Program-made: the position numbers and the translations under genes | Part shown: in pieces, positions 1 through 37,424 of the stretch | How the letters are laid out: every line of letters starts with the position of its first letter | How positions within the stretch are numbered: position 1 is the first letter of the stretch | From: Candidatus Argoarchaeum ethanivorans | GTDB taxonomy: Archaea > Halobacteriota > Methanosarcinia > Methanosarcinales > EX4572-44 | NCBI GenBank assembly: GCA_905067555.1 | Contig: CAJHIS010000007.1 | Span: forward strand, 1 to 37,424 | Reading direction: 5' to 3' | DNA length: 37,424 nt | Notes under the pieces: model-generated | The model's database searches: none | The model's input: the letters and a program-made list of their open reading frames with translations, nothing else | What the model was told of the DNA's origin: nothing

Positions 1-27
1 TAAAAATTCTAAATTGGATGTGATAAT

Positions 28-648
28 ATGTTTCCCTTATGGAATCACCACCAGGCAACCTTTGTGTACGGACTGGATATCTATGATAAGTTAATACCGG
101 TAGACCATATTCTCCACAAAACAAACCAGCAAGTGGACTTTTCATCTGTGAATGAAGCATGCAAAGACTTTTACTCGCAAGATAACGGCAGACCAGTGAA
201 AAATCTCCCTGAAATAATGTTTCGTTCAGCGATAGTCCAGTACATGAATAATTACTCTGATAGAGACATGGGAGAAGCTGCCAGATACAATCTTATCGTA
301 AAATGGTTCATTGGGATTCCTGTGGAGGACATATCTTACGATTACAGTGCACTGGGTAGTTTCAGGAACAGGCTTGGGGAAAAGAGATGGAAAAAATTAT
401 TTTCCATGATATTGAAACAAATAGAAGATGTAGTCCTTCTGCCAATTCCATCGGTTAGTGCAGAAGAGCTCTGCCAGTACATTAATTCAATGATTGCAGC
501 ACAACTTGAAGATAGGGATAACATCAAAAGCATCATGGTGCAGCTGGATGAGGGTATTGGGCAGGGAGCAGGATGCACTCTCGACTGCAAAGCTTCGCTT
601 TGCAGAACCGCACACGTAGTGTGCGGAAACAGTTCTCGATTGCGTTAA
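28..648 (+). pseudogene. Truncated transposase (IS1182/IS5-like, DUF772 N-terminal domain)
   Basis: The first ~185 codons read like the N-terminal half of an IS1182-type transposase: an N-terminal DUF772-like region with a short Asp/Tyr-rich segment, then a helix-rich stretch ending in the FRNRLGEKRW-type motif typical of these enzymes. Full-length relatives usually exceed 400 residues and carry a DDE catalytic core; this ORF has only 206 codons and no DDE core. Its last ~20 codons are composed of palindromic DNA (585-656), so the reading frame dissolves into a hairpin cluster. The ATG at 28 follows an AT-rich stretch. No terminal inverted repeats could be identified, and the left end of the element may lie outside the window. 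It is almost certainly inactive. Confidence 0.75.
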
Positions 649-656
649 CAATCGAG
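585..656. repeat. Cluster of three short hairpins at the transposase truncation point
   Basis: Three consecutive perfect palindromes with different stem sequences: 585-605 (9-nt arm CTGCAAAGC, loop TTC), 608-626 (8-nt arm CCGCACAC, loop GTA) and 635-656 (8-nt arm CTCGATTG, loop CGTTAA). They overlap the last codons of the truncated transposase and end 2 nt before the stop of the convergent TctA-like gene. They could act as bidirectional terminators, but the same geometry recurs throughout the window, including inside a coding region. Confidence 0.85.
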
Positions 657-657
657 G

Positions 658-1941
658 CTACAAAAAGTACAGTGTTACTGGCAGAAGTATGCATCCCATC
701 AAATGACTCTTTCGAACATTAAGATAATGCGGAAGCATTCCAATTGGAATGGCAATTGCAAAAATAACAAGTCCGAATACCCCGGTAAATATTACAACAA
801 TTAATAAAAGTCCGGACAGAATCACAGTGGATAATCTTGTATAGTTTATTTTTTTAAAGAGTTTAACGGATTGTTTTCCAATAAAAATGGTTGTAGGATA
901 GGATAATAGTGCTGTAACGACTATAACCACAAATAGTAGTACCATCAGGTCAATGTTCAATTGAATAATCTGGTTTATGGCAGAGACTGCACCACTACGG
1001 CTTTTTCCAATCACATAGAGTGCTATGAGGCTGAATAGTGCATTTGACGTATTAGCACCACTCAAAGAGACAATGAATTCATTGTGAGAGTGTTCATTAT
1101 TTTTAGGGAGAGCAATACGTGCTATAATCGTTGCAACTGCCGAGGATACCCCGGGAAACCATGCTACAAGCGAACCCGCGGTGCTCCCGAAAAAGATTCC
1201 TCTGAGCAAGTTTGCAGCAGGAAGATTGTATTTTGTATCCCGCTGCGGTGGAAGAACAGTTTTCGAGAGCATGCTTATGAGGAGTACGGAAGCCCCAAAA
1301 AGACCGCTTAATAACGGCAGAAAAACAGTCTCCCCAACAGTTGGAATTATTGAATTCATCAATGCTCCTTTTTCAAAAGCAAACAGTCCAAGAAGACCTG
1401 ACAATAAAAATACGATCGCTGCATAAGCTTTATATTTCAGGTGTACGAGGCTCCCCTCTCCTCGTATCTGCTCGCCTTTTTCAGTTAAAACCATCATAAG
1501 AATCAATGTGATGAGTAGCCACGCCATGTATTCCTGCAATGCAGTATAATAATTTTTAAATATCCAGATCATGGGCAGTGCGAGCAATAATGAGGTAAGG
1601 ATTGCCCCTGCACTTCCAATAGCAGACAAACGTATGGCTTCGATTCCACGTCCCTCCATTGTCAAGGTGTGGCCCGGGAGAACCGCGAGAGCAGTGTCTG
1701 ACTCTGGAACTCCAATAAGCACTGCTGGTATGATATCGATAAAAGTATGGGTTATAGAGTTAGAGAGGATTATTATTACAATATAAACTGCTAATACGTT
1801 GTATTGAGATAATAAAGGCATTATGGCAAGAAGGATTACTGCGATGTTGTTAACATGGAAACCAGGAACCATCCCGGTTATTATGCCAAGAAAGTATCCA
1901 ATGAAGATTGATAATATCACTGGTAGAATGGATACTTCCAT
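658..1941 (-). CDS. TctA/DUF112-family integral membrane protein
   Basis: A 427-residue, very hydrophobic protein with about ten predicted membrane segments. It resembles the archaeal branch of the tripartite tricarboxylate transporter TctA (DUF112) family. Near the N-terminus is a glycine-rich GxxxGxxPGFHVNN segment, and around residue 75 an IPAVLIGVPESD segment, both matching the Gly/Pro-rich signature of TctA permeases; a second PGVSSAVATI segment near residue 265 suggests the usual two-fold internal repeat. Bacterial TctA works with TctB and a periplasmic binding protein, but neither is encoded nearby, so the substrate and energy coupling are unknown. The start lies about 30 nt downstream of the methanogenesis marker gene, so the two may be cotranscribed. 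Confidence 0.7.
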   Translation of the reverse strand: MEVSILPVILSIFIGYFLGIITGMVPGFHVNNIAVILLAIMPLLSQYNVLAVYIVIIILSNSITHTFIDIIPAVLIGVPESDTALAVLPGHTLTMEGRGIEAIRLSAIGSAGAILTSLLLALPMIWIFKNYYTALQEYMAWLLITLILMMVLTEKGEQIRGEGSLVHLKYKAYAAIVFLLSGLLGLFAFEKGALMNSIIPTVGETVFLPLLSGLFGASVLLISMLSKTVLPPQRDTKYNLPAANLLRGIFFGSTAGSLVAWFPGVSSAVATIIARIALPKNNEHSHNEFIVSLSGANTSNALFSLIALYVIGKSRSGAVSAINQIIQLNIDLMVLLFVVIVVTALLSYPTTIFIGKQSVKLFKKINYTRLSTVILSGLLLIVVIFTGVFGLVIFAIAIPIGMLPHYLNVRKSHLMGCILLPVTLYFL

Positions 1942-1972
1942 TTTTGCATCATCCTCCTTAGTGCAACTGAAC

Positions 1973-2945
1973 TCAACGTTTCTCTACCTTAATGCCAGTA
2001 ATGTTTGTTGCTCCATTGTAGATATCCTCTGCGATTTCTGCCAATCCCGCTGCTGCACTCCTTTTCCCTACTGAGATAGTCTGCGCGTGGAGGTGTTTTT
2101 CAATCTGCTTTTTCACATATTCTATTTCGCTGACTGAACCTGAAAGATATACCTGACAGTGCTCAGGTGATATGTTATAGTCGCGCATAAAAACCTTCAT
2201 GGCGGCAATCTCCATGGCACAAAGAAGGGAGAGACTGTCAAAAGATAGTATTGCGTCTGCTTTACGTTGATTGTATGCCTGTGTAAGTTCATCGAGATTC
2301 TTATATGGTGTGTGTTTGATCACACCTCCCTGTGTGAATGCTTCGTTTGCTGTGCACTCTCTGGCATCTATTTTTCGAATGGCTTCAACATCGAGCGGTC
2401 CATGCTGGATGCCTGGTGCAAAGATACAGGCATCAATTGCCCCGATTATCCTTCCATTGGCTACTGCAATTGTTACTGTATTGGAGCTAATGTCACACAC
2501 AATAAACTCGTTTGTTCCTTTTTTTATAAATATGGTATGCGATGCCGATTTTTTCAGGGCTTGTCCCGTGAGAATAGACATCGAGCCGCTCATCACAGCC
2601 ACTGCCCCTGTGGACTCCAGGTATCACCACTGCACGCAACCCTGATGACTGTATCAGGTCAAAAACACGGGTGCCGCCCCCAACATGCAGTCCTGCACCC
2701 TCTCTTGTTATAAGAGCGCGATTCGTGGTTTTTTCGATTGGCGTAATGCTGTTAATACCATCCCCCATGGAATATGTCAAAGCGAACATTTTAATATCAT
2801 CTCGCTTTACGTGGAGTTTTTCTTCTATGTGTGCAAACAGTGTTTCGCAATCAAGAGCTGCTGCTTCTTCGCGGGATAATTCAAAATAATCATATTTTGT
2901 TGCAAATCGGATGGCAGTTGTGCCGTGCTCAACTCCTATGAACAT
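1973..2945 (-). pseudogene. Methanogenesis marker protein 12, split by a +1 frameshift
   Basis: Two overlapping minus-strand frames together make a protein of about 320 residues resembling methanogenesis marker protein 12 (TIGR03281 family), an ASKHA-fold-like protein found in methane-metabolising archaea whose biochemical role is not established. The first frame (2945 to about 2520) runs from MFIGVEHGTTAIRF through an HRGSGCDERL segment and SHGTSPEK. The second frame continues with GTNEFIVCDISSNTVTI and ends at 1973. They join at a run of seven A on the coding strand (about 2519-2525); dropping one A restores a single frame. This may be a homopolymer indel from sequencing, a real pseudogene, or less likely a programmed shift. 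Both halves look well conserved, which favours an error or a very recent mutation. Confidence 0.75.
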
Positions 2946-2992
2946 ACATGTTTCAAGTGGTGTTCCCCAATATAGACATTGCTATTGATGCC

Positions 2993-3008
2993 ACCAGGCG
3001 TGCCTGGT
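2993..3008. repeat. Short palindrome upstream of marker 12 gene
   Basis: Arms ACCAGGC and GCCTGGT separated by 2 nt. It lies in the divergent intergenic region between the marker 12 gene and the polyprenyl synthase gene and could be an operator. There is no further evidence for function. Confidence 0.4.
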
Positions 3009-3124
3009 ACTAAAAATTACACGAGGCACACTTTGCAGATTCATCAAAACCTGTAAAAGCGGCACAGTTCTGTATGAAAAATAGCCGCTGCTTTTACTAC
3101 AGTTGACTGGCAGTCATGGGAAAG

Positions 3125-3130
3125 TTTATA
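3125..3130 (+). promoter_or_regulatory. TATA-like promoter for the polyprenyl synthase
   Basis: A TTTATA box preceded by purine-rich GGGAAAG (BRE-like) lies about 80 nt upstream of the start at 3210. The local sequence TTTATACTTTC is shared with promoter-like motifs upstream of the GTPase gene and pyrE (minus strand), suggesting a common strong-promoter consensus in this genome. Assignment is by motif only. Confidence 0.45.
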
Positions 3131-3209
3131 CTTTCTTTACACATTTAAGTGAGAAATTACGAGGCACTGACAGGAGAATAATTCACAAAGTGTACTCTGG
3201 TGGTAAAAT

Positions 3210-4331
3210 ATGGTAAACTATTATTCAAACAAAGAGATAATAACAAAGGAACTTGGAGATCGTAGAAAGATTATATATGATTACATTTTTAAAAACATTC
3301 AAAAATTTAGACCAGATGATATTTATGAATCTGTGATGTTGTATCCGGGAAGTTCTGGAAAATCATTGAGACCGTCTGTACTTTTACTTTGTTGTGGTGC
3401 AGTTGGCGGGGACGAGAAAACTGCTATGCCAGCAGCTGCGGCAGTGGAACTGTTTCATACATGGACTCTTGTTCATGATGATTGGATTGATCGGGATTCT
3501 TTTCGGCGCGGCGTACCAACTGTACATTCCCTGATGAAGGAAAAAGCCCTTGAAACATATAAGTTCGATCAGGATGAGGCAGAACATTACGGTGGAGCTA
3601 TTTCCATGTTAACTGGTGATATCCAGCAGGGCTGGTCTATTGGCGGATTTATGACAAATCTCAGCCTTGAACATTCGGTTGATCCAGTGATTACGCTAAA
3701 TTTAATTAAAAAATTAGCTCTGGAAATCAACATTCAAATCGTAGAGGGAGAGACTTTAGACGTTATTTATTCAAAAAAACCAATAAACGAAATATCTGAA
3801 GAAAATATCATCATGATGCTGTATCTGAAAACAGGTGCACTTTACCAGTTTTGCGGGGAGGCTGGTGCTGTTATAGGTTTAAAGCGATATGAACCTGAAA
3901 ACGAGTACGTGCAATCCCTATCAGAGTTTACTAAACACTGTGGTATAGCGTTTCAGATACAGGATGATGTTATTGGTGTCGTTGGAAACGAAACGGTGGT
4001 CGGGAAACCCCGCTGGTCAGATATAAAAGAGGGAAAAAGAACAATTATCTTGTGGAAAGCGTACCAGGAAGCTGATAGTAAACAAATAAAATTTTTGGAA
4101 TTAATTCTTGGAAATCAGCATGCTACTACAGAAGAACTGCAATCAGTGGAAGATTTGTTTATGGATCTTGGTGCAATTGACTATACAAAAGAGCTTGCTA
4201 AGTCGTATATAGTAGGGGACCACAACCGATCTATCAAAGGTGCATTGAACTATCTTGATGTTTTGCCAGATAGTAATTATAAAGATATTTTAAAAGCATG
4301 GGCATATTATATGATTGAACGTGATTTTTAG
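3210..4331 (+). CDS. Polyprenyl (geranylgeranyl-type) diphosphate synthase
   Basis: A 373-residue trans-isoprenyl diphosphate synthase that condenses isopentenyl diphosphate with allylic diphosphates, supplying C20 or longer chains for archaeal lipids or quinones. GKSLRP at residues 50-55 binds isopentenyl diphosphate. The first aspartate-rich motif is DDWID at 90-94, followed by RRGVPTVH. The second is DDVIG near 252-256, with Gly where bacterial enzymes have Asp, a variant common in archaeal IdsA proteins, followed by GKPRWSDIKEGKRT. At 373 residues it is longer than typical IdsA (about 320), with extra sequence around residues 110-125 and at the C-terminus. The protein has no signal peptide and should be cytosolic. 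It is transcribed alone and converges on the zinc-ribbon operon. Chain length cannot be inferred reliably. Confidence 0.88.
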   Translation: MVNYYSNKEIITKELGDRRKIIYDYIFKNIQKFRPDDIYESVMLYPGSSGKSLRPSVLLLCCGAVGGDEKTAMPAAAAVELFHTWTLVHDDWIDRDSFRRGVPTVHSLMKEKALETYKFDQDEAEHYGGAISMLTGDIQQGWSIGGFMTNLSLEHSVDPVITLNLIKKLALEINIQIVEGETLDVIYSKKPINEISEENIIMMLYLKTGALYQFCGEAGAVIGLKRYEPENEYVQSLSEFTKHCGIAFQIQDDVIGVVGNETVVGKPRWSDIKEGKRTIILWKAYQEADSKQIKFLELILGNQHATTEELQSVEDLFMDLGAIDYTKELAKSYIVGDHNRSIKGALNYLDVLPDSNYKDILKAWAYYMIERDF

Positions 4332-4452
4332 CATCAATCAATTCCTGTTGGGAGTCCTGATCTTTTTTGTCGTGATCAAACGCAAGGAATATACAATGAT
4401 ATGAATCACAAGATTGCATAGATCTTCACGAGCTACAACAGAGTTTCAATTT

Positions 4453-4812
4453 TTATTTCTTTTTTTCTATAGTTTTTTTCTTTTTGTGCTGGTCGAAGAT
4501 TGTTGTTAGTGGTACTATATATTCACCTTCGTTTTTCAGTCCAAGTACTATGTCTTCTCTATTAAGCAGCGAATCGAGGTTGAGTTCGTATTCACCTGTC
4601 GAGATTATTCGTACTGATTCAACACTTTCAGGTGTCATTTTTCTTCTTTTCTTGGTCGTGGGTGCTTCTTGAATGATGTTATCAATATCTACTTTATCTT
4701 TTTTCTCTTTGATGTACTCGAATTTGTTGTTTCCGCATTCTGGGCAGCCGTTCAATATCACAGTACTGCCTTCTTGATAAATGGCATGGCATTTTGTGCA
4801 TTGGTGCGGCAT
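4453..4812 (-). CDS. Zinc-ribbon protein (DUF2072-like) of the GTPase operon
   Basis: A 119-residue protein with an N-terminal zinc ribbon: CTKC at residues 5-8 and NGCPECGNN about 15 residues later. The middle is charged and lysine-rich; a C-terminal segment contains GEYELNLDSLLNREDIVLGLKN-type sequence, after which the protein ends in a lysine-rich tail. It is the third gene of a conserved euryarchaeal trio (Era-like GTPase, DUF2073, zinc ribbon), 21 nt after the DUF2073 gene. The trio resembles the origin-associated oap genes of haloarchaea, but that link is from memory and was not tested. The biochemical role is unknown; a nucleic-acid or ribosome-related role would fit the partners. Confidence 0.8.
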   Translation of the reverse strand: MPHQCTKCHAIYQEGSTVILNGCPECGNNKFEYIKEKKDKVDIDNIIQEAPTTKKRRKMTPESVESVRIISTGEYELNLDSLLNREDIVLGLKNEGEYIVPLTTIFDQHKKKKTIEKKK

Positions 4813-4833
4813 GATTATATCATCTTTATTCTA

Positions 4834-5214
4834 TTATTTTGTTACGATGGCTGTGATCATGTCCCTATCTTTTTTGATTGTTTTAAGATGATCGGCTGGT
4901 CCAATAACTGTTAGACGTGTTTTGGTGGTGGTTTTACCCAGTATTTTTCTGAGAAAGCTTGTGTTTTGTTCTGTTGGGTAGCTTTCGATTTCTATGCCAC
5001 TGAACTCGTCTGGTGTTATTTCAGTCATCGTCATTTCTATGAGCTTTGCTTCCTCATCTGGTGCAAGTCCGCGCTCAAGGACGATAATCTTTCCCGAGCG
5101 GACCTCATCAAGTACCATACGTATTTTTTCCATAGGGGCCATCTGTGCAAGTTTACTTTCTGATATGAAGTCAAGTTGTATGTTTGTTTGGGAATTGTTT
5201 TTGTTTTGTGACAT
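4834..5214 (-). CDS. DUF2073 protein of the GTPase operon
   Basis: A 126-residue soluble protein without signal peptide or membrane segment. It matches the archaeal DUF2073 family: an acidic central region with a PDEEAKLIEMTMTEI segment, then a GIEIESYP motif and a basic C-terminal half. It starts 7 nt after the GTPase stop and is clearly cotranscribed and probably translationally coupled. The function is unknown. Constant linkage to an Era-like GTPase in Euryarchaeota suggests that it is a partner or effector of that GTPase. Confidence 0.82.
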   Translation of the reverse strand: MSQNKNNSQTNIQLDFISESKLAQMAPMEKIRMVLDEVRSGKIIVLERGLAPDEEAKLIEMTMTEITPDEFSGIEIESYPTEQNTSFLRKILGKTTTKTRLTVIGPADHLKTIKKDRDMITAIVTK

Positions 5215-5221
5215 ACTGTAT

Positions 5222-5839
5222 TCACCCGAACCGCTTTGCTATTTCTTTATAAAGTTGGTCTGTGTTTATCCCTTCAAGAGCTGATATTGGTACGGTGGGA
5301 TGTTGCGGGAATGCCCCCCTGATACGAGCTGGTGAAGCTTTTTGCATATCTATCTTATTTGCTGCAATAACCAAAGGCAGATTTCTTGCTTCCATATTTC
5401 CGATAACGGTGACATTTACCTGTGTGAACGGGTCTTCTGTTGCGTCCATCACAAGTATTACTCCATCCAGATCCTCAAGCCATTTGACTGCTTCTATTAC
5501 TCCCTCGGTTGCTTCCTTTGCTCGTCTTTTGGCTTCTTCTTCTTCCATCCCACATGCCATAAATCCATGGAAGTCTATTTTGGTTGCAAGCCCTGGAGTA
5601 TCAATGATGTCAAGCATAACCGTGGTACCGTTTGCTTCTATGATAACATCCTCACGTCTTCGCGCTCTACGTGTTTCGTGTGGTATATGTGATACTGGTC
5701 CCATAGCATCACCAGACCAGTCGCGCACTATGCGGTTTGCAAGAGTGGTCTTTCCTGCATTCGGGGGCCCATAGATACCTATTTTAGCCTTCTTCTTCTT
5801 AAAAAGGCGTTTTACCCATGAAAATAAATTAATTACCAT
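5222..5839 (-). CDS. Era-like small GTPase
   Basis: A 205-residue GTP-binding protein with all canonical motifs: Walker A/G1 GPPNAGKT at residues 24-31, G3 DTPG, G4 NKID and G5 SALE near the C-terminus. The first ~18 residues form a short amphipathic, lysine-rich segment (VINLFSWVKRLFKKKK) that could contact a membrane or RNA. No KH domain follows, so it is not a true Era. It is the first gene of the operon with DUF2073 and the zinc-ribbon gene. The ATG at 5839 is followed closely by conserved sequence. A TATA-like box lies about 100 nt upstream, beside a cluster of short hairpins. Confidence 0.88.
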   Translation of the reverse strand: MVINLFSWVKRLFKKKKAKIGIYGPPNAGKTTLANRIVRDWSGDAMGPVSHIPHETRRARRREDVIIEANGTTVMLDIIDTPGLATKIDFHGFMACGMEEEEAKRRAKEATEGVIEAVKWLEDLDGVILVMDATEDPFTQVNVTVIGNMEARNLPLVIAANKIDMQKASPARIRGAFPQHPTVPISALEGINTDQLYKEIAKRFG

Positions 5840-5928
5840 TTTTGTCCTCGATGTGACTTATTATTATCTTTTCTACTATCTGTTTCTTACATGTTGCTTA
5901 ACCATATTATTCTATCCCTATTTTTTTA

Positions 5929-5947
5929 ACGTATAGGAAAGTATAAA
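5929..5947 (-). promoter_or_regulatory. Promoter-like module upstream of the GTPase operon, shared with the pyrE upstream repeat
   Basis: The 19-nt plus-strand sequence ACGTATAGGAAAGTATAAA is also present at 34354-34372 upstream of pyrE. Read on the minus strand it contains TTTATAC, a good archaeal TATA box, about 100 nt before the GTPase start. In both places a CTCTTGC-containing spacer and a palindrome lie on the distal side, so promoter and hairpin may have been copied together. Confidence 0.5.
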
Positions 5948-5967
5948 CGCAACCATTTTCTCTTGCA

Positions 5968-6127
5968 CTCGACTGCTTCACAGTCGAGAATCGAAAGTTC
6001 CCGGTTGCCTTCTGCACAACGAAGTTGTACAGTTTTTCAATATCAGCGGGAGCGTTTCTGCGCTTGATTGCCATTGCAATCAAGAATTATGCAGTTGATA
6101 GTTGTTTTCTACATACGGAGTATGCAG
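5968..6127. repeat. Cluster of four short hairpins between the GTPase operon and sepF
   Basis: Palindromes at 5968-5988 (arm CTCGACTG, loop CTTCA), 6012-6032 (arm CTGCACAAC, loop GAA, one mismatch), 6063-6084 (arm CTTGATTGC, loop CATT) and 6109-6127 (arm CTACATAC, loop GGA, one mismatch). Each has a different stem, but several stems recur elsewhere in the window. The rest of the 408-base gene-free stretch 5840-6247 shows only AT-rich promoter sequence near the GTPase start and no ORF worth calling. Confidence 0.8.
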
Positions 6128-6247
6128 TACTTGAGCGACATAAATGCACTCCAGGCACCCAACCGATGTCAAAATAGCATGAGTCCGACAACACACGAAT
6201 AGAGAACGCAACAGCGGTTTTTGGTCTTCTGGGAAGCACGATACAAA

Positions 6248-6625
6248 CTACATTCTCACAACTACTTTTGATCTGTCAATCTTAACATTATGCGGTGTTG
6301 CAATGAGTTGATCCTCACCGATTCCAGCAATGTCGCCATGAACGTCACCAGTTACCTGTTTTAGCTCTTTAATAACACGTTCTAACGTAAGTTTATCACG
6401 TTTTGTAGCAGATATATCAATTAGCAGTGTATTTCCTTTATAAATTTCTTCTTTAAGCTTTGGGAGTTGTTCAAGACCGGTCAGCTCTGCAATTTTAACA
6501 TACATGCGGGGCACTTCACCTTCAATGTCCTCTTCAAACTCACTCAAATCAATTTCGCTGTATTCCCCAGCTTCAGGTTCTTTCGTAGAACCGGTTCCAA
6601 TGATTTTATCTAAAATACTTGGCAT
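6248..6625 (-). CDS. sepF: Cell division protein SepF (archaeal type)
   Basis: Archaeal SepF, the membrane anchor that ties FtsZ filaments to the cytoplasmic membrane. From the chosen start (MPSILDKIIG) the protein has about 125 residues: an N-terminal amphipathic membrane-targeting helix, an acidic linker, then the compact SepF/DUF552 fold with IAELTGLEQLPKLKEEIYKGN and a C-terminal GIGEDQLIATP segment. An in-frame ATG at 6649 would add eight residues, but the internal start puts the targeting helix at the N-terminus as in relatives and has a GAGGG sequence upstream. It is monocistronic here; the next gene upstream points away. Confidence 0.85.
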   Translation of the reverse strand: MPSILDKIIGTGSTKEPEAGEYSEIDLSEFEEDIEGEVPRMYVKIAELTGLEQLPKLKEEIYKGNTLLIDISATKRDKLTLERVIKELKQVTGDVHGDIAGIGEDQLIATPHNVKIDRSKVVVRM

Positions 6626-6899
6626 AATGTATTTACCCTCTTTTGTCAATATATATACTTGTCAGGTTAAATTTTGTTCCAGACATAATATATTGTTGGT
6701 TTTGGGATAAAAAGTTTTAGTATTTGCATAGAAAAAGGAGCTCAAAACAGATACAATTTATATTGCCAGCAAGTCATAGAATGGATTGGTAAGTTTCATT
6801 TCACACAGGATTTGAATTTCTTTGTTAGCTGTGTGAAACAGTAGCGTCAACGTTTATTAACCACTACAAAATATTCTTAATGTTTCTAAAAGGTGTTTG

Positions 6900-7994
6900 A
6901 TGAGATTAAATCTAATCCAGCTGTTTACAAATTCGTCGACCTTCATGTGCTTGATCTACATACCATTGTTTGCCGAGCAGCTTGGAGCAACGCACACGCA
7001 GATAGGAATTATTGGAGCTGTTTATGGAATTGCGCTGTTTATTTCCTCATATATGTTTGGGCGGGCAGCAGATGTGCACTCACAACGGATGTTGTTATAT
7101 ATCAGCTTTGCAACCTCTGCTTTATTTTTCTTTTTTCAAATGTTTGCAACAACCCCGCAGAATCTTGCATTTATCAGAGCCCTTGCAGGTTTTAGTGCAG
7201 GGATGTTCCCCCCGGTGCTGATCAGTTATGTTCACTCATTAAAAAAAGATATTGGAAAATTTTCTTCTTTTGGTGCTCTCGGCTGGACAGCAGGTGCTCT
7301 AATTGCTGGAATAATAGCAAACTTGAAAGGCATATTTTTTTTATCATCAATGTTTTTTTTAATGTCTTTCATTTTATTGGTCCGACTACCAGACATCCAT
7401 TCCACCAAACAAAAACAAAGTCTCTTTTCCATTGAAACAATTAAAAAAAATTGGAATATTTATATTACGTATTTTACACGCCATGCAGGTGCCTGCAGCG
7501 TGTGGATAATCTTCCCGTTGTATTTAAAAGCTCTTGGTGCACAGGAACTTGTGATAGGTTTAATATATGCTATTAATCCGATTTTACAGTTCTTTTTTAT
7601 GCAGCGGCTTAAAACCGACAACAGTGAAAAGCTTATTAAAATTGGGTATTTAGCGTCGACTGTTGCCTTTGCAAGCTTGTGCTTTGTCACAGCATACTAT
7701 CAGGTGGTCTTCAGCATGATTGCTGTTGCGGTCTCGTGGTCATTTATGTATGTTGGTTCGGTTCTTACGCTGCTAAAACATAATACTGATAAAGGCACAT
7801 CCATTGGGCTACTCACAGCAGTTATAAGTATAGCTTCAGTATTTGGTTCTTTTATCGGCGGGGGGCTTTATGATGTTACAGGCGGTCTTTTTCTCACACA
7901 GATAGAGAGTTATCGCATCGTGTGCGGCTTCGCATCGGTATGCTCAGCCCTAAGCTTTATTTTTTACAAACCATCGTACTACGAAAGCAGGTAG
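6900..7994 (+). CDS. Major facilitator superfamily transporter
   Basis: A 364-residue membrane protein with about ten to twelve hydrophobic segments and MFS organisation. The loop after the second segment reads SSYMFGRAADVHSQR, equivalent to the MFS motif A (GxxaDrxGrr), and a long polar loop near residues 165-180 separates the two halves. It is slightly shorter than the common 400-residue length. A TTG directly precedes the ATG at 6900; the ATG is preferred, with AGGTG upstream. The neighbours do not suggest a substrate, so it may be a drug or metabolite exporter. Confidence 0.8.
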   Translation: MRLNLIQLFTNSSTFMCLIYIPLFAEQLGATHTQIGIIGAVYGIALFISSYMFGRAADVHSQRMLLYISFATSALFFFFQMFATTPQNLAFIRALAGFSAGMFPPVLISYVHSLKKDIGKFSSFGALGWTAGALIAGIIANLKGIFFLSSMFFLMSFILLVRLPDIHSTKQKQSLFSIETIKKNWNIYITYFTRHAGACSVWIIFPLYLKALGAQELVIGLIYAINPILQFFFMQRLKTDNSEKLIKIGYLASTVAFASLCFVTAYYQVVFSMIAVAVSWSFMYVGSVLTLLKHNTDKGTSIGLLTAVISIASVFGSFIGGGLYDVTGGLFLTQIESYRIVCGFASVCSALSFIFYKPSYYESR

Positions 7995-8004
7995 TGTTTG
8001 ATAA

Positions 8005-8043
8005 CCTCGCACAGCAGGATTTGCGAGGAGAAGTTTTATAAAT
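8005..8043 (+). promoter_or_regulatory. Hairpin plus TATA box upstream of the aldolase gene
   Basis: An inverted repeat (arms CCTCGCA and TGCGAGG, 10-nt loop, 8005-8028) lies just upstream of a TATA-like TTTTATAAAT at 8034-8043, 32 nt before the aldolase ATG. The palindrome could be a BRE-proximal operator or the terminator of the MFS gene. Confidence 0.5.
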
Positions 8044-8075
8044 CTTGAGTCCTGTTAAAGTTCTGGTGTGGAAAA

Positions 8076-9155
8076 ATGAATGTCAATATTGAAGCAAATC
8101 TTGCAAGTAGACCAAAACTCCAGGATTTTAAAAATTATAACCGTAGTGAAGCAATATTAAAGAAACTTTATAGTATGCTTTATGTGAATGGACCTGGACA
8201 TGGAACTTTTCTTAGTTTGCCATTTGACCAGTTGATAGAGCATGGAACTGGACATCTGTTCAAGTGGAGGAGAGAAAAACCAACCCCAGAAGAGATTGAA
8301 CTGACAGGGCGGGGTTGTGCAGACCCGAGAGCAGTTGCCGAGCTGGCTAATGCAGGCGGCTATTCTGCGTATGTACTGCATCCGGGTGTTGCAGCTTATG
8401 CCAGTAATTTTGTGAAACCGGATTTACCATTGATTTACAAGATCGATGGGAGGCTTAACCAGCCGGATGCTGCCTCGATACAGTCAGTTATTGGGGATAT
8501 AAAAGATGCTGTGAATCTGGGTGCAACAGCTATAGGAACATCTCTTTACCCAGGATCTGATATGATTAGGAAAGATATGGACCGAGTTGCCACGGTTGTA
8601 CGCGAAGCTCATGCGAATGGATTTCCAGCAGTCGTCTGGGCTTATGCCAGGGGGGAAGGAGTTGATAATATAAAAGATACGCTATACTGGACAAGCACAG
8701 CATGCAGTCTTGCAGCTTCAATGGGCGCGGATATAATTAAAACAAAGTACCCGGCCCCAGTAACCGATAAAAACAGGGATGAGTATTTTGCATACATACA
8801 GAGCCAGGAAAAAAAGGTTAAAGGCATAGAAAAATATTTAGAGTTTGAGCCTGAAAAAGGTGAACAATTGTCACACGAACAACTTGTTGAAAGAGTAACA
8901 TATCTCACAGATGCTGCACCCGAATCGTTCATGGTGGTCTCTGGCGGACCAAAGATTAAAGGAAATGCTAAGGAAGAGTTAGTAGAGCAAACAAAAGTTG
9001 TAATGGAAGGCGGCGCTGAAGGAAGAATAATAGGGAGAAACTTCTGGGGAGTTCCCATGGAAGAAGCGTTAGATCTGACCTCTGCAGTTAAGGAAGCGAT
9101 GAAAGATAAGAAATACCAAAGAGCATTTTCAAGAGGCACATTTACTTTTAAGTAA
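8076..9155 (+). CDS. Class I fructose-1,6-bisphosphate aldolase (DeoC/FbaB family)
   Basis: A 359-residue Schiff-base aldolase of the archaeal/FbaB type, cleaving or forming fructose 1,6-bisphosphate; in a methane-metabolising archaeon it would serve mainly gluconeogenesis. The likely Schiff-base lysine is in DIIKTKYP near residue 220. A GGPKIKGN phosphate-binding segment and a GRNFWG motif lie near the C-terminus, as in DhnA-type aldolases. Its length matches bacterial FbaB (about 350) rather than the shorter archaeal form (about 265-280), with an additional N-terminal part. It is a single gene with its own TATA box at 8034. Confidence 0.85.
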   Translation: MNVNIEANLASRPKLQDFKNYNRSEAILKKLYSMLYVNGPGHGTFLSLPFDQLIEHGTGHLFKWRREKPTPEEIELTGRGCADPRAVAELANAGGYSAYVLHPGVAAYASNFVKPDLPLIYKIDGRLNQPDAASIQSVIGDIKDAVNLGATAIGTSLYPGSDMIRKDMDRVATVVREAHANGFPAVVWAYARGEGVDNIKDTLYWTSTACSLAASMGADIIKTKYPAPVTDKNRDEYFAYIQSQEKKVKGIEKYLEFEPEKGEQLSHEQLVERVTYLTDAAPESFMVVSGGPKIKGNAKEELVEQTKVVMEGGAEGRIIGRNFWGVPMEEALDLTSAVKEAMKDKKYQRAFSRGTFTFK

Positions 9156-9199
9156 ATATAATTGTATTTGTTTCGGGCTCCTTTTTAACTGTAGACTAT

Positions 9200-9218
9200 G
9201 GGGGGAATTACTCCCCCC
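9200..9218 (+). terminator. G/C-rich hairpin after the aldolase gene
   Basis: Arms GGGGGGA and TCCCCCC with a 5-nt loop, 44 nt downstream of the aldolase stop. There is no clear T-tract after it, so termination is only a guess. The remaining gene-free sequence from 9156 to 9490 contains an open frame continuous with the next gene, but its basic, low-complexity translation does not look like protein. Confidence 0.45.
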
Positions 9219-9490
9219 TCGCCTAAGAATTATACGTGAGGGTTTTCTGTATCTTTTGGATCTGAAAAATTGTGAATTGGGCAAAGAAAAGGCTTTTTAT
9301 ACCAGGTTACAATGTAATTAACCAAAAACGCTTCCGATTTTTTAGATCGCTATTTTCATCAGCATCAGGATTTGTGTCCAGGAGATGCCATTCCTTTTTA
9401 TTCAGGTGGTGGCGTGGTCAGCGACTAAAGTATGAAAAATGTAAAAGAGCTAAGCTTAACTACAGGAAGGAACAACAAAGAAAATTAAAA

Positions 9491-10150
9491 ATGGACTTCA
9501 CACAATGGGATTTACTTTATAAACAAATAATAAAAGATATGGGCTTTGACCAGGCCGGGGATGAACGTGCGACACATCTCCTATCACAACTGCTAAACAA
9601 ACATAAACACACAGCAGATCCAGCATTACTCAGTAAATTAATCAGGGGAAACCGGGTGCTTGTCTGTGGAAATGCTCCAGCACTTGCCATAGAACTCAAC
9701 AAAAGCGATACAACTGATTATGATGTAATCATTGCAGCAGACGGTGCAACCGAGGTACTGCTCCAGCAAAACATACAGCCAACAATCATCGTAACTGACC
9801 TTGATGCTGATAATATCGAAGCGGAAATAGAGGCGAGTAAACAGGGCACAATCGTGTTAGCACATGCACATGGCGATAACATCGAAGCAATCACAAGTAT
9901 CGTGCCAAAACTTGAAAACGTGATTGGCACAACACAAACAAAGCCGCTTTATAATGTTTACAACTTTGCCGGGTTCACTGATGGTGACCGATGCGTGTTT
10001 CTTGCAGCACACTTCAATAGCGCAACTATCACACTCATTGGATTCGATTTTGAAGATTCCAATGTCAATGAGATAAAAAAGAAAAAACTGAAATGGGCAA
10101 AAAAACTTCTTCTGATACTGGAAAAAAGCACTGACATTACGTACAAATAA
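9491..10150 (+). CDS. mptE: 6-hydroxymethyl-7,8-dihydropterin pyrophosphokinase, MptE-like
   Basis: A 219-residue protein of the MptE (DUF115) family, the archaeal 6-hydroxymethyldihydropterin diphosphokinase used for tetrahydromethanopterin biosynthesis. Visible features are a Rossmann-like VLVCGNAPAL segment, DVIIAADGATEVLL, the VTDLDAD motif that probably binds metal, AHAHGDN, and a GFTDGDRCVFLA segment. The frame is open for another 73 codons upstream, but that extension is basic and unlike the family, so the ATG at 9491 is chosen. Tetrahydromethanopterin synthesis fits the methane-metabolising lifestyle implied by the marker 12 gene. Confidence 0.8.
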   Translation: MDFTQWDLLYKQIIKDMGFDQAGDERATHLLSQLLNKHKHTADPALLSKLIRGNRVLVCGNAPALAIELNKSDTTDYDVIIAADGATEVLLQQNIQPTIIVTDLDADNIEAEIEASKQGTIVLAHAHGDNIEAITSIVPKLENVIGTTQTKPLYNVYNFAGFTDGDRCVFLAAHFNSATITLIGFDFEDSNVNEIKKKKLKWAKKLLLILEKSTDITYK

Positions 10151-10183
10151 ACTCGGTTGGAAGTTGATAGCCTAAAAAGTAAG

Positions 10184-10191
10184 ATTTATAA
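10184..10191 (+). promoter_or_regulatory. TATA-like promoter for the DUF2551-purD-argF cluster
   Basis: ATTTATAA sits about 70 nt upstream of the DUF2551 start, preceded by purine-rich AAAAAGTAAG. The three genes downstream are tightly spaced and probably share this promoter. Confidence 0.45.
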
Positions 10192-10254
10192 CCCTTGCAT
10201 AGTTATGAGTAAGATATTCAATGAACTTTGAGAACAGGATACTAAGGAGTGATG

Positions 10255-10560
10255 ATGCTGAGCAAGACTGATGAGCGCATCAGAGAGCGGACAAAGAGGT
10301 ATCTAATACACGATGATACAAACGTTAGAAAAGCTGTTTTAAAATTATTTTTAGAAGATAACACGTTTACTACAGAAGCTATTTATAAATATCTTACATC
10401 AAAGGATTTTGATATGAATTATCGCGGCGTTTCTGCCATGGTAGGACTTATGAACACCAGACTGGGTGTCCTTCGTATAGATGTAACGGGCAACCATAAC
10501 ATATATTCTTTGAAAAAAGAGTATAAAGAAACTGTAAAAACGATACTTGACAATTATTAG
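10255..10560 (+). CDS. DUF2551-family small protein
   Basis: A protein of about 101 residues rich in charged residues, resembling archaeal DUF2551 proteins and predicted to be mostly helical, possibly a winged-helix-like fold. A helical region (SKTDERIRERTKRYLI) is followed by VRKAVLKLFLEDNTFTTEAIYKYL, which looks like a helix-turn-helix. The function is unknown. GGAG at 10246-10249 is best placed for the third of three consecutive starts (GTG, ATG, ATG), hence 10255. The gene precedes purD by 26 nt, so cotranscription is likely; a regulatory role is possible but only inferred. Confidence 0.65.
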   Translation: MLSKTDERIRERTKRYLIHDDTNVRKAVLKLFLEDNTFTTEAIYKYLTSKDFDMNYRGVSAMVGLMNTRLGVLRIDVTGNHNIYSLKKEYKETVKTILDNY

Positions 10561-10586
10561 AACTATAAAAATCGAGGCGATATGAT

Positions 10587-11891
10587 TTGAATGTATTATT
10601 AGTAGGTGGCGGAGGAAGAGAACACGCCATTGCAGCAGCAATAAAAAAAAGCACACACGAGGTCTTACTATACACTGCAATGTCTAAAAAAAACCCAGGG
10701 ATTGCAAAACTATCAGAGGACATACTGCTGGTAAAAGAAACCGATGTTGACCGAATCACAGCTTATGCAGCAGAACACAACATTGAGCTTGCATTTATAG
10801 GGCCAGAAGCACCACTTGCAGCAGGAATAACTGACAAACTGCAGACGCATAATATCAGTGTGTTTGGGCCAACGAAGGATGCTGCACGAATCGAAGTTGA
10901 TAAAGCATGGACAAGAAACTTTATGAAAAAACATAAAATCAAAGGTTGTCCCAGATTCCAGGTCTTTGATCAAACACAGGCAGTAGAGGCTCACAGGTTT
11001 ATAGACGAAATAAAAGATGTGGTTATAAAACCAGCAGGGCTCACCGGCGGCAAAGGTGTACGCGTGATGGGCGATCATTTCAATACCACTGAAGAAGCAA
11101 AACAATACACTGATCAGGTGCTTAAAAAGGATAGAGTGGTAGTCGAAGAACGTCTTATTGGTGAAGAATTCACACTCCAGGCATTCAGTGATGGAAAACA
11201 CCTTGCATTCACACCAGCAGTGCAGGATCATAAAAGAGCTTATGAAGGAGACAGGGGACTAAATACAGGCGGCATGGGCTCATACAATGATGCAACTGAT
11301 GTACTGCCGTTTATGAATCGTGATGACCTTGATTCCGCAAAAGAAATTATGCAGCAGACAATAGATGCCTTAAACAGCGAAAATATGAGCTATAAAGGAG
11401 TTCTTTATGGACAGTTCATGCTTGCAGATCACCCAACGGTAATTGAATACAACGCTCGCTTTGGAGACCCTGAAGCGATGAATACCCTGCCACTGCTTCA
11501 AACAGACATCATCGATGTTGCGCAGCATGTGGCAGCTGGTACACTAAACACTCTTGATGTAACTTTCGAAGAAAAAGCCTCTGTGTGCAAATACATGGTG
11601 CCAGAAGGATACCCGGAGCATCCCCTAAAGGACAGCGAAGTAACAATAACATCGGTTGATGATGCCTTGTTGTTTTATTCAAGCGTATACGAGAGGGATG
11701 GTAAGATTTATACCACAGGCTCTCGTGCAATTGCTGTTGTTGGTATTGCAGAAGATTTAAGAAAAGCAGAGCAACGTGCAGAAAAGGCGGTGAATAGCAT
11801 CCGGGGGCGGCTATATTCCAGGCACGATATAGGTACAGAGCAGTTAATCCAGCAGCGAATTGACCACATGAAGGTGTTACGGAAGGGGTAA
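10587..11891 (+). CDS. purD: Phosphoribosylamine-glycine ligase
   Basis: A 434-residue GAR synthetase that joins phosphoribosylamine and glycine with ATP in purine synthesis. The N-terminus has the dinucleotide-like NVLLVGGGGREHAI. The ATP-grasp region contains VVIKPAGLTGGKGV, followed by VEERLIGEEFTLQAFSDG and GLNTGGMGSY. The metal-binding YNARFGDPE segment lies near residue 290. Length is normal for the family. Translation starts at TTG 10587, with GAGG upstream and no in-frame ATG that would keep the glycine-rich N-terminus. argF starts only 5 nt after its stop. Confidence 0.93.
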   Translation: MNVLLVGGGGREHAIAAAIKKSTHEVLLYTAMSKKNPGIAKLSEDILLVKETDVDRITAYAAEHNIELAFIGPEAPLAAGITDKLQTHNISVFGPTKDAARIEVDKAWTRNFMKKHKIKGCPRFQVFDQTQAVEAHRFIDEIKDVVIKPAGLTGGKGVRVMGDHFNTTEEAKQYTDQVLKKDRVVVEERLIGEEFTLQAFSDGKHLAFTPAVQDHKRAYEGDRGLNTGGMGSYNDATDVLPFMNRDDLDSAKEIMQQTIDALNSENMSYKGVLYGQFMLADHPTVIEYNARFGDPEAMNTLPLLQTDIIDVAQHVAAGTLNTLDVTFEEKASVCKYMVPEGYPEHPLKDSEVTITSVDDALLFYSSVYERDGKIYTTGSRAIAVVGIAEDLRKAEQRAEKAVNSIRGRLYSRHDIGTEQLIQQRIDHMKVLRKG

Positions 11892-11896
11892 AAGAG

Positions 11897-12802
11897 TTGA
11901 AACATCTTCTTTCTATCAATGACCTGACACATGAAGAAATCAACAGTTTACTTGATAAAGCAGATGATCTCAAAGAAAAACGAAAGCGTGGAAAGATAAC
12001 AAGGGAACTTGAACATAAGACTCTCACCATGCTCTTTGAAAAAAGCTCTACACGCACACGCATATCCTTTGAGGTGGCGATGCGTGAACTCGGGGGGGGC
12101 AGCATATACCTGAACTTGGCAGACACACAGCTTGGACGCGGGGAGAGCATCGCAGACACTGCAAAAGTAATATCAAGGTACGCTCATGCTGTGGCTGCAC
12201 GGGTTAATGACCACCACACACTCATTGAGCTTGCAGAACACTCGACCATTCCGGTTATCAATGCACTATCAGACATCGAGCACCCATGCCAGCTGCTTTC
12301 TGACTTGATGACCATCAGGGAGTACAAAGGACACCTGAAGGGACTTACTTTATCATGGATAGGCGACGGTAACAATGTATGCAACAGCGCAATCCTTGCA
12401 TGCAGTCTTGAAGGCATACACATCAATATTGCAACACCAAGAGGTTATGAGCCAGACCGGAACATCGTAATGCAGGCAAGAGAACTTGGAGGAAGTATAA
12501 CACTTACAGACAATCCCGAGGACGCAGCAGCAGGTGCAGACGTACTTTATACAGATGTGTGGGTGTCAATGGGTGATGAAGCAGAAACCATGAAGCGATT
12601 GAATGACTTCAAAAAATACCAGATAAATAGTAAGCTGCTACAGCATGCAAAAAACAATGTCACAGTACTGCACTGCCTTCCGGCACACCGGGGAGAGGAA
12701 ATCACTGGCGATGTAGCAGATGGACAGCACTCAGCAATCCTTGACCAGGCAGAGAACCGACTGCACACACAAAAAGCATTGCTGCTATCATTGATAAGGT
12801 AA
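11897..12802 (+). CDS. argF: Ornithine carbamoyltransferase
   Basis: A 301-residue anabolic ornithine transcarbamylase making citrulline in arginine synthesis. Carbamoyl-phosphate motif SSTRTR is at about residues 49-54, HPCQLLSDL near 129 and the ornithine-binding HCLPAHRGEEI near 259. It starts at TTG 11897, 5 nt after purD, with no competing ATG. Beyond the stop, the next feature is a 9-nt-arm palindrome beginning 7 nt later that also marks the left edge of the restriction island. Confidence 0.93.
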   Translation: MKHLLSINDLTHEEINSLLDKADDLKEKRKRGKITRELEHKTLTMLFEKSSTRTRISFEVAMRELGGGSIYLNLADTQLGRGESIADTAKVISRYAHAVAARVNDHHTLIELAEHSTIPVINALSDIEHPCQLLSDLMTIREYKGHLKGLTLSWIGDGNNVCNSAILACSLEGIHINIATPRGYEPDRNIVMQARELGGSITLTDNPEDAAAGADVLYTDVWVSMGDEAETMKRLNDFKKYQINSKLLQHAKNNVTVLHCLPAHRGEEITGDVADGQHSAILDQAENRLHTQKALLLSLIR

Positions 12803-12808
12803 GACAAC

Positions 12809-12836
12809 CTGCACAACTTCGTTGTGCAGAAATAAC
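12809..12836. repeat. Hairpin repeat at the left edge of the restriction island
   Basis: Perfect palindrome 12809-12829 (arm CTGCACAAC, loop TTC) followed by AAATAAC. The same 28-nt unit with one mismatch occurs in the same orientation at 23983-24010 on the far side of the hsd operon, and the exact 21-nt palindrome again at 24071-24091. From 12837 to 13008 there is no gene. Confidence 0.85.
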
Positions 12837-13008
12837 GGTTCTGAGCGTATTTGAAGTATGAGACGACAGTGAGGATTTGGGCGGAGTGCCGAAGGGTGTG
12901 TAGCCAGATACCTGCCTGTTATGCGACGTGCCGACAGTTTTACGCACCATTCTTTTGACCCCACAAATATTCATCTTTTTCAAATAAAAGTGCCTGTATT
13001 ATAATAAA

Positions 13009-16000
13009 TCACCCCTTCTTTGTAATTTCATCAGCAATCAATTCCGCCTGTTTAAGCACTGTTTCTGTTGCGAGTGCTTGCATATCTGGCGGATAACCAT
13101 ATTGTCTTAAAGTCCGTTTTACAATTACTTTTAATTTTGCCCTGACGCTTTCTTTTATCGTCCAGTCTATTGATGCGTTTTGTTTCACCTTCTCAAATAA
13201 AACAACAGCCAATTCTCGTAGTTTTTCTTTTTGCATCAATTCTCTTGCACTGTCATTATCTGCAATTGCCGTATAAAAAGCGTATTCAAATTCTGACAAA
13301 CCCATATCCTGTGGCTCTTTGTCCATCCTCTTTATCTCTTTACTGAGTGTAATCAGTTCTTCAATAACTTCAGCCGCAGTAATAACCTTGTTGTGATATT
13401 TCTTGATGGAATCTTCCAGCATTTCCATTAACGATCTGCTTTGAACCAGGTTCTTTTTCACCCTGGCTTTTATTTCATCGTTGAGCAACTTTTTAAGAAC
13501 TTCCAGAGCAATGTTTTTATGCTCCATGTTCTGGACTTCTAAAAGAAATTCTTCTGATAGAATGGAAATATCCGGTTTCTTAATACCTGCGGCATCGAAA
13601 ACATCTATCACCTGTTCAGTTATGAGGGCTTGATCTATAACTTGCCTGATTGCGGTTTCAATTTCTTCGTCGGTTTTGCCTGTTCCAGTGCTGTCAAACT
13701 TTACAAGTCTGGCTTTTATCGCCTGATAAAACGAGACTTCGTCCTTTACATCCATTGCCTGCTCATGCGGAATGGCTATCGAGAACGCTCTTGATAATGC
13801 GGTCACTTCATCAATATACCGTTTCTTCCCGTTTTCAAGGCCAAGTATATGCTCCTCCGCAGCGAGTATTATCGATAGCTTCGTTGAGGTATCCGCAGCA
13901 AAATAATGTTCATAAGGAAATCCATGAAACATCTGGGAAACAATTTCAAGTTTCTCAAGCATCAGTTGAACCGCCTGTTCCTGAAGAACCGCAGGATCGC
14001 CTCTTCCTCCGCTGTCAGAATAGAATGATAGGGCTTCTTTAAGATCGGAGGCGATTCCGAGATAATCAACCACTAAGCCACCAGGCTTGTCTTTATAAAC
14101 CCTGTTCACCCGTGCAATTGCTTGCATAAGCGTATGACCTTTCATGGGCTTATCAATATACATCGTGTGCAGCGAAGGAACATCAAAACCGGTTAACCAC
14201 ATATCCCGCACAATCACCAATTTTAATTCGTCTTCTGTGTCCCTCATTCGTTCTGCCAGGGCTCGTCTTTGTTCTTTGGTGGTATGGTGTTTTGAGATCT
14301 TTGCCCCCTCTGAAGATGCTGATGTCATTACCACCTTGATAACGCCCTTTTTAAGATCGTCGTTGTGCCACTCTGGTTTGATTTTAATAATTTCGTCATA
14401 CAGGTTGGCTGCTATCCGTCTTGACATTGCCACGATCATTCCCTTGCCCTCAAACACTTCCTGGCGCTGCTCAAAATGGGTTACAATGTCTTGTACAACC
14501 TGTCTTATCCGGTCTTCGCTGCCAATCAAAGCTTCAAGCTGTGTCCATTTCGCTTTAGCTTTTTGTGTCTCAGCAAGGTCTTCTTTTTCTAATTCCTCGT
14601 CCAGTTCCGCTACCAGTTTTTTGCCTTCCTTGCTGAGAGCGATTTTTGCCAATCTGCTTTCATAATAGATTTTTACGGTTGCGCCGTCCTCGACCGCCTG
14701 GGAGATGTCGTAAACATCGACATAATTGCCAAAAACAGCGGGCGTGTTCACATCCGTTTTTTCAATGGGCGTACCGGTGAAGCCAAGATAAGTCGCATTG
14801 GGCAGGGCGTCGCGCGTATATTTCGCAAAGCCGTAAACTATCTTTTTTCCGATTATGTTTCCCTGCTCATCTTTTGCATCGATGATTTTTGCCTTGAATC
14901 CGTACTGCGTCCGGTGGGCTTCATCGGCAATTACAATGATGTTTCGCCTGTCTGATAGTTTTGGGTAAACATTCCCTTCTTCAGGCTGGAACTTCTGGAT
15001 GGTGGTAAATACAACTCCACCAGATGCGACGTTCAGCAGTTCTTTCAAGTGTTCTCTGCTTTCAGCCTGGACAGGATCCTGCCTGAGAAGTTGTTTTGAC
15101 GCGGCAAAGGTATCAAACAGCTGGTCGTCCAGATCGTTTCTGTCGGTGATTACCAGTATGGTCGGATTGTCCAGGGCGAGAACGATTTTACCGGTAAAAA
15201 ACACCATTGATAACGATTTACCGCTTCCCTGCGTATGCCAGACAACACCGCCTTTCCGGTCCCCTGTGGGTTGAGAATCCACCCCAACAAGACCATAGCT
15301 TGCCGGTGATTCCATCACCATAAACTTATCTGTCGTTTTAGTTTCAGAATATCCCGATGCCCGCAGGGTCGATTCCACGGCTCGATTGACCGCATAGTAT
15401 TGATGATATGCGGCCAATTTCTTCACGGTTGCAATCGTTGTTATGCCTGTTTCTTTATCTTCTTTTTTCGACTTGTCAAATACAATGAAATGGCGTATAA
15501 TATCCAGCAAGGTTCGTTTGTTGAGCATCCCTTTGATCAGCGTTTCCAGTTGTCCTATCCGGGGAGATGCTACCGTCTTGCCATCAGTTGATTTCCACGC
15601 CATGAACCGACTGAAACCTGCGGAAAGGGAACCAGCCTTTGCCTCAAGACCGTCGGAGATTACCGTGAAGCCATTGTAAGTGAAAAGACCCGGTATTGCC
15701 TGTTTATAGGTCTGTAACTGCCTGAATGCAGATCTTGCGGTTGCGTTCTCATCGGCAGGATTCTTAAGTTCAATAACAATCATGGGCAAGCCGTTTACAA
15801 AGAGGATTATATCAAGGCGCTTGTTCACCTCGTTTTCTATGACCGTGAATTGATTGGCTACAAGAAAATCATTATTCTCTGGATTTTTAAAATCTATCAG
15901 CCAGACCAGGTCGCCCCTGTCTGCCCCGTCTTTGTGGTAGCTTACTTTTATGCCTTCTGTCAGCATTCGGTGAAACGCTTCATTGTTGGCGATTAGTTCA

Positions 16001-16245
16001 GGCGAATTGAGGCGCTGTATCTGCTTGATGGCGTCTTCTCTCACATCCTCCGGAATACTGGAATTGATCCTTCCAACTGCTTTTTTCAGACGCTCTAACA
16101 ACAGGACATCTTCAAAGGATGTTCTTTCCGGCGTTTCGCTGTCGGGCGCAATGTCGGGTGCGTAAACGTATTGGTAGCCCTGTTTTTCGAGGAGTCCGAT
16201 TGCGAATTGTTCTATTTGCGACTCGGTGATCTTATCTGTCGTCAT
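13009..16245 (-). CDS. hsdR: Type I restriction enzyme, R subunit
   Basis: A 1078-residue HsdR, the motor and nuclease subunit. The PD-(D/E)xK nuclease near the N-terminus shows RLDIILFVNGLP followed by IVIELKNP around residue 155. Walker A is HTQGSGKS near 338, the DEAH box is VIADEAHRTQYG near 440, and helicase motif VI is MQAIARVNRVYK. A coiled, charged C-terminal region of about 250 residues should contact the M2S complex. All expected motifs are intact, so it is probably active. It is the last gene of the hsd operon; its ATG overlaps the end of the short rhuM-like gene by 14 nt. Confidence 0.93.
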   Translation of the reverse strand: MTTDKITESQIEQFAIGLLEKQGYQYVYAPDIAPDSETPERTSFEDVLLLERLKKAVGRINSSIPEDVREDAIKQIQRLNSPELIANNEAFHRMLTEGIKVSYHKDGADRGDLVWLIDFKNPENNDFLVANQFTVIENEVNKRLDIILFVNGLPMIVIELKNPADENATARSAFRQLQTYKQAIPGLFTYNGFTVISDGLEAKAGSLSAGFSRFMAWKSTDGKTVASPRIGQLETLIKGMLNKRTLLDIIRHFIVFDKSKKEDKETGITTIATVKKLAAYHQYYAVNRAVESTLRASGYSETKTTDKFMVMESPASYGLVGVDSQPTGDRKGGVVWHTQGSGKSLSMVFFTGKIVLALDNPTILVITDRNDLDDQLFDTFAASKQLLRQDPVQAESREHLKELLNVASGGVVFTTIQKFQPEEGNVYPKLSDRRNIIVIADEAHRTQYGFKAKIIDAKDEQGNIIGKKIVYGFAKYTRDALPNATYLGFTGTPIEKTDVNTPAVFGNYVDVYDISQAVEDGATVKIYYESRLAKIALSKEGKKLVAELDEELEKEDLAETQKAKAKWTQLEALIGSEDRIRQVVQDIVTHFEQRQEVFEGKGMIVAMSRRIAANLYDEIIKIKPEWHNDDLKKGVIKVVMTSASSEGAKISKHHTTKEQRRALAERMRDTEDELKLVIVRDMWLTGFDVPSLHTMYIDKPMKGHTLMQAIARVNRVYKDKPGGLVVDYLGIASDLKEALSFYSDSGGRGDPAVLQEQAVQLMLEKLEIVSQMFHGFPYEHYFAADTSTKLSIILAAEEHILGLENGKKRYIDEVTALSRAFSIAIPHEQAMDVKDEVSFYQAIKARLVKFDSTGTGKTDEEIETAIRQVIDQALITEQVIDVFDAAGIKKPDISILSEEFLLEVQNMEHKNIALEVLKKLLNDEIKARVKKNLVQSRSLMEMLEDSIKKYHNKVITAAEVIEELITLSKEIKRMDKEPQDMGLSEFEYAFYTAIADNDSARELMQKEKLRELAVVLFEKVKQNASIDWTIKESVRAKLKVIVKRTLRQYGYPPDMQALATETVLKQAELIADEITKKG

Positions 16246-16573
16246 CTTTTCGCCCCTTGATGCGCTTTATCTCTTTGTCAAAATCAGAGATGTAATTTTC
16301 ATCCTGAATTTTCTTGAATGTTTCATATTCTTTGCCATCTTCGGCAGTATGTGCAAAACTTGCACATACTGAATCTTCCTGCAACTCGTTATCAGAAAAG
16401 ATGTTCTTCAGGTGCCTGGTAACAACACTGCGGTCTACATCGAACAGTTCCGCAATCCGCTTTTGCGGCAACCAGATGTTTTCGTTGGCGTAGAGCACTT
16501 CAATATTGATTTTTCCATCCGATGTTTGATAAACAGTGATTTGATTGTCGGGAAGTTTTTTATTTGTAATCAT
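16232..16573 (-). pseudogene. RhuM-like protein, internally deleted
   Basis: A 113-residue ORF with the RhuM N-terminus (about 80 residues: NENIWLPQKRIAELFDVDRSVVTRHLKNIF, a helix-turn-helix-like segment) joined directly to the RhuM C-terminal end (SDFDKEIKRIKGR). The roughly 230 residues normally between them are missing while the frame is kept. Its ATG shares one base with the stop of the intact rhuM gene upstream, and its end overlaps hsdR by 14 nt. It may be a simple deletion scar or a retained small DNA-binding protein. Confidence 0.7.
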
Positions 16574-17601
16574 TATACATTTCCTTCGCTGTTATCTTCC
16601 AATTTTTTAATCATTTTATCAAAATCTGATTCGAATAACCGGTCTTGCACTATGCGGTACTTCCCAAATTCACTTTCAGCAAATGCTTTTGCTATCTTTT
16701 GTGCTACTTTGCCGGAATTATCCAATAGTTCGCGATTATTGAATTGTAAAAAGACATTCAACTTTTTCGACCAATCTTCCATTGTCATTGGAATATTTTG
16801 TTCTGCCTGGTCTTCTGCATAATCGAGGTACATTGTAGTGATACGGTCCAATGCTTTTATTTCCTTTTCTGAGAGATAATTTTTGGCAATAGATACATCT
16901 GGTTTTATGATTTTTTCGTGAGGCGCATTTTTCCATGTAGTTAAACCCATGTGTTCTTTGTTACTGTTTGCCCGCGTCATTATCAGTTCAGCGGCAGTGT
17001 TCCTATGGATGGCGAAATGTAATTTGTTCTGGACTGTGGCGAAGAATGTTTTTGTTATTTCACTCTCAACATTATAATCAACAGCAGTGGCATATATATC
17101 GGTTATTTTCTGATAAAAGCGACGCTCACTTGCCCGGATTTCCCGAATTTCAGCAAGCAAATGGTCGAAATAGTCCTTATTGAAAAAAGAACCGTTTTTT
17201 AACCGTTCATTATCAAGCACATAACCGCGAATAGCAAAATCTCGCAAGATATTAATTGCCCATTGACGGAACTGGGTTGCACGTTCTGAATTGACCCGAA
17301 ATCCAACGGCAATAATGACATCGAGATTGTAGAATTTCGTAGTATATTCTTTTCCATCTTCGGCAGTATGTCGGAAATCCCGACATACTGAAATCTCTTT
17401 TAATTCGCCTGTTTCGAAGATGTTTTGTAAATGCTCTGTTATGGTACTGCGACCCTTTTCAAACAAAACACTCATCAGCTTTTGAGTGAGCCATACCGTT
17501 TCATCTTCAATGCGAACCTCTATAGTATTTTTATTGTTCTGTTTCGTGAAAATCAGAAATTCCGCAGTGCTGTTTCGTATTTGTAGTTTTGTATCAGTCA
17601 T
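16573..17601 (-). CDS. RhuM-family protein
   Basis: A full-length RhuM-like protein of 342 residues. An N-terminal wHTH-like part (ETVWLTQKLMSVLFEKGRSTITEHLQNIF) is followed by the conserved VIIAVGFRVNSERATQFRQWAINILRDF core, then EIRASERRFYQKITDIYATAVDY and a C-terminal LDYAEDQAE/FDKMIKKLED portion. RhuM was named as a putative Salmonella virulence protein, but the family commonly sits inside Type I restriction operons, as here, and may act as a regulator or accessory. It is the only complete one of three paralogues in a row. The start is set by the ATG at 17601. Confidence 0.85.
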   Translation of the reverse strand: MTDTKLQIRNSTAEFLIFTKQNNKNTIEVRIEDETVWLTQKLMSVLFEKGRSTITEHLQNIFETGELKEISVCRDFRHTAEDGKEYTTKFYNLDVIIAVGFRVNSERATQFRQWAINILRDFAIRGYVLDNERLKNGSFFNKDYFDHLLAEIREIRASERRFYQKITDIYATAVDYNVESEITKTFFATVQNKLHFAIHRNTAAELIMTRANSNKEHMGLTTWKNAPHEKIIKPDVSIAKNYLSEKEIKALDRITTMYLDYAEDQAEQNIPMTMEDWSKKLNVFLQFNNRELLDNSGKVAQKIAKAFAESEFGKYRIVQDRLFESDFDKMIKKLEDNSEGNV

Positions 17602-18441
17602 ATTTCCTCCTTATGCGATTTATCTCGTTGTCAAAATCTGCCGAATCGTAAATAATTTCTGCTGCGGGTTTTCCGAGACTTTTTGTTATATTCTGAAATT
17701 GGGTTTTGGAAAAACCACAGAGAGCACAGAGGACACAGAGAAAAATAACAACTCTCTGTGCCCTCCGTGCCCTCCGTGGTTAATCTTCTTTGTCATACTC
17801 ACATCCACCCGGAAGAAATTAAAAAGCCACGTTTTTCCGGTGATTGCCCAATAGAGTTTGTTCTGAACCGTTGCGAAAAAATCCTTTGTTGCTGGCGCGT
17901 TTTTGTAATAATCAGCGGCAAGCGCGTAGATGTCGGTGATCTTCTGGTAAAACCGCCGCTCACTTGCCCGGATTTCCCTGATTCGTTCAAGGAGTTCCTC
18001 GAAATAGTCCTTGCCGAAAAGCTGGTTGCCCTGCTTGAGCCGTTCGTCGTCCATGACAACTCCCTTGATGATGTATTCTTTCAGGGTTCTTGTAGCCCAG
18101 ATGCGGAATTGGGTAGCCTGGTAGGAGTTGACGCGGTAGCCGACCGAAATGATGGCGTCGAGGTTATAGAATTCCATTTTCCGGCGGACATTCCTACCTC
18201 CTTCATTTTGAACTGTTTCCAAAATGGAAATAGTTGACTTTTTCCTCAACTCCCCTGTTTTATAGATGTTTGCCAGATGTTTGCTGATGGCAGGTACATT
18301 TACTCCAAACAGTCCGGATATGCCTTTCTGGGTGAGCCAGACGGTTTCATCCTTCAGAAATACTTCTACATTCACGTCTCCATCACCTGAGGTGTAGAGG
18401 ATGAAATCTGATTGTTGTTTTACAATGTCGCTTTTGTTCAT
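17590..18441 (-). pseudogene. RhuM paralogue disrupted by an inverted-repeat element
   Basis: The first ~205 codons are a good RhuM (DNA-binding N-terminus, AIISVGYRVNSYQATQFRIWATRTLKEY, then RRFYQKITDIYALAADYYKN and FFATVQNKLYWAITGKT). The frame then enters a 69-bp inverted-repeat element (17713-17781), translated as the low-complexity NHGGHGGHRE type, and stops at 17686. Beyond the element another frame resumes with NITKSLGKPAAEIIY and then SADFDNEINRIRR, ending at the start of the next rhuM. The ~120 residues that should lie between are absent. The gene therefore has both an insertion and an internal deletion. Confidence 0.78.
17713..17781. repeat. MITE-like inverted repeat inside rhuM
   Basis: Arms of 28 nt (17713-17740 and 17754-17781) rich in CACAGAG/CTCTGTG triplets, about 82% complementary, with a 13-nt AT-rich centre. 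Repeats of this ACCACAGAG...CTCCGTGGT type are, from general knowledge, scattered through many bacterial and archaeal genomes and produce spurious NHGGHGGHRE peptides. The insertion is clearly secondary because it interrupts a recognisable gene. Confidence 0.8.
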
Positions 18442-18470
18442 GTGCCCGCCTCTTGTTGCTTCAATTTCAC

Positions 18471-18770
18471 CTAGACTTCACCATTCATCAGCTTCGGCAA
18501 CAGCGTATCCCGCAGTTTTTCAAGGGTGCGGATTTGTTTGTTGTTTATTTCCTGATTATCTTTGGTATCACTGGATTTTGCCTTATTTTGAGGTATTCTG
18601 CCAACGGCTGATTGCAGGCGTTTCGATAATAACACATCTTTAAAGAATCGTCTGTCCGACGTTTCGTTGTCAGGAGCGATGAAAGGAGCGTAGACCTCGT
18701 AATAAACAGATTTCTCTAATAATTCAATGGTTAATTTCTCGATTCTGGATTCGGTTATTTTTGGACTCAT
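18471..18770 (-). pseudogene. Chimeric remnant: HsdR N-terminus fused to HsdS C-terminus
   Basis: A 99-residue ORF. Residues 1 to about 60 (KITESRIEKLTIELLEKS..., APDNETSDRRFFKDVLL) match the start of the HsdR at 16245. The last ~25 residues (IRTLEKLRDTLLPKLMNGEV) match the C-terminus of the HsdS at 19618. Roughly 1000 HsdR residues and the target-recognition parts of HsdS are missing, yet the join is open. This implies that a second hsdR-hsdS arrangement once existed and collapsed by deletion. The ORF starts 3 nt after the HEPN-like gene with a good GGAGG, so it could still be translated. Confidence 0.75.
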
Positions 18771-18773
18771 AAT

Positions 18774-19604
18774 TTATTCCTCCGCCTTACTTAAATCTGC
18801 AATTGCTGCCTGGAGCACTTTCCAACTGATTTGTGCTGTATGCTCATCTGGTGTAAACTTTGAAACCATTTGTTGATATGGATGCATATAATTCCTAAAA
18901 TCTCGCATGGAATGACTATGTTTTTTTATATCCAAACCAAGAAAACCAATTTCATGAGCAACATTGATGAGATCATTTAATGTCCATTCATGAAATCTTT
19001 TAATTTTTCCTTCTTTATTTTTAGGTGCGGATCTCGAAGTGTTAAATTTTTGCGGATATTTAGTAGTAAAGTTAAGCAATAACCCTTCAAGCACACTTCC
19101 ACACAAAAAGATAACAGCTAATGATGCATTGTTTTTTAAACAAATTTGAATTTCGGTAATTCTTTGCTCAATAATGTCAGAAAGTCCCGAGGTTAAGTTT
19201 AATTGTGATAAATTAATTTCAAAATCTCTTTTTAAAAAGTCTTCTTCCTTTTTAACGTCGTCATCATATTGTTTCCCAAGAAGTCTATAAACAATTTTTA
19301 AACCTTTTTTATAGATATTATGATCTACAGTTTTGCTTTCCCTCTTTTGATCATATTTCCATATTTCTAATAAGTCCTCCAAAACTTTTCCTACAATTTC
19401 ATCTGATTCTAATTCCCAAAACGCTCTAAGCCTTTTTGCTTTTGAATCACCGTTAAATGCGTATTTATCATCGGATATGTTAATACCAACAACATCTCTA
19501 AACAATTCGGCAAAGGTAGCATTAGTGTAACCTAATACATAGCCTGAACTCATACCAAATATATCTTCAAAATACTTTTTCTCTACAGGTTTCAGATTAG
19601 CCAT
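18774..19604 (-). CDS. HEPN-like protein in the restriction operon, possible abortive-infection factor
   Basis: A 276-residue soluble protein of no named family that I recognise with certainty. The C-terminal third has a helix SLAVIFLCGSVLEGLLL, then KRFHEWTLNDLINVAHEIGFL, then MRDFRNYMHPYQQ. The RDFRNYMH segment at about residues 235-242 fits the R-x4-6-H signature of HEPN domains, many of which are RNases in defence and toxin systems. The N-terminal half (residues 1-130) is charged and lacks motifs. It lies between hsdS and hsdR fragments in the same operon, as many anti-phage accessory genes do. A GTG immediately precedes the ATG at 19604. The function is inferred. Confidence 0.6.
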   Translation of the reverse strand: MANLKPVEKKYFEDIFGMSSGYVLGYTNATFAELFRDVVGINISDDKYAFNGDSKAKRLRAFWELESDEIVGKVLEDLLEIWKYDQKRESKTVDHNIYKKGLKIVYRLLGKQYDDDVKKEEDFLKRDFEINLSQLNLTSGLSDIIEQRITEIQICLKNNASLAVIFLCGSVLEGLLLNFTTKYPQKFNTSRSAPKNKEGKIKRFHEWTLNDLINVAHEIGFLGLDIKKHSHSMRDFRNYMHPYQQMVSKFTPDEHTAQISWKVLQAAIADLSKAEE

Positions 19605-19617
19605 CACATAACCCCTT

Positions 19618-20721
19618 TTAGTAGCTCATCCTGACTTCCCTGCTCATCAATTTAGGCAAGAGCGTATCACGGAGTTTTTCAAGGGTGCGGATTTGTTTTA
19701 TATTGTCTCTCAATTTATTTATAAATGTTGAAGTAAACTGATTGAACTTGTTTAGTTTCCCTAAAGGTGCAATTTTAATTTCTGTAGATAACGCAATATC
19801 CCGATTTAGGCCAGGAACTGCTGAGTCTGAATTCATTTCTTCAAAATTGAGTGTCTTTAGTAAGAAGTATTCATACAACAATCCTGCGGATTCAACTTTT
19901 GATTTGATATAATACGTTGTATCAATAGGGAAAAAGTTGTCCCACAGATAAATAACTTTGCCAAGCGTACCTTTTCTGCCGATAACGATCCCAGGACCTT
20001 CGACCAAAAATTCAGAGTGATAACCGACAACGCCGCTTGAACCAATTACTGGACAACCTGTGTCTGTTCTTATTTCTTTTTTTAACCCTTTACCATAAAT
20101 AAGCTCAATAACATCACCCAACATGCCTTCCTCCCACCCCTCATCCGCCTCCTCCACAAACCACTGCCTGAACAGTGTTTCCGCCATGGCTTCGAGGGTC
20201 TTGTTCTGGCGGTGGAGCAGGTCTATCTTGTCGTCGAGGCTGGAGAGCACCGAGGCAATGGCGCGCTGTTCGGGGAGCGGGGGGAAAAGAAATTCGTGCT
20301 GTTTTACAACATCTGTTTGTACTCTTTGTCTTCCAGAACTTCCAGTCATTGAAGCAATCGCCAGATCTCTAAACTCTGGAGAACAGGCGAGATAAAAAAG
20401 ATAATTCTTATCGCTGATACCTTTTATTTCACGCAGAACTATAAACTCCGTTGAACCAAAACCAACTTCATCATCTTCAAGCAAATCGACAAAAGATGTT
20501 TTGCCATTCTCAAGGCTTGGGGTGATTCTTGCTACAAGAGTATCTCCGTTCCTGAACTTAACGCCGCCTTTGTATTCTTCTTTGGTATAAGTTGAGATTT
20601 TCTTCGTGAACGGTTGTAATAACTCCATGGCTACCTTCTTAGCTTTAGTGCCTTTAGCTAAGCGTTCGGCAGGATTAATTACTGCAATCTCCTGTAATTT
20701 TGTTTCCTTCCACTCACTCAT
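19618..20721 (-). CDS. hsdS: Type I restriction enzyme, specificity (S) subunit
   Basis: A 367-residue HsdS that sets the DNA target of the complex. Two target-recognition domains are visible: TRD1 (about residues 1-150, ending in the FPPLPEQRAIASVLSSLD conserved region) and TRD2 (about 195-345, beginning WEEGMLGDVIELIYGKG). Each is followed by the coiled spacer (KIDLLHRQNKTLEAMAETLF and IKQIRTLEKLRDTLLPKLM). Length is slightly below the usual 400 but both halves are complete. The start overlaps the preceding small ORF by 8 nt, implying coupled translation. Confidence 0.9.
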   Translation of the reverse strand: MSEWKETKLQEIAVINPAERLAKGTKAKKVAMELLQPFTKKISTYTKEEYKGGVKFRNGDTLVARITPSLENGKTSFVDLLEDDEVGFGSTEFIVLREIKGISDKNYLFYLACSPEFRDLAIASMTGSSGRQRVQTDVVKQHEFLFPPLPEQRAIASVLSSLDDKIDLLHRQNKTLEAMAETLFRQWFVEEADEGWEEGMLGDVIELIYGKGLKKEIRTDTGCPVIGSSGVVGYHSEFLVEGPGIVIGRKGTLGKVIYLWDNFFPIDTTYYIKSKVESAGLLYEYFLLKTLNFEEMNSDSAVPGLNRDIALSTEIKIAPLGKLNKFNQFTSTFINKLRDNIKQIRTLEKLRDTLLPKLMSREVRMSY

Positions 20722-20965
20722 CCCGAACCACCCTCCTAAATACTACCACGTCAAACGTTCCTTCATCTCCATCCCCCGCAACCTGAAATTCGCCATCATA
20801 ATACGCATTTTCAGTTTCATGCTTCACCTTAATAACTCCCGGTGGATAAAAGTTCTCAAAACCATTTTCATACCCGCTGGTCAATACCGGCAGATCCTGC
20901 GGCAGGGATTTCAAAATTTCAACCAACTGACCAACTGTGAAATGGAACACCTCTTTTTTACTCAT
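20714..20965 (-). CDS. Small hypothetical protein in the hsd operon
   Basis: An 83-residue acidic protein beginning MSKKEVFHFTVGQLVEILKSLPQDLPVL, followed by YENGFENFYPPGVI and a beta-rich C-terminal part. The opening resembles short proteins found next to restriction or plasmid genes, but I cannot name the family. Its stop overlaps the hsdS start by 8 nt and it follows the ORF6N gene by 15 nt, so it is embedded in the operon. It could be a regulator of hsdS or an antirestriction-type protein; both are guesses. Confidence 0.6.
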   Translation of the reverse strand: MSKKEVFHFTVGQLVEILKSLPQDLPVLTSGYENGFENFYPPGVIKVKHETENAYYDGEFQVAGDGDEGTFDVVVFRRVVRDE

Positions 20966-20980
20966 TGCGATTCCTCCCGC

Positions 20981-21880
20981 TCACTCATCCCCCAGCCCCT
21001 TCAATCTCGTGATCATCTCAAACGCCCCGATATTCATCTTCGAGAACGCAAACCATTTCTTTCCAATATCTTTTAAAGAAGCTCCAAAATGATAGACAGT
21101 GGTGTTGTCAATAATTATAAACCGGTCATGGGAGTCTTTGAACTCTTTTATCTCGATGGACGGATACTGTTCATTAAATTTCTTTATATCCAATGCCAGT
21201 TGTTTTGATATTGTTTTTGTGAGACTCGTAACTTTTACACCTTTATTTCTTTTTGTGAGATGCGTCAAAACAGTATCATCAATATAATTACTAATTATAA
21301 ATATTGTATTATGTGCTTTTCTGATAAGATAAGAAACAAATTGATACGCATCAAAAATCTGGCCATCAAAAAAGATACCTTGTTTTGGTTTTATGCTTCG
21401 TTTTTCAATGGCATTGAAAATCTGTTCAAATTTCTGATCAGTTTCTGCTTTATGCTCTATCTGCCGTATTTCCACAGCATCCAGGCGCTGAAAAACCTCT
21501 GCATTTGAAGCGATAAAACGGCGCATTGCAACGAAAGCTCGCATAATCTGAATATTAACTTCAATCGCTCTTTCACTGGTAAGTACCCCAGAAATAGTCG
21601 CAACACCCTGTTCTATAAAAACAAATGGAAGTGAACCGCCCAGATGCTGCTTCGAATGTATCGCATTTTGCGATACCATAAAATTAACCTCTTCTTCTGT
21701 GAGCTGAAACATGAAATCTGAGGGGAAACGTTTGATATTTCTTTTCACCTGTTCTCTTAGTCTGATTGGTTTTACGCCATAAAAAATGGCTAAATCCCTA
21801 TCCAGCATTACCTGAACATCACGGATGGTATATATTCTGCTCTGGATATCATCAATTATCACCAATCCATTTTTACTCAT
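20981..21880 (-). CDS. ORF6N-domain protein with a PLD-like C-terminus
   Basis: A 299-residue protein. Residues ~10-120 form an ORF6N/KilA-N-like DNA-binding domain ([49 protein letters not shown]), known from phage and mobile-element proteins. A short linker is followed from about residue 165 by a domain with [30 protein letters not shown] and [19 protein letters not shown], a pattern seen in phospholipase-D-like or nuclease-like C-termini of such proteins. It overlaps the hsdM end by 4 nt (ATGA). It could be an accessory defence or regulatory protein; substrate and activity are unknown. Confidence 0.75.
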
Positions 21881-23421
21881 ACCAGCTTCACCTTCTTGAG
21901 GTTTTTAGCAATCAGCAAATTAAGCTTCTCTTCCTCTTTCAACTGCTCCTCAAACTCCGCTTTCAGGCTGCTAAATCGCTCATTAAAATCGAAATCATCT
22001 TCTTCATCAGGCAATCCGACATATCGCCCCGGTGTCAGCACGTAATCAAGTTCCCGCACCCGTTCAATAGAAGCAGAATTGCAGAACCCTTTTATATCTT
22101 CATAATTCCTGTCAGGATTGCGCCAATTGTGGTAGGTCTCTGCAACCTTCTGTATGTCTTCAGGTGAGAACTCACGGGTCCTGCGGTTGATCAGATGCCC
22201 CGTGTTCCGGGCGTCAATGAACAGTATTTCGTCTGTCCTGTTCCTGTATTTGCCATTAGCTTTGTTCCTGCTTAAAAACCACAGGCTGGCGGGTATCTGT
22301 GTGTTCAGGAAAAGTTTTGGCGGAAGGTTCACGATGCAATCAACCAGTCTGGCTTCCACAAGCCCCTTTCTGATATCGCCTTCGCCGGATGATTTGGAGG
22401 TCAGAGATCCTTTAGCAAGAACAAAACCTGTCTGTCCGCTTGGGCTGAGGTGGTAGAGAAAATGCTGTATCCAGGCGTAGTTGGCATTTCCTGTTGGTGG
22501 TACGCCGTATTTCCATCTGCCGTCCTTGCGTAAGAGATCACCGCTCCAGTCGCTGTCGTTGAAGGGAGGATTGGCGATAACATAATCAGCTTTTAGGTCT
22601 TTGTGAGTATCATTGAGGAAGGAGCCTTCATTGTTCCATTTCACCTGTGAGCTGTCGATACTGCGAATAGCAAGGTTCATTTTACACAATCGCCAGGTGG
22701 TCTGGTTGCTCTCCTGACCATAAATGGAAATATCGTTTACTTTTCCCTGATGATCTTCTACAAACTTTTCCGACTGAACAAACATACCTCCGGAGCCGCA
22801 ACAAGGGTCAAAGACTCTGCCGTTGTAGGGTTCCAGCATTTCTACAAGCAACTGAACAACGCTTCGGGGGGTGTAGAACTGCCCTCCTTTCTTTCCTTCC
22901 GCAAGCGCGAACTCGCCAAGAAAATACTCGAAAACATGGCCCAGAATATCGGCGCTTCTAACTTTGGCATCGCCAAAGGCGATGTTGCCCACCAGATCGA
23001 TCAAACCGCCAAGACTTGTCGGGTCGAGGTTGCCTCTTGCATAGACCTTTGGTAAAACCCCCTTGAGCAAGGGATTCTCTTTTTCGATTGCGTCCATCGC
23101 GATATCAACGTCTTTACCAATCTCTGGCCGTTTGGCTCGTGCTTGTAAATATGACCAGCGAGCAATCGCAGGAACAAAAAAAACATTCTCGGCTTTGTAT
23201 TCGTCCCTGTCTTCAGGGTCAGCACCAGCGTAATCCCCCTCTCCTTTTTGCAGTTTTTGATATAATCCCTCAAAGGCATCTGAGATATATTTCAGGAAAA
23301 TCAGACCCAGGACTATATGTTTGTACTCGGCAGCGTCAATATTCTTTCTGAGTTTATCCGCCGCTTTCCAGAGTTGCTTCTCAAGAGGTTCTTCTTGAGT
23401 TTTATTGTCGTTCTTTGCCAT
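21877..23421 (-). CDS. hsdM: Type I restriction enzyme, modification (M) subunit
   Basis: A 514-residue adenine-N6 methyltransferase. The N-terminal helical domain ([34 protein letters not shown]) is typical of HsdM. The SAM-binding motif [11 protein letters not shown] is near residue 205 and the catalytic NPPF ([11 protein letters not shown]) near 282. The C-terminus runs through the HsdM domain to the [14 protein letters not shown] end. All motifs are intact. As the first gene of the minus-strand operon it should be expressed together with the genes down to hsdR. Its ATG follows an AT-rich leader at 23422-23460. Confidence 0.93.
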
Positions 23422-23564
23422 TTTACCAATCCTTCCCGATTATTGTATTAACGCTCATTCAGAGATGATGTACGTTTCTAACAGGCACTTTTATATCATT
23501 CGTTATCGCAGGGTCAATTAATATAGTTTTCATGTGTAAAACCCGTTTTCAGTATTGGCATGTT

Positions 23565-23661
23565 GCATAACATCGTATATCCGAACTTGGTTCGTATATC
23601 CTCACGATTTGGTGATATATCCGAACAGAGTTTGCATATACATCCTTCTGGTCGAACATCT
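23565..23661 (-). repeat. Integrase 3' flanking repeat with paired hairpins, copy 1
   Basis: This ~97-bp segment directly follows the integrase remnant stop and recurs almost unchanged at 28023-28119. It contains two hairpins: 23578-23598 (arms TATCCGAAC and GTTCGTATA, loop TTG) and 23617-23639 (arms ATATCCGAAC and GTTTGCATAT, loop AGA), each with one or two mismatches. It may be part of a recombination (att) site. Confidence 0.65.
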
Positions 23662-23936
23662 TCAATCACCATCCTCTCCTCCTTTTATCTGTAAGCTATC
23701 CAGCGGACTTTTAATCTTACCCATATCATTGTTACTTACATGCGTATATATCTCTGTCGTCTTACTACTTTTATGCCCCAGTAATCCCTGAATATACCTC
23801 AAATCCACACCGCTTTCCAGCGGATGTATGGCAAAGCCGTGCCTCAACGAATGAGTCGTGACATTCTTCCTGATATTCGCTCTTTTACAGGCATTTGCGA
23901 ATATCTTTCCAACTGTCCGGGTGTTATATGTTTTTC
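23662..23936 (-). pseudogene. Tyrosine recombinase (XerC/D-like) C-terminal fragment, copy 1
   Basis: About 90 codons of the catalytic C-terminus. The frame opens at about 23936 and reads [18 protein letters not shown], then the H-x-x-R motif [12 protein letters not shown], the [16 protein letters not shown] block containing the catalytic His and the nucleophile Tyr, and ends [12 protein letters not shown]. The N-terminal arm-binding and core domains and the first catalytic Arg are absent. No start codon precedes the open part. It lies at the right end of the restriction island and about 280 bp from tRNA-Leu, so it is probably what is left of the enzyme that integrated the island. Confidence 0.85.
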
Positions 23937-23982
23937 CTCATTATGGCTCGGAAATAACCAGTAACCATTGATTGCGGAGCAC

Positions 23983-24186
23983 TGCATAACTTCGTTGTGC
24001 AGAAATAACTATTAACTTGAGTAGAAACAACTATTAACTTGAGTAGAGATAACTCTTGATTGCGAAGCACTGCACAACTTCGTTGTGCAGAAAATAACTA
24101 TCAACTGCACAATTCTTGATTGCGCTAGTAATCAAGTGCAGAAAACAACGGTTAACGGCCAACTCTTGATTACGAAGTAATCAAGT
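23983..24186. repeat. Hairpin repeat cluster beside tRNA-Leu
   Basis: Four palindromes: 23983-24003 (arm CTGCATAAC, loop TTC, one mismatch), 24071-24091 (arm CTGCACAAC, loop TTC, perfect), 24116-24137 (arm CTTGATTGC, loop GCTA, one mismatch) and 24166-24186 (arm CTTGATTAC, loop GAA, perfect). A tandem 22-bp repeat based on TATTAACTTGAGTAGA lies at 24009-24052. The last hairpin ends 31 nt before the tRNA. The first repeats the left-edge unit of the restriction island. Confidence 0.8.
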
Positions 24187-24217
24187 GCCACAGCAATCAA
24201 GCACATAAAACATAAGG

Positions 24218-24302
24218 CGAGGGTTGCCCAGCCAGGTCAAAGGCGACAGGCTTAGGACCTGTTCTCATAGGAGTCCGCGAGTTCGAATCTCGTCCCTCGC
24301 AC
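24218..24302 (+). tRNA. tRNA-Leu (anticodon UAG)
   Basis: An 85-nt class II tRNA. The acceptor stem pairs GCGAGGG with CCCTCGC and the discriminator base is A. The anticodon stem ACAGG/CCTGT encloses loop CTTAGGA with anticodon TAG, reading CUA leucine codons. A long variable arm follows, then the T arm with GTTCGAATC. CCA is not encoded. No intron is visible. It is flanked on the left by the hairpin cluster, and its 3' half overlaps the antisense end of rpoL. Confidence 0.92.
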
Positions 24303-24570
24303 TATTATTGAATGCTTCTTTGAACTCTTCACAGAGATTGTTTATGTTTTCTAATGCTTCAATAACTGCCTCGATCGGGTCGTGATTGTCAGTTGTTCTC
24401 ACAAACAGTATCGGGTCACCAATGGTTACGTGTTTGATGTCGTAAGTTGCCACATCAACACACTCGTTTGTAAGAAGTTCATTTTTAAGAATATTTAATA
24501 AACTGTGGGTTTCTCCACCGATGTGAAGTTTCAGGTCGGTATCTGTTTTACTTAGAATTCTAACTTCCAT
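24265..24570 (-). CDS. rpo11: DNA-directed RNA polymerase subunit L (Rpo11)
   Basis: A 101-residue Rpo11/RpoL, which pairs with Rpo3 in the archaeal RNA polymerase assembly platform. The family pattern is clear: MEVRILSKTDTDLKLHIGGE, HSLLNILKNELL, then VDVATYDIKHVTIGDPILFVRTT and a C-terminal helix. Typical length is near 90; the extra residues after EEFKEAF are encoded by the antisense strand of the tRNA-Leu gene (38-nt overlap) and end in the ARDEIRTRGLL peptide that antisense tRNA sequence often yields. The tail is probably not functional. It lies 17 nt after csl4 in a two-gene operon. Confidence 0.88.
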   Translation of the reverse strand: MEVRILSKTDTDLKLHIGGETHSLLNILKNELLTNECVDVATYDIKHVTIGDPILFVRTTDNHDPIEAVIEALENINNLCEEFKEAFNNSARDEIRTRGLL

Positions 24571-24587
24571 TTTTTGTTTCTCCTGAC

Positions 24588-25166
24588 TTATATTATGCCT
24601 GTTCCGTAGTTTACTGATGTTTTTCTTGTCTCTTTATTGCCGCATGATTTGCACACCAGTTTGACGCCATTTTTATATAATTGCTGCCTGCACCTTGAAC
24701 AGAAGGCTTTCATCACTCCAAGTTCCTTCCCTGCAGTTGTAAGCCTCATACTTTTAACATCGATCACTTTTGCTTTTACAATATCAAAAGGACAGAGTTC
24801 TCTTGAGATGTTATCTACATAGGCGTCTCTTATGTTTGATACGTGAATTGCCGCCTGCCCAAGATTTATAATTTTACGCTCACCTCTTCCTTTAATATGA
24901 GTAATCTCTACAAGCACAACTGAATTTCTTATAGCAGTCACCCGACCAATAACAATATCCTGATCTTGTATATAATTTAAAGGATTGATTACTGGTTTGA
25001 CTGAAATAATTCTGCTTTGTTTATGTAGCTCAACACACCCCATGACCGAAGCATAGATATTGCCCCCTTCATCGAATGTCTGCTCTCCTTTAGTAAACTC
25101 TTCATTTGTTCCTATAAGCTCTCCAGGAAGTGCAAAACCCTGCTCTACTAAATCTTCATTAATCAT
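24588..25166 (-). CDS. csl4: Archaeal exosome RNA-binding subunit Csl4
   Basis: An exosome cap protein of about 192 residues. It has an N-terminal ALPGELIG domain, a central S1-like RNA-binding domain (DQDIVIGRVTAIRNSVVLVEI, GQAAIHVSNIRD, FDIVKAKVIDV) and a C-terminal zinc ribbon (CSRCRQQL and CKSCGN). An in-frame ATG at 25193 would add nine residues; the start at 25166 has AAGGT 6 nt upstream and begins at MINEDLVEQGF, as expected for the family. It is the first gene of a pair with rpo11, linking RNA decay and RNA polymerase genes. Confidence 0.88.
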   Translation of the reverse strand: MINEDLVEQGFALPGELIGTNEEFTKGEQTFDEGGNIYASVMGCVELHKQSRIISVKPVINPLNYIQDQDIVIGRVTAIRNSVVLVEITHIKGRGERKIINLGQAAIHVSNIRDAYVDNISRELCPFDIVKAKVIDVKSMRLTTAGKELGVMKAFCSRCRQQLYKNGVKLVCKSCGNKETRKTSVNYGTGII

Positions 25167-25450
25167 TGTATTACCTTGTGCATTTTTTTTCAAACTCTCA
25201 GATGACTGAGATTCGCTCTTTTTTATTCCATTCTTATTTCTTGTAGTTGTTTTTGTTCTAATAATAATAATCCCTCTTAAGTTCTATTGTCAGCTTCCCT
25301 GTTTCAACGGGCTGGAGTTCCCCGGTAGAAGAGTCTGCAATTCTCACATACCAAAGCATTATTATTGCATATATAGTTGTGTTTATTAGAGTCTGGTGTA
25401 GTATATTAATTCTTCTCAACGGTTTTTTTCTACATTGTGCACCCGATAAG

Positions 25451-25462
25451 TTTAGGTATATT
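25451..25462 (+). promoter_or_regulatory. TATA-like element for threonine synthase
   Basis: TTTAGGTATATT lies about 45 nt before the thrC start, followed by TAGGAGA, a fair ribosome-binding site. The 310-base divergent region 25194-25503 between csl4 and thrC shows otherwise AT-rich sequence without a gene. Confidence 0.4.
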
Positions 25463-25503
25463 GTTGTGCATTAAACAGTTGTTGATAGGAGACTTTCAAG
25501 AAT

Positions 25504-26712
25504 ATGTACCATCTACAATGCATCGAGTGCGGTAGCATCTATTCTATTGAAGAAGTCGTCTACACGTGTAGAAACTGCGGCGGCCTTCTTGATGTAATAT
25601 ACGACTACAACGAAATAGAGCTAAGCAAAAAGGAATTATCAAAACAACCATTGAGCGTATGGAAATACAAAAAGCTACTACCCATAACAAGAGACCCTGT
25701 TACATTGCAGGAAGGTGGTACACAGCTATACAAACTACACAGGCTTGCAGAAGACCTGGAAGCAAAAGAAGTCTATGTTAAACATGAAGGTATGAACCCA
25801 ACAGGTTCATTTAAAGATCGGGGCATGACTGTTGGCGTAACCAAAGCACTGGAACTTGGGATGAGTACTGTAGCATGTGCCTCAACAGGCAATACCTCAG
25901 CATCGCTTTCCATCTACGGAGCAAAGGCAGGCATACCAGCAGTTGTATTACTACCAGCAGGTAAAGTAGCACTCGGGAAAGTTGCACAGGCATTAATGCA
26001 CGGAGCAAAGGTACTGAGCATACGCGGAAACTTCGATGAAGCACTGATGCTCGTACGAGACCTGTGCGCAAAAGAAGACTTCTATTTACTAAACTCGATT
26101 AACCCTTACCGTCTTGAAGGGCAAAAAACCATAGGTTTTGAAATAGCAGACCAGCTTGGCTGGGAAGTACCGGATCGAATCGTGCTTCCTGTCGGAAATG
26201 CAGGAAATATCACAGCCATATATAAAGGATTCAAGGAACTGAAAACACTTGGCATAACAGATACTGTACCAAAAATGACCGGAATACAAGCAGAAGGTGC
26301 ACCTCCTGTAGTGGATGCAGTACGAAGCAAGCAGCAGAACATAACACCAGACCCGGACCCGGAAACTATAGCCACAGCCATACGAATCGGAAACCCGGTA
26401 AATGCCAGGAAAGCCCTCAAAGCCGTGTACGAATCCGGGGGAACTGCAGAAACAGTAACTGACGAAGAAATCATCACAGCACAGAAACAACTGGCACAGA
26501 TGGAAGGAATCGGAGTAGAGCCAGCAAGTGCATCATCCATTGCAGGGCTGCGAAAACTGCTTCAAAACGGAACCATTGATCCTGATGAACGGATTGTTTG
26601 CATCGCAACAGGACACCTGCTAAAGGACAGTGAACACGTGCTAAACGTATGCCCCAAACCAATCGAAATAAACGCAACCATCGAAGACGTACGAAAAGCA
26701 GTATTTGCCTGA
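25504..26712 (+). CDS. thrC: Threonine synthase
   Basis: A 402-residue PLP enzyme that converts O-phosphohomoserine to threonine. An N-terminal zinc-ribbon-like region carries CIECGS and CRNCGG, typical of archaeal ThrC. The PLP lysine is in NPTGSFKDRGM near residue 105. Other features are ASTGNTSASLSIYGAKAGI (phosphate cradle), LPVGNAGNITAIYKGF and the C-terminal GVEPASASSIAGL. The length is normal. It is transcribed alone with its own promoter. Its GC-richer codon choice compared with the cyclase gene downstream suggests that it is native core sequence. Confidence 0.93.
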   Translation: MYHLQCIECGSIYSIEEVVYTCRNCGGLLDVIYDYNEIELSKKELSKQPLSVWKYKKLLPITRDPVTLQEGGTQLYKLHRLAEDLEAKEVYVKHEGMNPTGSFKDRGMTVGVTKALELGMSTVACASTGNTSASLSIYGAKAGIPAVVLLPAGKVALGKVAQALMHGAKVLSIRGNFDEALMLVRDLCAKEDFYLLNSINPYRLEGQKTIGFEIADQLGWEVPDRIVLPVGNAGNITAIYKGFKELKTLGITDTVPKMTGIQAEGAPPVVDAVRSKQQNITPDPDPETIATAIRIGNPVNARKALKAVYESGGTAETVTDEEIITAQKQLAQMEGIGVEPASASSIAGLRKLLQNGTIDPDERIVCIATGHLLKDSEHVLNVCPKPIEINATIEDVRKAVFA

Positions 26713-26913
26713 AAAATCATAACAGATCATAGACGATTCAACTTTTGCCAGAACATTCGAGTGGTCAAAAACGTGAGTGATGAATCACTAAAACTTCTTA
26801 AGAGAACACCGATGGAAAACTATCATCAGAATTGATTTTCATTTTTACCAGACCGTATTTGCAATTTCGTCAATATCCTTTCGGTTTTATCGCGTTAATA
26901 ATTATTTTCGTCT

Positions 26914-27522
26914 TCATGTCAAAACTCCAATAACTCTGCAAGGCGCGCCATCTGCATCCATGATTTTTAATGGCAAGATGTAACACATAAATCTACTGTT
27001 TACTAATTTATCCAAATTTATAAGATTCTCAACAATAAGAATATCGTTTTTCAAAAGCAACTTATGAATTTTAAACGGTTCATTATCTGGTGAAAATGAG
27101 TCCAAACCAACAATCTTGACCTCTTTTTCAATCAACCGTTGTGCGGTTTCTACGCTTAAAATGGGATTTTGTTGAAAATACTCTTTATAGCGTATTTTAT
27201 TTATATGGGCAGTATAAAAGAAAACAATATCTTCCTGTTCAATTTCATCTAAACTTGGATTTATCAGTTTTTGATTTCTTACATCTATTACACTTGCTAT
27301 ACCAATGAATTTATTGATAGGATAATCATCCAGTTTCTTTCCATCTTCTATCATATGAAACGGGGCGTCTATATGTGTCGAAAAATGAGATCCGATAGTA
27401 ATTTGTTTTTCATTCCATCCCCTTTCCTTTATTGAAGCTACCTGAATAATCTCTGGCTCCGGGCCACCAGGGAAAACCGGAATCTGTGTATCTATCGGCA
27501 TTGTTAAATCAAACATTTTCAT
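26914..27522 (-). CDS. Cyclase-family protein (kynurenine-formamidase-like)
   Basis: A 202-residue metal-dependent hydrolase of the PF04199 cyclase family. The metal-binding motif GSHFSTHIDAPFHM is at about residues 44-57, with DLTMPIDTQIPVFPG at the N-terminus and IVGLDSFSPD in the middle. Family members hydrolyse N-formylkynurenine or act in other amide and cyclic-ester reactions; the substrate is not evident here, and no tryptophan-degradation genes are near. The gene points away from thrC's direction and lies next to an attC-like structure, which may mean that it arrived by transfer. An ATG two codons later could also be the start. Confidence 0.8.
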   Translation of the reverse strand: MKMFDLTMPIDTQIPVFPGGPEPEIIQVASIKERGWNEKQITIGSHFSTHIDAPFHMIEDGKKLDDYPINKFIGIASVIDVRNQKLINPSLDEIEQEDIVFFYTAHINKIRYKEYFQQNPILSVETAQRLIEKEVKIVGLDSFSPDNEPFKIHKLLLKNDILIVENLINLDKLVNSRFMCYILPLKIMDADGAPCRVIGVLT

Positions 27523-27567
27523 AGTATCAGAAACGCAAAACTTATTTTTAACCCTTTGCTCACGATT

Positions 27568-27652
27568 GCGTATAACGTTTTGCGGACATGCGAAGTCCCG
27601 CTGAAAGCGGGATTTGGGCGAATGGAGTGAGCCGTATGCCCGCTGTTGTGCG
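27568..27652. repeat. attC-like folded structure
   Basis: An imperfect palindrome of ~85 nt. Outer arms are GTATAAC (27570-27576) and GTTGTGC (27645-27651), pairing with G-U wobbles. Inner arms are GCGGACAT (27582-27589) and ATGCCCGC (27636-27643), one mismatch. A central perfect hairpin (27596-27612, arm TCCCGCT, loop GAA) follows on one side, with an unpaired asymmetric segment. This matches the R''-L''-loop-L'-R' layout of integron attC sites, though both R boxes deviate at one position from the RYYYAAC/GTTRRRY consensus. Confidence 0.45.
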
Positions 27653-27684
27653 AACCCGTCAGGGTCGGAGCGAAGCGGAGAACT

Positions 27685-27969
27685 TCATTGACGACTTTTT
27701 GGAGGAAAAGGTCCGAAAAACCAAAGTATTCCAAAAAATAAAACAAGAAGTACCAAAGGATTGGTTACCTTGTCGTCTATCCAAGAAATCCATTTAATCT
27801 CGATTGACACAACATTATCAACAACAAAATCTCTTGTTTTTTCTGAGTTCTCATCAAGTTTATCTGGATTTCCATAGTCAATACTATTATTAAAACTAAT
27901 TACACCTATTACTGCACTCACTACGATGATTGCAGAAACTATTTTGGGAATATCTGTGAACCAATTCAT
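27685..27969 (-). CDS. Small hypothetical membrane protein
   Basis: A 94-residue ORF with two predicted membrane helices: residues ~8-27 (KIVSAIIVVSAVIGVISF) and ~72-90 (LVLLVLFFGILWFFG). They flank a polar, acidic stretch. There is no recognisable family. A TATA-like ATTTATATTA at 27991-28000 is centred about 26 nt before the ATG, and no ribosome-binding site is visible, so a leaderless transcript is likely. It lies between the attC-like structure (33 nt beyond its stop) and the second integrase remnant, consistent with a cassette or mobile origin. Confidence 0.55.
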   Translation of the reverse strand: MNWFTDIPKIVSAIIVVSAVIGVISFNNSIDYGNPDKLDENSEKTRDFVVDNVVSIEIKWISWIDDKVTNPLVLLVLFFGILWFFGPFPPKSRQ

Positions 27970-27990
27970 TTTATTTCTATAAATATGAGA

Positions 27991-28000
27991 TAATATAAAT
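27991..28000 (-). promoter_or_regulatory. TATA box for a leaderless transcript of the small membrane protein
   Basis: ATTTATATTA on the minus strand, centred about 26 nt before the start codon at 27969, which would place transcription initiation at or near the ATG. The assignment is by motif and spacing. Confidence 0.45.
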
Positions 28001-28022
28001 ACTTTGGGAGTTAATGAATTGC

Positions 28023-28119
28023 GTATAACATCGTATATCCAAACTTGGTTCGTATATCCTCACGATTTGGCGATATATCCGAACAGAGTTCGCATATACA
28101 TCCTTCTGGTCGAACGTTT
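28023..28119 (-). repeat. Integrase 3' flanking repeat with paired hairpins, copy 2
   Basis: It closely matches 23565-23661, including the two hairpins (28036-28056 with loop TTG; the second with arms ATATCCGAAC and GTTCGCATAT, loop AGA, starting about 28075). Both copies start with a (G)TATAACATCG or GCATAACATCG edge. Confidence 0.65.
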
Positions 28120-28262
28120 TCAATCATCATCCTTTCCTCCTTTTATCTGTAAGCTATCCAGCGGACTTTTTATCTTCCCTATAGTTTTATTGTTTACATG
28201 GGCATATATCTCTGTTGTTTTTTAACTCTTGTGCCCTAACATCTCCTGGATATGCTGCCCCA
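28120..28262 (-). pseudogene. Tyrosine recombinase C-terminal fragment, copy 2
   Basis: The last ~47 codons of a recombinase close to copy 1: GQHIQEMLGHKS, then a TAA stop (28222-28224) where copy 1 reads S, then KTTEIYAHVNN and [16 protein letters not shown]. Without the stop the block would include the catalytic His and Tyr. The catalytic Arg region is missing because the homology ends near 28262. It is a decayed second copy. Confidence 0.75.
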
Positions 28263-28328
28263 CTTGCTGCCATCGATAGTCTCTGTACTAACATTGCATA
28301 TTAAAGTATTAACATGTTAATGGATTGA

Positions 28329-31055
28329 TTAATAGTTGATGCGGCTTTCACCATTTATTTTTTCAACATGTATGATGTGGTCGCAGTGTTCGTTGAAGGT
28401 GTCATCATGGCTTATGATGAAAAGCTGTTTGAAGCCGTGTATATTTCGTATTTGTTCTGAGAGGTTTTCTCTTCGCTGCACATCAAGGTTCTGGGTTGGC
28501 TCATCAAGGAATACCACATCGCTTTTGGAGATTACTTTGATAAGTGATAGTCGCGTTGCAAGTGCTGCGCTCATTTGCTCTCCTCCGCTAAGCTGCGAAA
28601 AATTGCGTTCTTCTCCCCTCTCTATAACCGATATATTGTACTCTTCGTTCCAGTGAAGTTCCAGTGAATAGTCGTTCATGATTTCACAGTAGGCGTTTGT
28701 AGCTTCAGATGCGATTTCGTTTATCAGTTCAAGGACTGCGAGCTGACCCGAACTGTTGAGAAGGTCTCTGATAAAGGTCACGTAAGAATAGAACTCTTGT
28801 TCTTGTTTCAGTCTTTGTTCGTTTCTTGTTAGTTCGTTAAGTTTTGATTCCATTCTCAGGAGGCTCTGCTGGTTTGTGTTAGACTGCTTGATTTTTTCAT
28901 TGCAGGTGCTTTTCCGGGCACTCAGCTTCTTCCCGAGTTCATCCAGTTCTCCTGTCACCTGTTGAAATTCTGTTTCACTGAAACTTGAGCGGAGAGCTTG
29001 ATTTTGTGTTTGCTCTTTTTTAACCTCTACTTCTTCTTTTTCGAGTGCGTTTAGCATACTGTCACGCTCTTCTGTAAGCTCGACTTTTCTTTCTGCGATT
29101 GGTTTGTTTCGTAGATAGGTCTCGTAAGCGCTTTTTAGTTTTTTTGTTTTATTTTCTATTACTGTTATTATTGCATTCAATCCTGCATATTTTTTTGAGA
29201 AAATAGTATTGTGTTCTTTTAACTCCTGCTCTTTCTCGGTTATTTGCTGCTGTGTATCTGGTAGCGTTCCAAGTTCTCTTTGTTTTGCATCTATCAGTGT
29301 TTCAATGCTTTTTAGCTGTGTTTTAGCATCGCCAAGTGCTTCAAGCTGTGTTTTTAGTTTGGTGATGATTTGTTCCACTTCTTCCTGTTCGCTTTTTTCT
29401 CCTGATAATGCTTTGATATATTGCTGGAATTTTGTTGATAGTTCACCAAGTTTCAATGTGTTTTCTTTGATTTTTTCAGGTACCTGTGTCAGTTTGTCAA
29501 TTTCTTCCTGTGCACCTGTTAATAGGGCATCCTTTTGTGTTATTTGCCCAACCGGATCGTGAAGTGTGTTAAGCTCTTCCTGAAACGTTGATAATTCTAT
29601 TTTAATGGCATTTAGTATTGTTTGCCGCTTATTGATCTCTTCTGTAAAATAAGTGTGAAAATCTGTAACCGCCTCACATTTAACACCTGGTAGTATTGGG
29701 CAGAGGTTTTTTTCCCCTGCTTGTTTTGATTTTTTTTTAAGCCCACTTGCTTCAGAGTTTGTGATTGCAATGGAACGTGATATCTTTTCAACCTCTTTTT
29801 TCAGGTGTTCCTGCTTTTGCGATAGCGGCAAAAGAAGGCTTTTTTCTTTTCCAAGTGTGTTTATTTTGCTCTTTAATTCACAAAATCGTCTCTCTTCTTT
29901 TTGTAGAGTGGTTTTTTCAAAAATGAGATGTTGCAGTGGTTCTTTTAATTCCCGCTGTACCAGATCGATTTCTTGCTGCAGTGTTTGTTGTTTTTGCACT
30001 CCTGGCAGTAGCTGCTCCTTTTCTGTTTTCAGTCGCGAGACTTCCTGAAGAAGCAATTGTCCTCTTTTCTGTTTGTCCTGAAGGATTGCAAACTCGTTTT
30101 TAAGTGAGAGTATTTTCTGTTCATCCTTGTTTCGATCTTCTCTTCGAATATAAAGGTGTTTTAAAGTGTTTTCACTCTCTTCGTATTCATCTTTTTTATC
30201 AGAAAGCTCAAAGACGATTTTTTCTGCTGCATCTGCGCTTTTAATGTCTTTATCTATTCTCACCAGCTGTTTTTTTGTCGCAGCAATAGATATTTCAAGT
30301 CTGTGGATACTGTCTTCGAGATCCTTAATGCTTTTTTGCTTCTTATCAAGATTCTCTTTTCTTTTTTTACGTTGTTCAAGATTGCTCTCTATCTGCTTCA
30401 TTTCTTTTGAAAGCTGGTTTATCTGTTTTTGAAGGTCTGCATGCTCTTTTTTTAGTTGTTTGTAGTCTCTGGTTTCTGTTTGAAGTACAAGCTTTTCTTT
30501 TTCAAGGTCTGTAATCCCCTCTTTTACAGCATTTATTGCAGGCAGCAGATTCGTGTAAGCTTTTCTGTACTCATCAACTCCAAGCACTTCATCGAATACC
30601 ATTTTTCTTGCTGAAGGCGTCTGTGCAAAGGCAGTTGTAAACGTGCCCTGGGAAACCCCGATCGTGTTTTCAAAAATGGATCGGAGTTCCTTTGAACCAG
30701 TTACATGAGGGAATATATGGTCAATGAGCCAATCATACACATCCTTTTTGCCGTTAATAGTTCCAAGTGGTGTTGCAAGTCGTATATCACTTCCTCCAAC
30801 CTTTCGTGTGAGAATGTAGCTGATTTCATCGTCTGCGACAAAAGCAATCTCAACACTACCGGTTTTTGCACCTCTCCGAAGAAAATCGCGTTCAGGGTAA
30901 GGTAGCGCATCAAAAAGCGCATAACCGACTGCTTCGAGAATGGTGGTTTTGCCGTGACCATTATCGCCAGCGATACCATTGATACCTGCTTTGAACTCTA
31001 TTGCAGCATCCCTATACGATTTAATGTTTTTAAGTCGAAGCCGTGTGAGAATCAC
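28329..31055 (-). CDS. rad50: DNA double-strand break repair ATPase Rad50
   Basis: A 908-residue Rad50 that with Mre11 processes DNA ends. Walker A is GDNGHGKTTIL near residue 35; the signature motif LSGGEQMSAALATRL and Walker B VVFLDEPT lie near the C-terminus. Two long coiled-coil arms surround a zinc hook near residue 452. The hook reads CPILPGVKC, i.e. two Cys separated by seven residues rather than the usual CxxC. Its ATG overlaps the mre11 stop by 4 nt (ATGA), so translation is coupled. The C-terminal H-loop region (IISHDD) is present, and length is normal. Confidence 0.92.
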   Translation of the reverse strand: MILTRLRLKNIKSYRDAAIEFKAGINGIAGDNGHGKTTILEAVGYALFDALPYPERDFLRRGAKTGSVEIAFVADDEISYILTRKVGGSDIRLATPLGTINGKKDVYDWLIDHIFPHVTGSKELRSIFENTIGVSQGTFTTAFAQTPSARKMVFDEVLGVDEYRKAYTNLLPAINAVKEGITDLEKEKLVLQTETRDYKQLKKEHADLQKQINQLSKEMKQIESNLEQRKKRKENLDKKQKSIKDLEDSIHRLEISIAATKKQLVRIDKDIKSADAAEKIVFELSDKKDEYEESENTLKHLYIRREDRNKDEQKILSLKNEFAILQDKQKRGQLLLQEVSRLKTEKEQLLPGVQKQQTLQQEIDLVQRELKEPLQHLIFEKTTLQKEERRFCELKSKINTLGKEKSLLLPLSQKQEHLKKEVEKISRSIAITNSEASGLKKKSKQAGEKNLCPILPGVKCEAVTDFHTYFTEEINKRQTILNAIKIELSTFQEELNTLHDPVGQITQKDALLTGAQEEIDKLTQVPEKIKENTLKLGELSTKFQQYIKALSGEKSEQEEVEQIITKLKTQLEALGDAKTQLKSIETLIDAKQRELGTLPDTQQQITEKEQELKEHNTIFSKKYAGLNAIITVIENKTKKLKSAYETYLRNKPIAERKVELTEERDSMLNALEKEEVEVKKEQTQNQALRSSFSETEFQQVTGELDELGKKLSARKSTCNEKIKQSNTNQQSLLRMESKLNELTRNEQRLKQEQEFYSYVTFIRDLLNSSGQLAVLELINEIASEATNAYCEIMNDYSLELHWNEEYNISVIERGEERNFSQLSGGEQMSAALATRLSLIKVISKSDVVFLDEPTQNLDVQRRENLSEQIRNIHGFKQLFIISHDDTFNEHCDHIIHVEKINGESRINY

Positions 31056-32431
31056 GTAACATCGCCTCTCATAAAAGGAAGCATACCAGCATTGTTTTCT
31101 TCTCGAGCTTGCTTTTTATGCAGTTGTATCTGGTCAAAGCTCTGTTTTAACAATCGGATAATCTCTTTTTCATTAATTCGCTGCAAAGCAAGTTTTTTTG
31201 CCTCGACAGTGTCACTTACAACCTGCTTCACACATAATTTGTAGCGTCCATCCTGAAGTATTTGTTCTCTTAATATCTTTGTTTCTATCTGTTCCCTGCT
31301 CATGCCCACAATATCGCTTTCGTGAAGAGTATAGCAATCATTGGTCTGTTTGATGTGAACATCAGCATAGAGGCACCCAAATCTCTTTTTGACCATCTCT
31401 CTTAGTTCGGGAAGAGGGACATCTTTTTTAGGAAAATTGAGATTGCCCCACAACGTCAGTTCAACAATCGGGGAGAGCTTGGAATCAACAGGCGTCTCAC
31501 TTTCTACTATCGACTGGACAAGCAAAGATATTTCGCTTGGCGTCTTTACACTGCTAATATTACCTGAAAGCCGCTTGAATTGGCGTGTTGGAATTGTTAC
31601 AAGATCTGCACCGCTATCGGTTACATGGTAAAATCCTTTTTTAAGTCCATATTCATTAAGCGAAAAAAGTTCCAGGCTCCCACCATTGTACACCCAGTGA
31701 TCATACTCGTACTGATTGTGATAATGCCCGAGTGCAAGATAATCCACACATTCGCGAAGGGGAAGTAATGCACTATATGGTATCTCACCTGCAACAACAC
31801 TTCGAGCCTGTTCTTCCATACCAAAGTGCATGGTGAGCACAGTAAACCGATCGAGGCGCCTGCACACTCCGTGTGCAGAATCAACTTCTGAGTTGGCGTG
31901 AGGGCGAGCCTGTGATGTACACGGAGAGATAGACTGATCCATGCCCTGGTTGATTTTCTGTATCTCTCTATCAATGAGCGGGATACTCTGCATAGTAGAT
32001 GCACCCAGATAACCTACACCAAACACCCGACAGTTGCCAACATCCACGTAATCCAACTTTAAACCACCATCCCATGTTGATTTCAGCAACCGAAGCATCC
32101 CCTGTGATTCCAGAATCTGGAGCCAACTGTTTCGATCTCTCTGGTATGCAAGGTCATGGTTGCCCTCAATCGCGATCACAGGAATGGGGGCACGTCCAAG
32201 TGATTTACACTCGTCCTGTAACTGCGAGAGCACGTTATATGCCTGGAGATATGTAGGTGCATTAATATTGCGCTTTTCAAACAGGTCCCCCGCAATCAAA
32301 ATAAAATCCACATTATGCTCCAATCCATACGTAATGAAAGCTTTGAACGTTGTAGCAAAATCCACAAACCGCTCATGCAAACCATACTGTACATACCCAA
32401 GATGAAAATCACTGCCGTGAATAAAATTCAT
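31052..32431 (-). CDS. mre11: DNA double-strand break repair nuclease Mre11
   Basis: A 459-residue phosphodiesterase from the chosen start. Motifs: GSDFHLG (DxH), IAGDLFE, EGNHD, MHFG and GHYHN, all metal-binding positions present. The C-terminal part forms the Rad50-binding region. An in-frame codon at 32455 would add eight hydrophobic residues; MNFIHGSDFH is the normal beginning. Between IDREIQKINQG and RFTVLTMHFG lies an insert of roughly 28 residues (about 165-192), absent from archaeal homologues as I recall them, which coincides with hairpin DNA at 31860-31895. The insert keeps the frame and falls in a probable surface loop before the MHF motif, so the enzyme may still work. Confidence 0.9.
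   Translation of the reverse strand: MNFIHGSDFHLGYVQYGLHERFVDFATTFKAFITYGLEHNVDFILIAGDLFEKRNINAPTYLQAYNVLSQLQDECKSLGRAPIPVIAIEGNHDLAYQRDRNSWLQILESQGMLRLLKSTWDGGLKLDYVDVGNCRVFGVGYLGASTMQSIPLIDREIQKINQGMDQSISPCTSQARPHANSEVDSAHGVCRRLDRFTVLTMHFGMEEQARSVVAGEIPYSALLPLRECVDYLALGHYHNQYEYDHWVYNGGSLELFSLNEYGLKKGFYHVTDSGADLVTIPTRQFKRLSGNISSVKTPSEISLLVQSIVESETPVDSKLSPIVELTLWGNLNFPKKDVPLPELREMVKKRFGCLYADVHIKQTNDCYTLHESDIVGMSREQIETKILREQILQDGRYKLCVKQVVSDTVEAKKLALQRINEKEIIRLLKQSFDQIQLHKKQAREENNAGMLPFMRGDVT
31860..31895. repeat. Hairpin pair inserted in-frame in mre11
   Basis: A perfect palindrome at 31860-31878 (arm CTGCACAC, loop TCC) and a smaller one at 31882-31895 (arms CAACT/AGTTG). The first has the same 8-3-8 geometry and a similar stem to the intergenic repeat family. 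It encodes a serine/histidine/cysteine-rich stretch that matches nothing expected in Mre11. Confidence 0.7.
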
Positions 32432-32491
32432 TCCAATCAGGAGATACAAATACAAGGAAAGTGTTAAAAACGTATCGATAAAAGTTCTGGT

Positions 32492-32848
32492 TCAGTAGCC
32501 GCCCACTCTGTTCTGTTGAGCCTTTTCATATATCCCAAGTTTGACAGGTTTTACTCTTTTTGAAAGGTCTGGAAAATCCAATCCATCAAGACCAAATATA
32601 TCAAGGACTTCACCACGATTAATCCACTCACCAGCTTTCCTAATACTAAAATTCTCAGTAAGCTTACAGCTCACAAGAGCCATTATCAATGAATTTAAAT
32701 CCCTGCCCTTCTTCTTATATTTACCAAAGATAGTAGGAAAACCGGGTTTTTCATACTGCCTACAAACAGCAAAAATCGTCCCAACCGGAAAACAAATATT
32801 ATCATTTGGAGTGAGGCAAAACGTCCCCAGTCTCGTTTGAGTAAACAT
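32492..32848 (-). pseudogene. Transposase N-terminal fragment
   Basis: A 118-residue ORF. Its middle (KKKGRDLNSLIMALVSCKLTENFSIRKAGEWINR, then VLDIFGLDG) resembles the N-terminal part of methanosarcinal IS4/IS1634-type transposases, without the catalytic domain. The C-terminus (LSKRVKPVKLGIYEKAQQNR) looks like readthrough into unrelated DNA. It sits between mre11 and pyrF. The family call is from pattern memory and moderately secure. Confidence 0.45.
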
Positions 32849-32901
32849 AAACCAAACTCAACTGAGGACACTCCTGATAAACCCCAACTATCAAAGTTAG
32901 G

Positions 32902-33645
32902 TTACAATACTCTTGCTATATCCTCGATAACATCCAGGCATGCCTGGATCCTGTTGGAAGCTCCTGTTATTGCCCTGCCTATGACGAGTATGGAAGAGCC
33001 ATCCTTTACTGCATTTGAAGGAGTCATAACCCTTCTCTGGTCTGCCCCTGCCTTTGTTCCTTGCCTCTTGATTCCGGGCGTGACAAACATAAAATCAGCA
33101 GGAAGCTCGGACCTAATATGCAAAAGATCAGCTCCGCTGCATACTATGCCAGAAAGACCTGCCTCTTCTGCAAGCTTCGCAAGGCAGAGAACCTGCTCAT
33201 CAACAGCTCCTGGAATGTTTAACTGGTTGTTCATAATATCCTTATCTATGCTGGTAAGAATTGTCACGCCTATGACTTTTGGCTTCTTTTTGACGTCTGC
33301 TTCTAAAACTCCTGCAACTGCTGCTTTCATCATCTCTAGCCCCCCGGAAGCATGCACATCGAAAATTTCAACACCCAGTTCTGATGCTGCAACTGCCGCT
33401 CCCCTGATTGTGTTAGGAATGTCGTGATACTTGAGATCCAGAAAAACTTCTGAACCATAAGATTGGACAAGATTCACAGCCGCCGGCCCAAATCTTGTGA
33501 AGGTCTCTTTTCCTATCTTGAAAAGTCCAACAACAGGATTCAGTTCCTCTACTCTGCTCTTAATCTCATCCATGCTCTTTAATCCATCAAGGGGCAGGCA
33601 TATCATCTTTCTTGCAGCCTCCTCTTTTTCATTAAGTTCTCTCAT
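32902..33645 (-). CDS. pyrF: Orotidine-5'-phosphate decarboxylase
   Basis: A 247-residue OMP decarboxylase making UMP, the last step of de novo pyrimidine synthesis. The catalytic DxKxxD is LDLKYHDIPNT near residue 70; VTPGIKRQG and VIGRAITGA form the phosphate-binding region. The ATG at 33645 shares its A with the pyrE stop (TAATG), implying coupled translation; an upstream GTG is less likely. The order in the operon is pyrD, pyrK, pyrE, pyrF. Confidence 0.9.
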   Translation of the reverse strand: MRELNEKEEAARKMICLPLDGLKSMDEIKSRVEELNPVVGLFKIGKETFTRFGPAAVNLVQSYGSEVFLDLKYHDIPNTIRGAAVAASELGVEIFDVHASGGLEMMKAAVAGVLEADVKKKPKVIGVTILTSIDKDIMNNQLNIPGAVDEQVLCLAKLAEEAGLSGIVCSGADLLHIRSELPADFMFVTPGIKRQGTKAGADQRRVMTPSNAVKDGSSILVIGRAITGASNRIQACLDVIEDIARVL

Positions 33646-34316
33646 TAATACCACCTAATTTTTCTTTTCTCCCCAGAAAATCCATGTTTTGGCCCCCATG
33701 CGGTGGGGTCAGAATTCCACTCTTGGATCAATGTAAGCTTATCGTTCTCAACAAAGTTATTCTCTGCAGCAACCCTTATCAAAGTAGAGAAATCTGTCAA
33801 AAAAATCGTATTACATTTACCTTCCTCGAATTTCGTCTTTGCATTTTCAAATTCATACGTGAATATCGCAACCACAGCCTGCACGTCCGCACCTGCTTCA
33901 AGACATGCCTTCACAGCATTAAAACTGCTTCCGCCAGTGCTTACAAGATCCTCTACAACCACAACATTCTTTCCTGAGATGTTTCCCCCCTCGATAAGCT
34001 TATCTTTCCCATAACCCTTGGATTTTTTTCTGATGTACACCATGGGCTTACCGAGGCGCTCGGCAACGAGTGCAGCCCATGATATTGCTGACGAAGCTGT
34101 ACCTGCAATAATTTCAGGGTCAATCTCTTTTATCTTTTCCGCAAGAGCATCGGCAATGGCACTCCTTTCTTCAGGATAGAAGGTCAGTTTTCTGTTATCG
34201 CAATAGATAGGGCTTCGCATCCCTGAGACGTATGTGTACGGCGTCTCTACGTTCAGTGTGACTGCTTCTTTTTCCAGCAGGATTTTTGCTATTTGTTCTT
34301 TTGAATCATCTCTCAT
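33645..34316 (-). CDS. pyrE: Orotate phosphoribosyltransferase
   Basis: A 223-residue enzyme adding PRPP to orotate. The PRPP-binding loop VVVVEDLVSTGGSS is conserved, as are YIRKKSKGYGKDKLIEG and the SGMRSPIYCDNRKL substrate region. It is longer than many archaeal versions (about 180), with an extended C-terminal tail ending HGFSGEKRKIRWY. The ATG at 34316 has GGAGGAG upstream. The upstream region is occupied by a tandem 75-bp repeat with TATA boxes on this strand, so pyrE-pyrF may have an extra promoter. Confidence 0.9.
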   Translation of the reverse strand: MRDDSKEQIAKILLEKEAVTLNVETPYTYVSGMRSPIYCDNRKLTFYPEERSAIADALAEKIKEIDPEIIAGTASSAISWAALVAERLGKPMVYIRKKSKGYGKDKLIEGGNISGKNVVVVEDLVSTGGSSFNAVKACLEAGADVQAVVAIFTYEFENAKTKFEEGKCNTIFLTDFSTLIRVAAENNFVENDKLTLIQEWNSDPTAWGPKHGFSGEKRKIRWY

Positions 34317-34345
34317 CAAAAACAACTCCTCCTTTTAGGGTACTT

Positions 34346-34496
34346 GTTTCTTGACGTATAGGAAAGTATAAATACACTTTCTTCTCTTGCTACTTATTCT
34401 CTGCACAATGAAGTTGTGCAGTTTCTTGACGTATAGGAAAATATAAATACACTTTCTTCTCTTGCTACTTATTCTCTGCACAATGAAGTTGTGCAG
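34346..34496. repeat. Tandem 75-bp repeat with hairpin and TATA box between pyrK and pyrE
   Basis: Two copies (34346-34420 and 34421-34495) differ at very few positions. Each holds the ACGTATAGGAAA(G/A)TATAAAT segment, whose minus strand has a TTTATA box, a CTTCTCTTGC spacer and a palindrome (34401-34421 and 34476-34496; arm CTGCACAAT, loop GAA, one mismatch). The proximal TATA at 34366-34373 lies about 50 nt before the pyrE start. The same promoter-plus-hairpin arrangement is upstream of the GTPase operon. Confidence 0.85.
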
Positions 34497-34509
34497 ATTG
34501 TAATGGATT

Positions 34510-35310
34510 TCATTCACAGCTTCTCCATCTTACATAATCTGAAACAGGAACTTTCTTACCTGACTTGATCCTTGCAAAATGATTGAACTCCGGATTGCCT
34601 TCTACATCTTTTGATTCAAATACCGGCCCTTCCTTGCAGACAACCTTGTCCCCACACATACACTGCCCGCACACACCAAACCCACATTTCATGTATCTCT
34701 CCATGCTGATAAAGCATTTTTTTCGGTGCTTCTTGCAGATCTCAATCACCCTTGACATCATGATTTCAGGTCCGCAGCAGAAGACCTGGGACACTTTATC
34801 AGGAGCAGATATTTTCTCTTCTAAAATCTCTGTGACAAATCCCTTCTTTCCAAAAGTCCCATCGTCTGTAGTGAAATGAGCATCCTTGAAACGGTTCCTG
34901 AAAAGGAGCATATCTTTTGATCTTGCACCAATAATACTATTTGATTTCTTTACTTTTTCTATCAATGGAGCAAGCGAAGACACACCACACCCGCCCCCGA
35001 TTACAATAGTACTGGAATCTGGCTCAGGAAACCCGATTCCATAAGGACCACGTATGCCAATTATGCCTGCTTTCTTCGTGCTAGCAAGTTTCTTCGTGAA
35101 CTTGCCCTTAACTTCAAATGTTATGCCTATTCGGTCTTTCTCAAGATAGCTTACGCCAAATGGCTTCTCATCAACGCGGGGAATCCACACCATCACAAAC
35201 TGACCTGGAACAAAATCATCAAGAGTATTTTTGACAAAAATAGTGAAAAGGTCTTTTGCTTCCTTTTCAATCTCAAGTATCTCCAGTGACCTTGGGTAAT
35301 CATCCCTCAT
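34510..35310 (-). CDS. pyrK: Dihydroorotate dehydrogenase electron-transfer subunit PyrK
   Basis: A 266-residue iron-sulfur flavoprotein of the PyrK family that passes electrons from dihydroorotate dehydrogenase PyrD to NAD or another acceptor. A ferredoxin-reductase-like FAD/NAD domain (PGQFVMVWIPR, VIGGGCGVSSLAPL) precedes the [2Fe-2S] cluster site MKCGFGVCGQC...C near the C-terminus. The ATG at 35310 is used; an in-frame GTG three codons upstream lies in repeat DNA. The ancestral junction overlapped the pyrD end by about 14 nt and has since been triplicated. Confidence 0.9.
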   Translation of the reverse strand: MRDDYPRSLEILEIEKEAKDLFTIFVKNTLDDFVPGQFVMVWIPRVDEKPFGVSYLEKDRIGITFEVKGKFTKKLASTKKAGIIGIRGPYGIGFPEPDSSTIVIGGGCGVSSLAPLIEKVKKSNSIIGARSKDMLLFRNRFKDAHFTTDDGTFGKKGFVTEILEEKISAPDKVSQVFCCGPEIMMSRVIEICKKHRKKCFISMERYMKCGFGVCGQCMCGDKVVCKEGPVFESKDVEGNPEFNHFARIKSGKKVPVSDYVRWRSCE

Positions 35311-35476
35311 GTGCAACACCTATCATTTCCTTTTGGTTTATTTGTTCTACACAACGAAGTTGTGTAGGTAATCATCCCTCATCTGCAACACCTATCATTT
35401 CCTTTTAGTTTATTTGTTCTACACAACGAAGTTGTGTAGGTAATCATCCCTCATGTGCAACACCAATTATTTCTTT
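35295..35476. repeat. 72-bp tandem repeats duplicating the pyrD/pyrK junction
   Basis: Units start at 35295, 35367 and 35439 (the third partial). Each begins with the junction sequence containing the pyrD stop and pyrK start (minus strand ATGAGGGATGATTACC); the first two continue into a spacer and a perfect palindrome (35347-35367 and 35419-35439; arm CTACACAAC, loop GAA). The two upstream copies of the pyrK start run into TAG inside the palindrome after 11 codons. The third keeps the true gene. Confidence 0.88.
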
Positions 35477-36364
35477 GAGAGACAAATGTCCTTTTTTCTT
35501 CATCCAGTCCTTCATCTCATTTGCAATCTTCTTGAAAACATCAAATCCCCGGTAATATATGCCAGTCCCGACTCCCAGCGCTGATGCTCCAGCCATCATC
35601 ATCTCGATTGCATCTCTTCCAGTTGTAATTCCGCCAGTACCAATGATAGGAGTCTTTATTGATTCATAGAGATCATAGACGCATCTCACTGTAACAGGAG
35701 TTATTGCAGGGCCGCTAATACCACCTACCTTGAAATCCAGTATCGGCTTTCCGGAATCGATATCAATCCTCATGCCAGGCCCATGTGTGTTGCCCATGTT
35801 TATTGCGTCTGCACCTGCCTTCTCGGCAGCCTTCGCCACAATAGTAAGGTCAGGAGCGTTGGCAGATAGTTTGATTATGATAGGGAGTCTGGTCGCTTTC
35901 CTGACTGCCTTTGTTATCCTGTATGTCGCTTCAGGAGTTCCCTGTCCAGCCAGAACCCCGAATCCCGGTGTATGCGGGCACGATAAAGGAATCTCGATTG
36001 CACCAAACTTGATGTCCTTTAATTCCTCAATAACCGCAACAAAATCATCTGCTTCAGTCCCTATTACACTTCCAATTACAGGAACACCGATTCTATCAAT
36101 ATCTGAGAATTCTTTTTTTGCCTCGACCATCCCTGGATTTGAGTAACCGACAGCATTCATGAAGACATCTCCAAACGAGAACATGGTAGGATTGTTATGC
36201 CCCGATCTTTCCTCTTTAGAGATTGATTTAATCGTTACAGCGCCAGCACCATTATCAGCAATCTTCTTCATAGAGCCTACAGAGATACCCATTATGCCTG
36301 AAGCCAATATAAGCGGATTGGATAGCTTCATGCCTAAAAAATCTGATTTTATTGTTATCATCAT
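35444..36364 (-). CDS. pyrD: Dihydroorotate dehydrogenase, class 1B catalytic subunit
   Basis: A 306-residue flavoprotein oxidising dihydroorotate to orotate, partner of PyrK. NPLILASGIMG at the N-terminus and the active-site segment LSCPHTPGFG with the catalytic Cys of class 1B enzymes are present; KLSANAPDL, GNTHGPGM and IIGTGGITTGRDAIEMMMAGASALGVG form the FMN site. It is the first gene of the pyrimidine operon. The second of two adjacent ATG codons fits the GGAG upstream slightly better. The last residues IGVAHEG are duplicated in the following tandem repeats. Confidence 0.92.
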   Translation of the reverse strand: MMITIKSDFLGMKLSNPLILASGIMGISVGSMKKIADNGAGAVTIKSISKEERSGHNNPTMFSFGDVFMNAVGYSNPGMVEAKKEFSDIDRIGVPVIGSVIGTEADDFVAVIEELKDIKFGAIEIPLSCPHTPGFGVLAGQGTPEATYRITKAVRKATRLPIIIKLSANAPDLTIVAKAAEKAGADAINMGNTHGPGMRIDIDSGKPILDFKVGGISGPAITPVTVRCVYDLYESIKTPIIGTGGITTGRDAIEMMMAGASALGVGTGIYYRGFDVFKKIANEMKDWMKKKGHLSLKEIIGVAHEG

Positions 36365-36479
36365 TGTCTCCAGTTAATCTATTATGGTTTAAGCCACGTC
36401 TGCGCCACCCCCGATTAAAACCGGGGCATCCTTGTTGAGTTCCATAACCAATATTATACATAGCATTTTTAAGTCTATG

Positions 36480-36716
36480 CTACTTTTTCCCCTGTAGCAA
36501 CTCAACGAAATCTTCAACTGTGAACCCAGCATCCCTTATGATGCTTCTGAGTGTTCCTTTTTTCACTACACGATGATTAGGCACTACAACGCGAACCTGA
36601 GGATGTTCTTCCATACAAAGTGTGACATGACTGCCCTTCTGATGATGTGCGTAAAATCCTGCACGTTTTAAGGCATTAATCACTTGTTCTCCTGAGACAA
36701 CAGGAAGTTTTGTCAT
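36480..36716 (-). CDS. hicA: HicA-family mRNA interferase toxin
   Basis: A 78-residue HicA/YcfA-like protein with a double-stranded-RNA-binding-like fold. The catalytic His is in HHQKGSHVTL, followed by VVVPNHRVVKKGTLRSIIRDAGFT, typical of the family. Such toxins cleave mRNA when released from HicB. It starts inside the end of the hicB-like gene (ATGA overlap), so the antitoxin is translated first. Confidence 0.88.
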   Translation of the reverse strand: MTKLPVVSGEQVINALKRAGFYAHHQKGSHVTLCMEEHPQVRVVVPNHRVVKKGTLRSIIRDAGFTVEDFVELLQGKK

Positions 36717-36928
36717 ACGGTTACTTCCATAACCTCCATTCTTGGCTCCACTGGAATTGGTATCTTATCCTTTTCTAAACTCTCTAAGTAACACTCTATT
36801 GCCTCTTTGATGTTTTCTAGCGCATCTTCTATCGTATCGCCCTGAGAATGACACCCCGGTAATGCAGGGCAGCTCACGTTGTATCCCCCATCCTCTAAAT
36901 CTTCCTTGATAACTACTTTATATCTCAT
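36713..36928 (-). CDS. hicB: HicB-like antitoxin
   Basis: A 71-residue HicB-type protein with the partially degraded RNase H fold (YKVVIKEDLEDGGYNVSCPALPGCHSQGDTIEDALENIKEAIECYLE). There is no C-terminal DNA-binding domain, as in the shortest members of the family. It precedes hicA with a 4-nt overlap. The pair stands upstream of pyrD and may act as a stabilisation or defence module. Confidence 0.85.
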   Translation of the reverse strand: MRYKVVIKEDLEDGGYNVSCPALPGCHSQGDTIEDALENIKEAIECYLESLEKDKIPIPVEPRMEVMEVTV

Positions 36929-37067
36929 TTCCTTACCACCATTTAATAATAGAGATATTTTTGATATTTAAAAGGCTTTCCATCTTCATTCTTTTTGTAT
37001 AAGCACCATAGCCCAATAAAAAATAAAGAGAGGGTTTTAAAAATATACCTCTCAATAACTTCTCTTT

Positions 37068-37424
37068 TCAATTATTCTTTTGTCTTCTCAAGCCAATGTA
37101 TCCAGCCAATGCGATCAAACCAGCCGAGAAAAGAACGATCGTTGGAAGCTCGGGAACATGTGGCAGTGGTTTTGTTTCACTGGGGTCAAGACAAGCTGTA
37201 CACTCTGGATCGGCAGGGTAATCAGTTTTTCCATCACCATCATTATCTTTTTGGTCACCTTTTCTGTATTGATCTACGATCTTCTTCGTTTTCTTCTTTC
37301 TTATCTTTGCTTTAACGTTTTTAAAACTCTTTGGAAGCGTGTCAGGATTAACATTTCCATATCTATCATCCTCTATCTCACCAACAGCGATTCCTCCTTG
37401 AAGTTCCATATCAATAGCCTCTTT
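37068..37424 (-). CDS. Secreted surface protein with PEF-CTERM-like sorting tail (5' end beyond window)
   Basis: The reading frame is open to the window edge, so only the last ~118 codons are seen. A DNDGDGKTDYPADPEC segment resembles calcium-binding or thrombospondin-type repeats. The C-terminus VPELPTIVLFSAGLIALAGYIGLRRQK has the layout of an archaeosortase signal: a short PExPT motif, a hydrophobic helix and a basic end. This is the PEF-CTERM class known in Methanosarcinales. The protein is thus probably exported and processed at the membrane. The middle part is very lysine-rich. Confidence 0.75.
   Translation of the reverse strand, partial: KEAIDMELQGGIAVGEIEDDRYGNVNPDTLPKSFKNVKAKIRKKKTKKIVDQYRKGDQKDNDGDGKTDYPADPECTACLDPSETKPLPHVPELPTIVLFSAGLIALAGYIGLRRQKNN

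Follow-up and report, generated by a model that had tools for sequence, protein, structure and literature searches.

Mre11 is a core archaeal repair protein, yet in one Argoarchaeum species its gene carries a segment, partly palindromic, that related genes lack. We asked whether this segment is a copy of a repeat that entered the gene as DNA, and from which family of repeats it came. The DNA analysed here, which we call the window, is 37,424 nucleotides long and constitutes contig C7 of an 84-contig MAG (G000; 1.22 Mb, 57% complete). We compared it with 40 relatives' genomes in all, among them three of the same genus (G001-G003) and two of the same family (G004 and G005). The Mre11 with the insert has 461 amino acids, and its relatives are found in Ca. 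Argoarchaeum ethanivorans and other GoM-Arc1 ethane oxidisers; a profile comparison matches it to Pyrococcus furiosus Mre11 (1ii7) at 5.8e-34. The features at the locus are as follows.

28329-31055: rad50, the partner gene, downstream of mre11
31052-32455, minus strand: mre11, Metallophos domain (Pfam PF00149, 1.6e-9), reading frame open across the insert
31853-31939, minus strand: in-frame insert of 87 bp or 29 codons (residues 167-195), placed by pairwise and multiple alignment against insert-free congeners
31860-31878, no strand: 19-nt palindrome of class P2, CTGCACAC-TCC-GTGTGCAG, a perfect 8-3-8
31879-31887, plus strand: linker AATCAACTT, akin to the family linker AAAYAAYT that comes after P2; database matches reach query position 34-37
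31882-31895, no strand: minor second hairpin, CAACT-TCTG-AGTTG, at chance level
31905-31939, plus strand: possible copy, now decayed, of the target flank (31803-31852), sharing CGAGCCTGT and TARACYGATC at about 77% identity with gaps

The Mre11 proteins of G001-G003 align as two segments that adjoin in the subject and leave out query residues ~168-194 between them. The insert is missing at the same site in these three genomes, in G004 and G005, and in seven further Methanosarcinales Mre11 proteins. Its absence from all twelve relatives is read, by parsimony, as a gain in the lineage of the window. The initial annotation had proposed alignment with close relatives as a check on its extra segment of about 28 residues; the alignment bears out the segment and sets its size at 29 codons. 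GATC stands at each end of the insert, so its placement can slide by 4 bp. As had also been claimed, the insert does not shift the frame, and it adds no stop; one peptide that would span it is INQGMDQSISPCTSQAR.

Hairpin repeats are a well-known source of assembly errors, and a MAG this incomplete and fragmented, the sole genome of its species compared, might contain a repeat-mediated chimaera in which assembly or binning brought foreign sequence into mre11. However, the flanks on both sides of the insert are collinear with three congeners over kilobases, and we estimate that a kept frame with no stop would arise by chance in about 8% of cases (1/3 for length, ~1/4 for 29 stop-free codons). 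We regard such an artefact as quite improbable.

Two further observations concern the window at large. A segment of about 11 kb that contains type I restriction-modification genes (12836-24045) is missing from the collinear region of G003, and a direct repeat of 229 nt (86% identical) stands at 23567-23795 and 28025-28253, with similar stretches in G002 and G003.

The Argoarchaeum palindrome family

The palindrome in the insert had been described as a perfect 8-3-8 related to intergenic palindromes, and both statements stand: it is a P2 with 0 mismatches (16/16 in the stem). Matches to the palindrome region, often with the A-rich linker, number 54, 25 and 14 in G001, G002 and G003 and 10 in G000, counts that rest on a loose E-value limit. 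Other members of the family are P1 (CTGCACAAC-TTC-GTTGTGCAG), P3 (CTYGATTNC..GNAATCRAG) and P4 (CTGCAAAGC..GCTTTGCAG); the hairpins are 19-22 nt long and frequently occur in the order P1-AA-P2-AAACAATT-P3. Across 377 kb there were 158 family hairpins, as against 5 in a reversed control. P1 palindromes number 93, 211, 121 and 151 in the four Argoarchaeum genomes, versus 0-2 in each of 36 other genomes of the order, which include the nearest two relatives from the same family, G004 and G005 (reversed-pattern controls gave 0-1). Because P1 is plentiful in Argoarchaeum and this scarce in the 36 relatives, we consider the palindrome family a genus-level expansion. We found no paper on such repeats in Argoarchaeum in the literature searched.

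Copies inside genes are exceptional. Among 193 hairpin clusters in 1.09 Mb, mre11 holds the only clear insertion within a conserved protein, and since 81-84% of this DNA is coding, the family is strongly excluded from genes. Matches within ORFs at one further locus (L155) and in G001 were rejected as additional cases, as they comprised N-runs, ORFs that were short or spurious, and a palindrome present by chance in an ordinary protein.

Flanking direct repeats of 15-44 bp accompany ~24 of the 167 scorable clusters in three genomes, at a score cut-off of 14 that falls between the 95th (10.6) and 99th (16.2) percentiles of random positions; 10 of 75 clusters in G000 exceed the 99th percentile. 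With so many clusters lacking one, a flanking duplication is not a requirement for belonging to the family. The flanking repeat usually abuts the hairpin on one side and is separated from it by a linker of ~14 nt on the other. Single P2 copies in G002 and G003 carry duplications of 30-65 bp (L102, L108), and long target duplications also flank a further single-P2 copy (L107). Many duplicated copies sit on tightly packed gene junctions, including scpA-scpB, tldD-tldE, and pyrD with its downstream neighbour, where the duplication preserves both stop codon and start codon. The tldD-tldE junction (L064, 9944-10098 on contig C5 of G000) is empty in G001 and holds P1-P2-P3 in G000, while in G002 and G003 another hairpin occupies this same duplicated junction; element content is therefore swapped in place. 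At 35295-35476 of the window, two P1-type palindromes each precede a duplicate, 38 bp long, of the junction between the pyrD stop and the start of the next gene. This double insertion is present in G000 and G002 and missing in the nearer G003, whose state suggests a precise loss, or else is independent.

We infer that the family spreads at the DNA level and leaves long duplications of its targets, which decay with time. A more far-reaching proposal, which we offer as a doubtful possibility, is that these repeats would be among the smallest known mobile elements: hairpins of 19-22 nt that produce target duplications of ~15-65 bp, that can be exchanged for others within a duplication already in place, and that are tolerated mostly as stop and start codons that overlap are restored by the duplication, with the mre11 copy a rare intragenic survivor that may alter break repair.

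As to what might move these repeats, Y1_Tnp occurs in each of the four Argoarchaeum genomes and in the palindrome-free G004 as well, and the presence of Y1 transposases is not correlated with that of palindromes. A reverse transcriptase was rejected, RVT_1 being found in one of the four Argoarchaeum genomes, all of them incomplete MAGs. A broken Y1 (IS200-like) transposase was seen on contig C8 of G000 (17003-17305), ~220 bp from a P1 palindrome at 17526.

Other repeat arrangements were observed in the window. A transposase-like ORF that is truncated (28-648) has a P4-P2-P3 array (585-656) at its 3' end, where G003 has a short unrelated stretch. A tandem duplication of 75 bp (99%, 34346-34496), common to G003, has a unit that ends in the palindrome CTGCACAATGAAGTTGTGCAG. 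The stretch GCAAGAGAA..GCGTTTATAnTTTCCTATACGTTAAAAAA recurs, often beside palindromes, at 5922-5947 and 34347-34372 and at three loci elsewhere (L096, L103, L046), and has the look of a repeated promoter-like sequence or of a second repeat.

Composition and origin of the insert

We think it probable that a decayed family copy, a P2 hairpin with its A-rich linker, entered mre11 of this Argoarchaeum species in frame by a single insertion, once the species had separated from the sequenced congeners. Recognisable repeat makes up about 35 of the 87 bp and the possible duplicate another ~35 bp, while ~17 bp fit neither. The GATC at either end is a certain duplicate; the longer one is marginally supported, as an end-anchored score of the likeness between insert and flank was reached by 9 of 1000 shuffles, and other nulls were weaker (33/1000, 79/2000). 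A decayed target duplication in the last 35 bp of the insert is suggestive only.

Several features count against the insertion of a repeat. Roughly half of the 87 bp is not clearly akin to anything. The divergence of the supposed target duplication is ~23%, and with a dS of 0.14 to the nearest relative this is much more than the age of the insertion permits under neutrality. Seven bases lie between the palindrome and the GATC end, whereas most other copies with a duplication have the target directly adjoining one side of the hairpin.

An origin by growth of the loop itself, through slippage and local tandem duplication, the palindrome being a chance acquisition or a product of template switching, would account for the likeness of part of the insert to its own left flank. 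It would also fit the DNA beside the loop (31936-32100), which differs by 8-23% per bin in all species, as compared with ~5% elsewhere. A match of 16/16 to the P2 stem within 87 bp, joined by a matching linker, is nevertheless unexpected by chance, and we hold growth of this kind to be unlikely. Since the raised divergence occurs between all pairs of species, we regard the stretch beside the insert as a variable one, and for the same reason local recombination from a congener was rejected as the source of the insert.

Other features of the insert were unremarkable. The small second hairpin of the initial annotation does exist, but its significance does not hold up, being at chance level in an insert that folds no better than its shuffles (z = -0.40). 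No known RNA family was found in the region with Rfam. A phage or viral origin was rejected, as the insert has no match in phage records and exact P1 none in viral contigs.

The protein that carries the insert

In an AlphaFold model of the insert-bearing Mre11 (shallow alignment, mean pLDDT 68), pLDDT drops below 50 exactly over residues 167-195. These residues lie between a helix (145-163) and the strand (198-204) that bears the histidine of the MHFG motif, and the site aligns to the stretch ahead of LHQG in 1ii7. The model thus agrees with the initial placement of the insert in a probable loop just ahead of MHFG, albeit with low-confidence geometry, and with moderate confidence we predict a disordered surface loop that is probably exposed. 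Because the copy would have landed in such a loop, Mre11 would tolerate the 29-residue extension, whose effect was probably small and near-neutral.

The gene remains open and constrained, with an ordinary dN/dS: 0.12-0.25 in congener pairs that include the insert-bearing mre11 and 0.16-0.20 in pairs without it. The protein is likely to be still functional.

By analogy with bacterial repair genes tagged by REPs, for which such effects have been speculated, the insert might have been an adaptive change that altered nuclease activity or the mutation rate. It immediately precedes the strand that holds the histidine of MHFG, no clear intragenic copy besides that in mre11 came to light, and bacterial intragenic REPs are often in replication or repair genes that are often the sole tagged genes of their species (PMC3733652). 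Yet the insert is predicted to be disordered, the rest of mre11 evolves at the usual rate, and a single case makes no trend; we consider adaptation very improbable.

Comparison with known palindromic repeats

Coding palindromic repeats, including some in repair genes and in archaea, have already been described, and similar events are known in Rickettsia and other microbes. What the present locus adds is a polarised case in which repetitive DNA became part of a core archaeal repair protein, with congeners as natural controls. It also draws attention to a family of very small palindromic repeats, spread through the genus, whose target duplications are unusually long.

The initial annotation had likened the insert to the palindromic elements of Rickettsia (RPEs), which sit in frame in protein genes, where they are frequent, measure 100-150 bp and have terminal inverted repeats (Ogata et al. 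2000, as summarised in PMC2229807 and PMC3767692). The resemblance holds in kind, a palindromic repeat standing in frame in a conserved gene at a predicted exposed site; membership is not supported. At 87 bp, the mre11 insert has a single internal palindrome and no terminal inverted repeat, and the Argoarchaeum hairpins are nearly always intergenic, with 1 of 193 clusters clearly inside a gene. The CGTC tag at one end that is reported for RPEs (PMC3733652) is missing from the flank composition of P1 and P2 copies, and no sequence relation was shown between the two families. On the features tested, the insert is RPE-like in kind but belongs neither to the RPEs nor to the tagged REPs. Fusions of palindromic repeats to archaeal proteins are on record (Suyama et al. 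2005, as cited in PMC2229807); they come from a different archaeal lineage.

The YPAL/RU-2 elements of Yersinia are likewise small and palindromic, with target duplications of variable length and with empty and filled sites (PMC2229807). They are bacterial, 168 bp long, and make duplications of 3-26 bp, whereas those in Argoarchaeum span 15-65 bp.

REPs and REPINs with RAYT transposases, and CGTC-tagged REPs, are hairpins of 20-40 bp in 100-200 copies, clustered and mostly intergenic (PMC3733652, PMC3116915). Assignment to either class by end tags was rejected, as neither the GTAG tetranucleotide at the hairpin foot nor CGTC stands beside the Argoarchaeum hairpins. Unlike REPs, the Argoarchaeum copies have long target duplications, and they are not correlated with the Y1 transposases present. 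The two nevertheless share small hairpins, copy numbers of 100-200, clustering and a place mostly between genes. The rare gene copy is alike as well: intragenic REPs of bacteria, often in a replication or repair gene and often in the species' sole tagged gene, encode 20-30 residues (PMC3733652), and the one in mre11 encodes 29 in a repair gene. This match makes the claim that intragenic repeats favour repair genes testable in archaea.
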